Part shown: positions 1 through 64,000 of the stretch, one piece after another | Layout of the letters: the number at the start of each line of letters is the position of its first letter | Position numbering within the stretch: position 1 is the stretch's first letter | DNA from: Tritonibacter mobilis | GTDB taxonomy: Bacteria > Pseudomonadota > Alphaproteobacteria > Rhodobacterales > Rhodobacteraceae | Length of the DNA: 64,000 nt | Reading direction: 5' to 3' | Assembly (NCBI RefSeq): GCF_001681715.1 | Contig: NZ_LNWY01000001.1 | Location: 124,001 to 188,000 of the forward strand | Made by a program: the position numbers and the translations under genes | Notes under the pieces: model-generated | Seen by the model: only the letters and a program-made list of their open reading frames with translations | Told to the model about the DNA's origin: nothing | The model's database searches: none

Positions 1-243
1 AAGCTGGCGAAAGCACTCGTCGAGAAGGCACCGCCTGTAGATCAAGACCTAATCATTGTGTCAGGTGTTGGCGCTGCGTACCCGCTAGTTCGTACCCACA
101 ACCTCCTGAACAACCTGCACTCGCTTATGGGGGGCATGCCATTGGTGCTGTTCTACCCCGGCAAATATGACGGCCAGAGCCTGCGGCTGTTTGGCCTCCT
201 GAAAGACAACCCGTATTACCGCGCCTTCCGGCTGGTGGACTGA
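1..243 (+). CDS. brxB: BREX protein BrxB, C-terminal part (gene starts before the window)
   Basis: The reading frame is open from base 1 to the TGA at 241-243 and gives 80 residues that form the end of a DUF1788/BrxB protein: a 'SGVGAAYPLVRTHNLLN' stretch followed by 'PLVLFYPG.YDG..LRLFGLL' and a 'YYRAFRLVD' tail. BrxB is a small core component of type I BREX and lies just before brxC in known operons, as it does here (15 bp gap). Its biochemical role is not settled. The assignment rests on the tail sequence plus the unmistakable BREX genes downstream. The start and any brxA lie outside the window. Confidence 0.85.
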   Translation, partial: KLAKALVEKAPPVDQDLIIVSGVGAAYPLVRTHNLLNNLHSLMGGMPLVLFYPGKYDGQSLRLFGLLKDNPYYRAFRLVD

Positions 244-258
244 GAAGAGAAGTAAGAT

Positions 259-3200
259 ATGCAAGTAAAGTCCCTTTTTGAAAGACCTATCGACAGACCT
301 ATCAACGGTGTGATCAAGGCCGAGCAATTTGATGCTGAATCCGTCTGGCAGGAGCTTGAAGAGTATGTCGTCACCAAAGAACTCGACGTTCATCTTAGAA
401 AATTCTTCGAATCGTATCTGAACGCGATCGACAATTCGCGCGATCCCGACATCGCAAGCAAGGTGGGCGTTTGGGTTTCCGGTTTTTTTGGCTCGGGTAA
501 ATCCCACTTCATTAAGATTCTTTCCTACCTTCTCGAAAACCGTGAAGTCACCAAGGATGGGCAGACCAAGCAGGCCATCGATTTCTTTAAGGACAAGATT
601 CAAGACGCCATGCTGGCAGCGGATATTAAGCGCGCCGTCAGCAGCAATATCGATGTAATCTTGTTCAACATCGATAGTAAGGCCAGCAATGCCGACGGGC
701 GGGACGTGATCCTGCGCGTGTTCTTGAAGGTCTTCAATGAGCGACTGGGCTATTGCGGAGACCACCCGCATATCGCGCACATGGAGCGCTACCTCGATAA
801 GAAGGGTGAGTTCCAGTCTTTCAAAGACACTCTGAAGGCTGAGCATGGCCTCGTCTGGGAAGATGAGCGCGATGCTTATCAGTTCCATTCGGATGCGTTG
901 GCAGATGCGCTCTCCAAGGCGCTCGGCGAGGACATTAAAGACGCTGATGCCTGGCTCGAAAGGTTCGAGCAGGATTTCTCCCTCTCGGTTGAGAGCTTTT
1001 CCAAATGGGTCAAGGAGTACCTAGACAGCCAAGGGCCAGACCACCGTATCATCTTCCTCGTCGATGAGATTGGACAGTTCATCGGTCAGGACACTCACCT
1101 GATGCTCAACCTGCAAACGATCACCGAGAACCTCGGAACGACTTGCGGTGGCCGTGCGTGGGTATGCGTGACGTCGCAAGAAGACATGGATGCTGTGCTC
1201 GGCGAGTTGCGTGCGTCCAAGTCCAATGACTTTTCCAAAATTCAAGGCAGGTTCAAGACGCGCTTGTCTCTGTCGGGCGCGAACGCGGATGAAGTTATTC
1301 AGAAGAGGCTTCTCTCCAAGGTGGAATTGGCCAAGGAAGAGCTGGGCAAAGTTTACGACCAGAAGGCCGATATCCTCAAGAACCAGCTCAGTTTCAAGAA
1401 CGTTGGCATGACCTTTAAGCCCTATGCTGACAAAGATGACTTCATCGATGTTTATCCGTTCGCGCCTTACCAGTTTCAGCTGGTCCAGAAAATTTTCGAC
1501 AGCAGCCGCCGTTATGGTGCTACCGGCCTTCACCTGGCAAAAGGCGAGCGCTCAATGCTGGACGCATTCCAAACAGGTGCGATGGATGTGGCGAACGAAG
1601 AAGTGGGCGTTCTCGTGCCCCTGTACCGTTTTTATCCTGCCATCGAGAGCTTCCTCGAAGGCGTGGTGCGCAGAGCGATTGAAAGCGTCAAGAGCAACCC
1701 CAATCTCGAAGAGTTCGACGAAAACGTTCTCAAGACGCTTTTCCTCATTCGCTACGTTGATGAGATCACAGGCAACGTCGATAACCTCGTAACGCTCTTC
1801 GTCGATGAGATTGACGCTGATCGCCTAGAATTGCGCAAAAAGATCGAGGCCAGCCTGCAACGTCTGGAGAAAGAGACGCTCGTCAATCGTAATGGCGAAG
1901 ACTACTTCTTCCTGACCAACGAAGAACGCGACATCAGCCGCGAAATCAAAGATGTCGATCTCGGGTCGGGTGAGGAAACCAAGCTCCTCGGCGACATCAT
2001 CTTCGATGAAGTGCTTGGCACCCTGCGCAAGTACCGTTACCCCGAAAACAATAAGGATTTCGGGATTTCGCGGCTTGTGGACTTGCATCCCTATGGCAGC
2101 CGCAGTGAAGGCGATCTGGTAATCTCGGTCATCACGCCGCTTTCCGATGAGTACGACGCTTTCGGCGATGCTCGGTGTATTACTCAAAGTACAGCCGATG
2201 ACGGCCAGGTCGTGATCCGCGTCGATGATGACAAGGCGCTTGCCAGAGAGCTGCGCACCTACCTGCAGACCGACAAGTATATCAAGCGGAAGAATGACGG
2301 CACCGCGACCCACACAACGCAGAAAATCCTGCGGGAACGTAGTGATGAGAACCGAGAACGCAAAGAGCGCCTGAAGACGATCCTTGAGCGACTTATGAAG
2401 GAGGCGAAATACTATGCGGCTGGTCAGTCCCGTCCCGCACCTTCCGGCTCGGTCGGCGCTGCGGTCGAGGAGGCGCTTGGCTATCTCGTCAAGAATAGCT
2501 TCCCCAAACTCAGCTACCTCAAGAACCCTGTCAGCAATCCCCAGGCTGAAATTCGTTCTGTTCTAGCCGCACCGGCGCAAGACGGCCTAGGTCTCGATGG
2601 CGGTTCGGTTGCCAACGAGGAAGCGCTCAAGGAAGTTTTGAACTTCGTTTCCCTTAAGAACTCTCAGAATCATAAGGTTGTTCTTTACGATCTGGTTGAA
2701 GATCGCTTCGGGCGTCGCCCCTACGGCTGGAACGACTGGGAGACCGTTCTCCTAGTCGTGCGCCTTGTCATGTTAGGCGAGATCAGCCTCGTCAGTGACG
2801 GCGACAAAACCCTGACGCCCGACCTGATTTCCGGCGCCATTGATGGGCCAAATAAATGGCGTCGGATCAATGTTGTAAAGCGACAGACCGTTGATCGTGG
2901 CAGCCTTCAAAAAGCGCGTGGCATCGCCAAGGACGTTTTTGAGGTCATCGCTCCTGACGGCGAAGACGCCTTGAATACGCATATCCGTGCGCAGCTTGGC
3001 TCTTGGCAGGCAGACCTCTCCGGCTGGAAACCACTCGCCGAGACCGGCAATTACCCCGGATCGGCTGGTATCGCTGACAATCTCGGCGTGATCGCGAAGG
3101 CGCTGAGCATCAACGACAGTTACATGTTCCTGAACCACTTCATCGAATTTCAGGATGACTTCCTCGATATGGCGGATTCCTATGCGGAGCTTCGCAACTT

Positions 3201-3873
3201 CTATGAATCCCAGCGACCGACTTGGGAGAAGCTGCGAAAGGCTAAACAGCGTTTTGATCTGAACCGCTATGAGCTTCTGAAGGACGCTGATGCAGCACAA
3301 GCCCTGCAGCGCATGGATAACATTTTCTCCGCCGAGAAACCCTACGGCATGATCAAAGATGCGGCCACGATCATTGGCCGCGTTGAAGAGGTGAATAAGG
3401 CGCTCCTTAAGAAGCGTCGTGACCATGCGATTGAGAAGATCGACGAGCACCTCGGAAAAGTGAAAGCTGAGCTCGACGAGGCTGGCGCCGCGCCGGAACT
3501 TCGGAACCAATGCCTGCATCCGATCCAGACCATACGATCCGGCATCGAAGGTGAAGAGAGTATCGCCCATATCTTCCAGATGCAGACGGCAGCCCGAGAC
3601 GCTGCCGATGAAGCCTTCATTGCCATCGAGCAAGCTGCGAAAAAGTATGTCCCTGTTCCTCCTGATGGGGGTGGAAAGGCGACGCCACCCGAACCTGACG
3701 CTGAGCCACAGGTCAAGAAAGCTCCTGCCAAGAAGCGGCGCATTGTAGAGCCTAGCCACATTGCTGGTTCTACATATCTTGAGACCAAGGAAGAGGTTGA
3801 TGCCTTCCTCGAAACCCTTCGCAAGGAGCTCGAAGACGCCATCACTAACAACGAACGCGTCGAAATACGCTAA
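259..3873 (+). CDS. brxC: BREX ATPase BrxC (PglY-like P-loop NTPase)
   Basis: A 1204-residue P-loop ATPase of the BrxC/PglY family, the usual size. Walker A is GFFGSGKS at residues 75-82, and Walker B is a hydrophobic run ending in D269-E270 ('IIFLVDEIGQ'). Helical, charged sequence dominates the C-terminal third, and a Lys/Pro-rich linker ('PPEPDAEPQVKKAPAKKR') comes near residue 1145, before the tail. BrxC is essential for BREX phage restriction and host methylation and probably works as an assembly with BrxB, PglX and PglZ. The ATG at 259 follows brxB by 15 bp with a purine-rich AGAAGAGAAG leader. Only 14 bp separate it from pglX, so they are co-transcribed. The gene appears intact. Confidence 0.95.
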   Translation: MQVKSLFERPIDRPINGVIKAEQFDAESVWQELEEYVVTKELDVHLRKFFESYLNAIDNSRDPDIASKVGVWVSGFFGSGKSHFIKILSYLLENREVTKDGQTKQAIDFFKDKIQDAMLAADIKRAVSSNIDVILFNIDSKASNADGRDVILRVFLKVFNERLGYCGDHPHIAHMERYLDKKGEFQSFKDTLKAEHGLVWEDERDAYQFHSDALADALSKALGEDIKDADAWLERFEQDFSLSVESFSKWVKEYLDSQGPDHRIIFLVDEIGQFIGQDTHLMLNLQTITENLGTTCGGRAWVCVTSQEDMDAVLGELRASKSNDFSKIQGRFKTRLSLSGANADEVIQKRLLSKVELAKEELGKVYDQKADILKNQLSFKNVGMTFKPYADKDDFIDVYPFAPYQFQLVQKIFDSSRRYGATGLHLAKGERSMLDAFQTGAMDVANEEVGVLVPLYRFYPAIESFLEGVVRRAIESVKSNPNLEEFDENVLKTLFLIRYVDEITGNVDNLVTLFVDEIDADRLELRKKIEASLQRLEKETLVNRNGEDYFFLTNEERDISREIKDVDLGSGEETKLLGDIIFDEVLGTLRKYRYPENNKDFGISRLVDLHPYGSRSEGDLVISVITPLSDEYDAFGDARCITQSTADDGQVVIRVDDDKALARELRTYLQTDKYIKRKNDGTATHTTQKILRERSDENRERKERLKTILERLMKEAKYYAAGQSRPAPSGSVGAAVEEALGYLVKNSFPKLSYLKNPVSNPQAEIRSVLAAPAQDGLGLDGGSVANEEALKEVLNFVSLKNSQNHKVVLYDLVEDRFGRRPYGWNDWETVLLVVRLVMLGEISLVSDGDKTLTPDLISGAIDGPNKWRRINVVKRQTVDRGSLQKARGIAKDVFEVIAPDGEDALNTHIRAQLGSWQADLSGWKPLAETGNYPGSAGIADNLGVIAKALSINDSYMFLNHFIEFQDDFLDMADSYAELRNFYESQRPTWEKLRKAKQRFDLNRYELLKDADAAQALQRMDNIFSAEKPYGMIKDAATIIGRVEEVNKALLKKRRDHAIEKIDEHLGKVKAELDEAGAAPELRNQCLHPIQTIRSGIEGEESIAHIFQMQTAARDAADEAFIAIEQAAKKYVPVPPDGGGKATPPEPDAEPQVKKAPAKKRRIVEPSHIAGSTYLETKEEVDAFLETLRKELEDAITNNERVEIR

Positions 3874-3887
3874 GGAAGACGAGCAGG

Positions 3888-6800
3888 ATGACGATCAATA
3901 CCAACGCGCTCAAGACATATGCCCCCAAGGCTCGCAAGGACTTCATTGCGGCCATGGTCGCCCGTGCCGCGAAGTTTGGCATCTCGAAAAAGGAGATAGT
4001 CGAGCAGCGAGAGCAGGGCGAAATCGTCATTGTCGGATCGGATGCTCTCCCCAAGAAGGTCGGAGAGCAACGCAAAAGACTAGCCATACGCATACAGCAG
4101 AAAGGTTTCGAGCAAGCGATGGAGGCGGTGGCCTACACGTGGTTCAACCGCTTGGTTGCCATCCGCTACATGGAGCTTCACGGTCTCCTTGATCATGGCT
4201 ATCGCGTTCTCAGCCACCCTTCCGGCAAGGAGCTCCCTGAAATTTTGGAGCACGCCGAGCACCTAGATTTTCCGGGGCTCGATAAGAGCGCGGTCATCGA
4301 TCTGAAGCTCGACGGCACCAAGGATGCCGAACTCTACCGAATACTTCTCATTGCGCAGTGCAACGCGCTGCACCGCGCAATGCCGTTCCTTTTCGAGCGC
4401 ATCGATGACGAGACTGAGCTGCTGCTACCTGACAACCTCCTTCACTCGGATTCTCTGATCCGAAAGCTTGTCGCCGCCATCGATGAGGCTGACTGGCAAG
4501 ATATCGAGGTCATAGGCTGGCTTTACCAGTTCTACATTTCTGAAAAGAAGGATGAGGTCTTCACCGGACTGAAGAAGAACCAGAAGATCACGGCCGACAA
4601 GATACCCGCGGCAACCCAGCTATTCACGCCGCACTGGATCGTTCGATACCTGGTTGAGAATTCGCTCGGAAGACTCTGGCTACTGAACCGGCCGGAATCA
4701 CGGCTCGCCGAGCAGATGGACTACTACATCGCGCCCGAAGAGCCCGAGACCGACTTCCTGAAGATCGGCAAGCCCGAAGAGATCAAGGTCTGTGACCCGG
4801 CCTGCGGTTCCGGGCATATGCTGACCTACGCCTTCGATCTTCTCTACGCGATCTATGAGGAAGAGGGCTATGACCCGAAGGAGATTCCGGCCCTCATCCT
4901 CAAGCATAACCTGACTGGCATTGAGATCGACGACCGCGCTGGCGCACTGGCGGCCTTCGCATTAGCGATGAAGGCTGCAGAGAAGCTCGGGCGGCGGCGG
5001 TTCCTGCAGATGGATGTGAGGCCCGACATTGTCGTGCTGCAGGATGTCGCCTTCACGACAGAAGAGATGACAGATGTGCAGGCCGTCGTCGGGCGCGACC
5101 TCTTCACAGACGAGCTGCGCGAGACGCTCCAGCAGTTTGAGCAGGCGAAGAATTTTGGCTCGCTGATTGTGCCGAAGATGCGCGACCCGGCTGAGACGCT
5201 TCGGCTGGTCCAGGAACGGGACTTCAGTTCTGATCTATTGCTCAATGAGGTACAGGACCGCGTATTGGCAGTGTTGCAGATGGCCGAGGCCCTGTCGCCG
5301 AAGTATCACGTGGTTGTGGCCAACCCACCATACATGGGTGGAAAAGGAATGAACGGAAAGCTGGGAGGTTTTGCCAAGGCCGAGTATCCGGACAGCAAAA
5401 CCGACCTGTTCGCCATGTTCATGGAGAGAGGAGGGAGTTTAGCAAGAGCGAACGGATTTATCTCAATTCTTAATCTTCCATCATGGATGTTTTTGTCATC
5501 CTTCGAAAAGCTTCGTAAAAAATTACTCCAGAACCTTCACATTACGTCATTACTTCAGCTGGGTAGAGGTCTGTTCGGTTCGGATTTTGGAACTGTTGCA
5601 TTCTGCCTGAGAAACTCACCATCTCGCGGAGAAATGGGAGTTTATCGACGGCTTTTTGAAAAGCACGTTGATGTAAGAAAGCCTGATGTCATTGAGCAAC
5701 TCTTTCTCGATAAGGAATACAACAAATTTTCCTCTTCAGCAGAGGTTTTCCAAAAACTTCCCGGGTCTCCAATAGCGTATTGGTTGAGCGAGGGTCTGAT
5801 ACGTTCGTTTGCGGAGAACAAGAAAATCGGCGATCATTTTCGTGGTTCGTTTGGAATGTCTACAGGCGACCCAACTGTGATCAAGTATTGGCCTGAAGTG
5901 TCCTTTAATAGAGTATTGCTTGATCAAGTGGAGCCCTCAGCATTTACAGAGAAGGCGCCATTTGCGCCGTATGACAAGGGAGGCGAGTTTCGCAGGTGGT
6001 ATGGCAACAGAGCACACGTCATCAATTGGGAGAATGATGGGGAAAAAATACGCTCTAGCCAAAAGTCGGCGGTCAGAAATGCGAAATACTTCTGTTTGCC
6101 ACATGTTTCGTGGACACTGGTGACATCCGGAAGCTATTCTTGCAGGATTTTTGAGCAAGGGTTTCTCTTGGACACTGCATCAAACGCAATCTACGAGAAT
6201 CCAAATATTTCAATTAGTTTTCTAGCGGCAGCTCTAAACTCGAAATATATGAGCCATGTAGCTCCAATTATTAATCCAACGTTGAATTTTAGCTGCGGTG
6301 TGGTCGACAATGTTCCGTTGCCGAACATGCCGAAGGATAAGAAAGAAATTGTCGAACGGACTGCGGAAAAATGCAGAGACATTGCGAAGCGCGATTGGGA
6401 CGCCTACGAAACCTCTTGGGACTTCACCACGCTCCCGCTGCTCTTGCCCGATCACCGGGCCGGGACGCTGGAGGCCACCCATGCCCGCCTGCGCACCCAT
6501 TGGCATGGCATGACGGATGAGATGCAGCGGCTGGAGGAAGAGAACAACCGCATCTTCATCGACGCCTACGGCTTGCAGGATGAGCTGACTCCCGAGGTGT
6601 CGGTTGATGAAATCACCCTGACTTGCAACCCGGCCTATCGCTACGGCGTGAAGGGGACGGAAGATGAGCGCGAAGAGCGGATGCTTTCCGACACGATGAA
6701 GGAGCTGATATCCTATGCCATCGGTTGCATGATGGGACGCTACAGCCTCGCCGAGCCCGGCCTCATCTATGCGAATGCGGGGAATGAAGGCTTTGACGCA

Positions 6801-7430
6801 TCGCGATATGGCGACTTCCCGGCAGACGATGACGGCATCGTGCCGATCACGGAGGTTGAGTGGTTCGACGATGATGCCGCGCTGCGGTTCGAAGAGTTCC
6901 TTAAGGTCGCCTGGTCGCCTGAAACCTTGCGCGAGAACCTTCGTTTCGTCGCTGAAGGCCTTGCCTCTAATGGTGGCAACGATCCGCACAAGACGATCCG
7001 AAACTACATCTCCAAAAGCTTCTTCAAGGATCATATGCAGACCTACAAGAAGCGCCCGATCTACTGGCTTTTTTCCAGCGGAAAGTTGAAAGCTTTCGAG
7101 TGCTTGGTTTATCTCCATCGCTACAATCAGGGCACTCTGTCGCGAATGCGGATGGAATACGTGACGCCACTGCAAAGCCGCATGGCTGCGCGGATCGATA
7201 GTCTGGACGATGATATCGCCGCGGCGTCTTCTTCTGCTGCCCGCACAAAGGCACAAAAGGAAAAAGACCTCATGATGAAGCAGCTTGAAGAGCTGCGCGC
7301 CTTCGATGAGGAACTACGACACTTTGCAGATCAACGCATTTCTCTCGATCTCGACGACGGCGTGAAGGTCAATTACGGCAAGTTCGGAAACCTCCTTGCT
7401 GAGCGCAAAGCCATTACAGGGGAGAAGTGA
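3888..7430 (+). CDS. pglX: BREX adenine-specific DNA methyltransferase PglX (BrxX)
   Basis: A 1180-residue N6-adenine methyltransferase that marks host DNA at the BREX recognition site. The SAM-binding motif CDPACGSG is at residues 302-309, and the catalytic NPPY motif is at 479-482 ('VVVANPPYMGGKG'). Residues from about 520 to 820 should form the target-recognition part. This stretch is noticeably AT-rich compared with both flanks (see findings), as if replaced by recombination. The C-terminal part contains the usual charged helices. The start ATG at 3888 follows AGGAAGACGAGC, and the stop TGA (7428-7430) overlaps the pglZ ATG. No frameshift is visible, so it should be functional. Confidence 0.96.
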   Translation: MTINTNALKTYAPKARKDFIAAMVARAAKFGISKKEIVEQREQGEIVIVGSDALPKKVGEQRKRLAIRIQQKGFEQAMEAVAYTWFNRLVAIRYMELHGLLDHGYRVLSHPSGKELPEILEHAEHLDFPGLDKSAVIDLKLDGTKDAELYRILLIAQCNALHRAMPFLFERIDDETELLLPDNLLHSDSLIRKLVAAIDEADWQDIEVIGWLYQFYISEKKDEVFTGLKKNQKITADKIPAATQLFTPHWIVRYLVENSLGRLWLLNRPESRLAEQMDYYIAPEEPETDFLKIGKPEEIKVCDPACGSGHMLTYAFDLLYAIYEEEGYDPKEIPALILKHNLTGIEIDDRAGALAAFALAMKAAEKLGRRRFLQMDVRPDIVVLQDVAFTTEEMTDVQAVVGRDLFTDELRETLQQFEQAKNFGSLIVPKMRDPAETLRLVQERDFSSDLLLNEVQDRVLAVLQMAEALSPKYHVVVANPPYMGGKGMNGKLGGFAKAEYPDSKTDLFAMFMERGGSLARANGFISILNLPSWMFLSSFEKLRKKLLQNLHITSLLQLGRGLFGSDFGTVAFCLRNSPSRGEMGVYRRLFEKHVDVRKPDVIEQLFLDKEYNKFSSSAEVFQKLPGSPIAYWLSEGLIRSFAENKKIGDHFRGSFGMSTGDPTVIKYWPEVSFNRVLLDQVEPSAFTEKAPFAPYDKGGEFRRWYGNRAHVINWENDGEKIRSSQKSAVRNAKYFCLPHVSWTLVTSGSYSCRIFEQGFLLDTASNAIYENPNISISFLAAALNSKYMSHVAPIINPTLNFSCGVVDNVPLPNMPKDKKEIVERTAEKCRDIAKRDWDAYETSWDFTTLPLLLPDHRAGTLEATHARLRTHWHGMTDEMQRLEEENNRIFIDAYGLQDELTPEVSVDEITLTCNPAYRYGVKGTEDEREERMLSDTMKELISYAIGCMMGRYSLAEPGLIYANAGNEGFDASRYGDFPADDDGIVPITEVEWFDDDAALRFEEFLKVAWSPETLRENLRFVAEGLASNGGNDPHKTIRNYISKSFFKDHMQTYKKRPIYWLFSSGKLKAFECLVYLHRYNQGTLSRMRMEYVTPLQSRMAARIDSLDDDIAAASSSAARTKAQKEKDLMMKQLEELRAFDEELRHFADQRISLDLDDGVKVNYGKFGNLLAERKAITGEK

Positions 7431-10030
7431 TGGATAGCGCGCAGATCAAATCGAACCTAGAACGTCTCTTCGCAAAAGGTGCGCGCGTCGTGTTTTGGCG
7501 CGACGGAGACGGTGAGTTCGAAGAGATGCTGTCGTCTCTGAAGATCGATGGAGTCGAGTTGCGCCACATTGGTGAAGTGCCTGCGTTGGCGCTGAAGTCA
7601 GAGTTGGAGCTCGAAAGCGCAGGCGTGCCGTTCCTTCTATATGAGAAAGGTCGTGTGCCTGATCCTGAAACGGACTGGCTTCTCGACGTGCGCTTCTATG
7701 CGGAACCCTTTGCTGCCGATCGTTCGACCATGATCTTGCGCGAGCTCGGTATTCTGGAGCAGGCGCTTAGGGATCACGTCGCAGCGCGCGGCAAGTTCTT
7801 TGCGAGCAAAGAACGTCTCGCGAAAGCGCAGAAGTTCATCGAACCCTCTGATGATGCCGCTGCAATCGACCGTGCTTTGATGGCAGCCATATTGCGTACA
7901 GAGCAGACAGACATATTCTCCTTGGTTCGGGCGCTTCTTCATACCATCGACCACGACAATCTTGATGCGACGCCGACAACATGGCTGGAAATCGAGAAGT
8001 ACGACTTGGCAGACAGTTTCTGGACCCAGGTACGCGATACCTTTGGTTTTGATGAGGCTGAGCCTAGTCTCAAGTCCTTCCTGATGCGCTTGCTGATTAC
8101 TGATTTCGCGCGCAGCCTCGATGGCGCGTGTCCGAAGGCGCTCGCTCATCTTGTATTGCCGAGCAAAGGGGCTTCCAACGCCGTCGTTTGTGTCGGGCAA
8201 TGGCGCGATAGTGCAAGGCTGCACGAAAGCTATGATGCGCTATCCGCGGCCGTTGCTGAACTCGTCAAGCTTGGAGACCACCTTGGCGATCTTGATATCG
8301 ATGAAGTGGCGGAAGCTCGCACCTTCTTGCTCACCGAGAAGTACATCGCTAGTCGTCTGCGCGACAGGATCATCGATACGGCTGAGACGATCAATCTTGA
8401 GGCAATCCGAGACATCGTCACTAGACGGCAGAACGGTTATTGGGCGAACAGCAGACTGCCGTCGAGCCACAATGCACCTCGACTGGCGCTTGACCAGGTC
8501 TATACCGCACTGATGTCCGCCGCTGAGTTCCTTGATTTACGCGGCAAATACCCGACAGGCTTCAATTTTAAAGACGGAAAAGCATTCTTCGATGCCTATG
8601 TTGGCGAGCTCTATCAGTTCGATCAGCTCTACCGCCATTTCTGCGACGCCGCTGATTCAGCGGAAGCCGAGGGCTGGGATATTCTCAAGGCGCTGCGCGA
8701 CAAGATCGAAGATGCCTATGGCAACTGGTATCTTGGTCATCTCGCAGTACGTTGGGGCGAAGCTCTCGATGCGGGTGGCTTGCTGGATACGTGGCGACTC
8801 CCGGCGGTGGATAGCCAACAGCACTTCTTCAAGCGGAATCTGCAGCCAAGGCTTGATGAGGCAGATGACCGTCGCGTCTACGTCGTCATCAGTGATGCTT
8901 TCCGCTACGAAGCGGGGCAGGAACTTCTGCAGGAACTGAACGGGCGTTATCGATTTTCAGCGACACTCAAGCCGCAACTAGGGGTTCTGCCGTCGTACAC
9001 TGGTCTTGGGATGGCAAGTCTTCTTCCGCACAAGACACTGAGCTACACCGATGCGGGCGCCGTGATGGCGGACGATATGCCGACGAGTGGCCTCGCCAAC
9101 CGACAGAAAATTCTCGCCAAGGTGGATGGTACGGCTATCAAGGCTGACGACTTCATGGCGATGAGCAAGAGTGTCGGCCGTGAGTTCATCAAGCCCTATA
9201 GAGTCATCTATATCTATCATAACCAGATCGATCAGACGGCTGACACCGGCAACGAGGAAAAGACCTTCGCGGCGGTTCGCAACACGATCGCCGAACTCGG
9301 AAACATCGTGGCCAGGATCGTCAATACACTGAACGGCAACTACGTAGTCGTGACGGCAGACCACGGCTTCCTGTTCCAGGAGAGTGCACCAACAGAGAGC
9401 GACAAGAATTCCATCACAGACAAGCCGTCGGGCACTGTAATCAGTAAGAAGCGCTACCTCCTTGGTAAGTCGCTGTCCCACCACGCAGGCGCGTATCATG
9501 GAAAGACCAGTGTTACGGCCTCGGCGAATGGTGACATGGAATTTTGGGTGCCTCGCGGCACAAACCGCTTCCACTTCGTTGGCGGTTCACGATTTATTCA
9601 TGGCGGAGCCATGCCGCAAGAAATTGCCGTGCCTGTCATCCAGATCACGCAGCTAAAAGGTAAGAGCGCGGTTAAGACGCGCACTAGAAGCGTGGGGATC
9701 AGTTTGCTCGGATCGAGCCTTAAGATCACGACGAGCCGCTACCGCTTCAAGTTTATCCAGACAGAGGCCGTGTCAGAGCGCATAAAGCCGCTTAAGGTGA
9801 GGGTGGCCATCTACGATGGGGATGACCCCGTCACCAATGTCGAAACGCTGTCCTTCGACAACGATTCAAGTGACATGAACGAGTGGCGCAAGGAGGTCTG
9901 GCTGACCCTTGCCAGTCGAACCTTCGACAAGAAGCGCCGCTACCAACTAATTGCCCGCAACGCCGAGACAGACGTCGAGGAGGTGCGGATGGACGTAACC
10001 ATAGACCTGGCATTCGATAATGACTTCTGA
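7430..10030 (+). CDS. pglZ: BREX phosphatase-like protein PglZ
   Basis: An 866-residue PglZ protein of the alkaline-phosphatase/sulfatase superfamily, the defining component of BREX. The superfamily metal-site signatures are visible: 'VVISDAFRYE' with D489, and 'VVVTADHGFLF' with D644-H645. A more variable N-terminal half precedes the catalytic domain. An in-frame GTG lies one codon upstream (7427), but the ATG at 7430 is preferred because GGGGAGAAG is well placed and the ATG overlaps the pglX stop (TGATG), a sign of translational coupling. The 3' end overlaps brxL by 11 bases. PglZ contacts PglX and BrxB in studied systems; its true substrate is not established. Confidence 0.95.
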   Translation: MDSAQIKSNLERLFAKGARVVFWRDGDGEFEEMLSSLKIDGVELRHIGEVPALALKSELELESAGVPFLLYEKGRVPDPETDWLLDVRFYAEPFAADRSTMILRELGILEQALRDHVAARGKFFASKERLAKAQKFIEPSDDAAAIDRALMAAILRTEQTDIFSLVRALLHTIDHDNLDATPTTWLEIEKYDLADSFWTQVRDTFGFDEAEPSLKSFLMRLLITDFARSLDGACPKALAHLVLPSKGASNAVVCVGQWRDSARLHESYDALSAAVAELVKLGDHLGDLDIDEVAEARTFLLTEKYIASRLRDRIIDTAETINLEAIRDIVTRRQNGYWANSRLPSSHNAPRLALDQVYTALMSAAEFLDLRGKYPTGFNFKDGKAFFDAYVGELYQFDQLYRHFCDAADSAEAEGWDILKALRDKIEDAYGNWYLGHLAVRWGEALDAGGLLDTWRLPAVDSQQHFFKRNLQPRLDEADDRRVYVVISDAFRYEAGQELLQELNGRYRFSATLKPQLGVLPSYTGLGMASLLPHKTLSYTDAGAVMADDMPTSGLANRQKILAKVDGTAIKADDFMAMSKSVGREFIKPYRVIYIYHNQIDQTADTGNEEKTFAAVRNTIAELGNIVARIVNTLNGNYVVVTADHGFLFQESAPTESDKNSITDKPSGTVISKKRYLLGKSLSHHAGAYHGKTSVTASANGDMEFWVPRGTNRFHFVGGSRFIHGGAMPQEIAVPVIQITQLKGKSAVKTRTRSVGISLLGSSLKITTSRYRFKFIQTEAVSERIKPLKVRVAIYDGDDPVTNVETLSFDNDSSDMNEWRKEVWLTLASRTFDKKRRYQLIARNAETDVEEVRMDVTIDLAFDNDF

Positions 10031-12065
10031 ACTAACAATTGATGTGGGGCTTGATGAGCAACTGAACCGGAATTTTGCGGGCAAGGTCGTTCGGAAAGAC
10101 CTGACCAAACTCCTTAAAGAAGGGGCGAACGTTCCCGTTTATGTCCTTGAGTACCTGCTCGGGATGTACTGCGCCTCGGATGATGACGATATCATTCAGG
10201 AGGGCCTGAAGACCGTAAAGAAGGTGCTCGCCGAGAACTACGTGCGCCCCGACGAGGCCGAAAAGATCAAATCGAAGATCAAGGAACGCGGAAGCTTCAA
10301 GGTCATCGATAAGGTCACCGTCAGGCTCAATGAAAAGCGCGACATATATGAAGCACTGCTTTCAAACCTTGGCATCAAGGATGCCGAAGTGTCAGCCAGT
10401 GACGTGAAGCGCTTCGAAAAGCTGCTCGTAGGCGGCATCTGGTGTATCGTCACTGTTCATTACTACCATGAAGAAGGCCAGAAGGGTTCGCCGTTCACCA
10501 TCGGTGACCTGAAGCCGATCCAGATGCCCAACATGGACATGGAGGAGTTCTTCGAAGGACGGATGGCTTTTAGCGAAGAAGAGTGGATCAACGTTTTGCT
10601 CCGCTCGACGGGCATGGAGCCGACGGTGCTAGACGAGCGCGTGCGGTGGCACTTGCTCGCGCGAATGATCCCCTTCGTCGAGAACAACTACAATGTCTGT
10701 GAGCTAGGGCCTCGCGGCACAGGCAAAAGCCACATCTACAAAGAGTGTAGCCCGAATAGCATTCTGATTTCGGGTGGCCAGACTACCGTTGCGAACCTGT
10801 TCTACAACATGAGCCGCCGCCAGGTCGGTCTTGTCGGGATGTGGGATTTGGTCGCTTTCGACGAGGTAGCTGGCATCTCCTTCAAGGACAAAGACGGCGT
10901 ACAGATCATGAAGGACTATATGGCGTCCGGATCCTTTGCACGTGGTCGCGACGCAATTTCGGCGTCAGCCAGTATGGTCTTCGTGGGAAACATCAACCAG
11001 CCGGTCGATACGCTCGTGAAGACCAGCCACCTGCTTGCGCCTTTCCCCGAGGCGATGATCGACTCTGCGTTCTTTGATCGCTTCCACGCCTATATTCCAG
11101 GGTGGGAAGTGCCTAAGATGCGGCCTGAATTCTTCACAAACCGCTATGGGCTGATCACCGACTACCTGGCTGAGTTTATGCGCGAGATGCGAAAGCGCAC
11201 CTTCGCGGACGCCATCGACCAGTTCTTCAAGCTCGGAAACAATCTCAATCAACGCGATACCATCGCCGTGCGCAGGACGGTGTCGGGTCTGCTGAAGCTC
11301 CTCTACCCACATGGCGACTATGATAAGGAAGCCGTACGTCGTTGCCTCGAATACGCACTTGAGACGCGTCGCCGTGTGAAAGAGCAGCTCAAGAAAATCG
11401 GTGGCATGGAGTTCTATGACGTTCACTTCTCATACATTGATAACGAAAACCGAGAAGAGCACTTCGTTGCCGTGCCCGAGCAGGGTGGCGGAAACCTGAT
11501 CCCTGAAGGTCCACTGAAGCCTGGTGTCTTGCACACTGTCGCTACCGGCAGCTCGGGACACCTCGGCCTATATCGACTCGAGACGCAAACGACAGCAGGC
11601 AACGGCAAGCTAACGACTTCAGGGCTTGGCTCGAACGCTGCGGCAAAGGAGGCTCTTCGCGTCGCGTTTGACTATTTCAAGGCCAACATCTCTCGTGTCA
11701 GTGGGAGCACGAAAGCGGGTGATCATGACTTCCATGTTCACTCGGTCGAGCTTCAGAATACGGGGCCAACCAAAACAATGACACTCAGCGGCTTCATCGC
11801 CTTTTGCTCTGGCGTCATGCAGAAGCCACTGCAAGGACAGCTCGTCGTTCTTGGTGATATGAGCCTGGGCGGAAATATCGTTCCTGTAGAAAATCTTGCC
11901 GAATGCCTACAGGTTGCCTTCGACAGTGGGGCCAAGCGTATCCTGCTGCCTATGGCAAGCGTGGGCGATATCCCGACGATTCCGGGTGAGTTATTCGCGA
12001 AATTCCAAACGTCATTCTATAGCGATCCTGTCGATGCGGCATTCAAGGCGCTCGGTGTGGAGTAG
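10020..12065 (+). CDS. brxL: BREX Lon-like ATPase BrxL
   Basis: A 681-residue BrxL protein: an N-terminal DNA-binding region, a central AAA+ domain with Walker A GPRGTGKS (residues 230-237) and Walker B 'LVAFDEVAG', and a C-terminal Lon-protease-like domain ('LGDMSLGGNIVPVENL', 'GAKRILLPM'). BrxL forms a DNA-binding ring in known type I BREX systems and is needed for phage exclusion; proteolysis has not been shown. The gene begins inside the pglZ end (11-base overlap), so its translation is coupled. With brxB, brxC, pglX and pglZ it confirms the type I subtype. Confidence 0.95.
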   Translation: MTSELTIDVGLDEQLNRNFAGKVVRKDLTKLLKEGANVPVYVLEYLLGMYCASDDDDIIQEGLKTVKKVLAENYVRPDEAEKIKSKIKERGSFKVIDKVTVRLNEKRDIYEALLSNLGIKDAEVSASDVKRFEKLLVGGIWCIVTVHYYHEEGQKGSPFTIGDLKPIQMPNMDMEEFFEGRMAFSEEEWINVLLRSTGMEPTVLDERVRWHLLARMIPFVENNYNVCELGPRGTGKSHIYKECSPNSILISGGQTTVANLFYNMSRRQVGLVGMWDLVAFDEVAGISFKDKDGVQIMKDYMASGSFARGRDAISASASMVFVGNINQPVDTLVKTSHLLAPFPEAMIDSAFFDRFHAYIPGWEVPKMRPEFFTNRYGLITDYLAEFMREMRKRTFADAIDQFFKLGNNLNQRDTIAVRRTVSGLLKLLYPHGDYDKEAVRRCLEYALETRRRVKEQLKKIGGMEFYDVHFSYIDNENREEHFVAVPEQGGGNLIPEGPLKPGVLHTVATGSSGHLGLYRLETQTTAGNGKLTTSGLGSNAAAKEALRVAFDYFKANISRVSGSTKAGDHDFHVHSVELQNTGPTKTMTLSGFIAFCSGVMQKPLQGQLVVLGDMSLGGNIVPVENLAECLQVAFDSGAKRILLPMASVGDIPTIPGELFAKFQTSFYSDPVDAAFKALGVE

Positions 12066-12096
12066 AGCTTCGTCATTTAAGGGGTAGAGCAGAGCC

Positions 12097-14703
12097 GTGA
12101 CAAACGCGATAAAATCCGAAGCCGATGCCCTGAAGGACATTCTCGCGTGGTCGCAGGCTAGGCCTGTCTGGCAGTGTGACGCTCTGAAGCGATTGATAAA
12201 AAAGGATACCCTCAGCGAGCAGGATATCGATGAGCTGACAGCGCTGTGCCTCGACGACGCTCTTCAAAGCGCTGCGCTCGAAGAAGTTGATCTGTCGTCG
12301 CCTGCCTCCGGGCTACCGCCTGTTCAGCTGAAATCGGTCGGCAACGTCCATAACGTCAACGCTCTTGCCGAGAACCAGCGGCTTAGCTTCCTCGATAAGG
12401 GCATCACTATCATCTACGGTGACAACGGCGCCGGAAAGTCGGGGTATGTCCGCATCCTCAAACAGGCCTGCCGCGCGCGAGGCCGCCACGATCCCATCCT
12501 CACCAACATCTATGAGGCAGCGAGTGGCCCGCAGACAGCCGAGATCGGCTTTCTGTCCGGTGGTCAGACCCAATCGGCACAATGGCAAGACGGCGCCCCT
12601 GATACCGATCTTCTAACTGCAGTTAGTGTGTTTGATACGGCGACCGCCAATGTCCACGTCGATGCCACGAACGACGTGGCCTACACGCCGCTGCCGATGA
12701 AGCTGCTTGAGCGGCTCGTCCAGGCCTGCCGTTCGGTAAAAGGCCGGCTCGATGCTAAGGTGACTGAGATCGAAGCACAGACACCGCACGTGCTTTCCGA
12801 GCCCTCATGTGCACCAGATACCGCCGTAGGGAAGCTGATCGCCGGTCTCAATAAGGACACCACGGAAGATGACATCTCGCGACTGTCGGTACTTTCCGAC
12901 GATGAGACCAAGCGCCACGCGCAACTTGCCGCAGACCTAAGCCAAGACCCGGCCGCCCTCATCAAGCGCTTGGAAAGCTATGTCAGACGTCTCGGGCGGT
13001 TGTCAGCGGATATCGCCGCTTTGGAAAACGCCGCATCCGCCGAAACGCTGGACCGCTTGAACGCCCTGGATGAGGATTTGCGCCGGAAGAGGGAGGCTGC
13101 GCGCATGGCTGCAAGCAGGCACTTCGACGCCGATGTCCTACCCGGAACAGGTGGAGAAGTCTGGCGTCTCTTGTGGGACGCGGCGCGCGTATACTCCACG
13201 CAAGAAGCCTATCCTAAGGAGACCTTTCCGTCGGTCGCCGAGGGGTCCCGTTGCGTGCTATGTCAGCAAACGCTGACACCGGAGGCCTCAGGCCGTCTCG
13301 AACGGTTCGAAACCTTCGTAAGGGACCGCACACAACGAGACGAAGAGGCCGCGCGCGACGCAGTCTCCGAGTTCATCGCGAACTTGAGCGAAGAGCTCCC
13401 CTCCGCGCGCCGTGTTCGCGAGGAGGTATTGTTTTTAACAGATGACTTGGCCGAGAGCGAGCTAAGCCAGGCCTTTCGCCGGTTCGCGCTGACAGCCAAA
13501 TGGGTTCTTCGGGAAATCCTTCGGAAGCGCGCAGGGACCATGCCCGGCGCTCTCGCGTCGCCTCTCGAAGCGCTTGAACAAGCGGCAGTCTCGATTAGCC
13601 AACGCATCGACACCCTTCGTGCCGATGAGGACAGCCCGGAGAGACAAGCCCTGCACCAAGAATACCAAGAACTCTCCGACCGAAAGTGGCTGGCCGGTGT
13701 CAAAGACGACGTCATCGCCGAGATCGGTCGCAAGAAACAGCTCCATGAGCTCAAGCAAGCGATCCGGGATACCAGGCAGAACGAGATCACAACCAAAAGC
13801 ACCGAGCTCGCTGAGGCCCTCGTGACTGACAGGCTTCGAGGCCGGTTCGCCCAGGAGGTTGACCATCTCGGGATTGCAGGGCTTGCCGTTGAACTGAAAA
13901 AGGAGCGCAGTCAGCACGGCGTTCCCCAATTCAGGGTCAGCCTTATTCACAAACCCGATGCGAAGGCTGGGTCTATCTTGAGCGAAGGTGAGCATCGCTG
14001 TGTTGCGCTGGCCGGTTTCATGGCCGAGCTCTCTACGACCGACAACCATTCGGGCATCATCTTTGATGATCCGGTTTCCTCGCTCGATCACCTCCACAGG
14101 GAAGCCATCGCCAAACGGCTCGCGCGCGAGGGCAGGGATCGACAGGTGATTGTCTTCACCCATGACTTGCCGTTCCTGTTTTTGCTGGAGCGCGCGTGTA
14201 GTGAGCCCGACGATGGCCTGCCGCAAACACCCGTCGCCATCAGGCACGTCGCCAAACGTGGAGACCGACCCGGTCATTGCGAAAATCAGGCCCCGATGAA
14301 AGCGCAGAGTGCTACCAAACGGGTCGAAACCATTGGAAAGCACCTCGCCAACACGCGACTGCAGTATGATCAAGACCCCGAGGTGACCTGGCTCTTCACC
14401 GCGAAAGGCATCCTCGGGCAAATTCGCGACACTTGGGAGAGTGCCGTCGAGGCCGCCGTGGCGCCGGTCATCAAAACCTTCTCTCACAAGGTCAACACGA
14501 AAGGTTTCGCCAAGCTCTCCGTGATCACAGAAGCCGATGCAGAATCCATGCGTGCAGCCTACGGTCGTTGCTCCGAACTCCTCCATCACGCCAGTGATGC
14601 AATGAACCCCTCGATCCCAACTCCTGACCAGATCGAAGTCGAACTCAAAGCTCTTGCCGAGTGGCTGGAGGACATTTCGCAGCGGCAAAAAGCCGTCTCA
14701 TAG
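12097..14703 (+). CDS. RloC-like ABC-ATPase, probable anticodon nuclease (BREX accessory)
   Basis: An 868-residue SMC/ABC-type ATPase (AAA_13 class). Walker A is GDNGAGKS at 108-115. The ABC signature region is 'SEGEHRCVALAGF' near 629, Walker B is 'IIFDDPVSSLD' with D657-D658, and 'VIVFTHD' is the switch histidine. Between the two halves, coiled-coil-like charged helices flank C386-V-L-C389, resembling a Rad50/RloC zinc hook. C-terminal to the ATPase are R777-x3-E781 and H830-H831, reminiscent of the Arg/Glu/His triad of PrrC/RloC tRNA nucleases. RloC proteins cut tRNA anticodon loops when host DNA defences are damaged. The GTG start is 31 bp after brxL, in the same direction. Domain order is seen; nuclease activity is inferred. 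The alternative is a generic AAA_13 ATPase. Confidence 0.7.
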   Translation: MTNAIKSEADALKDILAWSQARPVWQCDALKRLIKKDTLSEQDIDELTALCLDDALQSAALEEVDLSSPASGLPPVQLKSVGNVHNVNALAENQRLSFLDKGITIIYGDNGAGKSGYVRILKQACRARGRHDPILTNIYEAASGPQTAEIGFLSGGQTQSAQWQDGAPDTDLLTAVSVFDTATANVHVDATNDVAYTPLPMKLLERLVQACRSVKGRLDAKVTEIEAQTPHVLSEPSCAPDTAVGKLIAGLNKDTTEDDISRLSVLSDDETKRHAQLAADLSQDPAALIKRLESYVRRLGRLSADIAALENAASAETLDRLNALDEDLRRKREAARMAASRHFDADVLPGTGGEVWRLLWDAARVYSTQEAYPKETFPSVAEGSRCVLCQQTLTPEASGRLERFETFVRDRTQRDEEAARDAVSEFIANLSEELPSARRVREEVLFLTDDLAESELSQAFRRFALTAKWVLREILRKRAGTMPGALASPLEALEQAAVSISQRIDTLRADEDSPERQALHQEYQELSDRKWLAGVKDDVIAEIGRKKQLHELKQAIRDTRQNEITTKSTELAEALVTDRLRGRFAQEVDHLGIAGLAVELKKERSQHGVPQFRVSLIHKPDAKAGSILSEGEHRCVALAGFMAELSTTDNHSGIIFDDPVSSLDHLHREAIAKRLAREGRDRQVIVFTHDLPFLFLLERACSEPDDGLPQTPVAIRHVAKRGDRPGHCENQAPMKAQSATKRVETIGKHLANTRLQYDQDPEVTWLFTAKGILGQIRDTWESAVEAAVAPVIKTFSHKVNTKGFAKLSVITEADAESMRAAYGRCSELLHHASDAMNPSIPTPDQIEVELKALAEWLEDISQRQKAVS

Positions 14704-15063
14704 CTGCCTCTCATAGCTGAGCGGGATACTTCTCACGCTCGTCGGCAAATATAGTCCAAGGCGAGCCCGCCGATTCAACATTGGTCGTGGGTGGGACGCC
14801 GATCCGAAAAGATTCAATAAACCATGGGAACAAAATCTGTCCCACCGATCTCTAAGGTATTGAACTTACATTGCTCTGCGATGCCGCCCCCGGGCACCAC
14901 AATCACTTCCAGTTGTGGTCTGTAATTTCTTCTAATAGCCTGATTTCTGTCGAAAACATCGGACCCTTTGTCCGAGTTTGTCCGGAGCGATCCAGCCCAA
15001 TCTACCCTCAATGGGGGTATGGGTCGGGGTACCGCCGAGGTCGTGAAATGAGGGTACCCCCAG
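14704..15063. other. Non-coding stretch between the RloC-like gene and the integrase remnant
   Basis: About 360 bases without a convincing gene. A short inverted repeat, TGGGA...TCCCA, lies near 14824-14843. Just before the integrase start a run of GGGGGTAT / GGGGTACC / GGGTACCCCC words (about 15010-15063) resembles the arm- or core-site repeats often found beside integrase genes. The position suggests an old attachment or excision region, but no exact copy of the tRNA-Arg 3' end was found here. Confidence 0.35.
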
Positions 15064-15333
15064 ATGCCTGTTCTGAGCGATGCCAAAGTCCGCGCGCTGA
15101 AGCCGAAAGAGAAACCCTATAAGCAAGCCGACTTTGACGGTTTGTTCCTATTGGTCAATCCCGGTGGCTCCAAACTTTGGCGTTGCAAATACCGCTGGAT
15201 GGGTAAAGAGAAGCTGCTCTCTTTCGGAAAATACCCTGATCTGAGCCTCAAGCAGGCTCGGGCCCAACGGGACGATGCACGTAAGCTACTTGCCGAACCG
15301 CAGTTCCCGAGTCGCCCTCCATGGCTATGCTGA
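15064..15333 (+). pseudogene. Tyrosine recombinase (P4-type integrase) N-terminal fragment
   Basis: The first 78 or so residues match the N-terminal arm-binding domain (DUF4102) of P4-type phage/island integrases: 'MPVLSDAKVRALKPKEKPY', then 'DGLFLLVNPGGSKLW.CKYR' and 'LSFGKYPDLSLKQARAQRDDARKLLAE'. Family members are about 400 residues with a C-terminal R..H-R-Y catalytic domain. Here similarity stops near base 15298 and about a dozen unrelated residues lead to a stop. The catalytic domain is missing, so it cannot recombine DNA. The lost part is replaced by the reverse-oriented remnant of a glyoxalase-fold gene, marking a deletion or recombination scar. Confidence 0.85.
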
Positions 15334-15481
15334 CCTGTGTGTGCGCAGTTTGGCCAGATGCCAAGGTTACAATCCATCCGTGATCCATCACCACATCCAA
15401 TTCAAAGAGGTCTGCATAGAAATTTTTGACTTCCTCAACTGACGTTGCGGCGACATTTGAAACGATGCGGATAACTGTCAT
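15248..15481 (-). pseudogene. VOC (glyoxalase/bleomycin resistance) family protein, 3'-truncated
   Basis: The N-terminal half of a small VOC-superfamily protein: 'MTVIRIVSNVAATSVEEVKN', then 'FYADLFELDVVMDHGWIVTLASG' and 'QVSIAMEGDSGT'. Family resemblance ends near base 15304, and the remaining residues to the stop at 15248 are antisense integrase sequence. Typical proteins of this kind are about 120 residues, so roughly half is gone. The start ATG is at 15481 with GGGGACGCC upstream. It shares its breakpoint with the integrase remnant on the other strand. Confidence 0.75.
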
Positions 15482-15713
15482 TTTGGCGTCCCCTTCTCAA
15501 CAAACGCTACCACCGATTTCTAACAGTGTCTGCTTTGTTCGCTGACTGCGAGTTCGAGGACCCCAAGATCATGCGCCTGCGGCGAAAGTTCGGTCTGGTG
15601 AAGCTGCATCGCCGCGCTTGACTGCATCGGCAATGGCCGGTTTGTCATTTCTGACGCTGAGACTGAGCTGGCGGCGAAGTATCAGTCGCCCAGGGAAGGA
15701 CGTATCCACTCAT

Positions 15714-16085
15714 TCATTTGGAACGCTCGGGCTGATCCACTGTCCTTTGGACATCTGACTCGACGGTTTGGGCCAATGCCTCCAAGTCCTGGAGCATCTC
15801 AACGGCTTGGGTAGCGTAAGGTCCGATCCAGCGTTTCTGAACGTCATGGATCGGAAGGGCGTCGAGATGGTTCCAGCGCTCTCGGCCACGTCGCTCGACA
15901 ACCAACAGCCCGGCTTTCTCCAACACTGACAGATGCTGCATCACGGTACAGCGGTCGAGTTCCTTCAGTTTATCGCAAAGGGCACCGGTGGTCTTTGGAC
16001 CATCCTTGATCAGGTCCAAAATCCGCCGCCGCACGCGATGGCTAAGTGACTTGAACAAGGCGTCAAATTTATCTTCGATTGACAT
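15714..16085 (-). CDS. ArsR-family transcriptional regulator
   Basis: A 123-residue winged-helix regulator. 'LFKSLSHRVRRRILDLIKDG' is the typical ArsR first helix pair, and 'TVMQHLSVLEKAGLL' is the recognition helix with 'VVERRGRERWNHLDALPI' as the wing. There is no metal-binding cysteine pair in the recognition helix, so it belongs to the SRPBCC-associated group rather than the metal sensors. It is divergent from a (broken) SRPBCC gene, and a perfect inverted repeat covers its own start codon, which implies autorepression. Confidence 0.88.
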   Translation of the reverse strand: MSIEDKFDALFKSLSHRVRRRILDLIKDGPKTTGALCDKLKELDRCTVMQHLSVLEKAGLLVVERRGRERWNHLDALPIHDVQKRWIGPYATQAVEMLQDLEALAQTVESDVQRTVDQPERSK

Positions 16086-16104
16086 GTTATATTTTTATAA
16101 CATG
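16083..16104. promoter_or_regulatory. Inverted-repeat operator at the ArsR start
   Basis: Perfect 8-base arms CATGTTAT and ATAACATG are separated by ATTTTT. The left arm includes the start codon of the leftward arsR gene, and the repeat sits in the divergent gap before the SRPBCC pseudogene. The position and symmetry fit binding by the ArsR dimer. The ATAAC/GTTAT half-site also recurs in the operator of the second ArsR cassette at 17169-17184. Confidence 0.65.
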
Positions 16105-16133
16105 ATTGAACGAAAGCAAAGAGGATTCGTTTC

Positions 16134-16579
16134 ATGGAGTTGAAGTTCACCGTGGTCGGGCGCATCGCCAAGCCGGTCGAAGACGTTTTCGAGGCTGCGG
16201 TCTCCCCTGACCGCCTGTCGAAATATTTCACAACGGGCGGAGCGAAGGGGCGATTGGAAACGGGGGCGAAGGCACCTGAGACTTTCACGACTTTCCCAGT
16301 GCCTTTCCCGTCCTGGTGCAGGAAGTCGTCCTCAACCGAAAGATCGTGCTGCAATAGGAGGTGGACAAAAAAACCGCGACCTGAACGACCGTCACCATGG
16401 AGTTCAGCTCACTCGAAGACGGACGCACCCTGGTGCGGATCAGCGAACTCGGCTGGCCCGAGACCGATGCTGGCCTGACCTCCTGCTTCGGAAACTGCGA
16501 GGGATGGACGGGGATGCTCTGCGCCATGAAGGCCTGGTTGGAGCACGGGATCAACTTGCGGGACGGATTCTACAAGTAA
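16134..16579 (+). pseudogene. SRPBCC (AHSA1-like) protein, disrupted by frameshift and stop codons
   Basis: The frame at 16134 begins a normal SRPBCC/AHSA1 protein ('MELKFTVVGRIAKPVEDVFE', 'SPDRLSKYFTTGGAKGRLETG'). Near base 16278 homology moves to another frame ('DFHDFPSAFPVLVQEVV', 'NRKIVLQ'). That frame then meets TAG and TGA stops (about 16355-16384) and resumes as 'MEFSSLEDGRTLVRISELGWPETDAG' to 'GINLRDGFYK'. One frameshift plus two stops make this a pseudogene of about 148 codons. It would have been the target gene of the divergent ArsR. Confidence 0.88.
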
Positions 16580-16608
16580 ATCACATGTCAAATAAGGAGT
16601 GACGGGTC

Positions 16609-16947
16609 ATGGAAGCCGGAAAGAACATTGCCATCAAAGTGCCCCTGCATCGCTGGGAGGACACAGTAGCCTTCTATCGCGACAAGGTCGGGTTGCCAGT
16701 TGCCAGGGAACTGGAGAACAGCACCGGGTTCGAGTTCGGCAGCCTGACCCTTTGGATTGATCGTGTCCCGCATCAAAGCCAGGTGGATATCTGGATTGAG
16801 GTGTTCGACGACGATCCTGATGCCGCCCTCTCTCGGCTCGGCAGCCCAAAACGAAATGAGTTGGAGCCGCTGACCGATGTGACAGGGCATTGGACGTCGG
16901 ATCCCGCCGGAACTGTGATCCTGCTGCGCAAAGAACAAATGGCGTGA
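16609..16947 (+). CDS. VOC (glyoxalase-like) superfamily protein
   Basis: A 112-residue single-domain VOC protein: 'NIAIKVPLHRWEDTVAFYRD', 'KVGLPVARELENSTGFEFGS' and a closing strand 'WTSDPAGTVILLRKE'. The strand/helix order fits a bleomycin-resistance/glyoxalase half-fold. The canonical metal-ligand pattern is not obvious, so the substrate is unknown. The ATG at 16609 has AAGGAGTGACGG upstream, a strong ribosome site. It is 29 bp behind the SRPBCC pseudogene, in the same direction, and was probably part of the same cassette. It appears intact. Confidence 0.8.
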   Translation: MEAGKNIAIKVPLHRWEDTVAFYRDKVGLPVARELENSTGFEFGSLTLWIDRVPHQSQVDIWIEVFDDDPDAALSRLGSPKRNELEPLTDVTGHWTSDPAGTVILLRKEQMA

Positions 16948-17157
16948 AGCCATAAATCAATGGATCCACTCGGTGAATGTCGAATGGAGGCGTTTAGCCG
17001 ACTGGATTCTCCGAGCAACACAGAGTGTCTTGGCATGGCCGAGGCCGGCATTGGTGCGCGGATGGCACAAACACAGGATCGCGGGCGTGGCTGCCACAGG
17101 TGAAGGGGTTATCAATGGCGCGAGCCAGTGCCATTGAACAAATGCATCAAGTCAAAG

Positions 17158-17187
17158 TTGACAATATAATAACCCGTTGGTTATGCA
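17158..17187 (+). promoter_or_regulatory. Promoter with ArsR-type operator for the second cassette
   Basis: TTGACA at 17158-17163 makes a good -35 box, with a TATGCA-like -10 about 18 bases on. The spacer holds a perfect inverted repeat, ATAACC-CGTT-GGTTAT (17169-17184), about 28 bases before the arsR start. A regulator bound there would block RNA polymerase, so the cassette is probably autorepressed by its own ArsR. Confidence 0.65.
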
Positions 17188-17211
17188 TTACTCATAACCG
17201 AGGAGCTATGT

Positions 17212-17538
17212 GTGTTGCCAACATTGCACGATCCAATCTTCCGATCTCTCTCCGATCCGACCCGCCGGGCGCTCTTTGAGCGTCTGTGCCTCGAAGGCGA
17301 GCAGACGGTTGCAGCACTCACAGAGCAAGCAGGCATCTCGCAGCCAGCGGTCTCGAAACATCTGCGCATCCTGAAGGAGGCAGGCCTCGTTAGCGGACGG
17401 CAGGCTGGCCGCCAGACGCGCTACACCGCCCGTGCGGAAGCGCTCGCCCCGTTGGTGGACTGGACGCGGGCCATGAGCGGCTTCTGGGATGCAAAGCTCG
17501 ATGGATTAGAAGACCTTTTGAAGAGGATGGACCAGTGA
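17212..17538 (+). CDS. ArsR-family regulator (SRPBCC-cassette type)
   Basis: A 108-residue winged-helix protein: 'DPIFRSLSDPTRRALFERLC', then 'GISQPAVSKHLRILKEAGLV' (recognition helix) and 'GRQAGRQTRYTARAEALAPL' (wing), then 'FWDAKLDGLEDLL'. This is the subtype that commonly precedes AHSA1/SRPBCC genes and lacks metal-binding cysteines. The GTG start is backed by GAGGAGCT upstream. Its stop overlaps the next gene (GTGA), so the two are translated together. Regulation is probably through the operator at 17169-17184; the inducing ligand is unknown. Confidence 0.9.
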   Translation: MLPTLHDPIFRSLSDPTRRALFERLCLEGEQTVAALTEQAGISQPAVSKHLRILKEAGLVSGRQAGRQTRYTARAEALAPLVDWTRAMSGFWDAKLDGLEDLLKRMDQ

Positions 17539-17960
17539 CGGGAAACAGAAATGACACGCGCTCGGTGGTGAAGGAACGCGAGCTGAAACATGCTCCGGAA
17601 AAGGTCTGGCGTGCGCTGACGCAGAAGCATCTCATGGAGGACTGGCTGATGAAAAGCGATTTCAAGCCGGAAGTCGGCCACCGCTTCGATCTCGAAGCCA
17701 ACTGGGGCAAGGTGTCCTGCGAGGTTCTCACCGTCGAGCCGCCCAAGTGTCTGTCCTACACTTGGGCGGCGCACGGTCTGGAAAGCGTCGTCACCTGGAC
17801 CCTCACTGAAACCGCCACCGGCACGTATCTGAAGATGGAGCAATCCGGGTTCGGCCCCAATCAAGGTCAGGCCTTCCACGGGGCTAAGGCTGGTTGGGAA
17901 CAGATCCTCGACAACTTGGAGAAGGTCGTCGCCGATCTCGAAATCGAGGACGTGCAATGA
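17535..17960 (+). CDS. SRPBCC (AHSA1-like) domain protein
   Basis: A 141-residue START/AHSA1-like protein. 'ERELKHAPEKVWRALTQKHLMEDW' opens the helix-grip fold, followed by 'PEVGHRFDLEANWGKVSCEVLTVEPPK', a 'VVTWTLTE' strand and a long C-terminal helix 'GWEQILDNLEKVVADL'. Members bind hydrophobic ligands; the ligand here is unknown. The start overlaps the arsR stop and the stop overlaps the next ATG (ATGA), placing it in a four-gene operon. Its counterpart in the upstream cassette is dead, so this may be the surviving copy. Confidence 0.88.
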   Translation: MTGNRNDTRSVVKERELKHAPEKVWRALTQKHLMEDWLMKSDFKPEVGHRFDLEANWGKVSCEVLTVEPPKCLSYTWAAHGLESVVTWTLTETATGTYLKMEQSGFGPNQGQAFHGAKAGWEQILDNLEKVVADLEIEDVQ

Positions 17961-18322
17961 ACGTGGCTCTCTGGATTCTTCAGGCGTTCTTGGCGCTGCA
18001 CACAGCCATTGGTGCGGGCTGGAAGCTCTTCAATTCAGAACAGGCCGTCCCGACGCTTGCGGCAATCCCGAATGCTGTTTGGGTAGCCCTGATTCCGTTT
18101 GAGTTGCTCTGCGCCGTGGGCTTGGCCATCCCTGCCGTCGCGCCGTCACTGGGTTGGCTGGTGCCGATCGCGGCCATTGCCATTGCAGTGGAAATGCTGG
18201 TCTTCTCCGGTATTCACCTTCGCGCTGAGGCCGAGGATAACGGACCGATGTACTACTGGCTCGGTGTCGCCGCCGTTTGTGCGGTGATCGCGCTCGGGCA
18301 GCTCTTCGTTGCACCGCATTAA
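17957..18322 (+). CDS. DoxX-like small membrane protein
   Basis: A 121-residue protein with four hydrophobic segments (about residues 3-20, 38-57, 60-84 and 97-117). The 'FLALHTAIGAGWKLF' helix and the central 'PFELLCAVGLAIPAV' resemble DoxX-like integral membrane proteins. The ATG at 17957 is preferred over longer in-frame starts because it overlaps the preceding stop as ATGA. DoxX-like proteins often accompany ArsR/SRPBCC pairs. The function is not established. Confidence 0.75.
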   Translation: MNVALWILQAFLALHTAIGAGWKLFNSEQAVPTLAAIPNAVWVALIPFELLCAVGLAIPAVAPSLGWLVPIAAIAIAVEMLVFSGIHLRAEAEDNGPMYYWLGVAAVCAVIALGQLFVAPH

Positions 18323-18335
18323 CAAAGGAACAGGC

Positions 18336-18920
18336 ATGGCGGACGATGCGCAAGTTGAAGACCTGCTGAACCAGAAAAACTGGCAGGACGAAAGGCGCAA
18401 GCTGCGCGACATCCTCCTCGAGTCCGGTCTCGACGAGCGCGTGAAGTGGGGCAAGCTCTCTTATGCCTTGGGGGACTGCAATGTCGCTATCATCTACGGG
18501 ATGAAGAGCTCCTGCTCGGTTGGGTTTTTCAAGGGGTCGCTCCTGGAGGACGAGGACGGCGATCTCATCCGGCCCGGTAAGCATTCGCAGGCGATGCGAC
18601 GACTGCATTTCACGAGTCTGGAAGAGATCGAGAACAGGGAGGAAACGATCCGACGCTTTATCGGCCGAGCGATACAGGCGGAGCAGGATGGGTTGGAAGT
18701 CGCGTTTTCCGAGAAGGACAATCTCGACTATCCCGACGAGTTGCTGAACGCCCTTGATGACGATCCCAAGCTGGCCGAAGCCTTCGAAGAGCTGACACTG
18801 GGACGGCAGCGCGGTTGGGTGCTGCATTTCTCCGACGCCAAGCAATCGGAGACGCGATCGCGCCGCGTGGATAATGCGCGCTCGAAGATCATTGCCGGGA
18901 AAGGCAGGAACGAGCGATAG
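18336..18920 (+). CDS. YdeI/OmpD-associated family (DUF1801-containing) protein
   Basis: A 194-residue soluble protein. The N-terminal 'WQDERRKLRDILLESGLDERVKWGKLSY' and 'VAIIYGMKSSCSVGFFKGSLL' match the DUF1801 fold, and the C-terminal 'FSEKDNLDYPDELLNALDDD' with 'AFEELTLGRQRGWVLHFSDAKQ' and 'ETRSRRVDNARSKI' matches the YdeI tail. The ATG at 18336 (after AAAGGAACAGGC) is preferred to an upstream in-frame start that would overlap the DoxX-like gene. It is the last gene of the ArsR2 operon (13 bp gap). The family has been linked to peptide resistance in a few species, but its activity is unknown. Confidence 0.82.
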   Translation: MADDAQVEDLLNQKNWQDERRKLRDILLESGLDERVKWGKLSYALGDCNVAIIYGMKSSCSVGFFKGSLLEDEDGDLIRPGKHSQAMRRLHFTSLEEIENREETIRRFIGRAIQAEQDGLEVAFSEKDNLDYPDELLNALDDDPKLAEAFEELTLGRQRGWVLHFSDAKQSETRSRRVDNARSKIIAGKGRNER

Positions 18921-19595
18921 CCGACGGATTCACCAATACTCCCATTCGCTCAAAAGCCGACATTCAGCCCGAAGCGGTCATAGACTTGGTGTGACGCGGC
19001 AAGGATGCTGCCGGTGCGAAATTTTCGGACCATCTCACCAAAAGCGGCCACTCACCGAACCCGGCGAGCTACTGCCAATGCTGCGGACCGCTTCAGGGGG
19101 CACGATGCGCAGAAAGCGCCCTTTGCAAACTTGGCCGATTCGCGAAAAGCCTGATAAGAGAGGCGCTTGCGGTCTCTTCACGGGGCAGAATTCTGCATCA
19201 GCGAGCGCGTGTTTTTCCACGGGATCGGCGGGAAGCGGATGGTGGTTTGGACGGCGCCGTACCGGCCGGGCGTACCGGCACCTCACCTGACGTGCGGCCC
19301 CTACTCATGAGATGCCCGGGTGCAGCAGTCGCGCCGACGTAGGCGGCAGGTCGCGTTTCGACCTGAAGCAGTTTGCTCGCGCGAGCCTCGAGCTGTGCGA
19401 GCGTCTGGTAGCTCGACGGATCGCGTGAATCCGGGAAGAAACCGGAGTCCCGCGCGCGAGCTTCTCTCAAATGTCGGTCATGCAGCTCACTCAGCGTGGG
19501 GTTGGATCTAGACGCTATCCAAGGGCTGGTAGGCACGCGCAGTCATGACGCTCATGCCCATACCAAGTTGGCTGGCATAGACATCGGCATTTCAA
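18921..19595. other. Non-coding, apparently decayed DNA
   Basis: About 675 bases with no frame I can assign to a protein family. Open frames exist on both strands (for example a leftward one at 19198-19536), but their translations are Arg/Ser/Pro-rich and low in hydrophobic core residues. In the frame of the following TniQ gene a TAG at 19578-19580 interrupts the sequence, so this stretch may include the ruined 5' part of that gene. Confidence 0.4.
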
Positions 19596-21104
19596 GTGGC
19601 GGTACCATTGTCGGCCAGGCTGACGCCCATGCAAGGGCATTGGCTGTGTCGTGGCGTCGACATCTGCATAACTCATCAGCAGCCTCTGGTCCCGCTCTGG
19701 ACAGAAGGCAATCCCGTACGTCGTGAAGACATGGGCGCACACCTGCGCCCACTGTTGCTAGACCTGACATCAATGACAGCAAAGACTGAGTGCGTCGCGG
19801 TCAGCGCCTACGATGCCTGGCTCGACAAGCGACTATCCGAGAACCAAGACCTGACATGGCTGCGGACCCAGACTAGCTTCGCGGGCATGACCATGTGTCT
19901 GGCGCTCGGCGAAGATATTCTCTGGCATCAAAGTCTGACCCCCAATGACCGTGCGGCCAAGGCAGCCGGCTTCGGTGTCATCAGCTCCGGACCGGACGCG
20001 ATACGCGCCACGGTGCGCAGTCTTCTCCGCAGGGACGACGGCACGCTCACAATCTCAAAGTCCCCCCTGAAGAGCCTATCTTACACACTTGTCGAGGCCT
20101 ACCCGGACAGCATGGAATTCGACGACTTCCGGCAAATCATTCGTGATGAACTGATGACCTTCTGGCCCATCGCGCCGGGAGACACACTCCTAGGGCAAGT
20201 GGTGGAGACGCGCCGCTTCCATACCATCGCCAGTGCTGCTGAAGAGACAGGACTGCACAAAGGGCTGCTTCAGGACATACTGGTCGCAGAGGGCGTCTTC
20301 GACCCGACACAATGTCAGCAGACGCACCCCCGGACCTTCGACGCAGAGGCCTACGCGGCCTTCCTTGCGGAAATCCCGCATCTCGTTCTCGGGTCCGACA
20401 TAATGACGGAACTCGGCGCGACCGAAACGGAGTTCGAAGCACTTTGTGCAGAGGGCGTGCTGCGACCCTATCTCAAGACTGCGAAGGTCCTGAACAGGTG
20501 GCGGCGGGCTGATGCCACTGCATTGCGCGAAACGCTGACGTCGCGCCTCAGAAAGAAACAGGCCTCGCGGAACGCCGACACACTCCTGATGACCAGGCGC
20601 GCGCTTGGGGTGCGGCTCACCGCGCTGATCGCAGCCATTCAGGACGGGCGACTGGCCGCCTTCCGCCACGATGATCAGGAAGGTTTTCATGCGATCAGGG
20701 TCGATCGAATGGACGTCGAGGCACTGATCAAGACCTTGCCGCCAGACGTGCTCATCGATCGGCCTGAAACCAAGGTGATCAGTGCCAGCGTCTTCGGAAA
20801 GCAGATCGGTCTGGTCGAACCGAAATACATGGTGCGGCTTGTCGCGACAGGTCACAGTCCGGGCACGGAGATCACGAACTCGGTCACGAAGCGCAAGCAG
20901 TGGTCACTTGCGGAAGATGACATTGCTGCCTTCCACAAGCGTTTCACGACAACGGCGCTGCTCGCGAGGAAGGCAGGCGTTCACCGTCGGACGATCACCA
21001 GCCAAGTCCAGCACCATGGCACGCAGCCATTTTCCGCTGGCGACGAGGTCTTCGAGGGCATCTACCTGCTCTCAGATGTTCAAGAAATCATGAAAACCAA
21101 TTGA
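19596..21104 (+). pseudogene. tniQ: TniQ-family transposition protein, 5' end lost
   Basis: A 502-residue frame resembling the TniQ/TnsD targeting family of Tn7/Tn5053-type transposons from its first third onward: 'VDICITHQQPLVPLW' (the C..H zinc-ligand region), 'YDAWLDKRLSENQDLTWL', 'NDRAAKAAGFGVISSGPDAI' and 'WPIAPGDTLLGQVVETRRFH', followed by helix-turn-helix-like segments. The family's N-terminal segment, including the first zinc-binding cysteines, is missing, and an in-frame TAG at 19578 blocks extension. No tniA or tniB is nearby. It ends 122 bp from the 3' end of tRNA-Arg. The family call is good; whether the shortened protein is made (GTG at 19596) is doubtful. Confidence 0.7.
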
Positions 21105-21167
21105 AATCAACGCAATAGGGCTCGTGCGCCAAAACTCTGGACATGCGAAAAACGTGCTTGACAGCCC

Positions 21168-21206
21168 TTGCGCAGGCTTATGCTGTCGTTTGCGCATTCA
21201 TATGCT
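21168..21206 (+). repeat. Two tandem 22-bp-spaced repeats between tniQ and tRNA-Arg
   Basis: TTGCGCA-N5-ATGCT occurs at 21168-21184 and again at 21190-21206, exactly 22 bases apart. A weaker relative (ATGCGA...GTGCT) precedes them near 21143. Spacing and length resemble transposase-binding repeats at the ends of Tn7-like elements. They stop about 20 bases before the tRNA. The repeat is seen directly; the transposon-end interpretation is inference. Confidence 0.5.
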
Positions 21207-21226
21207 TTCTCTGACTGTTAGCTAAC

Positions 21227-21303
21227 TGGCGACCCCGGCAGGATTCGAACCTGCAACCTGCCCCTTAGGAGGGGGCTGCTCTATCCAGTTGAGCCACGGG
21301 GCC
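21227..21303 (-). tRNA. tRNA-Arg (anticodon CCU)
   Basis: Read leftward, this folds into a full cloverleaf. The acceptor stem is GGCCCCG with CGGGGTC (one G-T pair), the anticodon stem GCCCC/GGGGC holds loop CTCCTAA with anticodon CCT, and the T arm is GCAGG-TTCGAAT-CCTGC. The discriminator is G and CCA is encoded (21227-21229). It decodes AGG arginine codons. The 3' end faces the BREX/TniQ region, the usual geometry for an island inserted at a tRNA 3' end. Confidence 0.95.
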
Positions 21304-21427
21304 GTCCTTGAGGGCGATAGCAAATAGGCCCCACAAGCTCAAGCGTCTCCTCCTGCGGGCCAACAGCCATTGTGTCCCCTCACCGGACTGGCTAACTTCA
21401 ATACAACAAAGCAAAGAGGCCAAGCAC

Positions 21428-22453
21428 GTGACCAACGACTCCAAGCGTCCGCTGACGCTGCGTGATGTTTCAGATGCCACCGGCGTATCGGAAATGACCG
21501 TCAGCCGTGTTCTTCGAAACCGCGGTGATGTGTCGGAAAAGACCCGACAAAAGGTGCTGGAGGCAGCCAAAGAACTCGGCTACGTGCCAAACAAAATCGC
21601 AGGCGCGTTGGCCTCTAAACGGGTCAACCTGGTTGCGGTCATTATCCCGTCTCTGTCCAATATGGTCTTTCCCGAAGTGTTGACCGGGATCAACCGGGTG
21701 CTGGAAGACACCGAATTGCAGCCGGTGGTAGGCGTTACGGACTATCAACCTGAAAAGGAAGAGAAAGTCCTCTATGAGATGCTCTCTTGGCGTCCCTCTG
21801 GCGTGATTATCGCAGGGCTTGAGCACACCGAACCCGCGCGCGCAATGCTTGCGGCGGCGGGCATTCCGGTGGTGGAAATCATGGATACCGACGGCAAGCC
21901 GGTGGATGCGATGGTGGGGATTTCCCATCGCCGCGCGGGTCGTGAGATGGCCAAAGCGATCCTAAAGGCAGGCTACAGCCACATTGGATTTATGGGCACC
22001 AAGATGCCGCTGGATCATCGGGCGCGCAAACGCTTTGAGGGCTTTACCGAGGCGCTCGCAAAAGAAGGAGTCGAAATCGAGGATCGTGAGTTCTATTCCG
22101 GTGGCTCCGCTCTGGCGAAGGGACGCGAGATGACGCAAGCCATGCTGGAACGTTCGCCGGAACTTGATTTCCTCTATTACTCCAACGACATGATTGGTGC
22201 TGGCGGGTTGTTGCATCTGCTCAACCAAGGCATCGATGTGCCCGGACAAATCGGGCTTGCGGGGTTCAACGGCGTGGAATTGCTGGCCGGGCTGCCACGG
22301 CAACTGGCCACTATGGACGCCTGCCGCCAGGAAATCGGCATGAAGGCGGCACAGATCATTGCGGCACAGCTCGAAGAACCGGATGCGGAGATTGAGAAAC
22401 ATGTGACGCTGACGCCGACCATCACTTACGGCGATACGCTGAAACGGCGCTGA
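21428..22453 (+). CDS. LacI-family transcriptional regulator
   Basis: A 341-residue LacI/GalR regulator. The N-terminal DNA-binding part is 'LTLRDVSDATGVSEMTVSRVL' followed by 'VSEKTRQKVLEAAKELGYVP' and hinge 'NKIAGALASKR'. The remainder is a periplasmic-binding-like sensor domain ('VAVIIPSLSNMVFPEVLTGI', 'FLYYSNDMIGAGGLL', 'IGLAGFNGVELL'), closest in style to gluconate/GntR repressors. The GTG at 21428 is chosen because the family start falls there and AAAGAGG precedes it; the longer frame would run into the tRNA promoter. It converges on the TRAP genes, which it probably controls. Confidence 0.9.
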   Translation: MTNDSKRPLTLRDVSDATGVSEMTVSRVLRNRGDVSEKTRQKVLEAAKELGYVPNKIAGALASKRVNLVAVIIPSLSNMVFPEVLTGINRVLEDTELQPVVGVTDYQPEKEEKVLYEMLSWRPSGVIIAGLEHTEPARAMLAAAGIPVVEIMDTDGKPVDAMVGISHRRAGREMAKAILKAGYSHIGFMGTKMPLDHRARKRFEGFTEALAKEGVEIEDREFYSGGSALAKGREMTQAMLERSPELDFLYYSNDMIGAGGLLHLLNQGIDVPGQIGLAGFNGVELLAGLPRQLATMDACRQEIGMKAAQIIAAQLEEPDAEIEKHVTLTPTITYGDTLKRR

Positions 22454-22472
22454 GCAAATCGCCAGTCAAACA

Positions 22473-22507
22473 AAAACGCGCGACCCTCAGGGGCCGCGCG
22501 TTTTTTT
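22473..22507. terminator. Bidirectional intrinsic terminator
   Basis: A GC-rich hairpin, ACGCGCG...CGCGCGT with an extended ACCCT/AGGGG inner stem, is followed by seven T on the + strand and preceded by five A, which gives a T run on the - strand. It sits between the convergent lacI-type regulator and dctM, and should end both transcripts. Confidence 0.85.
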
Positions 22508-22528
22508 CGTTAAAAGGCCTGCGCGCGC

Positions 22529-24034
22529 TTAGTAGAGCAACATCAGCGGCAGCAGTGTGATCACCGGGAACAGCACCAAAATGATCACCCGGATCAGGTC
22601 GGAGCCGACAAAGAACATCACAGCCTTGTAGGTGTCCACCATGCGCGACTTTGGGTCCATCGCGTTGATGACAAAGAGATTCATACCGACCGGAGGGGTG
22701 ATCAGACCGACCTCCACCACGATCAGGGTGAGGATGCCAAACCAAATGGCGACATACTCTGTCTCCAAACGGTTGGCGATGCCTTGGGTCACGCGAATGC
22801 CCAGTTCCTTCATCTGATCACGGGTAAGTTCCGCACCCGTCGCGATGGCGTCCTGAATGGAGGCCAGCATCTCTGCTCCCATGCCCTCCGGCACACCTGC
22901 GCGCAGCACCTCCATTGCCGCATCTGCCTGCATTGCAGGCAGCGACACAAGGCCAAAGTCCATGGATGAGATCACCGGATAGAAGATCGGGATCGTCAGC
23001 AGGATCATTGACAGACTGTCCATCAAACAGCCCAGCAGCAGATAGAAGACGAGGATCAACGCCAGCACCATCCACGGGCTAAGGCCCTGCGCCACCACGA
23101 AATTCGCAAGTTCTTGCGGCACTTGGGTCAGTGCAAGAAAGCCATTGTAGAACCCCGCCCCCAACACGATGAAAAAGATCATCGCGGTGGAGCGTGCGGT
23201 AATCATAAAGCTGTCGGTCAGCGTTCGCCGGGTGAGGCCCCCATTCGCAAGCGCAATCAGCCCCGTGCCCAATGCACCTACGGCTGCGCCTTCGGTTGGC
23301 GTGAACCAGCCTGCATAAATACCGCCCACCACAAGGCCAAAAACCATCAGCACCGGCCAGACTGCAAAGAGCAGCGAGAAACGCTCACGCCACGGAATCG
23401 GCTCACGTGTGCCCGCGCTTTCGGGGAAGAGGCGCACATATACAGAGATTGCAATAATATATCCAATCGCCGCGAGCAAACCGGGGATAAAGGCCGCGAG
23501 GAACAGCTTGGCGATATTCTGTTCCGTAAGGATCGCATAGATCACCAGAACAACTGAAGGCGGGATCAGAATGCCGAGTGTGCCGCCTGCGGCCAAGGTC
23601 GCGGTCGAAAACCCGCTGGCGTAGCCATAGTTTTTCAGCTCGGGCAAGGCCACCCGCCCCATGGTGGCGGCGGTCGCAAGCGAGGAGCCGCAAATCGCAC
23701 CAAAACCCGCACAGGCACCAATGGCAGCCATGGCCACGCCACCCTTGCGGTGTCCGATAAACCCTTCGGCCGCCTTGAACAGCGCCGTCGACATCCCGCC
23801 GAGCGTGGCAAACTGCCCCATCAAAAAGAACATCGGGATGATCGACAGCGAGTAGGATGAGAAGGTCGAATAGGTCTCATTCTTGAGGCGACCAAAAGCC
23901 ACGACAGTGTCGCCCGTGACCATCACCAGACCGCCAAGCCCCACGAGGAACATCGACAGACCGATGGGCACCCGCAGGAAAATCAGGCCCATCAGAACCG
24001 GGAACGACCAGATACCAATTTCAAGTGCGCTCAC
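22529..24034 (-). CDS. dctM: TRAP transporter large permease (DctM)
   Basis: A 501-residue integral membrane protein with about twelve hydrophobic segments. Typical DctM blocks are visible: 'GLSMFLVGLGGLVMVTGD', 'MAAIGACAGFGAICGSSLATAATMGRVALPE', 'AAGGTLGILIPPSVVLVIYAI' and 'EVGLITPPVGMNLFVINA'. An insert of about 60 residues between 'FYPVISSMDFG' and the 'WFGILTLIVVE' helix is longer than usual. The GTG at 24034 is preferred because it overlaps the dctQ stop (GTGA). It forms the Na+/H+-driven channel with DctQ and DctP. The substrate is not evident. Confidence 0.93.
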   Translation of the reverse strand: MSALEIGIWSFPVLMGLIFLRVPIGLSMFLVGLGGLVMVTGDTVVAFGRLKNETYSTFSSYSLSIIPMFFLMGQFATLGGMSTALFKAAEGFIGHRKGGVAMAAIGACAGFGAICGSSLATAATMGRVALPELKNYGYASGFSTATLAAGGTLGILIPPSVVLVIYAILTEQNIAKLFLAAFIPGLLAAIGYIIAISVYVRLFPESAGTREPIPWRERFSLLFAVWPVLMVFGLVVGGIYAGWFTPTEGAAVGALGTGLIALANGGLTRRTLTDSFMITARSTAMIFFIVLGAGFYNGFLALTQVPQELANFVVAQGLSPWMVLALILVFYLLLGCLMDSLSMILLTIPIFYPVISSMDFGLVSLPAMQADAAMEVLRAGVPEGMGAEMLASIQDAIATGAELTRDQMKELGIRVTQGIANRLETEYVAIWFGILTLIVVEVGLITPPVGMNLFVINAMDPKSRMVDTYKAVMFFVGSDLIRVIILVLFPVITLLPLMLLY

Positions 24035-24624
24035 GACTGCACCTCCACACCGTCCCAGATCCGGATCTGGCCTGTTATTGCTTCTACACTGCGGATCACG
24101 GCCATATAGACCCCGACGATGGCGGCCACGATGGCGGCCACAAGGCTCAGCCCGTAGGCCCACCAGACCGGGAATTCCAACAGGAACGAGGTCTCGCCAT
24201 TTTCAAACTTGCTCACGGTCCCTGCCCCCAGACGCCACGCAATCAGCACGAGCACCAGCGCAAAGACGATCTCGGTTATCATGCGCAGCACCCGGTTCAC
24301 GCGGGCGGAGAAACTATTGGCAAAAACATCCACCGCCGCATGTCCTGCCGTGATCTGGCATAGCGGGATAAAGCAGAAGATTGCGAAGGCAACACCGGCC
24401 TCCACCAGCTCAAAGTCGCCGTTTACCGGCCCGACCCGCGCTGCCATCCACGCTGAGAGCTGTGGCGCAAGCGCCTCCATCGTGTCGCCGTGAAAGACCC
24501 CGTTCAGGAGGCGTCCGACGATTGAGATACAGGTCAGGAAAATCAGAAGAGTCAGGACCGCGCCGCCGATCATCGCCATGATCCGCGCGAGCCTCATCAT
24601 AAAGCTATGCATGCCTTTGCCCAC
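24031..24624 (-). CDS. dctQ: TRAP transporter small permease (DctQ)
   Basis: A 197-residue protein with four transmembrane helices (near residues 13-36, 73-93, 112-134 and 150-175), the DctQ layout. A conserved-looking 'FIPLCQITAGHAAVDVFAN' loop lies between helices 2 and 3. Two starts are possible: GTG at 24624 or ATG at 24612, four codons later; an AAAGG lies at the right distance for the ATG. It overlaps dctM by four bases and follows dctP by 77 bp with a hairpin between. Confidence 0.9.
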   Translation of the reverse strand: MGKGMHSFMMRLARIMAMIGGAVLTLLIFLTCISIVGRLLNGVFHGDTMEALAPQLSAWMAARVGPVNGDFELVEAGVAFAIFCFIPLCQITAGHAAVDVFANSFSARVNRVLRMITEIVFALVLVLIAWRLGAGTVSKFENGETSFLLEFPVWWAYGLSLVAAIVAAIVGVYMAVIRSVEAITGQIRIWDGVEVQS

Positions 24625-24637
24625 CTTTGGCTTTTAA

Positions 24638-24659
24638 GCCCCGTTGCATGCGACGGGGC
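24638..24659 (-). promoter_or_regulatory. Intercistronic hairpin between dctP and dctQ
   Basis: GCCCCGT and ACGGGGC arms enclose an 8-base loop, with no T run after them in the leftward direction. Such a stem after a binding-protein gene commonly protects the upstream message or reduces read-through, giving more binding protein than permease. Confidence 0.6.
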
Positions 24660-24701
24660 CCGCTGCAGAAGCGATGCGGACCCCGTCAATCGATGTTTAG
24701 A

Positions 24702-25748
24702 TCAGTTTTCGTACTGTGGAGTGTATTTCTCGATCAGCATGGTGGCCTCATCGAGAAGCGCCTGACCGTCGATACCGCGCTCAGACATATCCGCCAGCCA
24801 TTTATCGTAGATCGGCTGGGACCGCTCGCGCCAAACAGCGGTCTGCTCTGCGTCCAAGGTGATGACATTATTGCCCAGATCAAGGGCGTTTTCACGGGCT
24901 GGCAAATCGGAATCCGCCATCGTGCCACCGGCAAAGACAGACATTTCCACACCGGAATTGTCATCGATGACCTTTTTCAGATCATCCGGCAGGCTTTCAT
25001 ATTTTTCTTTGTTCATCGCCAGAACAAAGGTCAGCGTATAAAGCGCACGACCAGTGAATTCTGTATGGTTTTCAACCAGCTCCGGAACCTTGAGCGAGGT
25101 GGTCACCTCCCATGGAATGGTGGTGCCATCAATCACACCCTTAGAGAGCGCCTCGGGGATTGCGGGCACCGGCATACCCACAGGGGTCGCCCCCAGTTCG
25201 GTCAAAAGGGCGTTCACAGAACGTCCGCCACCGCGAATTTTCATACCTTCGAGATCTTCGGGAACCTCAACCGGATCAGAGGTGTGGAAGATACCCGGAC
25301 CATGCACCCAACCTGCGAGGATTTTGAAATCCTTGAATTCCGAGTCCAGCCAGTGCTCTTCCATCATATCCCAATAGGCGTGGCTTACAGCACGCGCATT
25401 GGTCATCATGAAGGGCAGTTCAAACACTTCGGTCGAGGGGAAGCGACCGGGCGTGTAGCCGACCACAGTCCAGACGATATCAGCGACACCGTCCTGCACC
25501 TGATCGATCAGTTCTGGCGGCTTGCCACCCAGCTGCATCGAGGGGTAGCGGTCGATCTTGATGCGGTTATCCGAGGCTTCTTCGATCTTATCAGCCCAGA
25601 CGTCCAGAACCAATTTCGGAACATTTGCCTGTGCGGGCAAGAACTGGTGCATCTTCAGCGTCACCTCTTGGGCGAGCGCGGGCACAGCGCCCATTGCGGA
25701 AAATGCCAGTGCGGTGGCTGCACCGAGTAGTGCTCTGCGAGTGGTCAT
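24702..25748 (-). CDS. dctP: TRAP transporter periplasmic solute-binding protein (DctP)
   Basis: A 348-residue extracytoplasmic binding protein. An N-terminal signal ('RRALLGAATALAFSAMGAVPALAQE') with cleavage after ALA precedes the mature 'VTLKMHQFLPAQANV' start. Typical DctP features follow: 'PELIDQVQDGVADIVWTVVGYTPGRFPSTEVFELPF' in two parts, and 'MKIRGGGRSVNALLTELGATPV' carrying the arginine that usually clamps an organic-acid carboxylate. The ATG is at 25748 after GGGAGGAAACGC. The substrate is probably a carboxylate; LacI control might point to a sugar acid, but this is a guess. First gene of the dctPQM operon. Confidence 0.92.
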   Translation of the reverse strand: MTTRRALLGAATALAFSAMGAVPALAQEVTLKMHQFLPAQANVPKLVLDVWADKIEEASDNRIKIDRYPSMQLGGKPPELIDQVQDGVADIVWTVVGYTPGRFPSTEVFELPFMMTNARAVSHAYWDMMEEHWLDSEFKDFKILAGWVHGPGIFHTSDPVEVPEDLEGMKIRGGGRSVNALLTELGATPVGMPVPAIPEALSKGVIDGTTIPWEVTTSLKVPELVENHTEFTGRALYTLTFVLAMNKEKYESLPDDLKKVIDDNSGVEMSVFAGGTMADSDLPARENALDLGNNVITLDAEQTAVWRERSQPIYDKWLADMSERGIDGQALLDEATMLIEKYTPQYEN

Positions 25749-25787
25749 GCGTTTCCTCCCTTTGACCGGGACCTTTACGGCTCCTCT

Positions 25788-25803
25788 ACGGCAACCTTAC
25801 CGT
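25788..25803. promoter_or_regulatory. Candidate operator upstream of dctP
   Basis: A near-perfect inverted repeat, ACGGCAA-CC-TTACCGT (one mismatch), lies 40 bases before the dctP start, the usual place for a repressor of the LacI family. The LacI-type gene at the other end of the cluster is the obvious candidate protein. Pairing of regulator and site is inferred from position only. Confidence 0.4.
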
Positions 25804-25958
25804 ATGAGTTTCTAATGTCGCGCCTGTTTTTTAGGCACATAGAAAAGTCCGCCGTCCGGCCTTGCGAAGGTCAGGGCTATTAGGTGCTTTTGTAACTATC
25901 AATGGTGAGTGCGGTAACAAATTGCGTATTTTTAATGCCCCTTAACAGAGCAAATTTT

Positions 25959-28013
25959 TCACGCGCCAGAGCCTACACATGTTTTGGGCTGATCAACCTT
26001 CAGCCAGTTCTCAGCGAACTCAGACGCAGCAATGGGACGGCTGAACAAAAAGCCCTGAGCCTCTGTACAACCTAGAGAAATAAGGCGGTCGCGCTGTTCT
26101 CGCGTCTCGACCCCTTCAGCGATGACACTGATATCGAGGCTGCGCCCCATCGCGACGACCGCCGCAACGATGCGGTCATCTTTGGTGTTCTGTGGCAGCG
26201 ATTTGATAAACCGCCGATCAAGCTTGATCCGGTCGATTGGCAAATCCTTCAGCATCGCAAGAGAGGAATATCCGGTCCCAAAATCATCGATAGCCAGTTG
26301 CACACCCATCGTGCGCAGGTCATCCACCGTGCTGAGCGAACTGCGCATCCGCGGGAACAGCGTGGTCTCCAGCACCTCAATCTCCAATAGTGCAAGATCA
26401 ACCTCATGCGCCGCAGCGGTAGCTTTGAGATCGCGGGCAAAATCGGGTGACAGCAGAGTCATCGCGGACATGTTGACCGAGATCTTACCGGGTACGAACC
26501 CGGCCTTTTTCCACCGCTCGATCTGCGCACAAACTTCCTTGGTCACGAACCGGTCGATGGCGGTGGTGAGCCCGGTGTCCAGCGCCAACGGCACAAACCC
26601 TCCCGGCAGCAGCAGTCCCTTTTTAGGATGCTGCCAGCGCAAGAGCGCCTCGGCCCCGATACACTGGCCCGTGCGCAAGTCAACCTGTGGCTGATAGAAC
26701 ATCAGCAGCTCCCCGTCAGAGATGGCCCGGCGCAGATCGTTCTCCATCTGCAGGCTCTCTTCGGAGCGCTGCTCCATATTTTCGGAGTAAAAGCAGACCT
26801 GTCCGCGTCCTTTGGCTTTGGCATGACAAAGCGAGACACCAGCCGCCTGCATCAGATTGCGCTGGCTCGCTCCGTCCTTGGGATATTGCGCGATGCCCAT
26901 GCTGGCACTCAACCGACAGGTCAGCCCATCCACCACCACCTCATCCCCGAGTGCCGCGCTTATGTCATTGGCGACCTGCATCACCATATCGGGGTTGGTG
27001 GCATGTTCGATCAGCAGGATGAACTCATCCCCGCCAATGCGCCCAATGGTGATACCGGTACGCGCAACAGATCGCATCGCATCTGCAAGCCGCTCCAGAA
27101 CGCGGTCGCCAATATCATCACCGAAGATAGAATTTATATCGCGAAACCGGTCAAGATCAATGACGATCAGGGCCATTTGTGTATTCGCAGCCTTGGCACG
27201 CACGATGGCAAATTCCACCTGTGACTTCATCGCGCGTCGGCTCGGCAACCCCGTGAGCGTGTCGCGTAGCCGCGTGTCGATTGCGCCTGTGCGGTTCGGC
27301 GTCGGATGAAAGGACCTGCGCGAGCGAAATTCATAGGTCGACTCTGCATCCGCCACCTCTAGCGCGCGCACAGACAACGTTTCTGTTTCGGGATGCAGAT
27401 CCTCACTCAGCGTGCGGGCTTCGCCGCGCCAGTTTCCCTGTGTCCGCGCCTCCTCCAGTGCGGTGTCCCAAAAACTCTTGCCAAAACCTTTGGCATGGAT
27501 TGACCAGATCGGACGCCCCCGAATTTGCGCCAATGGCAGACCGGCCTCGGATTCAAACTGCCGGTTGGCATCAATCACCCGTGCCTCCGCATCCAAAAGC
27601 GCCATACTGTCCCCTTTGGGTCGGGCTTCGACCGATGTGGGAAACGCCACCGGAGGTGCAGGCCGGGTCTGTCTGACCTGCCGGACACGGCGCACTGCTT
27701 CGGCCAGAATAATCGCGGACACAGCAATGGCGCACAGGATGTAGAGTGTAATCGCCAGCGAAGAGGTCGGCAGTGCCAGCGCGTCGCCAATCGTCATTCC
27801 CGATGCACCAGGGTGATTTTCCGCCGCGTCAGGCCCCCGCAAGCCAGATCTGAAAACGATGCCCTGCTCTGTGTTCATACTGGTTTGGGCGAGACTGTTG
27901 CGTGCAGAAATGACCACAGCCACAAAGGCCACGCAGCATCTGGAGCAAACAATAGCGATGAGGCCGGAGACCGGGCTCCGCATCGTCCGTTGCTGCTCTT
28001 TGCTGCAAAGCAT
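25959..28013 (-). CDS. Membrane-linked GGDEF-EAL cyclic-di-GMP protein
   Basis: 684 residues. Hydrophobic segments lie near 17-42 and 87-107, then a PAS-like stretch (about 135-235), a GGDEF domain with intact GGDEF at 327-331, and an EAL domain with EALLR at 455-459, 'DDFGTGYSS', 'DRIKLD' and 'EGVET'. Both synthase and phosphodiesterase signatures are kept, so it may make or break c-di-GMP depending on its input. The ATG at 28013 follows AGGAGGAGGG. It stands alone between the TRAP cluster and the sulfatase. Its signal is unknown. Confidence 0.92.
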   Translation of the reverse strand: MLCSKEQQRTMRSPVSGLIAIVCSRCCVAFVAVVISARNSLAQTSMNTEQGIVFRSGLRGPDAAENHPGASGMTIGDALALPTSSLAITLYILCAIAVSAIILAEAVRRVRQVRQTRPAPPVAFPTSVEARPKGDSMALLDAEARVIDANRQFESEAGLPLAQIRGRPIWSIHAKGFGKSFWDTALEEARTQGNWRGEARTLSEDLHPETETLSVRALEVADAESTYEFRSRRSFHPTPNRTGAIDTRLRDTLTGLPSRRAMKSQVEFAIVRAKAANTQMALIVIDLDRFRDINSIFGDDIGDRVLERLADAMRSVARTGITIGRIGGDEFILLIEHATNPDMVMQVANDISAALGDEVVVDGLTCRLSASMGIAQYPKDGASQRNLMQAAGVSLCHAKAKGRGQVCFYSENMEQRSEESLQMENDLRRAISDGELLMFYQPQVDLRTGQCIGAEALLRWQHPKKGLLLPGGFVPLALDTGLTTAIDRFVTKEVCAQIERWKKAGFVPGKISVNMSAMTLLSPDFARDLKATAAAHEVDLALLEIEVLETTLFPRMRSSLSTVDDLRTMGVQLAIDDFGTGYSSLAMLKDLPIDRIKLDRRFIKSLPQNTKDDRIVAAVVAMGRSLDISVIAEGVETREQRDRLISLGCTEAQGFLFSRPIAASEFAENWLKVDQPKTCVGSGA

Positions 28014-28188
28014 TGGACCCTCCTCCTGTTATTTCAATAGCCTAGCACTCGCGCGCACTCTGTCAACTGGAGGTTGACCGTTAAATTACCGCAAACACTT
28101 ACTCTCTGCCTGTAGCCCATCACCATTTGTAGCGAGTGCGCCGATCCCGCAGGCCAACACAAGCGGCTGTAATTCAGTTCAATTGATT

Positions 28189-28210
28189 TTATTGACTGAT
28201 GAGTCAATAA
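28189..28210. promoter_or_regulatory. Palindromic operator upstream of choline sulfatase
   Basis: Perfect 9-base arms TTATTGACT and AGTCAATAA surround GATG, about 90 bases before betC. Length and symmetry fit a TetR-type repressor such as BetI, which controls choline genes in many bacteria. No such regulator is encoded in the window, so it would act from elsewhere. Confidence 0.5.
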
Positions 28211-28298
28211 AAGACTACCCTGCGCGCAAACCACCCCGGTTCGCCCCTCTCATGGGCTACGGTGCGTGGCGTGTACTGCCAATCCAAGGACACCCTCA

Positions 28299-29813
28299 AT
28301 GACATCGCCAAACATCCTGATTTTTATGGTCGACCAGCTGAACGGAACGCTGTTCCCGGATGGCCCGGCGGATTGGCTGCACGCACCGAATATGAAAGCG
28401 CTCGCTGCGCGCTCCACCCGGTTTCAGAACTGCTACACAGCCAGCCCGCTGTGCGCACCGGGACGGGCGAGCTTTATGTCCGGGCAGCTCCCCTCTGCGA
28501 CCGGCGTCTACGACAACGCGGCGGAGTTTGCCTCTTCCATACCAACCTACGCGCATCATCTGCGGCGAGCGGGCTATTACACCTGCCTTTCGGGCAAAAT
28601 GCACTTTGTCGGCCCTGATCAACTGCACGGATTTGAAGAACGCCTGACCACCGATATCTACCCACCGGATTTCGGCTGGACGCCGGATTATCGCAAACCC
28701 GGCGAGCGGATCGACTGGTGGTATCACAACATGGGGTCCGTCACCGGCGCCGGTGTCGCAGAAATTTCCAATCAGATGGAATTTGACGACGAGGTCGCCT
28801 TTCACGCCACCCAGAAAATCTATGATCTGGCACGCGGCAAAGACGACCGCCCCTGGTGTCTGACCGTCAGCTTCACGCATCCCCATGACCCATATGTGAC
28901 CCGCAAGAAATACTGGGATCTTTATGAGGACTGCGACCATCTGATGCCCGAGGTTGGCGACCTCGGCTATGACAATCAGGACCCACATTCAAAACGGATT
29001 TTTGATGCCAACGACTGGCGCAACTTTGACATCACCGACGAAGATATCCGCCGCTCCCGCCGTGCCTACTTTGGCAATATCTCTTATCTCGACGACAAAA
29101 TCGGAGAGGTCATGGAGGCCCTTCGGGGCACGCGACAGGACAAGGATACAATCATCCTGTTTGTCTCTGACCACGGCGACATGCTGGGCGAGCGCGGCCT
29201 GTGGTTCAAAATGAGCTTCTACGAGGGATCTTCGCGGGTGCCGATGATGATCTCCGCCCCCCATATGGCCCCCGGACTGGTTACTGATCCGGTTTCCAAC
29301 ATCGACGTCTGCCCGACGCTTTGCGATCTGGCGGGGGTCAGCATGGAAGAGGTGATGCCCTGGACCGCAGGCGAGAGTCTTGTGTCCCTTGGTCAAGGTG
29401 AGACACGCACAACTCCGGTCGCGATGGAATATGCAGCAGAGGCATCTTATGCCCCGATGGTGTCGCTCCGGTCTGGGCAATACAAGCTCAACCTTTGCAC
29501 GCTCGACCCTGACCAGTTGTTTGATCTGGAAGCGGACCCACACGAACGCATAAACCTCGCCGATGACCCGCGCCATGCTGAGGCCTACGCAGAGCTCAAG
29601 GCGATTGCAGCAGAGCGTTGGAATCTGGAGCGTTTCGACGCCGACGTGCGCGCCAGTCAGGCCCGGCGCTGGGTGGTGTATGAGGCCTTGCGTCAGGGGG
29701 GGTATTTCCCTTGGGACTATCAACCTCTGCAAAAAGCCTCAGAACGCTACATGCGCAACCACATGGATCTCAACATCGTGGAAGACGCTGCCCGTTTCCC
29801 GCGTGGAGAATAG
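28299..29813 (+). CDS. betC: Choline-sulfatase
   Basis: A 504-residue type I sulfatase. The formylglycine motif is C52-A-P-G-R56 within 'TASPLCAPGRASFMSGQLPS'. Metal ligands include D12-Q13 near the N-terminus and 'FVSDHGDMLGERG'. The 'ATGVYDNAAEF' stretch and a C-terminal 'QARRWVVYEALRQGGYFPWDYQP' are characteristic of choline-sulfatase rather than aryl-sulfatases. It should release choline and sulfate from choline-O-sulfate in the cytoplasm (no signal peptide). The ATG at 28299 is chosen over an upstream in-frame start because the family sequence begins there. No betA, betB, betI or transporter accompanies it. Confidence 0.88.
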   Translation: MTSPNILIFMVDQLNGTLFPDGPADWLHAPNMKALAARSTRFQNCYTASPLCAPGRASFMSGQLPSATGVYDNAAEFASSIPTYAHHLRRAGYYTCLSGKMHFVGPDQLHGFEERLTTDIYPPDFGWTPDYRKPGERIDWWYHNMGSVTGAGVAEISNQMEFDDEVAFHATQKIYDLARGKDDRPWCLTVSFTHPHDPYVTRKKYWDLYEDCDHLMPEVGDLGYDNQDPHSKRIFDANDWRNFDITDEDIRRSRRAYFGNISYLDDKIGEVMEALRGTRQDKDTIILFVSDHGDMLGERGLWFKMSFYEGSSRVPMMISAPHMAPGLVTDPVSNIDVCPTLCDLAGVSMEEVMPWTAGESLVSLGQGETRTTPVAMEYAAEASYAPMVSLRSGQYKLNLCTLDPDQLFDLEADPHERINLADDPRHAEAYAELKAIAAERWNLERFDADVRASQARRWVVYEALRQGGYFPWDYQPLQKASERYMRNHMDLNIVEDAARFPRGE

Positions 29814-29847
29814 AGACCGGATCACCCCGGCATGTTCCATACCGCGC

Positions 29848-29868
29848 CCTGCCCCACTTCGGGGCAGG
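29848..29868. terminator. Hairpin between convergent betC and the class II aldolase
   Basis: Perfect 8-base arms CCTGCCCC and GGGGCAGG have a 5-base loop. It lies 34 bases after the betC stop and 15 after the aldolase stop on the other strand. There is no long T run, so it may be a weak bidirectional terminator. Confidence 0.65.
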
Positions 29869-29882
29869 ATGCAGTTATCGCA

Positions 29883-31124
29883 TTACTTGCGCAGCTTCGC
29901 CTGCTCCAGCGACCAGTATTCCATGTCGAACAGATCCGCCTCTGAGATTGGCGTGAAGCGCTTGTAATCCTCTGCGGCATTCACGATCCGTGCGGTTTGT
30001 TCATACAGATCCCCCGCAATACGCGCCGCCTTTTCATTGGCACCAAGGCCAAAGATCCCGACCCCCGGCACCAGTACACCACGCGGCAGCGGGTCCAGCA
30101 TGACTTTCGGCTCTGCCGCGTTGGGAGCATTGCGGTTGAAATACCCCGCGTATTCATCCGCATAAGCCTCAAGTGCTAAATCGATTTCTGGTCGCCCGGC
30201 ACCTTCGGTTAGGATCATGGCGAAGGGCTTGATGCGAATAACATGGTCCGGAGTCGCAGTGCCACGGCGCGACAACTCGGCCAGATTTGGACGCGCCAAA
30301 TAGGTGCGGATCGATGGGCTTGAACGAAAATCAATCGCCGGTTCCGCTCCCAACGCGCCCCCTGCCGCCAGTGCGGCGCGCAACGTGTCTGCCAGCGGCT
30401 GCGGCATCATGCGGTCGGTCTGCTCAGGGCCCGGCACTGTAATGCCCCGCCCAGCCAGATAAGCCTCAGCCAGTGTGACAAACTCAATCATCAGCTCATA
30501 ACTGGCCTGCGCGGTATCCGCAAAGGTGAAGAGACCATGCTGTTCGAGCCACAACCCCTCAACCGACGGGTCGCGCGCCAGTGCATCCTTGCAGGCATGG
30601 CTGAGTTGGTAGCCCGGCATAACATAGGGAACAAACCCGACGCGATCGCCGTATATTTCCGCGACGATCGTCTCCATGTCTTGCTGATCCGCCAAGGCCA
30701 GGATCGCGGTCGCATGCGTGTGATCCACAAAGGCATGTGGCATATAGGCATGCAGCAGCGCCTCAATCGACGGGTTGGGTGCAGTCTGATCCAACAGGTA
30801 ACGCCGCAGATAAGCCACCATGTCCTCATCCGACATATGTGCGACATCGCGAGTCTTCAGCAGCGGCTCAAGCCACATAGCAGGAAGTCCCGGCGCCTCA
30901 ATATCGCCGAGATCCCAGCCGGAGCCTTTGACATGAATGATCGCGCCACCTTCAGCGTCGGGGATCTTCACAGAGGTATTGCCTCCGCCATGCAGCACCA
31001 GATCGGGGTCCTGACCAATCAGGCGCGAAGTGTAGACCCGCAGGCCGAGTGCTGCAGGCTGACCTTGCGCCTGTGCTGCATCGATGAAGTGTTGTGCCTC
31101 GGTGTCATTCCATCTGGACTGCAT
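29883..31124 (-). CDS. Class II aldolase (RhaD-like), stand-alone aldolase domain in the lsr operon
   Basis: A 413-residue class II aldolase/adducin protein: 'LVLHGGGNTSVK' (phosphate-binding loop), 'FVDHTHATAILAL' with the zinc H-x-H pair, and 'LEQHGLFTFADTA' with the third histidine. It matches the aldolase half of bifunctional aldolase/short-chain dehydrogenase proteins and stops cleanly ('YWSLEQAKLRK') where the dehydrogenase would begin. It is last in the leftward lsrACDB operon, 68 bp after lsrB, at the position where enterobacteria have lsrF. It may cleave phosphorylated AI-2 breakdown product to a triose phosphate. Family firm, substrate inferred. Confidence 0.8.
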   Translation of the reverse strand: MQSRWNDTEAQHFIDAAQAQGQPAALGLRVYTSRLIGQDPDLVLHGGGNTSVKIPDAEGGAIIHVKGSGWDLGDIEAPGLPAMWLEPLLKTRDVAHMSDEDMVAYLRRYLLDQTAPNPSIEALLHAYMPHAFVDHTHATAILALADQQDMETIVAEIYGDRVGFVPYVMPGYQLSHACKDALARDPSVEGLWLEQHGLFTFADTAQASYELMIEFVTLAEAYLAGRGITVPGPEQTDRMMPQPLADTLRAALAAGGALGAEPAIDFRSSPSIRTYLARPNLAELSRRGTATPDHVIRIKPFAMILTEGAGRPEIDLALEAYADEYAGYFNRNAPNAAEPKVMLDPLPRGVLVPGVGIFGLGANEKAARIAGDLYEQTARIVNAAEDYKRFTPISEADLFDMEYWSLEQAKLRK

Positions 31125-31146
31125 ATCGGTTTCCCTGAACGTCTGT

Positions 31147-31171
31147 GCAGGGACGCATGATGCGCCCCTGC
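31147..31171 (-). promoter_or_regulatory. Hairpin between lsrB and the aldolase gene
   Basis: GCAGGG and CCCTGC arms, extended inward by CGC/GCG after one A-C mismatch, lie in the 68-base gap after lsrB. No T run follows. It probably stabilises the upstream lsrB message and lowers expression of the enzyme gene. Confidence 0.5.
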
Positions 31172-31192
31172 TGGTTGATTGTCTGATTGTGA

Positions 31193-32209
31193 TCAGAAGT
31201 CGAAGTTGTCGATGTTTTCTGCGGTGAAGACGGTGCGTTCGGGCAGCAGGACGATGCCATTGCCCTCGGCCTCGTATTCGTAGCCTTGCACGGAGTTCGG
31301 CGAAACCTCGACCGGTCCGATCCCGGCAACGTCGATCTTATCCCCCACGTTGAGGGGGCCGTTTGCCAGCACATGCGCCGCCACGGCCACCGAAATCGCA
31401 CCCTGCTGGGTCACATCCCAGAGGCCAAACCGCTCAACCGTGCCGCGCTTCACATAGGGGCGCATCACGTTGGGGGTCGAAAAGCCCACAATGGTCACAT
31501 CGCCACCACGCTCCAGATTCTCAGCGGCCTGCGCAGAGGCTGGAAGCGCGTTAGCGTCGGGCGCGATGATCACATCAAGATCGGGATAGGCCGACAGAAT
31601 GCTCTCTGCAGTTTGCAGCGATTTCTGTGCGTCATTGTACCCATATTGCGTGGTCACGACCTCCCAGCCGGGGTGCTCGGCGGCAATCTTTGCCTTGGCC
31701 GCTTCGGCCCATGCGTTCTGATCCGTCACGGTCGGTGAGGAATAGAAAAACGCCACCTTGGCCTTTTCTTTGCCCTCCACGCCGTCATTGGCCATATCCA
31801 CCAACAGGCCACCCAGTTGTTCGGGCGTACCTTGGTTTACATAATAGGAGCGGCATTCCGGGTTCACGTCGGAATCCCATGTCATCACCAATACGTCCCG
31901 CGCCATCGCCTGCTTCAGCGCCGGGCACAGACCGTCGGGTGAAACCGACGACAGGATCACCGCCCCATAGCCCTGATTGACGAAGTTGTTGACGAATTGC
32001 ACCTGACCGGAAACGCTTGGCTCGGTGGGACCATCATAGGTGACGTTGACGCCTAGCTTCTCTCCCATCTCCACCGCGCCGTTGCCGCCGGACGTAAAGA
32101 ACCCGACGCCGACGAGCTTGGGAACAAAGGCAATATCATCCGCCGTTGCAGCAGTGGTCATCATCAGGCCTGCGGCCAGTGTGCTGAGCAGCTTTGCTGT
32201 TGTTTTCAT
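31193..32209 (-). CDS. lsrB: AI-2 periplasmic binding protein LsrB
   Basis: 338 residues with a signal peptide (about 1-23, ending 'TTAATA'). The residues that hold AI-2 in characterised LsrB proteins are all present at matching spacing: K31 ('[11 protein letters not shown]'), D112 ('TWDSDV'), D163-Q164 ('TVTDQNAW'), P217 and A219 ('IIAPDANAL'). This distinguishes it from rhamnose- or ribose-binding relatives. The ATG at 32209 is chosen over an in-frame ATG 18 bases upstream because GGAGGAAACC fits it and the signal peptide begins there. It delivers AI-2 to the LsrACD importer. Confidence 0.92.
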
Positions 32210-32244
32210 TTTGGTTTCCTCCTCCATTGGAACCTGTGCCCGGC

Positions 32245-33228
32245 TCAGTTGGCCTGTGCCGCGCGCTCCGGTAAAAACTCTCGCAGCAGCGCAGCCCCAT
32301 GGCGCAGCGCAACGACGAGAACCAGCAGCGCCCCGGACAGCGCGCTGGAAATCTGGCTGGGGACACCGCTCATTTGCAGGCCCTGTTGCAGATATCCGAT
32401 GATGAATGTGGCGATGACCGTGCCCAGCACAGATCCCTTGCCGCCATAGATGGACGCACCACCCAGAACGGCTGCGGTGATTGCAGGCAGCAGCGTCGCA
32501 CTGCCCAGATCCACCCGCGCCGAGCCAAAGTAGGCTGACAGCATTATCCCGGCGAGTGCCGCCGCAAGACCGGTCAGCACATATGTCATAAGCTGCACCC
32601 GAAACACCGGCATGCCAGAATGGCGCGCGGCATTCTCATTGAGACCGATCTGGAAAACCAGACGCCCAAATCGGGTCAGATGCAGCAACACCAGCAGCAC
32701 CGCCGCAAAGCACAGGAAGACAAAGAGCGGCATCGGCAGGCCCATCACCTGCGCATAACCAAGCGCTGTGAACCCCGCCGGAAAACCGCCGATCCCCTCA
32801 TAGCCATTGGCACCTACAACACCAGACAGAACGGTCGCGGCGCCCGAAAACATGTAGAGTGACCCCAGCGTCACCACGAGCGGCTGCAACCGCGTCAACC
32901 GGATGATGGTGGCGTTCAAAACACCTGCTAGCGCGCCGGTCGCAAAGCCCACCAGCAGCGACAGGGGCAAAGGCAGACCAAAGAAGTTAGCAATCCCAAA
33001 TGCAATCGCAGCAAGCCCCACGGTAGAGGCAAAGCTCACATCGATGCCACCTGCGATAATCACCAGCGTCAACGGCACTGCCACGATGCCAACCTGCACA
33101 AAGTCCGAGGTTCCAAACAACAAAGAGCTGGGACGCAGGAAGCGCGGGTTGATCATGCCAAAGATCAGAAGTTCGACCACCAGAATGGCCAGCAGGAGCA
33201 CCTCCCACCGCATCACATAGCGTTTCAT
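32245..33228 (-). CDS. lsrD: AI-2 ABC transporter permease LsrD
   Basis: A 327-residue sugar-type (BPD_transp_2) permease with eight to ten hydrophobic segments, including '[24 protein letters not shown]' (two parts) and '[21 protein letters not shown]', the GG-containing loop that touches the ATPase. Its ATG overlaps the lsrC stop (ATGA) and 35 bp separate it from lsrB. The order lsrA-C-D-B is the same as in enterobacterial lsr operons. Confidence 0.88.
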
Positions 33229-34235
33229 GCTGCGTCCTCCAGCGGGCGGGATTTCTGCTCGGCCTGGCTGCCGCGGCGATAGCGCGCAGCCCTGTCACGT
33301 GCTTCAAGTGCGATACGCAGCCGCCCGTCGATCAACAAAACGCCCAACAGCATCGCGCCGCCAATCAGGTCGTTCCAGTAGGCCGGTATTTTCAGGAACA
33401 CGAGAGAGGTGTCGATCGAGGTGAAAAAGATCACGCCGATGACCACACCACCAACAGAACCAACCCCGCCCAGCAGGCTGATCCCTCCCAGCACCAGTGC
33501 CGCAATCGCGCGCAGTTCAATCCCGTTTCCGGCCTGATTGGGGACAAACCCGATCTGCGCCGCAAAGGTGATGCCCGCCAGCGCATACATCGCCCCCGCC
33601 CAGGTAAAGGCCAAAAGCTCAATGCGGCGCACCGGCAACCCAAGATGACGGGCGGCTTCGCGATTGTCTCCCGTCACCATCACCCAGCGCCCGCGCCTGC
33701 TGCGCAGAAACCACCAGACCGCCACGATCACCAACGCCGTGATGATCCCCATGATGGACAGCCCGCCAAAGGACTTTGCACCCAGAGACTTAAGCGCTTC
33801 GGGCAGTTCCTCGATCCACTCGCCTCCGGTCGTAATCAGCATGACACCGCGAAAGAGGCCAAGCGTGCCCAGTGTCGCCACAATCGAGGGCACACCGAGG
33901 CCCGCCACCAGCAGGCCATTCACAACCCCGGCAAAGATCCCGGCTCCAAGCGCAAATCCAAGCGCCAGAGGCAGCGCGAACCCATCATTGAGCGCCAAGC
34001 CCAGCACCACCGCCGAGAGCCCGAGGATTGAACCGCCCGAGACATCGATATTGCGCGTGAGGATCACTGGGAAGATCCCCAATGCAACCAGCATCAGCAC
34101 CAACCCATTGGACCAGATGATGGTGGCCGTCCCCGCCGACAAGAAACCGGGAGCTGCCAGCCCGACAAGCGACAGCACAGCCACCGTCACAAGGAACAGA
34201 GTTGCGACACGGTCGCGGGCGATCCGTTCAAGCAT
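33225..34235 (-). CDS. lsrC: AI-2 ABC transporter permease LsrC
   Basis: A 336-residue sugar-type permease: 'GIFPVILTRNIDVSGGSILGLSAVVL', 'IVATLGTLGLFRGVML' and 'AALVLGGISLLGGVGSVGGVVIGV'. The ATG at 34235 is preferred to a start 28 codons upstream, as it begins in the last codons of lsrA (8-base overlap) and gives a normal permease N-terminus. It pairs with LsrD in the membrane. A C-terminal Arg-rich cytoplasmic tail of about 30 residues is present. Confidence 0.88.
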   Translation of the reverse strand: MLERIARDRVATLFLVTVAVLSLVGLAAPGFLSAGTATIIWSNGLVLMLVALGIFPVILTRNIDVSGGSILGLSAVVLGLALNDGFALPLALGFALGAGIFAGVVNGLLVAGLGVPSIVATLGTLGLFRGVMLITTGGEWIEELPEALKSLGAKSFGGLSIMGIITALVIVAVWWFLRSRRGRWVMVTGDNREAARHLGLPVRRIELLAFTWAGAMYALAGITFAAQIGFVPNQAGNGIELRAIAALVLGGISLLGGVGSVGGVVIGVIFFTSIDTSLVFLKIPAYWNDLIGGAMLLGVLLIDGRLRIALEARDRAARYRRGSQAEQKSRPLEDAA

Positions 34236-35703
34236 GCTCAACCTCCCGAGCTTCAAAGGCCAGTTGTGAAATTTCATCCGTGGTTGCCCCACCCGGCAAC
34301 TCACCCGCCAGATGCCCACCGGCCATCACGGCAATGCGATCAGACAGACGTACAACCTCGTCAAAATCCGATGAGATCAGCAATACGGAGGTTCCTTGCG
34401 CCGCAAGCTCCTCGATGATGCGATAAATATCGTTGCGCGCACCCACGTCGACGCCACGGGTGGGTTCATCAAGGATCAATAGTTTCGGCTCAGCCACGAG
34501 ACATTTGGCCAGCAGAACCTTTTGCTGATTGCCGCCAGAGAGGCTCCCTGCAGGCTGATCCGGGCTGGCGCATTTGATCCCGAGCATCTCGCGATACCGC
34601 GCAAAGCGTTTGCGTTCGGTGCCGGGCCTCAAGAAGAACGGCAGCCGGTCATAGACAAAGGACGACGCGTTCCAAAACAGCGGTGCCTCAAGGAACAAGC
34701 CATATTGCTGGCGGTCTTCACTCAGATGCACGATGCCCTGACGTACCGCGTCGCTGGGCGAGTTTGCGCGAAACATCTGCCCCTCTAGCATGACGTCACC
34801 GCAAGTGCGGGGGCGCAACCCGACGAGGGTTTCAGCGAGTTCCGTGCGCCCAGCCCCGACCACGCCGGTCAGCCCAAGCACCTCACCGCGGCGCACATCA
34901 AACGAAATATCGACAAAGCCCTCTCCGCTGAGCGCATCCAACGCCAGCACCGCCTCGCTTGAGGTTTGCCGCCCCGCCCCACGCGCCTCAAGCTCGGTCA
35001 CACCGGGGCTCATTGCGGTAAGGATATCGCTGTCAGTGCTCTGATCCATGTTTGCGCTCAGCACCACATTGCCATCACGCAGCACGGTGATCCGGTCGCA
35101 GACTGCGCGCAGCTCATGCAATTTGTGGGAAATAAAAACCAGCCCGTGCCCTGCGGCCCGCAACCCCTGCATACGCGCAAACAAGGTCTGAACCTCATGC
35201 GGTGTAAGCGCCGAAGTCGGCTCGTCCAGGATCAGAACTTTCGCCTCACGCACAAGGCCACGCAGGATTTCCACGATCTGACGATCCGCGATTTCCAGCG
35301 TCGCAGCTTTGGTTTCGGGCGACAGCGACACACCGATCTGTGCAATCAGCTCCTGAACCCGTGCGCGATAGGCAGCGGCAGGTTTAGGCAAGCCGATGCA
35401 GATATTTTCAAGCACCGACTGGTTCGGAAAGATATGTGCCTCCTGTGGCACCAGATAGAGCCCCATCGCCAAGGCCTGCGCTGGGGTCGCCGGCACCAAT
35501 GGTGCGTCCGCAATCCGCACGTCGCCCCCGCTGGCCTGCACCAGACCTGCAAGGATTTTCATAAGCGTGGATTTGCCCGCGCCATTTCCTCCCAACAGCG
35601 CATGAATTTCCCCGGCACGCACCGAGAAATTCACCCGCTTCAGCACCGGGATGCCAGCGTAGCTCTTTGACACAGAGTCCAGCTCTGCAAGCACAGGTTC
35701 CAT
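34228..35703 (-). CDS. lsrA: AI-2 ABC transporter ATPase LsrA
   Basis: A 491-residue double-ABC ATPase of the sugar type. First domain: Walker A 'GGNGAGKSTLMKIL', Walker B 'VLILDEPTSALT'. Second domain: a degenerate 'GVVGAGRTELAETL' loop, signature 'LSGGNQQKVLLAKCL' and 'LLILDEPTRGVDVGA'. The degenerate second Walker A is normal for this family. First gene of the leftward lsr operon; ATG at 35703 preceded by a GGAGG. The 241-base gap to lsrR carries the likely LsrR sites. Confidence 0.9.
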   Translation of the reverse strand: MEPVLAELDSVSKSYAGIPVLKRVNFSVRAGEIHALLGGNGAGKSTLMKILAGLVQASGGDVRIADAPLVPATPAQALAMGLYLVPQEAHIFPNQSVLENICIGLPKPAAAYRARVQELIAQIGVSLSPETKAATLEIADRQIVEILRGLVREAKVLILDEPTSALTPHEVQTLFARMQGLRAAGHGLVFISHKLHELRAVCDRITVLRDGNVVLSANMDQSTDSDILTAMSPGVTELEARGAGRQTSSEAVLALDALSGEGFVDISFDVRRGEVLGLTGVVGAGRTELAETLVGLRPRTCGDVMLEGQMFRANSPSDAVRQGIVHLSEDRQQYGLFLEAPLFWNASSFVYDRLPFFLRPGTERKRFARYREMLGIKCASPDQPAGSLSGGNQQKVLLAKCLVAEPKLLILDEPTRGVDVGARNDIYRIIEELAAQGTSVLLISSDFDEVVRLSDRIAVMAGGHLAGELPGGATTDEISQLAFEAREVEHA

Positions 35704-35944
35704 AACGCCTCCTCAACGTTATCGGCTTTGTCGCTGCAGCGCTGATCATTCGATCTATGTGGATTCGATTGATCATCTGTTAGCAACAACATCATTTGTT
35801 CAAGTGAATCGCATCCTGTCAATATGTTTGATGCGAATAACTTGCTAGTTTCTCCGATCAACATTGGTAAAATAGACCCATTGACTTGATCATATGTTCT
35901 GTCACTAATTGTTTGATCGAAAGCGCCATGGAGGAAGGCCCCCG
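35704..35944. promoter_or_regulatory. lsr divergent control region with repeated TTGATC sites
   Basis: Between lsrA (leftward) and lsrR (rightward), a 7-base word TTGATCA or a close variant recurs: near 35742 (CTGATCA), 35769-35775, 35825 (TTGATGC), 35855-35861 (reverse, GATCAAC), 35886-35892 and 35913-35919 (TTGATCG). Two copies are followed by AT-TGTT-like words. SorC-family regulators such as LsrR bind such spaced half-sites, and the phosphorylated signal releases them. The region is clearly AT-richer than the neighbouring genes. Confidence 0.6.
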
Positions 35945-36883
35945 ATGACCGACCAGACAGCACATGATGCAGACGAGGCACTGCTGGCACGGGTGGCTTG
36001 GCTTTATTACAACGACGGACTCACCCAGAGCGAGGTGGGCGAGATCCTCAACCTGTCGCGCATCAAAGTCTCGCGCCTTCTTGATGCCGGGCGCACGTCA
36101 GGCCTTATCCAACTGCGGATCAACTCTCGTCAGCGCGGGTGTCTGGAACTTGAAACCCGCATGAAGCAGCAATTTGGCCTGAGTGACTGTCGCGTCATTC
36201 CCGAGAGCATCTCGGAAGACACCAACATGCGCATCGGGCAGGCTGCGGCACAGTATCTGATGCAGAAGCTATCCCCCGGTGACAGCCTGTCGGTCGGCTG
36301 GGGCGACACGGTGACTCACTCCATCCGTATGTTGGGCTATACCGCGCAGGAACGCGGTGTCGGGCTGTACTCCCTGACCGGCGGCGTGCAGACCTATGTG
36401 GAAGGTATGCGCGAGGCCAACTGGCACCGCAACGTGAACATCATTCCGGCACCATTGGTGGTCTCAACACCAGAGCTGGCGCAGGCATTGATGCAAGAAC
36501 CGACCGTTGCCACCCTGATGGCCAAGGCGCTTGAGGCGGATTACAAGCTCGTCGGCATCGGTGGTATCAGCGAAACCGCAACCGTGGTGAGCCATGGCTA
36601 CATTCCACCTGCCGAGATTGACCCGCTGCGCCGGGGCGGCGCCCGTGGTGACATCCTGTGCCGCTTCTACGACCGGGGTGGCGCAGGGCTTGCCCTGCCC
36701 TTGCATGAACGTGTGATCGGTGTCGATCTTGATCAGTTGCGCGAGTCCAACAAGGTCATTGGCGCAGCGGGTGGCGCGACCAAAACGGGCCCGATCCTCT
36801 CCGCCTTGCGCGGAAAAATCCTCGACATTCTGGTCACGGACGAACCCACAGCACTTGCACTTCTTGACGCAGCGGAGGTCTGA
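35945..36883 (+). CDS. lsrR: LsrR, SorC-family repressor of AI-2 genes
   Basis: A 312-residue SorC/DeoR-like regulator. The helix-turn-helix is 'GLTQSEVGEILNLSRIKVSRLL' (about residues 27-48) and the rest is a sugar-phosphate isomerase-like sensor domain ('SVGWGDTVTHSIRML', 'VGIGGISETATVVSHGYI', 'VIGAAGGATKTGPILSAL'). The ATG at 35945 is preferred over an in-frame TTG upstream because AGGAAGG precedes it. Only 2 bases separate it from lsrK. LsrR homologues repress lsr genes until phospho-AI-2 binds. Confidence 0.88.
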   Translation: MTDQTAHDADEALLARVAWLYYNDGLTQSEVGEILNLSRIKVSRLLDAGRTSGLIQLRINSRQRGCLELETRMKQQFGLSDCRVIPESISEDTNMRIGQAAAQYLMQKLSPGDSLSVGWGDTVTHSIRMLGYTAQERGVGLYSLTGGVQTYVEGMREANWHRNVNIIPAPLVVSTPELAQALMQEPTVATLMAKALEADYKLVGIGGISETATVVSHGYIPPAEIDPLRRGGARGDILCRFYDRGGAGLALPLHERVIGVDLDQLRESNKVIGAAGGATKTGPILSALRGKILDILVTDEPTALALLDAAEV

Positions 36884-36885
36884 TC

Positions 36886-38415
36886 ATGGCGTATTATCTG
36901 GCATTTGATGCTGGCACCGGCAGCGGTCGTGCGGTCTTGTTTGATGAAAGCGGCGCAGAAATTTCTGCCTCAAGTCAGGAATGGTGGCACGCCACCGATG
37001 CGCGCTATCCGGGATCAATGGATTTCGACACGGCAGGAAACTGGGCCGCGCTCGCCCGGTGCTGCCGTGAGGTGATTGCCACCTCTGGTGTTGACCCCAA
37101 AGACATCAAAGCCGTCAGCGCCACCGCGATGCGCGAAGCCTTTGTGCTACACGACCAAACCGGAACAGAAATCTGGGCTTGCGCCAATGTTGATGCCCGC
37201 GCCAGCGATGAGGTGCGCGCGCTGAAAACCAGTCATCCGGATCTGGAACGCGACATCTACAACCGCTCGGGCCAGACCTACGCTCTTGGCGCGTTGCCTC
37301 GGCTGATCTGGCTGCGCAAACATATGCCAGACGTACTCGAGCGCGCGCAGTCTCTTACCATGCTATCGGACTGGGTGCTTTATCGCCTCTCCGGCGCACT
37401 CAGCTCAGAGCCGTCGAACGCGGGAACCACCGGGTTGATCGGACTGGCAGATCGCGCCCCGTTACGCGATGTGCTGAACCTTATGGATCTGCCAGAGAGC
37501 CTGTTCCCTCATGCCGCCAGCACCGGCGAGGTCATCGGCGAGGTCCACGCGGCGGCTGCCAACGAAACCGGCCTTGCGCCCGGCACGCTTGTGGTTGCAG
37601 GAGGTGGCGATTGCCAGACTGGCGCGCTCGGTCTTGGAGTGGTGAATGAAGGCGATTGCGCGGTTATGGGCGGGACTTTCTGGCAACAGGTGGTCAATGT
37701 CCCCCTCAGCCTGACAGACCCCACCATGAACCTGCGGATCAACCCGCATGTTGTGCCGGATCTCAATCAGGCAGAGGCCATCAGCTTCTTTACCGGCGCA
37801 GTGATGCGTTGGTTTCGCGATGCCTTCGGGCAGGGCAAGAGCTATAGCGAATTGGAAGCGGCCTCCAAATCCGTTCCGCCCGGTGCTTTTGGGATCATTC
37901 CGGTATTTTCCGACGTCATGCGCTATGGAGAGTGGTTTCATGCTGCGCCCTCGCTGCTGAACCTGTCGATCGACCCGGAGCGCTCCGGCCCAGATGCGAT
38001 CTTTCGTGCCCTTCAGGAAAACGCGGCCATCGTGGCGCATCGCAACCTAGAGGCGGTGTTTGACCTGACGGGACGACGCCCGGACCGCATCATCTTTGCG
38101 GGGGGCGCTTCCAAATCTGCCCATTGGGCGCAGATCCTGGCCGATGTCACAGGCCTCACCGTGGCCACGCCGCGCGTCAAAGAAGCCACAGCCCAAGGAT
38201 GCGCCGCAGCAGCAGCAACTGGCGCGGGCCTTTTTGCCTCACTGCGCGAAGCGGGCAATGCATGGTCTCAAATCGAAGCCGAGTTTACGCCCAACTCAGA
38301 CCTTAACGCTCTTTATGCAGATGCAAGCATCCGCTGGGCCAAGGCCTATGCGGCGCAACGTGATCTGGTCACCGCAAATGTGACGACCTCCATGTGGCAG
38401 GCCCCCGGCACCTGA
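36886..38415 (+). CDS. lsrK: Autoinducer-2 kinase LsrK
   Basis: A 509-residue FGGY-family kinase: an N-terminal 'FDAGTGSGRAVLFDESG' phosphate loop, 'AVSATAMREAFVLHDQTG', 'WACANVDARASDEV' and a second nucleotide loop 'IIFAGGASKSAHWAQILADVTG'. Length and the 'GGDCQTGALGLGVVNEGDCAVMGGTFWQQ' segment (in two parts) suit LsrK better than xylulose or rhamnulose kinases. It phosphorylates imported AI-2 in the cytoplasm, trapping it and making the LsrR inducer. The C-terminal 20 residues extend past the usual end. Confidence 0.9.
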   Translation: MAYYLAFDAGTGSGRAVLFDESGAEISASSQEWWHATDARYPGSMDFDTAGNWAALARCCREVIATSGVDPKDIKAVSATAMREAFVLHDQTGTEIWACANVDARASDEVRALKTSHPDLERDIYNRSGQTYALGALPRLIWLRKHMPDVLERAQSLTMLSDWVLYRLSGALSSEPSNAGTTGLIGLADRAPLRDVLNLMDLPESLFPHAASTGEVIGEVHAAAANETGLAPGTLVVAGGGDCQTGALGLGVVNEGDCAVMGGTFWQQVVNVPLSLTDPTMNLRINPHVVPDLNQAEAISFFTGAVMRWFRDAFGQGKSYSELEAASKSVPPGAFGIIPVFSDVMRYGEWFHAAPSLLNLSIDPERSGPDAIFRALQENAAIVAHRNLEAVFDLTGRRPDRIIFAGGASKSAHWAQILADVTGLTVATPRVKEATAQGCAAAAATGAGLFASLREAGNAWSQIEAEFTPNSDLNALYADASIRWAKAYAAQRDLVTANVTTSMWQAPGT

Positions 38416-38454
38416 TACCGCGCCCGCCCTCCAAGATTTCAAGAAAGGACCACT

Positions 38455-38754
38455 ATGCTTATTCAACTGGTGAACATCAAAGTGCAGGACGGCACACGGG
38501 ATACGTTCCTTGAGGCCTTCACGATAAACTGCAACGGCACCCGCGAAGAGCCGGGCAATATCCGCTTTGACCTGCTGCATGACCCGGAGGACGCGAACAA
38601 CTTCTTCGTCTACGAAATCTTTGAAAGCGAAGCGGCACTCGATGAACACCGCAAGACCCCGCACTATCAAACCTGCGTAGAGATGATTGAGCCGATCACG
38701 ATTGGCGGGAGAACCAAAACCTATTTTACGCCCGTATTGGTTCAGGGCACCTGA
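38455..38754 (+). CDS. lsrG: Phospho-AI-2 (P-DPD) isomerase LsrG
   Basis: A 99-residue ABM-fold monooxygenase-like protein: 'LVNIKVQDGTRDTFLEAF', 'EEPGNIRFDLLHDPEDANNFFVYEIFES' and 'DEHRKTPHYQTCVEMI'. This is the size and pattern of LsrG, which converts phospho-DPD to the hydroxypentanedione phosphate. ATG at 38455 follows AAGAAAGGACC. It is 39 bases after lsrK and completes the rightward operon. With the enzyme of the next step (lsrF) absent from the window, the class II aldolase of the other operon is the best candidate to take its product. Confidence 0.88.
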   Translation: MLIQLVNIKVQDGTRDTFLEAFTINCNGTREEPGNIRFDLLHDPEDANNFFVYEIFESEAALDEHRKTPHYQTCVEMIEPITIGGRTKTYFTPVLVQGT

Positions 38755-38911
38755 AACATCTGCCTGCCCCGGTAAAAACAATACCCTATCGGCGCAAAAG
38801 CACAGCCCTAACGTCACCCATCATCGAATGGCTTTGTGACCGCCGGGCCTTACTCAACGGCCATTATTTCAGGCCATGAGGCATCACCACCACTCACCAA
38901 GCTCAAACGGC

Positions 38912-38938
38912 AACAGGGACGCGCCCAGCGTCCCTGTT
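38912..38938. terminator. Hairpin between convergent lsrG and flagellin genes
   Basis: Perfect 11-base arms AACAGGGACGC and GCGTCCCTGTT with a 5-base loop. It stands 28 bases beyond the flagellin stop and about 160 after lsrG. Strong stem, no T run. A bidirectional terminator is the simplest reading. Confidence 0.7.
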
Positions 38939-38965
38939 CCGTGACCTTGGGTATGGCTCAGCCGG

Positions 38966-39811
38966 TTAGTTAAACAGCTGTAGCAGAGCCTGCGGCGCCT
39001 GGTTCGCAATTCCAAGCGATTGAACCGCCAGCTCCTGCTGGGTTTGTAGTGCCGACAATCGGGCAGAGGCTTCTTCCATGTCGGTGTCGGTCATCGTCGA
39101 CACGCCCATGGTCATCGAATCTACCAGCTTGGACACAAACTGAACCTGATCGTCGATCCGTGCAGAGGCCGCACCGAGAGCCGCAGCGCCAGAGATCGCC
39201 GTTTGCAGGTAAACTTCGATTTCAGCCAGAGCGGAAGCCGCGGTTGCGGTGTCGGTGATTGTGGTCAGGCTGGTGCCAAGGTTCAGGCTGGATTCAAAGC
39301 CTTGCGCCTCGATGGAAATGTCCACAGAGCTCACAGTGCCGCCCGCGCCAACGCGGTCCAGAGAGGCCAGAATGCCCATCTGTGTTGCGGTACCGTCAAT
39401 CGTGTTGGCCAGTAGGTTTGCACCGTTGAACTGCGCCGCGCCGATGATGGATTCGATTTGGTCGACCTTGGATTCAATATCGGTCTGGATCTTGTCATGC
39501 GACACGTTTTCCGCTTGTGCCGACACGATCAACTCTTTGATTTCAACAAGCTTCTCAACGATCTGTTCTGCCCCAGCAGATGCGACAGCTACGGTCGCTT
39601 CGCCCATCGAAAGACCTTCTTCAATCGCCTCAAAGCTGGCGATATCGGATTCCATGGTCTTGGAAATAGCCCAAACTGCGGCATTGTCTTTTGCAACGCC
39701 AATTTCCTTACCAGTGGAAATCGCGTTCTGTGTGTCGGTGAGATTGGTGTTGACGACTTTCAGCGTCTGCAGAGCCACCATAGCACCATTGTTTGTCAAA
39801 ATGCTGGACAT
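38966..39811 (-). CDS. fliC: Flagellin (FliC-type)
   Basis: A 281-residue flagellin with conserved ends and a short middle, as in alphaproteobacterial filaments: N-terminal 'ILTNNGAMVALQTLKVVN', 'ISTGKEIGVAKDNAAVWAIS', 'GEATVAVASAGAEQIVEKL' and 'QFNGANLLA'; C-terminal 'TMTDTDMEEASARLSALQTQ' and 'SLGIANQAPQALLQLF'. The ATG at 39811 is chosen (AAGGAACTC upstream); the longer frame would begin at a TTG seven codons before. No other flagellar gene is nearby, so export and assembly depend on genes elsewhere. Confidence 0.92.
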   Translation of the reverse strand: MSSILTNNGAMVALQTLKVVNTNLTDTQNAISTGKEIGVAKDNAAVWAISKTMESDIASFEAIEEGLSMGEATVAVASAGAEQIVEKLVEIKELIVSAQAENVSHDKIQTDIESKVDQIESIIGAAQFNGANLLANTIDGTATQMGILASLDRVGAGGTVSSVDISIEAQGFESSLNLGTSLTTITDTATAASALAEIEVYLQTAISGAAALGAASARIDDQVQFVSKLVDSMTMGVSTMTDTDMEEASARLSALQTQQELAVQSLGIANQAPQALLQLFN

Positions 39812-40389
39812 AGCATGAGTTCCTTTGAGCAAGGAGCACTTTGGCCCCGATGTATTCCCTTTCCCCCATTATGGGGTGTTCTCTCTCGTCTTTCTGAACG
39901 TGCGGAGCACTTCGGCCGCCGCAACAAACTCAATAAGATGCAGGCCAACTTTTGACGTGAGGATGCTAATGAAGAGCTAAAATGTCGGCGTATATGTCTA
40001 AAATGCGAGTCAAATTGCTTCTGTTGGCATTTTTGCGCCACGCCCGCCGCGCACCACAACAGCCTGCCCAGACCGCAGTGCCCAAATGGTGAGACTAAGA
40101 TTCAAATCCGCAAAGCACTGTGAAGTCACCGAGAACGATGCATGCGCCCTTGCACATATATATGTAAAAGGCGCAGCACCCGACCACATCAGACGTCTGA
40201 CAGGATGTGCACCACCCGCTCACTGAAAGGGGGTAGGGCCATGATGTAGTCAAATTAGTCCGGTTATTTATCTTATTTTTCAAATCATTGAAGACAACCG
40301 CAGCGTAGCAATAAACGGTTTTTTCACGCTGGGGCCACAGGGTCACGGAACACCGACGACCCTAGATTGATGTTCACGGACACAGCACA
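39812..40389. other. Flagellin leader and intergenic region
   Basis: 578 bases with no gene. The flagellin leader holds a small hairpin, CCCCAT-T-ATGGGG (39864-39876). Further right are an alternating-AT run CATATATATATG near 40154 and a perfect 12-base palindrome TCAGACGTCTGA at 40189-40200, either of which may serve the peroxidase/GGDEF operon. The 40230-40330 stretch is AT-rich and probably holds the promoter for the gene starting at 40390, but I cannot fix the boxes. Confidence 0.4.
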
Positions 40390-41379
40390 TTGCGACTTTT
40401 GACACTTCTTTGCGTTGGCCTCATCGGAACCTTTGTATTGGCCGCGGCCTCGCGACAAGACTTAAAGAAGATGTTCGAACGCCCCGCCCGTATCGCGTTC
40501 CCCGAAGAAGAGGCCTACTCGCCCCAGCGCGCGGCCTTGGGCAAAATGCTGTTCTTTGATACCCGCCTCTCTGGCGCACAGAATCTCAGCTGTGCCACCT
40601 GCCACAACCCCTCGTTTGGCTGGGAAACACCCGCAGCGCGGGCCGTCGGAGCCATGAATCAGCCGCTCGAACGCCACACCCCGACAATCGAGAACCTGGC
40701 AGAATCAGAGCATTTTTTCTGGGACGGTCGTGTCACCTCCTTAAAGGAACAAATTCGCGGACCGATCACCCATCCGCTCAAAATGAATTCCAGCATGAAA
40801 CAGGTGGTTCGGCGCTTAGAAGCGATTTCAGGCTACCGCCGCTACTTCGAGATCGCCTTCCCCGAGGCAGGGCTGACGGAAAACACCATTCTCATTGCTC
40901 TGGCCACCTATCAGCGCACCCTACGGTCGGGTTGGTCTCCATTTGATGACTGGGTCGAAGGCGATGACGATGCCATTTCTGCTTCGGCCAAACGCGGGTT
41001 TGACGTCTTTACCGGCATCGGGCACTGCGCAGATTGCCATCATGGCTGGGCCTTCACAGATCACGCCTTTCACAGCGTCGGCGTCGGCGGCGACGATATC
41101 GGTCGTGGCATCCTTGATCCCCAGATGCGCCATCGTTTCAAAACGCCGGGCCTGCGCAACATCGCCCTACGCGCGCCCTATATGCACAATGGCAGCCTGA
41201 ACTCCCTGCGCGCGGTGGTGGAGCATTATCGCCATGGCGGCAGCCCCTTAGCGCATATGAACGACATGCATCCGCTCGACGACATGTCCGATCGAAACGT
41301 GAATGACCTCATCGCATTTCTTGAAACCCTGACCGCATATAACCCGCATGTATCGGCCCCGGCCCTGCCTGCTGACTGA
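40390..41379 (+). CDS. Di-haem cytochrome c peroxidase / MauG-family protein
   Basis: 329 residues with an N-terminal signal (about 1-20) and two haem c sites, C68-A-T-C-H72 and C213-A-D-C-H217. Conserved CCP/MauG blocks are 'LGKMLFFDTRLSG', 'HTPTIENLAESEHFFWDGR', 'FKTPGLRNIALRAPYMHNGSL' and the final 'DLIAFLETLT'. It is a periplasmic electron-transfer enzyme that reduces peroxide or oxidises a partner protein. The predicted start is TTG, which is uncommon; the signal peptide would be lost from any later start. 10 bases separate it from the GGDEF/EAL gene. Confidence 0.85.
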   Translation: MRLLTLLCVGLIGTFVLAAASRQDLKKMFERPARIAFPEEEAYSPQRAALGKMLFFDTRLSGAQNLSCATCHNPSFGWETPAARAVGAMNQPLERHTPTIENLAESEHFFWDGRVTSLKEQIRGPITHPLKMNSSMKQVVRRLEAISGYRRYFEIAFPEAGLTENTILIALATYQRTLRSGWSPFDDWVEGDDDAISASAKRGFDVFTGIGHCADCHHGWAFTDHAFHSVGVGGDDIGRGILDPQMRHRFKTPGLRNIALRAPYMHNGSLNSLRAVVEHYRHGGSPLAHMNDMHPLDDMSDRNVNDLIAFLETLTAYNPHVSAPALPAD

Positions 41380-41389
41380 GGGACACCCT

Positions 41390-43492
41390 ATGTCGATCAA
41401 ACGTCGCATTCTCGGCCCTATCGTTCTATTGATTGTGATCGGCATCGTCGGTGCATTCTGGGTCTCGTTGGCTGCCATCCGCACCCAAAACGCGATCCAA
41501 GACGCGGACACGACCACGATGCGTACTCTGCAAGCCACCGAGCGCGCACAACGCATTCGTGTCGAAATCGAGGATCAACTGAGCCAGTTTCTTGAGTTCA
41601 ACACAGTAGAGACACCCGCTCGCGTCAATCGCAATCATCAGCGTTTCGTCACCGCCTTTCGCAATGTCTGGCAGGAATTACGCGCTGCACCCGGCTCTGA
41701 AAAACAGATCGAGATGGTGGCGCAGGTCGAAGAGCAGTTCGAAGCGTGGAACACAGAGGCGACCATCGCGCTCGGCCTGTTGAATGACACTCATATCCCC
41801 TCGCACAACCGCCTCGATCACTTGGCGCGGCGGCTTGAACTGGCGCTTGTTGCCTTGGAACAAGAAGTCCGACTGAGCGCCGCCAACGCCAATCAGGATG
41901 CGCGTCAACGCTATGTGCAGCAGGTGGTTGTGGTCTTTATTTCCATGATCGTGATCTTCCTTGTGGCGGGGTCAACCTTCATCGGGTTTGGCAGTCAACT
42001 GGTGCGGTCGCTGACCCAGCTTGCCGCCGCGATGGAGCGTATCCGCTCTGGTGATTTTGATACGCCCGTCAGCTATGTCGACCGGCGCGACGAGGTGGGC
42101 AAAATCGCGCGAGGCGTTGCGGCCTTTTCATATACGCTGCGGGATTTAAGCGCTGCAAAAACCCGGATTGAGCATCTGGCCCTGCACGATCAATTGACCA
42201 ACCTCCCCAACCGGCGCGCCCTGCAGGAGTACCTCGAACATTGTTTCGATCTGGCCCCTTCATCGGAACATCGGGTGGCGGTGCTGCATGTGGATCTCGA
42301 CCGGTTCAAGCAGATTAACGACCTAATGGGCCACGCCGCCGGGGATGAAATCCTGCGCCACGCCGCGCGCGCCATGCAGCAGCAAATCGGCGCTGACGAT
42401 CTGACCGCGCGCGTTGGTGGGGATGAGTTCGTGATCGTGTTGCGACAGGCTGGCACCGATGCGCAGGTGGAATGCATTGCCAATCGCATCATCGAGGCGG
42501 TCTCACAACCGATTGAAATATGGGGTGATTTCGTTCATGTGGGTGCCAGCGTCGGCATTGCCTTCCTCATGGCAGGAGAAACCGACCCGGCCCGCATCCT
42601 CTCCAACGCCGATATCGCGCTCTATGTCGCCAAGAGCAAAGGCCGCGGGCGGGCGTCTTTCTACAATGATGCCACCCGCGCTCGGTTTGAGGGGAACATG
42701 GCGCTTTTGAAAGACCTGCGCTGCGGGTTGGACAACGGCGAGATCACCGCGTTCTTTCAGCCACAGGTGGATGGGATCACGGGTGAGGTCATCGGCTTTG
42801 AGGCACTGGCGCGCTGGCGTCATCCGGAACGCGGTATGCTTGATCCGGGCGTCTTTATCACCCTGGCCTTTGAGCACGGTCTGGGCGACCGATTGACAGA
42901 ACGGATCGTCTCTGATGCGATTGCCGCACTGCTAGAATGGCGCGCACGCGGCCTGCCTGCGCCCAGCGTCAGCGTCAATTTCTCGGCCAAACAACTGCGT
43001 GACGGCGGGTTGGTCGAATATCTCGACGACACGCTTTTCGCCGCAGCTCTTGAGCCCGAGGATATTGCGATTGAGGTCTTGGAAAGTGTGCTGTTCAGTG
43101 ACGGCGTAGATCCGGCCCTCAATACAATCGAGCAACTGCAAAAGCGCGGTTACAAGATCGAACTGGATGATTTTGGCACCGGTCATGCCTCAATCTCGAA
43201 CCTAAGACGGTTCAAGGTCGATGGCATCAAACTGGACAAGGATTTTGTCGCCGGGGTGGATCAGGACGCCGAGCAAGAGGTGATCCTGCGCACGATGATC
43301 GACCTTTGCCGCAATCTCGGTATCGTCTGCCTTGCAGAAGGCGTCGAGACCGAGGCTGAAAAGAACAAGCTGATCTCGCTGGGCTGCAGCCGTTTTCAGG
43401 GCTATGGCGTGGCCCGCCCGATGCCGCAAGATGCGGTCACCGAGTGGCTTGAGACCCAATATGGCCGCCACACCACTGCCAAGGCGGGCTGA
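41390..43492 (+). CDS. Transmembrane HAMP-GGDEF-EAL cyclic-di-GMP protein
   Basis: 700 residues. Two transmembrane helices (9-29 and 178-200) bracket a periplasmic helical sensor domain of about 150 residues, followed by HAMP (about 200-250), GGDEF with intact motif at 343-347, and EAL with E471-A-L plus 'DDFGTGHASIS', 'GIKLDKDFV' and 'EGVETEAEK'. Both catalytic signatures are kept. The ATG at 41390 (GAGGGACACCC upstream) is preferred because the first TM helix begins there. Co-transcription with a periplasmic peroxidase hints that the sensor domain reads a redox-related signal. Its stop is 5 bases from the convergent flavoprotein gene. Confidence 0.92.
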   Translation: MSIKRRILGPIVLLIVIGIVGAFWVSLAAIRTQNAIQDADTTTMRTLQATERAQRIRVEIEDQLSQFLEFNTVETPARVNRNHQRFVTAFRNVWQELRAAPGSEKQIEMVAQVEEQFEAWNTEATIALGLLNDTHIPSHNRLDHLARRLELALVALEQEVRLSAANANQDARQRYVQQVVVVFISMIVIFLVAGSTFIGFGSQLVRSLTQLAAAMERIRSGDFDTPVSYVDRRDEVGKIARGVAAFSYTLRDLSAAKTRIEHLALHDQLTNLPNRRALQEYLEHCFDLAPSSEHRVAVLHVDLDRFKQINDLMGHAAGDEILRHAARAMQQQIGADDLTARVGGDEFVIVLRQAGTDAQVECIANRIIEAVSQPIEIWGDFVHVGASVGIAFLMAGETDPARILSNADIALYVAKSKGRGRASFYNDATRARFEGNMALLKDLRCGLDNGEITAFFQPQVDGITGEVIGFEALARWRHPERGMLDPGVFITLAFEHGLGDRLTERIVSDAIAALLEWRARGLPAPSVSVNFSAKQLRDGGLVEYLDDTLFAAALEPEDIAIEVLESVLFSDGVDPALNTIEQLQKRGYKIELDDFGTGHASISNLRRFKVDGIKLDKDFVAGVDQDAEQEVILRTMIDLCRNLGIVCLAEGVETEAEKNKLISLGCSRFQGYGVARPMPQDAVTEWLETQYGRHTTAKAG

Positions 43493-43497
43493 CTGCG

Positions 43498-45543
43498 TTA
43501 GATATCCTTCATCAGGCGCAATGCGTCATAGATCGCCGCGTGGGTGTTGCGTGCCGACACCGCATCGCCGATCCGAAACAGCTGGAACGCGCCATCTGGG
43601 TTGCGGCTGACCGTCTGTGATTGACCGGCAATTAGCGCCTCGTGATCGACTTCGCCATGGTTCACGCTCGCGGGGCGCAACTCCTGATACAGGTCATCAT
43701 TGGGCAAGGTGCCATAGTTCACCACCACCTGATCGTAGGTCTGATCATAGGTGAAATCGCTGTAATCCGTGCCAATCGTGGCAACCAGCTCGTTGCCCTT
43801 TTTGGCCACGCCTAGCAGGCGGCGAGTCACGGTGAAGGTCACATCCTTATCTTGTAGGGATCGCATATAAGGCACGAGGTTCATCGCCATGATCTCGGGC
43901 GCAAAGGTGCGGTCCGGGGTCATCACCTCAACCTCAGCGCCCGCCTCTGCTGCCACCTCTGCCGCCTGCAGGCCGGGATGGTCGCCGCTTTCGTCATAGA
44001 TCAGCACACGCCCTGCCGGTTTCACATCCCCCGCGATCAGATCCCAGGCCGAGACCACATGCGCCGCCTCTCGCCCGGTCTCGAACAGCTCCAGATTGGG
44101 CAGCCCCCCGGTGGCGATAATGACCACATCCGGGGTCTCCGCCAGCACATCGGCCTCTTCGGCCCAGGTATTAAAGTGAAACTGCACATCCCGCGCCGCG
44201 CATTGCGCCATGCGCCAGTCAATGATGGAGATCATCTCGCGGCGGCGTGGGGATTGTGCGGTCAGGCGGATCTGGCCACCGGGATCGGGCTGGGCCTCAA
44301 AGACCACCACCTTATGCCCGCGCTCGGCTGCGACGCGCGCCGCCTCCAGCCCCGCCGGACCTGCGCCGACGATCACCACTTTCTTGGAGGTCTCGGCGGC
44401 TGTGATCTCATGCGGCATCGTCAATTCGCGCCCGGTGGCGGCGTTATGAATGCACAGTGCATCGCCCGCCTGATAGATCCGGTCGAGACAATAGGTCGCC
44501 CCCACGCAGGGGCGGATGTCATCCTCGCGCCCCTCGCGGATTTTGCGCACCACATGCGGGTCGGCCATATGCGCCCGCGTCATGCCCACCATATCCAACA
44601 GCCCCGCCTGCACCGCATGGCGCGCGGTGGCCACATCGGGGATACGGGCCGCGTGAAACACCGGCAAGTCGGTTTCCTGTTTGACGCGGCCTGCAAAATC
44701 CAGATGCGGCGCGGATTTCATCCCCTGCACCGGGATCACATCGGTCATCGCCGGGTCGGTATGGATGCGCCCTCTGATCACATTGAGGAAATCCACCTGC
44801 CCTGTCGCACTCAGGATACGGGTGATTTCCAGCCCTTCCTCTGCGGTGATGCCGCCTTTTTGCACCTCATCCGCCGTGAACCGCATACCAACGATGAACG
44901 CGTCCCCCACCCGCTTGCGAATGGCCGAGAGCACATCCATCGGGAACCGCAGGCGGTTCTCCAAAGTATCCGCCCCATAGGGGCCGCTCAGATCATTGGT
45001 CAGCGGTGACCAGAACTGATCGATCAGATGGCCATAGGCCTGCAGCTCGATCCCATCCATGCCCCCGGCTTTCATACGTTCGGCGGCATCGGCGAAATCC
45101 GTGATGATACGCTCGATATCCCAGTCTTCGACAAGCTTGGGAAAGGCCCGGTGCGCCGGTTCGCGGTGCCGTGACGACGACACCGACGGCAGCCAGTCGC
45201 CCTTGTTCCATGTGGTGCGCCGGCCCAGATGCGTCAGCTGAATCATCACCGCGCAGCCGTGCTCGTGGCAGCCTTCGGTCAGGTCGGTGATCCACGGCAC
45301 CACCTCGTCCTTGTAGGCGAGGATATTGTTGAACACCGGCGGGCTGTCCTTTGAGACCGCCGCAGACCCCGCCGTCATCGCCAGCGCCACCCCGGCCTTT
45401 GCACGCTCCGCATGATAGGCGCGGTAGCGCGCCTTCGGCATGCCGTCCTCGGGGTAGGCCGGCTCATGACTGGTGGTCATGATACGGTTGCGAAGGGTCA
45501 GATGCTTGAGCTGAAAGGGCTGCAAAAGCGGATCGTGTGACAT
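43498..45543 (-). CDS. FMN/FAD oxidoreductase, probable N-methylproline (amine) demethylase
   Basis: 681 residues of the trimethylamine-dehydrogenase/dienoyl-CoA-reductase type. An N-terminal FMN TIM barrel ('LLQPFQLKHLTLRNRIMTTS', 'GMDGIELQAYGHLIDQFWSP') is followed by an iron-sulfur segment 'RPCVGATYCLDR...DALC', then a Rossmann FAD part ('KKVVIVGAGPAGLEAARVAAERGHKV') and an NAD-binding region. The usual C-x2-C-x2-C-x11-C cluster motif has Ala for the second Cys. Overall it most resembles N-methylproline demethylases of betaine catabolism. Divergent TetR gene and a neighbouring pyrroline-carboxylate reductase support proline-derivative metabolism. Substrate not proven. Confidence 0.75.
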   Translation of the reverse strand: MSHDPLLQPFQLKHLTLRNRIMTTSHEPAYPEDGMPKARYRAYHAERAKAGVALAMTAGSAAVSKDSPPVFNNILAYKDEVVPWITDLTEGCHEHGCAVMIQLTHLGRRTTWNKGDWLPSVSSSRHREPAHRAFPKLVEDWDIERIITDFADAAERMKAGGMDGIELQAYGHLIDQFWSPLTNDLSGPYGADTLENRLRFPMDVLSAIRKRVGDAFIVGMRFTADEVQKGGITAEEGLEITRILSATGQVDFLNVIRGRIHTDPAMTDVIPVQGMKSAPHLDFAGRVKQETDLPVFHAARIPDVATARHAVQAGLLDMVGMTRAHMADPHVVRKIREGREDDIRPCVGATYCLDRIYQAGDALCIHNAATGRELTMPHEITAAETSKKVVIVGAGPAGLEAARVAAERGHKVVVFEAQPDPGGQIRLTAQSPRRREMISIIDWRMAQCAARDVQFHFNTWAEEADVLAETPDVVIIATGGLPNLELFETGREAAHVVSAWDLIAGDVKPAGRVLIYDESGDHPGLQAAEVAAEAGAEVEVMTPDRTFAPEIMAMNLVPYMRSLQDKDVTFTVTRRLLGVAKKGNELVATIGTDYSDFTYDQTYDQVVVNYGTLPNDDLYQELRPASVNHGEVDHEALIAGQSQTVSRNPDGAFQLFRIGDAVSARNTHAAIYDALRLMKDI

Positions 45544-45579
45544 GGCGCTGCCTCATGGAATCAGGTGACTTGACACAAG

Positions 45580-45618
45580 TGTAAAGTCAGCCTGCACCCC
45601 GATTGACACTTGTGTCAA
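45580..45618. promoter_or_regulatory. Paired palindromes between flavoprotein and TetR genes
   Basis: TTGACAC-TT-GTGTCAA (45603-45618) is a perfect 7-base-arm palindrome. A second, right-shortened copy TTGACACAAGTGT lies at 45580-45592, about 23 bases away (two helical turns). They sit in the 93-base divergent gap, so the TetR regulator probably binds both and controls both directions. TTGACA inside the sites may double as -35 elements. Confidence 0.75.
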
Positions 45619-45636
45619 TTATTTTAGAGTGCCCGC

Positions 45637-46257
45637 ATGTCCAAACCCACCTCCCCTCGCCCGCGCGGCTCGCGCGACCTCTGGCTCGATGCCGCGCTTG
45701 ATCTCTTAGTCTCAAGTGGGATCGACGCGGTGAAAATCATGCCGCTGGCCCGCGCCGTGGATCAAACGCGCACGGGGTTCTACTGGTATTTCAAGGATCT
45801 CGGCGCGTTGCACGACGCTATGGTTGAGACATGGGAGGCCCGCAACACCGGCCAGATACAGGCCCGCTGCGAGGCCCCGGCGCAGACCATCAACACAGCC
45901 CTGTTCAACCTGATGGACTGCTGGCTGGATCCGACCCTGTTTGATGCGCGCCTCGATCTGGCGATCCGCAACTGGGCGCGCAATGACACCACATTGGCGG
46001 CGCGGCTTGACGCGGCGGATAACGCCCGCATCGCCGCCGTGCACAACATGTTCCTGCGCTTTGGCTACAGCAGGGAACAGGCCGATGTCAGAAGCCTCAC
46101 CACGATTTACACGCAGGTGGGCTATATCTCGATGGAGGTCGAAGAGGACCCTGTCGCGCGGCTGAACCGCGTACCACATTACGTGGAGATGTTTTCAGGC
46201 CAGCCCCCGACACAGGCGGAAATCGCAGCGTTCATGGCGCGCCACACGTCGGGCTAG
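45637..46257 (+). CDS. TetR-family transcriptional regulator
   Basis: 206 residues with an N-terminal TetR DNA-binding domain: 'LWLDAALDLLVSSGIDAVKI' and recognition helix 'ARAVDQTRTGFYWYFKDLGALHDAMVETW' (in two parts), where TGFYWYF is the typical turn into the fourth helix. The ligand-binding domain is all-helical. It is divergent from the flavoprotein gene with palindromes between them. Its stop overlaps the end of the convergent P5C-reductase-like gene by four bases. Confidence 0.9.
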   Translation: MSKPTSPRPRGSRDLWLDAALDLLVSSGIDAVKIMPLARAVDQTRTGFYWYFKDLGALHDAMVETWEARNTGQIQARCEAPAQTINTALFNLMDCWLDPTLFDARLDLAIRNWARNDTTLAARLDAADNARIAAVHNMFLRFGYSREQADVRSLTTIYTQVGYISMEVEEDPVARLNRVPHYVEMFSGQPPTQAEIAAFMARHTSG

Positions 46258-47045
46258 CCAATGGTGCGGCAACGGGCGACCGCGGCGTCCAGCCCTTTTG
46301 CGAGCTTTGCGCCAATGTCTGATGCCCGCAGCACCTCCAGCCCCGCAGCCGTGGTGCCTGCGTAGTCGATCATCTCTTGCACATGATCGCTGGGACGGGC
46401 CGCGCCTGTCGCCATCATCTGCCCGGCACCGAGGAACAACTGCCGTACTGCCTTGTCGGCGACCTCGGGCGGCAGGCCCTTGGCCTCGGCGTACTCCGCC
46501 ATCACCTCGGCAAAATAGGCGACAAACCCCGGCACCGGCCCGGTCATCGCGGTGAAAACGTCCAGATGCGCCTCCTGCGTGATCCGGTCCGTGCTGCCGC
46601 AGGCCTCAAACAGCGCCGTGGCAAAGGCGCGATCCGCATCCGATGTGGCCTCTGTCGCAACCCACGGCGAATAGGCAAGCCGCTCTGCCGCCGCCGGGCT
46701 GCTCATGGCGCGAATGATCCGCGTTGCCCCGGTCATCTCGGAAATCCGGTCAATGGTAATCCCCGCCATGACGGAGATCACCAGCTTGTCTTTGAGGTCC
46801 AGCGACAGCGTGCCCATCGCCGCAGGTGGCACGCACAACAGCACCACGTCCGAGGCCGCAATCAGGGCTGTCGTGTCCGTGGTGATGCTCAGCCCCGGAT
46901 AATCGGAGAACCCGTCAAGCTGCCCGGACCGCGACGCCACCCAGATCCGCTCCTCGGCGATCATCTGCGCCTGCACAACCGCGCGCAGGATCGCACTGCC
47001 CAGCATGCCCGTCCCTCCGATGATACCGAATGTCTGGTCTGCCAT
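46254..47045 (-). CDS. Pyrroline-5-carboxylate reductase family protein
   Basis: 263 residues with an N-terminal Rossmann motif 'FGIIGGTGMLGSAILRAV', 'ASDVVLLCVPPAAMGTL', 'LVISVMAGITIDRI' and the C-terminal dimer helices 'FTAMTGPVPGFVAYFAEVM' and 'RQLFLGAGQMM', all ProC-type. Similarity to standard ProC is partial (for example GGTGMLG rather than GxGxMA), so the substrate may be a related imine. It ends the leftward transporter operon, 24 bases after the oppF-type gene. It would reduce an imine formed from a proline derivative using NAD(P)H. Confidence 0.78.
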   Translation of the reverse strand: MADQTFGIIGGTGMLGSAILRAVVQAQMIAEERIWVASRSGQLDGFSDYPGLSITTDTTALIAASDVVLLCVPPAAMGTLSLDLKDKLVISVMAGITIDRISEMTGATRIIRAMSSPAAAERLAYSPWVATEATSDADRAFATALFEACGSTDRITQEAHLDVFTAMTGPVPGFVAYFAEVMAEYAEAKGLPPEVADKAVRQLFLGAGQMMATGAARPSDHVQEMIDYAGTTAAGLEVLRASDIGAKLAKGLDAAVARCRTIG

Positions 47046-47069
47046 GGCACTGCGCTCCTGTTGTCTGTG

Positions 47070-48035
47070 TCAGCCCTCCGCCACGTGACAGGCGACTCGG
47101 GTAGTGCCGATCCTGCGCATCTCGGGACGTTCTTGTCGACAGATGTCACCCGCCAGCGGGCAGCGCGGGTGGAAGGCGCAGCCGGGCGGCGGGTTGATCG
47201 GATCGGGGATTTCACCCTCGGGCGGGGCCACCTCGCGGCCAAACCCATCCATACGCGGTGCGGCCTCCAGCAGCATCTGCGTATAGGGGTGTTTGGGGCG
47301 CTCGAACAGCTCGTCCGGTGCGCCCTCCTCAACAAGACGCCCGAGGTAGAGCACCCCGATTCGATCCGCCATATGCTGCACCACCGTCAGGTCGTGCGTG
47401 ATCAGCACATACGTGAGGCCAAAGTTGTCCTTGAGGTCGCTCATCAGGTTCAGCACCTGCGACTGCACCGACACATCCAGCGCCGAGGTGGGCTCGTCAC
47501 AGACGATCAAACGCGGCTCGGACGCGAGAGCACGGGCAATACAGATCCGCTGCCGCTGCCCGCCGGAGAATTCATGCGGGAACTTGCCCGCGTCCTTCAC
47601 CGAGAGACCCACCTGTTCCAGCAGGCGTTCGGCCAGCCCATCGGTCTTGCCACCGCGCGCCGCCACGGGTTCGACGATAATGTCACGCACCCGCCAGCGC
47701 GGGTTGAGCGAGGCATAGGGGTCCTGAAAGATCATCTGGATGTCAGAACGGATCGCATTGACCTTGGCGGCGTCGGTCTCGTTCGCCAGATCGACGCCTT
47801 CGATCTCCACGTTGCCACCCGAGGGATTGAGCAACCCGACGAGCATGCGGCCAATGGTGGATTTGCCGGACCCGGATTCGCCAACCAGCGCATAGGTGGT
47901 CTGCGGCTCGACCTCGAAATCCACATCTGATACGGCGGTCAGAAAGGCCTTGGGTTCACGTTCGATCACCCGGTTCAGCCAGGGTTTGGAGACGTCAAAC
48001 ACACGGCTCAGGTTCTTGACGGAGACAAGCGCCAT
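47070..48035 (-). CDS. Dipeptide/oligopeptide ABC transporter ATPase (OppF/DppF)
   Basis: 321 residues: Walker A 'GESGSGKSTIGRMLVGL', signature 'FSGGQRQRICIARAL', Walker B 'LIVCDEPTSALDVSVQ' and H-loop 'VLITHDLTVV'. The C-terminal oligopeptide-type extension 'PDPINPPPGCAFHPRCPLAGDICRQ' carries the cysteines that bind an Fe-S cluster in DppD-like proteins. ATG overlaps the preceding stop as TGATG. Partner of the next ATPase; drives import through the two permeases. Confidence 0.92.
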   Translation of the reverse strand: MALVSVKNLSRVFDVSKPWLNRVIEREPKAFLTAVSDVDFEVEPQTTYALVGESGSGKSTIGRMLVGLLNPSGGNVEIEGVDLANETDAAKVNAIRSDIQMIFQDPYASLNPRWRVRDIIVEPVAARGGKTDGLAERLLEQVGLSVKDAGKFPHEFSGGQRQRICIARALASEPRLIVCDEPTSALDVSVQSQVLNLMSDLKDNFGLTYVLITHDLTVVQHMADRIGVLYLGRLVEEGAPDELFERPKHPYTQMLLEAAPRMDGFGREVAPPEGEIPDPINPPPGCAFHPRCPLAGDICRQERPEMRRIGTTRVACHVAEG

Positions 48036-49009
48036 CAGGAGGCCTCCTCATGTTGTAGCGGGAACCAGCAGGCAGCGGCAGCACCGTCGACCTTGGGCGC
48101 AGGTGCCTGTCGGCATTTGTCGGCCACGCGCGGGCAGCGCGGATTGAAGGCACAGCCATCGGGGACCGCATCCAGACGCGGCATGGCGCCGGGGATCTGG
48201 TGCAGACGTTTCTGCCCGCGCGACGCCAGTGGCGTCGAGGCCATCAAGCCATGGGTATAGGGGTGCTCCGGCGCGGTGATCACATCGCGCACCGGGCCAA
48301 GCTCGGCCAGGCGTCCGGCATACATCACCGCCACGCGATCTGCGGCCTCGGCAATCACGCCCATGTCATGCGTAATCAACATCACCGCCGTGCCCCGCTC
48401 ACGACAAAGCCGTTTCAGCAGCGCAATGATCTGCGCCTGTACGGACACATCAAGCGCGGTTGTCGGCTCGTCCGCGATCACCAAAGACGGCTCGGCACAG
48501 AGCGCCAGCGCGATCACCACCCGCTGGCGCATGCCGCCGGAAAATTCGTGCGGGTAGCTGTTTACGCGTTTGGCAGCGCCCGGAATGCCGACCTCTTCGA
48601 GGGCGGCCACGGCGCGTTTCTCGGCCTCGGATTTGCTGATCGGCAAATGGGTCAGCATGGTCTCCACCAGTTGATCCCCGATCCGCAACAGCGGATTGAG
48701 CGAGGTCAGCGGGTCCTGAAAGACCATACCGATTTCCTTGCCCCGCAAGCGGCGCAGCGCGTCGCCCTTCAGGGTGTCGATGCGTTTGCCATTAAGCCAG
48801 ATCTCACCAGAGGAGACATGCGCCGGCGGATTGAGCAGGCCGATGACGGCATTGCCCGCCATCGACTTGCCCGCGCCGCTTTCGCCAACGATGCCGAGGA
48901 TCTCGCCCTTGGCAATGTCATAAGAGACGCCATCGACCGGTTTAAGAATGCCGTGGCGGGTTGGGATTTCCACACAAAGGTTGCGGATGGACAGAACTGG
49001 GTCAGCCAT
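48035..49009 (-). CDS. Dipeptide/oligopeptide ABC transporter ATPase (OppD/DppD)
   Basis: 324 residues: Walker A 'GESGAGKSMAGNAVIGLL', signature 'FSGGMRQRVVIALAL', Walker B 'LVIADEPTTALDVSVQ', and a C-terminal 'PRLDAVPDGCAFNPRCPRVADKC' cysteine region. Overlaps both neighbours by single bases (TAATG and TGATG), so the four transport genes are translated in step. Confidence 0.92.
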   Translation of the reverse strand: MADPVLSIRNLCVEIPTRHGILKPVDGVSYDIAKGEILGIVGESGAGKSMAGNAVIGLLNPPAHVSSGEIWLNGKRIDTLKGDALRRLRGKEIGMVFQDPLTSLNPLLRIGDQLVETMLTHLPISKSEAEKRAVAALEEVGIPGAAKRVNSYPHEFSGGMRQRVVIALALCAEPSLVIADEPTTALDVSVQAQIIALLKRLCRERGTAVMLITHDMGVIAEAADRVAVMYAGRLAELGPVRDVITAPEHPYTHGLMASTPLASRGQKRLHQIPGAMPRLDAVPDGCAFNPRCPRVADKCRQAPAPKVDGAAAACWFPLQHEEAS

Positions 49010-49950
49010 TAGCGAAGCCTCGGGTTCAGGGCGTCACGCAGCCAGTCGCCCAGCAGGTTGACGCTGAGCGCCAGTCCCAACAGCGTGATCGCAGGGAAGA
49101 GAAGAATCCACCATTCGCCAGAGAACAGGAAGCCCTGCCCGATGCGAATGAGTGTACCAAGAGACGGCTGGGTCGGCGGCGCGCCCACCCCGAGGAACGA
49201 CAGCGTCGCCTCGGCAATGATCGCCAGCGCCAGCGAGATGGTGGCGATGACCAACACCGGCGACAGCACATTGGGCAGGATATGCCGCAACATGATCGCA
49301 CCGGAGCGTCGTCCGATCAGCCGGGCGGCCTCGACGTATTCCTTGTTCTTCTCAACAAGGGTCGCGCCACGCACCACGCGGGCAAACTGCACCCAATCCG
49401 ACAGGCCAATCGCAAGGATCAGCACCCAGATCGCCATCTGATCGCGGTATTCCACCGGGGTGATGCCCTTAGCGACACCAAAGATCAGCATCGCCACAAG
49501 GATCGACGGAAAGGTCAGCTGTACATCGGCAATCCGCATAATCACCGTCTCAACCCAGCCACCGAGGTAGCCGGACAACAAGCCCAGCGTGATCCCAAGC
49601 ACCATGGCAAACAGAACGGCAGCGACGCCAACGAACAGCGAAATCCGCATACCATAAAGGATGGTCGAGAACACATCGCGGCCCTGATCGTCGGTCCCCA
49701 TAAAGAACGTCTCACCCGTGAAATCATTGGGCGACATCGGCGGCGTGAAGCCGTTCATCAGGTTGAGCGAGGCCGGATCAAACGGGTTGGTGGGCGCAAT
49801 CAGCGGCGCAAAGACCGCCGACAGCACCAGAACCAGAACCACCACGGTGGAGACCACCGCCACGGGCGAGCGTTTGAAGGTATAGAACAGATCGCTTTCC
49901 AGCGCGGTGCGCAGGCGCGATTTCTGGGCGGGGGTAGATGTCCCGGACAT
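49009..49950 (-). CDS. Dipeptide/oligopeptide ABC transporter permease (OppC/DppC)
   Basis: 313 residues with an N-terminal cytoplasmic tail, a first TM helix 'VAVVSTVVVLVLVLSAVFAPL', the periplasmic 'HFFMGTDDQGRDVFSTILYG'-type block (here 'FFMGTDDQGRDVFSTILYGM'), and the EAA loop 'YVEAARLIGRRSGAIMLRHILPN'. This is the canonical OppC layout. It pairs with the OppB-type permease, whose stop it overlaps by one base. Confidence 0.92.
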   Translation of the reverse strand: MSGTSTPAQKSRLRTALESDLFYTFKRSPVAVVSTVVVLVLVLSAVFAPLIAPTNPFDPASLNLMNGFTPPMSPNDFTGETFFMGTDDQGRDVFSTILYGMRISLFVGVAAVLFAMVLGITLGLLSGYLGGWVETVIMRIADVQLTFPSILVAMLIFGVAKGITPVEYRDQMAIWVLILAIGLSDWVQFARVVRGATLVEKNKEYVEAARLIGRRSGAIMLRHILPNVLSPVLVIATISLALAIIAEATLSFLGVGAPPTQPSLGTLIRIGQGFLFSGEWWILLFPAITLLGLALSVNLLGDWLRDALNPRLR

Positions 49951-50930
49951 TAGTGACCTCCCTTGCGATCAACGCGCAGACGCGGATCGATAAAGAAATA
50001 GAGGATATCGACGATCAGGTTGATGCCCACGAACATGACGGAGATCAGCATCAGATAGGCTGCCATCACCGGGATATCGACGAACTGGATCGCGTTGATG
50101 AACAACAGGCCGACACCGGGCCACTGGAACACCGTCTCGGTGATAATGGCGAATGCGATGATCGCGCCGACTTGCAGGCCGATCACGGTGATCACCGGCA
50201 CCATGGTGTTCTTCAGCGCGTGACGGAAATGCACGGTGCGATCCCGCAGACCACGGGCGCGGGCAAAGCGGATATAATCCTGCCGAAGCACCTCCAGCAT
50301 TTCCGAGCGCACCAGTCGCATGATGAGCGTCATCTGATAAAGCCCCAGCGTGATCGACGGCAGGATCAGCGCCTTGAGGCCGCTTGCGGTCAGGAACCCC
50401 GTGCTCCAGCCACCAAGATCGACCACCTCGCCGCGCCCGAAACTCGGCAACCACCCCAGTTCCACAGAAAACAGATAAATCAGCAGGATACCAATCAGGA
50501 AGGTCGGCAAGGACACCCCGATGAGGGAGCCGGACATAATGAGATTGGCCGTGATCCCGTTTCGCTTGATGGCGGTAAAGACCCCAAGCGCAATGCCGAA
50601 TATGATTGCCAGAATGCCCGAGACCGCCGCCAGTTCCAGTGTTGCGGGCGCGCGTTCCATCAGGATGTCGATAACCGGGCGCCCCTGCCGGTAGCTGACC
50701 CCGAAATTGCCCTGCACGGCGTTTTCCAGAAACCGGTAGTATTGCACCACAAAGGGCTGATCGAGGCCAAGTTGTCCGCGCAGCCGTTCGATGTCCTCGG
50801 CGGTGCGTTCCTGGCCCAGCATGTTGTCGATCGGGTCACCGACAAAGCGGAACATGGCAAAGGCCACGAGTCCGACGATAAGAAGAACCAGCGCGGATTG
50901 GGCCACGCGCCGGATGATATAAGCGAGCAT
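49950..50930 (-). CDS. Dipeptide/oligopeptide ABC transporter permease (OppB/DppB)
   Basis: 326 residues with six predicted TM helices. N-terminal 'IIRRVAQSALVLLIVGLVAFAM', the conserved 'GDPIDNMLG' loop, 'LGLDQPFVVQYYRFL', and the EAA loop 'QDYIRFARARGLRDRTVHFRHALKN' (two parts). Separated from the upstream binding-protein gene by 63 bases holding a hairpin. Confidence 0.92.
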   Translation of the reverse strand: MLAYIIRRVAQSALVLLIVGLVAFAMFRFVGDPIDNMLGQERTAEDIERLRGQLGLDQPFVVQYYRFLENAVQGNFGVSYRQGRPVIDILMERAPATLELAAVSGILAIIFGIALGVFTAIKRNGITANLIMSGSLIGVSLPTFLIGILLIYLFSVELGWLPSFGRGEVVDLGGWSTGFLTASGLKALILPSITLGLYQMTLIMRLVRSEMLEVLRQDYIRFARARGLRDRTVHFRHALKNTMVPVITVIGLQVGAIIAFAIITETVFQWPGVGLLFINAIQFVDIPVMAAYLMLISVMFVGINLIVDILYFFIDPRLRVDRKGGH

Positions 50931-50957
50931 ATCCGTGCTCTCCTGTGGGTGGATGAA

Positions 50958-50973
50958 GGGGGCCGAAGCCCCC
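50958..50973 (-). promoter_or_regulatory. Hairpin between binding-protein and permease genes
   Basis: GGGGGC-CGAA-GCCCCC, a tight tetraloop stem in the 63-base gap, without a T run. It probably guards the 3' end of the binding-protein message, as at the dctP-dctQ and lsrB-aldolase gaps. Confidence 0.6.
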
Positions 50974-50993
50974 GTCTGCCTTGATGAGCGGCG

Positions 50994-52571
50994 TTAGTTA
51001 ACGGAGACCCAGCGCAGAATAAAGAAGTTATCCGGCCTTTGGGTCAGGGTGACGTTGCTGCCGGTGCCCCAGACCAGCGGTTGCACATAAAGCGGCACAT
51101 AGGCGGTCTCGTCCTGCAAGACCTGCGCCACCTCATCGAGCATCCCCTGCCGGGTCGGCTCATCGATCTCGGACTGGATCTTGGGCAGCAGTTCATCCAC
51201 GCGCGCGTTGGAATAGCCGCCAAAGTTCCACGAACCGAGCTTCTTTTCCTCATTGGGGGTTGCTGCAAGGAAACGGATCGGGTGTTCCGCATCGAACGTG
51301 CCCGGCGACCAGCCCAGAAGGTACATGTCATAGTTTCCGGCCCGCAACTCTGGCCAGTAATTCTGCACCGGCATCGCATCCAGCGTTGCCTTCAGTCCCA
51401 CTTGCGCCAGCATGGCGGTCACGGCCTGACAGACCGCCTCGTCATTGAGATAGCGGTTGTTGGAGCATTTCAGACCAAAGGAGAACCCATCCGGATAACC
51501 TGCCTCGGCCAGCAGAGCCTTCGCGGCCTCCGGATCATAGGCAGGCGCATCCGCGAGTGCCTCGGAATAGCCCCGCATCGCACTGCTCACCAGTTGGTTC
51601 ACTGGCTCGGCATTGCCACGCATGATGGTGCGCAGGATCGCGGGCACATTGATGGCATGGGCCACAGCCTTGCGCACGCGCGCATCGGCAAAAGGGTTGC
51701 CCTCGGTTTCGGCGGAATATTTCAACGCCTCCGCCTGATGCGGGAAGCCCAGCATCATCACACGCGCCTCGATGCCCTGCACGACCTGCACATCCGGGTT
51801 GCCTTGCAGGCGCTGAACGTCCTGAATGGGCACCGGGTTGATCATATCGACATCCCCCGACAGCAGCGCCGCAAGCGCTGTGGCCGGGTTCTGGATCGGC
51901 GTCATTTCCGCACGGGTGATGTTGTGCTCGGGCTCACCCCACCAATCCGCAAAAGGCTCCAACACCGTGCGCAGGCCCGGCTCGCGGGTTGTCACACGAA
52001 ACGCGCCGGTGCCATTGGCATTGAGCGTGGCAAAGTTGCCGCTTTCCTTGTCGGGGCGGGTCGCGGCGTTGGCCTCGGCCCAGCCGCTGTCCATGATCAT
52101 CCAGTTGGCGATGCTGTCGGGAAAGATCGGGTTGGGAGAATGGGTCAGGAAATCAACGGTGTAGTCATCGACCCTGACCACATCCGAGACCGGCGCAAAC
52201 CAGCTGGCCGTGTCCGATTCCGGGCTGGATGCACGCTCATAAGAGAACACCACATCCTCTGCGTCAAAGGTGCTGCCGTCCTGAAACGTCACCCCCTCGC
52301 GCAGGAAAAACCGCCAGCCTTCACCCTCGCCGATCGGCTCCCAGCCGGTGGCCAGCGCAGGCTCGATGCTCATATCCTTGCCGCGCCGCACGAGGCCTTC
52401 ATAGACGTTGTTCAAGAACCCCAAAACGGGGGTGGAGTTGACCGCATGCGGGTCCATGGTCTGCGGATCGGTGGTCACCGCCCATGAAAATTCCTTGGCC
52501 TGAGCGGCGGGCACAAGAGCTGCGGGGAGAATGGCTGCCGCGCAGGCAGCGGTGCGTAAGAGACGGAGCAT
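50994..52571 (-). CDS. ABC transporter substrate-binding protein, dipeptide family (first copy)
   Basis: 525 residues of the SBP_bac_5 (DppA/OppA) family with a signal peptide of about 25 residues ending 'AAQA'. Family blocks are 'FSWAVTTDPQTMDPHAVNST', 'YEGLVRRGKDMSIEPALATGWE', 'FFLREGVTFQDGSTFDAEDVVFSYERA' (two parts) and 'RKAVAHAINVPAILRTIM'. The ATG at 52571 is chosen because the signal begins there and AAAGGAC precedes it. It may bind peptides or other amino-acid derivatives. Confidence 0.9.
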   Translation of the reverse strand: MLRLLRTAACAAAILPAALVPAAQAKEFSWAVTTDPQTMDPHAVNSTPVLGFLNNVYEGLVRRGKDMSIEPALATGWEPIGEGEGWRFFLREGVTFQDGSTFDAEDVVFSYERASSPESDTASWFAPVSDVVRVDDYTVDFLTHSPNPIFPDSIANWMIMDSGWAEANAATRPDKESGNFATLNANGTGAFRVTTREPGLRTVLEPFADWWGEPEHNITRAEMTPIQNPATALAALLSGDVDMINPVPIQDVQRLQGNPDVQVVQGIEARVMMLGFPHQAEALKYSAETEGNPFADARVRKAVAHAINVPAILRTIMRGNAEPVNQLVSSAMRGYSEALADAPAYDPEAAKALLAEAGYPDGFSFGLKCSNNRYLNDEAVCQAVTAMLAQVGLKATLDAMPVQNYWPELRAGNYDMYLLGWSPGTFDAEHPIRFLAATPNEEKKLGSWNFGGYSNARVDELLPKIQSEIDEPTRQGMLDEVAQVLQDETAYVPLYVQPLVWGTGSNVTLTQRPDNFFILRWVSVN

Positions 52572-52599
52572 CGGGAAGTCCTTTCCGGTCAATGCGCGT

Positions 52600-52629
52600 G
52601 TCGCCGGGATGCGTATGCGCCCCGGCGAC
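52600..52629 (-). promoter_or_regulatory. Hairpin between the two binding-protein genes
   Basis: Perfect 9-base arms GTCGCCGGG and CCCGGCGAC enclose a 12-base loop. It lies 50 bases after the stop of the second-copy gene and about 30 before the start of the first copy. It may partly uncouple the two or protect the upstream message. Confidence 0.55.
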
Positions 52630-52679
52630 CTTGGCATGTCATGCAGCACACCGGGCACGCCGGTACGCTGCGACAGAGA

Positions 52680-54260
52680 TCAGTTCATCTTGAAGTATTT
52701 GACCTTCGGCTGATCTTCGGGATCAACCGCGATGTCGACTTTTTCAGACATGCCCCAGTTCAGCACCTGATGGTGGATCGGGATATAGAGCTGCTCGTCC
52801 TGAACCACCCGCCAGATATCTGCGATATCCTTGTTGCGTGCATCCAGATCGGTGTTCGAGGCCAGCGATTTGATCTTCGCATCCAGCTCGTCATTGTCAA
52901 AACCGGTGTTGTTCCATGTGCCGATGTCGCCTTCACGACCGTGCACAAGGAAGTTGAACACATATTCAGAGTCATAGGTCGGAACACCCCAACCCAGCAT
53001 GTAGAAGTCGGTCTTGCTGTCGGTGATCAGCGGGAAGTGCTGCGCCTTGGGTTTGGCGTCGAGGTTCACCTTGATGCCAATCTGGCCCAGCATGCCCACG
53101 GCAGCCTGACAGATCGGCTCGTCGTTGACATAGCGGTCGTTGGGGCAGTCCAGACGGATGGAGAAACCATCGCCGTAACCCGCCTCAGCCATCAGCGCCT
53201 TGGCACCTTCGATGTCGGTCTTGGATTCCGCGTCCATCTCTTCGGTCCAGCCGTTGACGAACGGCGGTGCGATCATACCCGCAGGCTGGGACTGGCCGCG
53301 CATCACGACCTTCTGGATCGCATCGCGGTTGATCGCCATCGACATCGCCTTGCGCACGCGCACATCCGCAAGCGGGTTCTTCCCGTCTACATTGTCGGCT
53401 TCGATATCCTCGGCGCCCACGTTGAGACCAAAGAAGATCACCCGGTTCTGCGGCGCCTGACGCACCATCAGACCATCAGCGCCGTTGACGCGGTCAAGAT
53501 CCTGCACCGGCATGTCCTGCAGGAAATCAATCTCACCCGACAGAAGCGCCGCCACACGGGTCGCGGGGTTCTGGATCGGGGTATAGACGATCTCTGTCAC
53601 GTCCAGCGGGAATTGGTCCTTGCCCCAATAGTTTTCATTGAGCGTCATCACGGTTTTGACGTCCGGCTCGCGGCTTTGCAGCACATAGGGGCCGGTGCCG
53701 TTCGCATGCGTGGTGGCATAGGTGATCTCGCCACCCTCAAAATCCTGCACGTTCACGGTGTTGTTGGCCTCGCTCCAGCCCTTGTCCATGATGAACAGGT
53801 TGGTGAGGTTCGACGGCAGGATCGGGTTCGGCCCATCGGTGACAATCTCGACGGTCAGATCGTCAACCGCGCGCACCTCGGTGATGGAGCCAATGAGCTC
53901 CTTCATGTCGGAGTTTTCTTGCTTGGCGCGGTTGAAAGAGAACACCACATCCTCTGCGGTGAAATCTTCGCCGCCGTGGAATTTCACACCTTCGCGCAGC
54001 TTGAACACCCAGACGTTCGGATCACCCTCTTTGGGGGCCCACTCAGTCGCCAGTGCAGGTTCGAACGCGCCAGTCACATCGCGGATGATGAGCGGCTCAT
54101 ACATCTGATGGCGGATGGTATGCGTCGGCCCTTCGTTCTGGGCGTGCGGATCAAGCGTCAGCGCATCGCCAGAGCGCGCCCAGCGCAGGGTTTCCGCGCT
54201 CAAGGGCGCTGCTGACGCCAAGAGAAGCGACGTCAGTGTCAATACAGTAGTGGTCTTCAT
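52680..54260 (-). CDS. ABC transporter substrate-binding protein, dipeptide family (second copy)
   Basis: 526 residues with a signal peptide ('TTTVLTLTSLLLASAAPLSA') and the same family blocks as the neighbouring copy: 'LRWARSGDALTLDPHAQNEG', 'YEPLIIRDVTGAFEPALATEW', 'FKLREGVKFHGGEDFTAEDVVFSFNRA' (two parts), 'RKAMSMAINRDAIQKVVM'. The two are related but clearly different, so this is an old duplication, not a recent repeat. The ATG at 54260 follows GGGGAGGTCCT. First gene of the operon and probably its most expressed product. Confidence 0.9.
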   Translation of the reverse strand: MKTTTVLTLTSLLLASAAPLSAETLRWARSGDALTLDPHAQNEGPTHTIRHQMYEPLIIRDVTGAFEPALATEWAPKEGDPNVWVFKLREGVKFHGGEDFTAEDVVFSFNRAKQENSDMKELIGSITEVRAVDDLTVEIVTDGPNPILPSNLTNLFIMDKGWSEANNTVNVQDFEGGEITYATTHANGTGPYVLQSREPDVKTVMTLNENYWGKDQFPLDVTEIVYTPIQNPATRVAALLSGEIDFLQDMPVQDLDRVNGADGLMVRQAPQNRVIFFGLNVGAEDIEADNVDGKNPLADVRVRKAMSMAINRDAIQKVVMRGQSQPAGMIAPPFVNGWTEEMDAESKTDIEGAKALMAEAGYGDGFSIRLDCPNDRYVNDEPICQAAVGMLGQIGIKVNLDAKPKAQHFPLITDSKTDFYMLGWGVPTYDSEYVFNFLVHGREGDIGTWNNTGFDNDELDAKIKSLASNTDLDARNKDIADIWRVVQDEQLYIPIHHQVLNWGMSEKVDIAVDPEDQPKVKYFKMN

Positions 54261-54685
54261 AGGACCTCCCCTAGTCTTTTCTCGATTTGTTGGAACTGTT
54301 CGGCGTTTTCGCCGCCAGCCCGGTAGCGGCAGTGTTGGCGAACACCCGGAGTTTGACAAGCCTGCACGCGGCGTTCTCGGGAATAAATTTCATCCCAACA
54401 CCCCGATTTGCTTACATATTATCTTCTTCCGCAACGTCACCTCAAAGCCAATCGCAAAGCTTGCGCAAACGCGAACACCCAGACTGGCAGCAAGGGGGCA
54501 AAATTCCCATGCCAGCCCCTTGCTGTGCCGTTTGGTGGCACCCCGGAGCAAAAGGGCTTGCATTGGATGCAGCACATATTCTGCGCGCGCTTTTTCAAGA
54601 CCGGTCCATAGGAAAGCCATAGCCCCGAAGGCGTCACGCCCTCCCCCTGCACAAGATCTCTTTTACTGATCAGATTACCGGTGCC
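54261..54685. other. Intergenic region upstream of the transporter operon
   Basis: 425 bases without a gene. A perfect 10-base inverted repeat, CAGCAAGGGG (54488-54497) and CCCCTTGCTG (54516-54525), has an 18-base spacer. It lies about 160 bases past the end of the leftward glyoxalase-fold gene and 228 before the binding-protein start, so it could be a terminator for the former or a control site of the latter. Confidence 0.45.
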
Positions 54686-55126
54686 CTACGGTCTGTGATT
54701 GTCTTCCAACTCCAGCAGATTACCTTCTGGGTCGCGCACATAGACGATCAGAACCGGAGCCTCTGCACTGCCAAAGTTGGTGACCTCGCCTTGCATTGCC
54801 CCACCACAGCGCAGCACATCCCGAAGCACCCGGTTGAGGTCATTCACCACAAACGCCAAGTGACCAAATCCCGGCGCGTTCACCTCAGGTCTGCCTCTGT
54901 TCAGGGTTTGGGTGTATTCTAGGATCTCAAGAAACGGCCCCGGATCATCAGGCAAGGCCAACCAGATCGAATAGATATCAGCGTCTTTCAACCCATTGCC
55001 GCGCGATACAGATGTACCGGACAACCTCTTGGCGGGGCGGCGCTCCCTATAGCCAAACACCTCGGCGTAAAACCCGCCCAGCGCCGCCGCATCGCGCGCG
55101 GTCAGACTGATGTGAGATAGTCTCAT
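54686..55126 (-). CDS. VOC (glyoxalase) superfamily protein
   Basis: 146 residues forming a standard VOC domain: 'LSHISLTARDAAALGGFYAEVFGY', 'GFGHLAFVVNDLNRVLRDVL' and 'IVYVRDPEGNLLELED', the last with the usual glutamate ligand; H5 and H in 'FGHLAF' can be the other ligands. It is probably a metal-dependent lyase, epimerase or dioxygenase of unknown substrate. It follows the molybdenum-enzyme genes by 23 bases in the same direction, so it may act on the same compound. Confidence 0.82.
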   Translation of the reverse strand: MRLSHISLTARDAAALGGFYAEVFGYRERRPAKRLSGTSVSRGNGLKDADIYSIWLALPDDPGPFLEILEYTQTLNRGRPEVNAPGFGHLAFVVNDLNRVLRDVLRCGGAMQGEVTNFGSAEAPVLIVYVRDPEGNLLELEDNHRP

Positions 55127-55149
55127 GCATCACACCTTATGCGCGTCCT

Positions 55150-55764
55150 TTACCCCTGTGGGCAGGGCTGACCCGCAGCGCCCCAAAGCGCCATATCCTC
55201 GACATGCTCTTCTAGTGTGCGGGGCGCGGGTTCGCGGTCTCCACCCGGCGACCACCCCCAGGCCACTGGCCCATTGAGGCTGGCGTCATGTTCCAGATGC
55301 TCAACGAGTTCGCGCCAGTCGCGTCCGCCGTTGCGCTCAGGGTCTTTGAGCTGCGCACAGATCTCGGCGCGGGATTTGCCGAACCACTCGAACTCCACCG
55401 GGGCCAGCTGCCACGCAATACCAAAGCGCGGCGCGGCGTGTGGTGCGGTGTCAAAATCATCCGAAGTCACATGGCAGGTCTGACAGGGCAGGAACTCCGC
55501 CCCAATCCGGCTTTCACCGGCATTGATGTGCATCCCATGCGGGCGCGCCTCACCGTAGCTTGGCCCGGACCACATCGGGATATTGTCCGCGCCCACGTGG
55601 CAATTGGCGCATCTGGGATGGGTCACCACCTCATAGATGCGTTCAAACGCCGCCTGTCCGTCTGCGCGACTGATGCTGCCCTCTTCCGGCAGGGTCAGCG
55701 CAGCTTCGGCAAGGGCTGCTCCGGCGATAGAAACCGCGGCAAGGATGACAACGCTCTTTTGCAT
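55150..55764 (-). CDS. Periplasmic di-haem c-type cytochrome
   Basis: 204 residues with a signal peptide ('[18 protein letters not shown]') and two haem sites, C52-A-N-C-H56 and C94-Q-T-C-H98. Pattern '[17 protein letters not shown]' and '[21 protein letters not shown]' is typical of cytochromes encoded beside isoquinoline-1-oxidoreductase-like enzymes. It is 13 bases downstream of the molybdopterin subunit gene and is the likely electron acceptor for it. Confidence 0.82.
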
Positions 55765-55777
55765 GTCCCGGCCCTCC

Positions 55778-58030
55778 TCAGACGAAATCGATATGTTTGT
55801 TCAGCGGCAATTCGCGGATGCGTTGCCCGGTGGCGGCAAAGATCGCATTGGCCAGCGCCGGGGCAGCAGGCGGCACAGCGGGCTCTCCCACACCCCGGAT
55901 GCGGCTGCCGTTGCTCAGCGCGCGCACCTCAATCTGCGGGGCCTGATAGAGCCGCATCCCCTCATAGGCGTGATAGTTGGTCTCAAGCGGGGCGTGATCC
56001 TCATAGGTCAGCGCGCAGTTCATCGCGTGCCCCAGCCCAAAGATCACCCCGCCAAAGACCTGCGCCTCTAGATTTGTGGGATCAAGCACCTCGCCCACAT
56101 CCACTGCCACATAGACCTGATCGATGCGAATGCCCGCCTCCGTCTGCGTGACCTCGATGACTTGTGCGCAGGGCACCCCAAAGGACATGCAGAACCCAAC
56201 ACCACGTCCACGCCCCTCAGCCATTGAAGGGCCATCCCAGCCCGACATCTCGCCCACGGCCTCCAGCACCTTGCGCGCAGGCTCATGCAGACACAGGAGG
56301 ATGCGTTCGGCCAGCGGATCGGCCCCGGCGGCGTGGATCAGCTCATCAAGGAAGCTATCGTGGTAAAACCCGTTGCCCGACGCGCCGACCGAACGCCAGG
56401 ACGACACCGGCACCATGCTCGGCGCGCGATAGCCGGTGACACGATAGTTGGGAATAGCAAACGGCTGATCCCACGACCCGGTGGTGATCGTCGCATCGGG
56501 GCCCGGCAGACTCATTCCGCTCAGGCGGCCAAACCACTCCGGCGCCATGGCCGATTGACTGACCGAAAGATCAAAGGCCACCACCTTACCATCTGCGACC
56601 TGACCGCGCCCTGCGGCAACCGAGGCCGGGCGTGGGTAGTCGTGGCTCATGTCTTCTTCGCGGCTCCATGTGAGTTTCAAATGCCGGCCCGGCACCGCCA
56701 GTGCCAGCTCCACCGCCTGCTCCACATGGGTCATCTCCAGCCGGTGGCCAAAGCTGCCCCCCATGGGCAGCACATAGACCTTCACGGCCTCAGGCGCGAC
56801 ACCCGCAATGGTGGCGGCGCGGTCGCGGATGAACAGCGGGATCTGGGTGCCGGTCCAGATTTCCACCTGCCCCTCCAGCACCCGCACCACCGCGTTCATC
56901 GGCTCCATCGGCGCATGGGCGAGGTAGGGAATCCGATAGCGCGCGTCGATAATCTCGCCCGCCTCCAGTGCGGCGTCCACATCGCCCTCATCGCGCTGGC
57001 GGTGGTCATAGCTGTCGGGATCGCCCAGCGCCTGTTCAAGCGCGGCAAATATCCCGTCCGAGGTGCCGGGATAGTCCGGCGCGCTCCACTCGATCTCTAG
57101 CACCTCTGCCGCCTGAAACGCGCGCCACGTGTTGTTGGCAATCACACCGACACCGTTGCTGACCGGCAGGATTTTCTCCACCCCGCGCATCGCCTCAGCC
57201 GCCGAGGCATCAACACGCGCACCCGCAGTGCCAACAGCAGGGTTGGCACGCACGGTGGCATGCAACATGTCCTGAAATTCCATGTCAATGCCGTAGACCT
57301 CAGTGCCGGTACATTTGCGCAGCATATCCAGACGCGGCAGATCGGGCTTGCCCAGATAGCGCCACGCAGAGGCAGGGCGTAGGGTGACATTCGTGATCGG
57401 GTCAATCTCTGCCGCCTCTGCCGCCAGATCCGTATAGGCGATGGACGTGCCATCCGGCAGGATCACCGCGCCATTCTCGGTCCGCAGATCCCCACGCGCC
57501 ACGCCAACCCGACGGGCCGCCGCCTCTTTCAGGGTTTCCCGCGCTGTCGCCCCCGCCAGACGCATCCGGTCAAACCCATCCGGCACCGTGGACGACCCAC
57601 CTGTCATCTGGATCGAGAGCAGCTTGGCCGGGACCGACATGAAATCGCGCAGGGTGTCGGCCACAAATCCTTCCTTGTAGGCTGGGATTGGCACGCCTTC
57701 GCCCAGCACCGTGGCGTTGTAATAGGCCTGCCTCGGCATCCCGGGCGTAATCGTCGCGGTGGCCGGGTCGATGTCCAGCTCCTCGGCGATCAGATAGGCT
57801 TGGATGGAATAGGCACCCTGCCCTTTGTCCGCGCGCGGCGTGATCAGGGTGATGCCATTGGCGTCGATCTTCACAAAGGGCGTGATCGCCGCCTCACCGT
57901 CCTTGAGATCATCAAGCAGCGGATTGGGGATCGGCTTTTTCGCCATATAGACGCCAAAGGCCACGCCCCCGGCAATCGCGGCGGACCCAATCAGGAATGT
58001 ACGGCGGGCAATTTTTCCGGCACGGCTCAT
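55778..58030 (-). CDS. Molybdopterin-binding subunit of a xanthine-dehydrogenase-family enzyme (IorB-like)
   Basis: 750 residues. A twin-arginine signal ('[19 protein letters not shown]') precedes the protein, so the complex is exported folded. Family blocks follow: '[19 protein letters not shown]', '[19 protein letters not shown]', '[25 protein letters not shown]' (two parts) and '[20 protein letters not shown]', ending with '[23 protein letters not shown]' carrying the active-site glutamate. It matches IorB-type single-chain Mo subunits that hydroxylate N-heterocycles or oxidise aldehydes. Starts 3 bases after the 2Fe-2S subunit. Confidence 0.88.
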
Positions 58031-58033
58031 GGC

Positions 58034-58492
58034 TCAGGCCTCGCTCAATTTCTGCGCAGCGTCATGGATCGCGGCCCGGATACGGGGATAGGTGCCACAG
58101 CGGCAGAGGTTCCCCGACATCACCGCATCAATCTCTGCATCCGTAGGCGCTGGGTTCAGATCGAGCAAAGCTGCCGCCTGCATGATCTGGCCCGATTGGC
58201 AGTACCCGCATTGTGCCACCTGATGCGCCACCCATGCAGCCTGCACCGCATGCAGGCTCTCGGGCGTGCCCAGCCCCTCAATGGTGGTGACCTCGCCCTC
58301 CAGATCGCCAACCGGCAATTGACAGGAGCGCACTGCCATCCCGTCCACATGCACCGTGCAGGCCCCGCATTGGGCGATGCCGCAGCCATATTTTGGACCT
58401 TTGATGTTCAACTCATCGCGCAGCACCCACAACAGGGGCATCTCGGGTTCGACATCGACCTCATGTTCGGTCCCGTTCACGGTCAGCTTCAT
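58034..58492 (-). CDS. 2Fe-2S subunit of the molybdenum hydroxylase (IorA-like)
   Basis: 152 residues with two clusters: C37, C42, C45, C57 (plant-ferredoxin type; '[17 protein letters not shown]') and C95, C98, C130, C132 ('[10 protein letters not shown]', 'CRCGTYPRI'). It carries electrons from the molybdenum site to the cytochrome. No FAD subunit is present, as in isoquinoline-1-oxidoreductase. It has no signal peptide and probably travels with the Tat-tagged large subunit. First gene of the leftward operon. Confidence 0.9.
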
Positions 58493-58844
58493 GATGGATC
58501 TCCGTGGCAGCCGTTCGCGCCGAGTCTAGCGCAAACACAGCGTAGGAAAATGCCTGAGTGGGATCTCACGCAATGACCTTGGGTCAGTCGCAAAAGATAC
58601 ATCCACGATATGAAACGCTTATCACGGCTTCAAAAATTACGAATTCAAACGTGGTTTCAATACGTTGACAGAATTTGATCCACAGCCCATCAAGAGGGGG
58701 ACACGATCCATGCGCCCTCTTTTCCTTGGCGCGCAGCCGCTACATTTTCCAACCGCTCCGCCCGGCATCGGCGCGATTCCTCCGGGTTTTAGCAGCTTGG
58801 TGGAACCCATCGGTGCGGCCAGAGCCTGTCACAAGGCCCCAGCC
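58493..58844. promoter_or_regulatory. Divergent gap between the IorA-like and YdeP-like genes
   Basis: 352 bases. TTGACA at 58665-58670 is a possible -35 box for the rightward genes; no clean -10 partner is evident. An AT-rich segment lies at 58600-58680. The frame of the next gene is open through most of the region, but the translation before 58845 does not look like family sequence. Confidence 0.35.
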
Positions 58845-61148
58845 ATGACCCACAATAACGGATCCGAAAAAGCACCCTCCACAGCCGCTGGTGGCTGGGG
58901 CGCACTCAAAAGCGTCGGACGTCAGTTGATGGGCAGCGGCAAACCCCTGTCCGGTGCGCGCACCATGCTGAAGGCCAACCAGCCCGATGGGTTTGACTGC
59001 CCCGGCTGTGCGTGGGGCGACCCCGAACATGGCTCCTCCTTCGAGTTTTGCGAAAACGGGGTCAAGGCCGTCGCATGGGAAGCCACCCGCGACCGCGTGA
59101 CGCCCGCATTCTTTGCCGAACACAGCGTGAGCGAGCTGCGTACATGGTCAGACTATGCGCTGGAAAAGCAGGGCCGCCTGACCCACCCCATGCGCTATGA
59201 CGCCGACAGCGACCGCTATGTCGAGGTCACATGGGACGACGCTTTTGCCGGGATCGCCGCGCGCCTCAATGCGCTGGATGATCCCAACCGGGCGGAGTTC
59301 TACACCTCCGGTCGTGCCAGCAACGAGGCGGCGTTTCTTTATCAGATGTTCGTGCGCCTTTATGGCACCAACAACTTCCCAGATTGCTCCAATATGTGCC
59401 ACGAGGCCAGCGGCGTCGCCCTCACCGAGGCCATCGGCATTGGCAAAGGCACCGTGCTTTTGGAGGATTTCGAGAAGGCCGATGCGATCTTTGTGGTCGG
59501 TCAGAACCCCGGCACCAACCACCCGCGCATGCTGGCCGATCTGCGCGCCGCCACCCAGCGCGGGGCACGCGTCGTCGTGTTTAACACCCTCAAGGAAAAG
59601 GGCCTGCACCGTTTTGCCGACCCGCAAAACAAGCTGGAAATGATCCGCGGCGGCTCCGAGGCAACCTCGACCGACTATTACCGCCCGCGCCTTGGCGGCG
59701 ACATGGCAGTGTTTCGCGGCATGGCCAAAGTCGTTCTGGCCGCCGAGGAGGCTGCACAGGCCACCGGCCAGCCCGCAGTGCTGGATCACGCCTTCCTGAG
59801 CACGCACACCGAAGCGTTCGAGGCCTACCGCGACGCGGTGAACGCCACCTCTTGGGACGAGATCGAAGACCAATCCGGCCTCAGCCGCGACCAGATCACA
59901 GAGGCGGCAGAGATCTATCTGGCCTCTGATCGCGTCATCACCACATGGGCGATGGGGATCACGCAGCACCGCCATTCGGTGCCGATGATCCGCGAGATTG
60001 CCAACTTCATGTTCCTGCGCGGCAATGTCGGACGTCCGGGCGCGGGTCTGTGCCCGGTGCGCGGCCATTCCAACGTGCAAGGCGACCGCACCGTCGGCAT
60101 CAATGAAAAAGCCCCGGCAGCCCTTCTGGATGCGATGGAGCGCGAACTGGGCGTGGCGATGCCGCGTGACCGTGGCCACAACGTCTTGCAGGCCATCGGC
60201 GCGATGCTGTCCGGCGACGCGCGCGCCTTTATCGCGCTTGGCGGCAATTTTGCCCGCGCCACCCCCGACAGCGCGCTGATTGCACAAGCGATGCAGAACC
60301 TTGATCTGACCGTGAATATCGCCACCAAGCTCAACCACGGTCATTTGCTGCCGGGCACGCACAGCTACATCCTGCCCTGTCTGGGCCGCACCGAGATCGA
60401 CAAGAACGCCGCAGGCGTGCGCCAGATCGTAACCGTCGAGGATTCCATGTCGATGGTGCATGGCTCCGGCGGGATCAACCCGCCCGCCGCCAAGACCCTG
60501 AAATCCGAGGTGCAGATCGTTGCAGGCATTGCCCGCGCCACACTTGGCAATACCACCGTGGACTGGGACGCGCTTGCACAAGACAACGACAAGATCCGTG
60601 ACCTGATCGCCCGCGTGCTGCCGATCTTTGGCGATTTCAACGCACAGGTGCGCAAACCGCGCGGCTTCCATCTGCGCAATGGCGCGTCAGAGCGTGAATG
60701 GAACACCCCCGCCGGGCGCGCGACCTTCTCAGCCGATCCGCTGCCAGAGCAAACCGAATGGCAGAACCTGCGTGGGGAAAACCGGCGATTTGTGCTGCAA
60801 ACCTTCCGATCGCACGATCAGTACAACACCACCGTCTACGGCATGGATGACCGCTATCGCGGCGTTTACGGCGAACGCAACGTGGTCTTTATGCATCCCG
60901 ATGACATCGCCGCACTGGGTGCTGAGCCCGGTGATGTCATGGATGTGGTGGGCCTGCACGATGATGACGTGGACCGTATCGCGCCGGGGTTCCGTCTGGT
61001 GGCCTATGACATCCCCAAGGGCTGTGTTGCGGGCTACTATCCAGAGCTTAACGTGCTGGTCCCGCATCAGGTCTTTGGCGACAAGAGCTTTACGCCTGCG
61101 TCCAAATCCGTGCCCGTCACCTTTCGCCCCAGCGAGACGCCCGCATGA
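58845..61148 (+). CDS. YdeP-like molybdopterin oxidoreductase (FdhF family)
   Basis: 767 residues. N-terminal 'GFDCPGCAWGDPEHGSSFEFC' keeps only a CxxC, not the four-Cys 4Fe-4S site of formate dehydrogenases, as in the YdeP branch. Molybdopterin domains: 'YTSGRASNEAAFLYQMFVRLYGTNNFPDCSNMCHEASG' (in parts), 'GIGKGTVLLEDFEKADAIFVVGQNPGTNHPRML', and C-terminal 'HDQYNTTVYGMDDRYRGVYG'. The ATG at 58845 with AAGG nine bases before is preferred over a TTG 60 codons upstream. Coupled with FdhD two genes on; substrate unknown. Confidence 0.82.
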   Translation: MTHNNGSEKAPSTAAGGWGALKSVGRQLMGSGKPLSGARTMLKANQPDGFDCPGCAWGDPEHGSSFEFCENGVKAVAWEATRDRVTPAFFAEHSVSELRTWSDYALEKQGRLTHPMRYDADSDRYVEVTWDDAFAGIAARLNALDDPNRAEFYTSGRASNEAAFLYQMFVRLYGTNNFPDCSNMCHEASGVALTEAIGIGKGTVLLEDFEKADAIFVVGQNPGTNHPRMLADLRAATQRGARVVVFNTLKEKGLHRFADPQNKLEMIRGGSEATSTDYYRPRLGGDMAVFRGMAKVVLAAEEAAQATGQPAVLDHAFLSTHTEAFEAYRDAVNATSWDEIEDQSGLSRDQITEAAEIYLASDRVITTWAMGITQHRHSVPMIREIANFMFLRGNVGRPGAGLCPVRGHSNVQGDRTVGINEKAPAALLDAMERELGVAMPRDRGHNVLQAIGAMLSGDARAFIALGGNFARATPDSALIAQAMQNLDLTVNIATKLNHGHLLPGTHSYILPCLGRTEIDKNAAGVRQIVTVEDSMSMVHGSGGINPPAAKTLKSEVQIVAGIARATLGNTTVDWDALAQDNDKIRDLIARVLPIFGDFNAQVRKPRGFHLRNGASEREWNTPAGRATFSADPLPEQTEWQNLRGENRRFVLQTFRSHDQYNTTVYGMDDRYRGVYGERNVVFMHPDDIAALGAEPGDVMDVVGLHDDDVDRIAPGFRLVAYDIPKGCVAGYYPELNVLVPHQVFGDKSFTPASKSVPVTFRPSETPA

Positions 61149-61480
61149 TGGCGCTCATTGAGGCTCTGGTCGCCGACCACCCTGAGGCGCTCTCTCCCCT
61201 TGGGGCCGGTCTGATGACAGCGGCGCATCTGGGGATCGCGCATGACAGCCGCAGTTTTGCGCGCAAGTTCGGCCTTGCCCATGCGCTGGTGCTGCGCGAA
61301 TGCACGCTTTTGGCCCACGAACACGATCTGCTGACGGTCGAGAGCCGGGGCGATAAATCTCAGCGCCTGTTCTACCAACTCAGCGATATCGGTCTCGCCA
61401 CGGTGGAGCGGGCCTGCGATGACACTGACAACAACGCCCACCTGAGCGCGGCAGGCACAGCCAAGGAGTACGCCTCATGA
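61145..61480 (+). CDS. Small winged-helix (MarR-like) protein
   Basis: 111 residues. Its helical 'IAHDSRSFARKFGLAHALVLRE' and wing-like 'HDLLTVESRGDKSQRLFYQLSDIGLATVE' resemble a MarR/PadR winged helix with a truncated dimerisation part. Its start overlaps the YdeP-like stop (ATGATG; ATG possible at 61145 or 61148), and its end overlaps fdhD (ATGA). It may regulate this operon. I do not recognise a specific family. Confidence 0.6.
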   Translation: MMALIEALVADHPEALSPLGAGLMTAAHLGIAHDSRSFARKFGLAHALVLRECTLLAHEHDLLTVESRGDKSQRLFYQLSDIGLATVERACDDTDNNAHLSAAGTAKEYAS

Positions 61481-62310
61481 CCGCGCCGCTGCGCCATCCC
61501 ACGGCCCCTGCGCATTTCACCGCGCATCGCCACGAAGGGCTGATCGTCTCGGCGGATGAGGTCGCGCCCCACAGCCGCGATCTGGCCGAAGAAACGCCTG
61601 TTGCCATGGTGTTTGACGGCTCCAGCGCCGCCGTGATGATGGCCAGCCCCTCCGACATTGAGGATTTCGCCTTTGGCTTTGCCCGCACCGAAGGGTTCAT
61701 CACCAGCTTTGACGATGTGCGTGAATTTGAACAGGTTGCGCATGACAGTGGTATTGAGGCGCGGTTTTGGCTGCACGAGGATCGCGGTGCCGCGATTGCC
61801 AGCCGCCGCCGTGCCATGGCAGGTCCCATTGGCTGTGGCCTCTGCGGCATAGACAGTCTGGAACAAGCCCTGCGCCATCCGCGTGATGTATCGGATGTGG
61901 CGCTGCAGTTTCGGGCTGCTGCGATTGCCGCCGCGCCCAGCGACCTCGCCCGCCACCAGCCCTTGCACGATCAATGCCGCGCGGTACATGCGGCAGGGTT
62001 TCTCTGCCCGGATCATGGCCTGATTGCAGTGCGCGAGGATGTGGGGCGTCACAATGCGCTCGACAAACTCATCGGCGCGCTGCTGCGACAAGGGATCGAC
62101 CCGGCCAGCGGTGCCTTTGTGATGACATCGCGGATCTCGGTGGATCTGGTGCAAAAGGCGGCAGAAGTGGGGTCGGGCATGATTATCGCCGTCTCCGCAC
62201 CGACCTCGCATGCGGTGCGGCTGGCAGACCGCGCAGGCATGACCCTTGCGGCGTCAACACGCGGTGGGCGCTTTGCTCTCTATACGCATCCGCACCGGGT
62301 ATGCGCATAA
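61477..62310 (+). CDS. fdhD: Formate dehydrogenase accessory sulfurtransferase FdhD
   Basis: 277 residues. C120-G-L-C123 in 'PIGCGLCGIDSLEQAL' is the active cysteine pair that carries sulfur from IscS to the molybdenum cofactor. Other family blocks are 'EETPVAMVFDGSSAAVMM', 'DIEDFAFGFARTEGF', 'REDVGRHNALDKLIGALL', 'VMTSRISVDLVQKAAEVG' and 'APTSHAVRLADRAGMTL'. It should sulfurate the cofactor of the YdeP-like enzyme encoded two genes upstream. It converges on nagA with 67 bases between. Confidence 0.92.
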   Translation: MTAPLRHPTAPAHFTAHRHEGLIVSADEVAPHSRDLAEETPVAMVFDGSSAAVMMASPSDIEDFAFGFARTEGFITSFDDVREFEQVAHDSGIEARFWLHEDRGAAIASRRRAMAGPIGCGLCGIDSLEQALRHPRDVSDVALQFRAAAIAAAPSDLARHQPLHDQCRAVHAAGFLCPDHGLIAVREDVGRHNALDKLIGALLRQGIDPASGAFVMTSRISVDLVQKAAEVGSGMIIAVSAPTSHAVRLADRAGMTLAASTRGGRFALYTHPHRVCA

Positions 62311-62377
62311 CCGGGTGATTGCAAAGGGGTGGCACAGCCGCACGCCCATGCGCCCGGCCATGCACTTTGGCAAACCT

Positions 62378-63520
62378 TTAGCCAATCACGGGTGATGCCG
62401 CGCTCAGATCGGATTTGATCCGGATCATATCCGTCAACATCTGCCCCGGCAGCTTCAGATCCACCGGCGCATCAATCAGCGCCGCTGGGATCGAGGTTGC
62501 CGCCTCCAGCACCTCATCCAGGGACACAGCGCATTGGCTGGTCAGCACCCTGAGCGCCGTGGTCAGATCCAGATCCGCCCCCGCCAAGGTGCCATCAGAC
62601 AAGCACAACCGCCCTTCGCTGCGGGTAATCCGGCGTCCTTCCAGACGGAACTCGCTATCCGCCGTGCCCGCAACGGCCATGGCGTCAGACACAAGGAAAA
62701 TCCGCCCCGGCCCGCGCCGCTTGGCCAGCCAGGCCGCCCGGAGGCTGGCGGGATGCACATGGATGCCATCCGCAATCAATCCCGCCGACAGCTCTGCGGT
62801 GTCCAGCACCGCCCCCACCAGACCCGGCGCGCGATTGCCCAACTGGCTCATGGCGTTGAACAAATGGGTCGCACAACCCGCGCCCGCCTTGGCATAGGCG
62901 ACACAGGTGTCAAAGGGCGCATCCGTATGGCCAAGCGAGACCAGAACGCCCGCCTCCACCATCCGCGTCACCTGCTCAGGCGTGACATTCTCCGGTGCAA
63001 TCGTGACCTTGAGCTTGGGCAGCAGGGCCGCCGCCTCGCAGATCGCGCTGAGGTCGCTTTCATCCATCGGACGGATCAGGGCTGCGTCATGCGCCCCCTT
63101 GCGCGCGACCGACAGATGCGGCCCTTCCAGATGCAAACCGCCAAAGCCACGCACCCCGACCTCATGGGCATCAATCCCAGCCTTCAGCGTCGCGCGGGTC
63201 TTCTCGGCGGTATCCGTGATCAGCGTTGGCAGGATCGTGGTCGCCCCCAGACTGCGATGCGCATCGCAAATTGTCGCAATCGTCTCCACGTTCGGCGCAT
63301 CGCCCAACATCACACCACCGCCGCCATTCACCTGCAGGTCGACATAGCCGGGCGACAGGATATCGCCGCCCAGATCGATCATATCGCCGCGCTCGCCTAA
63401 CTCCGTCAGCGGCACCATCTTCGCGAGCTGACCTGCGCGAAACTGTGCTGCATAGCCTTGCCGCAGGCGTTTGCCGTCAAAGATCGGCCCGCCCAGAAAG
63501 GTAATCAGCCGTTGCATCAT
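62378..63520 (-). CDS. nagA: N-acetylglucosamine-6-phosphate deacetylase
   Basis: 380 residues of the amidohydrolase fold: 'YVDLQVNGGGGVMLGD', 'GLHLEGPHLSVARKGAHD' with the metal-binding glutamate, 'VSLGHTDAPF', 'CATHLFNAMSQLGNRAPGLV' and 'IFLVSDAMAVAGT' with the catalytic aspartate. The first metal motif (H-x-H) is replaced by 'DLQVNG', as is usual for one-metal NagA. It produces GlcN6P in the cytoplasm. ATG overlaps the stop of the SIS-domain gene (ATGA), so they form one operon for amino-sugar use. Confidence 0.92.
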   Translation of the reverse strand: MMQRLITFLGGPIFDGKRLRQGYAAQFRAGQLAKMVPLTELGERGDMIDLGGDILSPGYVDLQVNGGGGVMLGDAPNVETIATICDAHRSLGATTILPTLITDTAEKTRATLKAGIDAHEVGVRGFGGLHLEGPHLSVARKGAHDAALIRPMDESDLSAICEAAALLPKLKVTIAPENVTPEQVTRMVEAGVLVSLGHTDAPFDTCVAYAKAGAGCATHLFNAMSQLGNRAPGLVGAVLDTAELSAGLIADGIHVHPASLRAAWLAKRRGPGRIFLVSDAMAVAGTADSEFRLEGRRITRSEGRLCLSDGTLAGADLDLTTALRVLTSQCAVSLDEVLEAATSIPAALIDAPVDLKLPGQMLTDMIRIKSDLSAASPVIG

Positions 63521-64000
63521 ACGGTTTCCGTAACCTTGTTGAGGTGGCGCGGTGTATCCGGGTTCAGCCCACGCCGCGCCGCGACGGCATCAACCATGCC
63601 GTAAAAAGACACAATCGAGGAAATCGGATCGGTGATCCAGTGATCGGTGCGCACATGCGGCAGAACTTCTGCACCTTTGGCCTTATCCGTAGTGGCAAAG
63701 ACATGCGCGCCCTTATCCGCGAGCGCCTGCACCATGTCGCCAACGCTTTCCTCGGCCGCATCAGCCGCGGCAAAGGCAATCACCGGGAAATTTTCACCCA
63801 CGATCGACACCGGACCATGCAGCACCTCCGCCGCAGAATAGCTCTCGGCGTGGATCTGGCAGGTTTCCTTGAACTTCAGCGCCGCCTCGTTGGAGATCGC
63901 CCAGCTTGGCCCACGCCCCAGCGTGTAAAGCGACTGACCGTCGATGGCCTCAACCGCCGCGCTCCAATCGCAATCCTTTGCCTTGGCCAAATGTCCGGGC
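63517..64000 (-). CDS. SIS-domain sugar-phosphate deaminase/isomerase, C-terminal part
   Basis: The frame is open from the window end; the last 160 or so residues are present. 'SLYTLGRGPSWAISNEAALKFKETCQIHAESYSAAEVLHGPVSIV' (in parts) matches the second SIS domain of GlmS/AgaS-like proteins with the glutamate and histidine of the active site. In this context, next to nagA, it is probably a NagB-II-type glucosamine-6-phosphate deaminase (GlcN6P to Fru6P and ammonia). It lacks any evidence of the glutaminase domain, but the start is outside the window. Confidence 0.8.
   Translation of the reverse strand, partial: PGHLAKAKDCDWSAAVEAIDGQSLYTLGRGPSWAISNEAALKFKETCQIHAESYSAAEVLHGPVSIVGENFPVIAFAAADAAEESVGDMVQALADKGAHVFATTDKAKGAEVLPHVRTDHWITDPISSIVSFYGMVDAVAARRGLNPDTPRHLNKVTETV

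Follow-up and report, generated by a model that had tools for sequence, protein, structure and literature searches.

Directly behind brxL, a type I BREX locus of Tritonibacter mobilis ends with a gene whose product resembles RloC, and the question raised by this locus is whether such a protein guards BREX or acts on its own. The original prediction described an RloC-like anticodon-nuclease candidate fused into a BREX operon, and proposed that phage counter-defence against BREX would set it off. Analysis of the whole 64,000-nucleotide stretch of DNA (the window) and of related loci suggests, with a probability of about 0.7, that the gene encodes an RloC-type, DNA-sensing and RNA-cutting abortive-infection effector, which is probably transcribed with BREX and would be independent of it.

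The gene and its BREX locus

The ORF is intact (12097-14703, plus strand, GTG start) and comprises 868 codons, giving a protein of 868 aa, with 0 internal stops. The window starts inside the type I BREX locus and the RloC-type gene forms the end of that locus.

259..3873, plus strand: brxC, BREX P-loop protein (NCBIfam BREX_BrxC, E 0)
3888..7430, plus strand: pglX (brxX), BREX-1 adenine methyltransferase (NCBIfam BREX_1_MTaseX, E 0)
7427..10030, plus strand: pglZ, BREX-1 type A (TIGR02687, E 6.8e-250)
10020..12065, plus strand: brxL, long Lon-like form (TIGR02653, E 0)
12066..12096, plus strand: gap of 31 bp between brxL and the RloC-type gene, without terminator-like or promoter-like site
12097..14703, plus strand: RloC-type ABC ATPase with zinc hook and putative HEPN-like domain, 868 aa (PADLOC PDC-S06, Pfam AAA_13)

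The brxA gene is located just upstream, outside the window (L152:18826-19671), and the order brxA, brxC, pglX, pglZ type A, brxL matches that of type I BREX loci. The frame between brxA and brxC is presumably brxB-like. The BREX genes are confirmed, together with the predicted position of the gene directly behind brxL. The word 'fused' does not apply, since brxL ends at 12065 and a separate ORF starts at 12097. The RloC-type gene is placed in an operon-like manner on the same strand as brxL and is probably co-transcribed with it. A scan of positions 11800-15200, limited to certain promoter types, returned 0 promoter-like sites, while five terminator-like sites were found in the same region against a chance mean of 3.6, none of them in the 12066-12096 gap; one on the plus strand (14896-14919) is located downstream of the RloC-type gene. 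The GC content of the gene is 59.1% as against 53.2-55.2% in the four BREX genes, whereas GC at third codon positions is similar (67.2% versus 64.4-66.9%).

Upstream of brxA, an AbiEi/AbiEii toxin-antitoxin pair is present on the minus strand (L152:16756-18481, corresponding to window positions -3244 to -1519), so that the BREX locus is part of a wider defence island. The sole tRNA gene of the window, tRNA-Arg(CCT) on the minus strand at 21227-21303, is situated 6.5 kb beyond the RloC-type gene and is a possible border of the island.

Conserved motifs, family and predicted fold

Relatives of the protein were taken from genome samples, plasmids, one genome-contig match and viral contigs. The plasmid search matched 265 records, of which 13, chosen among 60 matches listed, were examined, and the viral-contig scan yielded 54 loci, 23 of which (L061-L083) were counted as window type. 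With the window protein alone as query, the genome-contig search returned one locus and the viral search 0 matches. The first alignment consisted of 33 sequences (window and 32 relatives), after exclusion of ORFs of <820 residues and of duplicates of the same locus. Addition of 19 viral-contig relatives, excluding L061, L068, L077 and L080 (cut short or split), gave a larger set of 52 sequences (window and 51 relatives). The relatives L002, L034/L134, L068 and L080 are split over two ORFs, like broken copies. Features of the window protein, based on the 52-sequence alignment unless stated otherwise, are as follows.

12097..12321, plus strand: N-terminal helices before the ATPase, residues 1-75, with W18 and W25 (32/33 each)
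12418..12441, plus strand: Walker A GDNGAGKS (108-115)
13252..13263, plus strand: CVLC hook (386-389), both Cys 52/52
13981..13992, plus strand: ABC signature SEGE (629-632)
14056..14073, plus strand: Walker B IIFDDP (654-659), followed by the D-loop
14161..14163, plus strand: switch histidine H689, 52/52
14311..14700, plus strand: putative HEPN-like C-terminal helical domain, residues 739-868 (predicted structure)
14425..14427, plus strand: R777, 52/52
14437..14439, plus strand: E781, 52/52
14584..14586, plus strand: H830, 52/52

The ABC ATPase residues G108, K114, S629, E632, D657, D658, D664 and H689 are each present in all 52 sequences and, in the predicted structure of the ATPase, helices flank the CxxC hook on both sides, in agreement with the proposed ABC ATPase split by helices and CxxC at 386-389. 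C386, C389, R777, E781 and H830 are invariant in the first set (33/33) as well as in the larger one, and beyond the ATPase only G726, R777, E781 and H830 are kept in 52/52. Conservation of the R, E and H residues among homologues had been named beforehand as a point on which the prediction might fail, and it is complete. Of the predicted C-terminal R777-x3-E781 plus H830/H831, therefore, all stand except H831, which occurs in the window alone (1/33) and leaves H830 as the sole possible triad histidine.

E781 and H830 are separated by X48 in the window, within the published RloC rule R-X3-E-X36-52-H, in which Ser often precedes the His and is not required (PMC2610378). Across the 52 sequences the spacing is 48 (19), 49 (6), 50 (17) or 51 (10). 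Because the bare motif arises in 434/2000 shuffles of the last 169 residues, the case for the triad rests on conservation. The residue before the triad His is Leu in the window and Ser in 2/52 sequences, as compared with 33/37 of the shorter RloC proteins described below. The HEPN motif Rx4-6H is represented in the window by R824-X5-H830; column 824 holds R in 15/33 and K in 15/33, and in 38/52 sequences an R or K stands five to seven residues ahead of the triad His.

The protein matches the PADLOC family PDC-S06 over its full length (E 1.9e-194), several PDC-S06 models giving a match, and Pfam AAA_13 at E 6.2e-15; all 19 members scanned (19/19) match AAA_13 at E up to 1. The PADLOC PrrC model covers only residues 644-694. 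A group of shorter proteins was found by the PDC-S06 model PDLC04886, with plasmid relatives in addition. Their hook is C-x-F-C at 268-303 (11/11), and with viral members included all of the group (37/37) have the R, the E or D, and the H, with a spacing of 37-54. These positions fit those of the published G. kaustophilus RloC (C291, R692, E696, H737), and the shorter group can thus be taken, on residue positions, as RloC proper. In comparison, the window subfamily has extra helices before the ATPase, with Walker A at 108 versus ~48, and a hook further along the chain (386-389 versus 268-303 in the 11 shorter RloC). The window gene indicates an RloC subfamily whose front end is longer. We did not find the N-terminal module as a part common to other proteins: a consensus of 70 residues matched 36 plasmid records, and the four checked were, by annotation and length, two whole ATPases of RloC-type length, an adjacent ORF pair that may be one split ATPase, and a stretch of short hypothetical genes. 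When the PDB was searched by sequence with three queries (the window protein, a shorter RloC and a PrrC), no PrrC/RloC entry came up at E up to 1.

The full-length AlphaFold2 model (22 sequences; mean pLDDT 84.8, pTM 0.58) has a predicted Rad50/SMC-like fold: the first Foldseek match is the Rad50 chain 7zr1_C (E 5.0e-10), followed by SMC, JetABC and Lamassu chains. The C-domain, modelled separately from 21 sequences, is a helical bundle (pLDDT 88.5, pTM 0.79) in which R777 and E781 are on one long helix and H830 sits where a later long helix ends. Among 350,542 PDB chains it matches best to 2hsb, a HEPN domain, at a weak E of 0.052 (prob 0.97). Of the best 50 of 542 matches, eight are titled HEPN, two are titled MntA-HpeT and a further one is the toxin-antitoxin entry 7bxo, of the same pair, most of the rest being helical proteins of other kinds; 0/542 PDB matches have E <0.001, nor does any match in the viral structure library. 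The structural comparison proposed with the original prediction agrees with it for the full-length protein and points to a possibly HEPN-like C-domain.

By profile, the C-domain is distant from those of RloC and PrrC. The window-type C-domain (52 sequences) was compared with those of the 37 shorter RloC and of seven PrrC using HHalign and column shuffles. Against the shorter RloC the score is 22.4, a value reached in 0/100 shuffles (mean 9.6, maximum 16.1), with an HHalign probability of 4.8%; against PrrC it is 16.3, with a probability of 0.6% and 2/100 shuffles as high. A coiled-coil control scores 6.4 and 7.6, and the accepted relatives RloC and PrrC score 31.1 (49%) against each other. As for the predicted alignment with the known triad, R-X3-E-X48-H obeys the published rule and H falls in register with RloC, whereas R and E do not. 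Such weak scores leave homology of the C-domain unproven by sequence, and it is fold rank, invariant residues and architecture that carry the case.

Linkage to BREX among relatives

BREX genes around the relatives were sought with the window BREX proteins as tblastn queries (E 1e-8) at 57 loci, namely 20 chromosomal, 23 viral and 13 plasmid loci plus L009. Besides the window, BREX is present at two of them, L044 on the Methylomonas koyamae plasmid pLM6 and L063 on a viral contig, where the RloC-type ORF begins one base past the brxL stop. At the other 55/57 it was not found within flanks of <=6 to 14 kb, which are often ended by the contig edge, so that linkage may be missed. The closest relatives (51-44% identity) have no BREX in the flanks examined; at L009:3032-4966, the closest one (51%) comes after genes for a C5-cytosine methyltransferase and a GIY-YIG protein on its contig. 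On a quick tree, BREX linkage requires three changes, each forced by well-supported branches. Three separate gains would be the simplest reading, the alternative being one gain and two losses.

The reverse survey, of BREX loci for an RloC-type neighbour, went against the predicted guarding role. BrxL matches at E 1e-50 were obtained in 17/398 genomes, and the stretch examined at the 16 other BrxL loci contains in no case (0/16) a gene of the window type, for a shorter RloC or for PrrC, five of the contigs being short (3.1 to 12.9 kb). Among 596 plasmid records matching BrxL or the RloC-type protein, ~330 of which hold BrxL (by subtraction, many as near-copies), 0/596 have both genes in one place covering >=80% of the joined query, a search that wider gaps such as that in pLM6 escape. 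Within the same bacterial family, the BREX locus of genome G625 (L153, G625:C37) is closely related to that of the window (BrxL 94%, BrxC 81%, PglZ 72% and PglX 52% identity) and is without an RloC-type gene, the DNA similarity ending at the brxL stop codon. The gene behind its brxL runs on the opposite strand and has a Fic domain. The presence of an RloC-type gene or a Fic gene behind related brxL genes makes the position resemble a slot for changing cargo. At another BrxL locus (L155, G390), the flank on the brxL side has an ORF that appears, read by eye, to be deaminase-like with a P-loop front.

Mre11/Rad50-like pairs of SbcCD or YhaON type are present near the RloC-type gene at 5/57 relatives' loci as a raw count (SbcCD-like or YhaO/YhaN-like pairs at L063:8504-13083, L070:8562-13063, L044:9217-13934, L048:7045-11804 and L039:18708-23729). 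Two of the five, L044 and L063, are the BREX loci, and in L063 the gene order is pglZ, brxL, RloC-type, sbcD, sbcC. The same queries found such a pair at 0/14 control BREX loci and none in 84 kb around the window gene. At least two papers on RloC name Mre11. On another viral contig (L067:6001-9825), the RloC-type gene has a PrrC gene (56% to the L011 PrrC) immediately behind it.

Pairing of RloC-family genes with BREX is not new. It has been reported in 2013, in the part of that paper available, that the RNase domains of RloC and PrrC are HEPN domains and that, in a few instances, RloC-family genes occur inside large Pgl operons with PglX, PglY, PglZ and other genes, maybe including one for a Lon-type ATPase (Anantharaman 2013, PMC3710099), which is the same pairing as in the window. 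Beyond that report, the available text of papers naming both RloC and BREX holds nothing on an RloC gene behind brxL, and titles on BREX with AAA_13 or on BREX accessory genes yielded none on RloC pairing. Back-up effectors are described as common in BREX, the name RloC occurring 0 times in the main text of that source (PMC12839542), and in another excerpt RloC adjoins a type III R-M system while BREX is in other islands (PMC11680222). The original interpretation is therefore supported in part: the likeness to RloC is upheld, the operon link is real and was in print already, and guarding of BREX is not supported.

Function and comparison with known systems

The RloC reading is favoured by a hook and triad kept in 52/52 sequences, of the same residue kinds and order as in G. 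kaustophilus RloC, in which mutation of R692, E696 or H737 is reported to abolish activity (PMC2610378), and by the ABC motifs, size, AAA_13 match and predicted folds. Counted against it are the weak E of the C-domain, the many other helical bundles matched, the HHalign probabilities, the R and E out of register and the rarity of Ser before the His. We suggest that the Rad50-like ATPase and its zinc-hook arm would keep the C-terminal HEPN-like RNase off, that DNA ends or damage arising in infection would release it, and that the released RNase would then cleave RNA, tRNA anticodon loops being the likeliest target, so that growth stops. The RNase activity, the tRNA target, the DNA-damage trigger and the co-transcription with brxL are all inferred. 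The protein probably regulates itself and has BREX beside it without depending on it; its autonomy is suggested by the 55/57 loci without BREX in their flanks and by the related BREX locus with a Fic gene instead. We likewise consider it likely that the gene is the last, swappable gene of the type I BREX locus and encodes a putative translation-disabling RNase.

Several other explanations, some compatible with one another, have to be weighed. The same build could belong to a HEPN RNase which is not an anticodon nuclease and cuts other RNA, for example mRNA. The distance of the C-domain from RloC and PrrC by profile and the existence of HEPN families that act on other targets, RNase LS among them (PMC3710099, in part), speak for this, but the whole architecture, the hook and the order and spacing of the triad match RloC, and we regard it as unlikely. 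That BREX proteins hold the RloC-type protein inactive until a phage inhibiting BREX frees it, as with PrrC and EcoprrI, appears decidedly unlikely. The 31 bp distance on the same strand, the L063 ORF starting one base after the brxL stop and the precedents of PrrC and PARIS as guardians (PMC12707154, in part) are in its favour, and linkage changing three times on the tree suggests that the association is not one frozen accident. However, BREX is found at only 2/57 relatives' loci and not in the flanks examined of the closest relatives, the genome and plasmid surveys (0/16 and 0/596) gave no further joined pair in the stretches covered, and the available text on RloC describes activation by DNA-break inducers, even in a foreign host (PMC3874168). 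Nor is a usual guarding of type I loci by RloC borne out by the published set, of which, as far as that text goes, 8/72 members map to type I or III loci (PMC2610378). A related scheme, in which BREX proteins would load or hold the RloC-type protein and either BREX inhibition or BREX-made DNA ends would release the RNase, seems very doubtful. If such coupling were true, a phage beating BREX would meet tRNA cutting, and the recurrence of SbcCD-like pairs beside relatives would suggest DNA ends as the signal in common. Finally, a Rad50/SMC-like ATPase for DNA repair or DNA exclusion with a non-catalytic C-domain would agree with the Rad50, SMC, JetABC and Lamassu matches and with the SbcCD-like or YhaON-like pairs near 5/57 relatives. 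It is nevertheless highly improbable, as a mere bundle would not need the R, E and H that are invariant in the C-domain, and no such pair was found in the 84 kb around the window gene. The window together with G625 provides a clean case of an RloC-type BREX-1 end gene, in which guard and independent cargo can be told apart by moving one gene.

Among known systems, RloC, an anticodon nuclease that excises the wobble nucleotide of tRNA, is the closest in design. The set of Davidov and Kaufmann (2008, PMC2610378, in part) contains 72 proteins of 658-897 aa with 13/70 GUG starts, and the window protein is alike in its split ABC head, CxxC hook, C-terminal R-X3-E-X36-52-H, size of 868 aa and GTG start, RloC genes also being mostly away from R-M loci. 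It is unlike RloC in the N-terminal helical extension, the hook at 386-389, the rare Ser before the His and a window-type spacing of 48-51 versus 37-54 in the 37 shorter RloC. The PADLOC candidate family PDC-S06, which it matches in full length, is given by PADLOC without a function and also includes PDLC04886, the model finding the shorter RloC group. The RloC-family HEPN genes in Pgl operons (PMC3710099, in part) resemble the window gene in the company of PglX, PglZ and a Lon-type ATPase. PrrC with EcoprrI is alike in combining an ABC ATPase with an R-X3-E...H RNase domain beside a restriction-type system, but PrrC has 341-416 aa, lacks a hook and is silenced by its own R-M enzyme; identity of the window protein as PrrC is out by its size, its hook and its BREX rather than type I R-M locus. 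PARIS (AriA/AriB), in the portion of the source available, is likewise an ATPase-controlled tRNA cutter adjoining BREX as a second layer, and differs from the window protein in consisting of two proteins, an OLD ATPase and a TOPRIM protein (PMC12839542).
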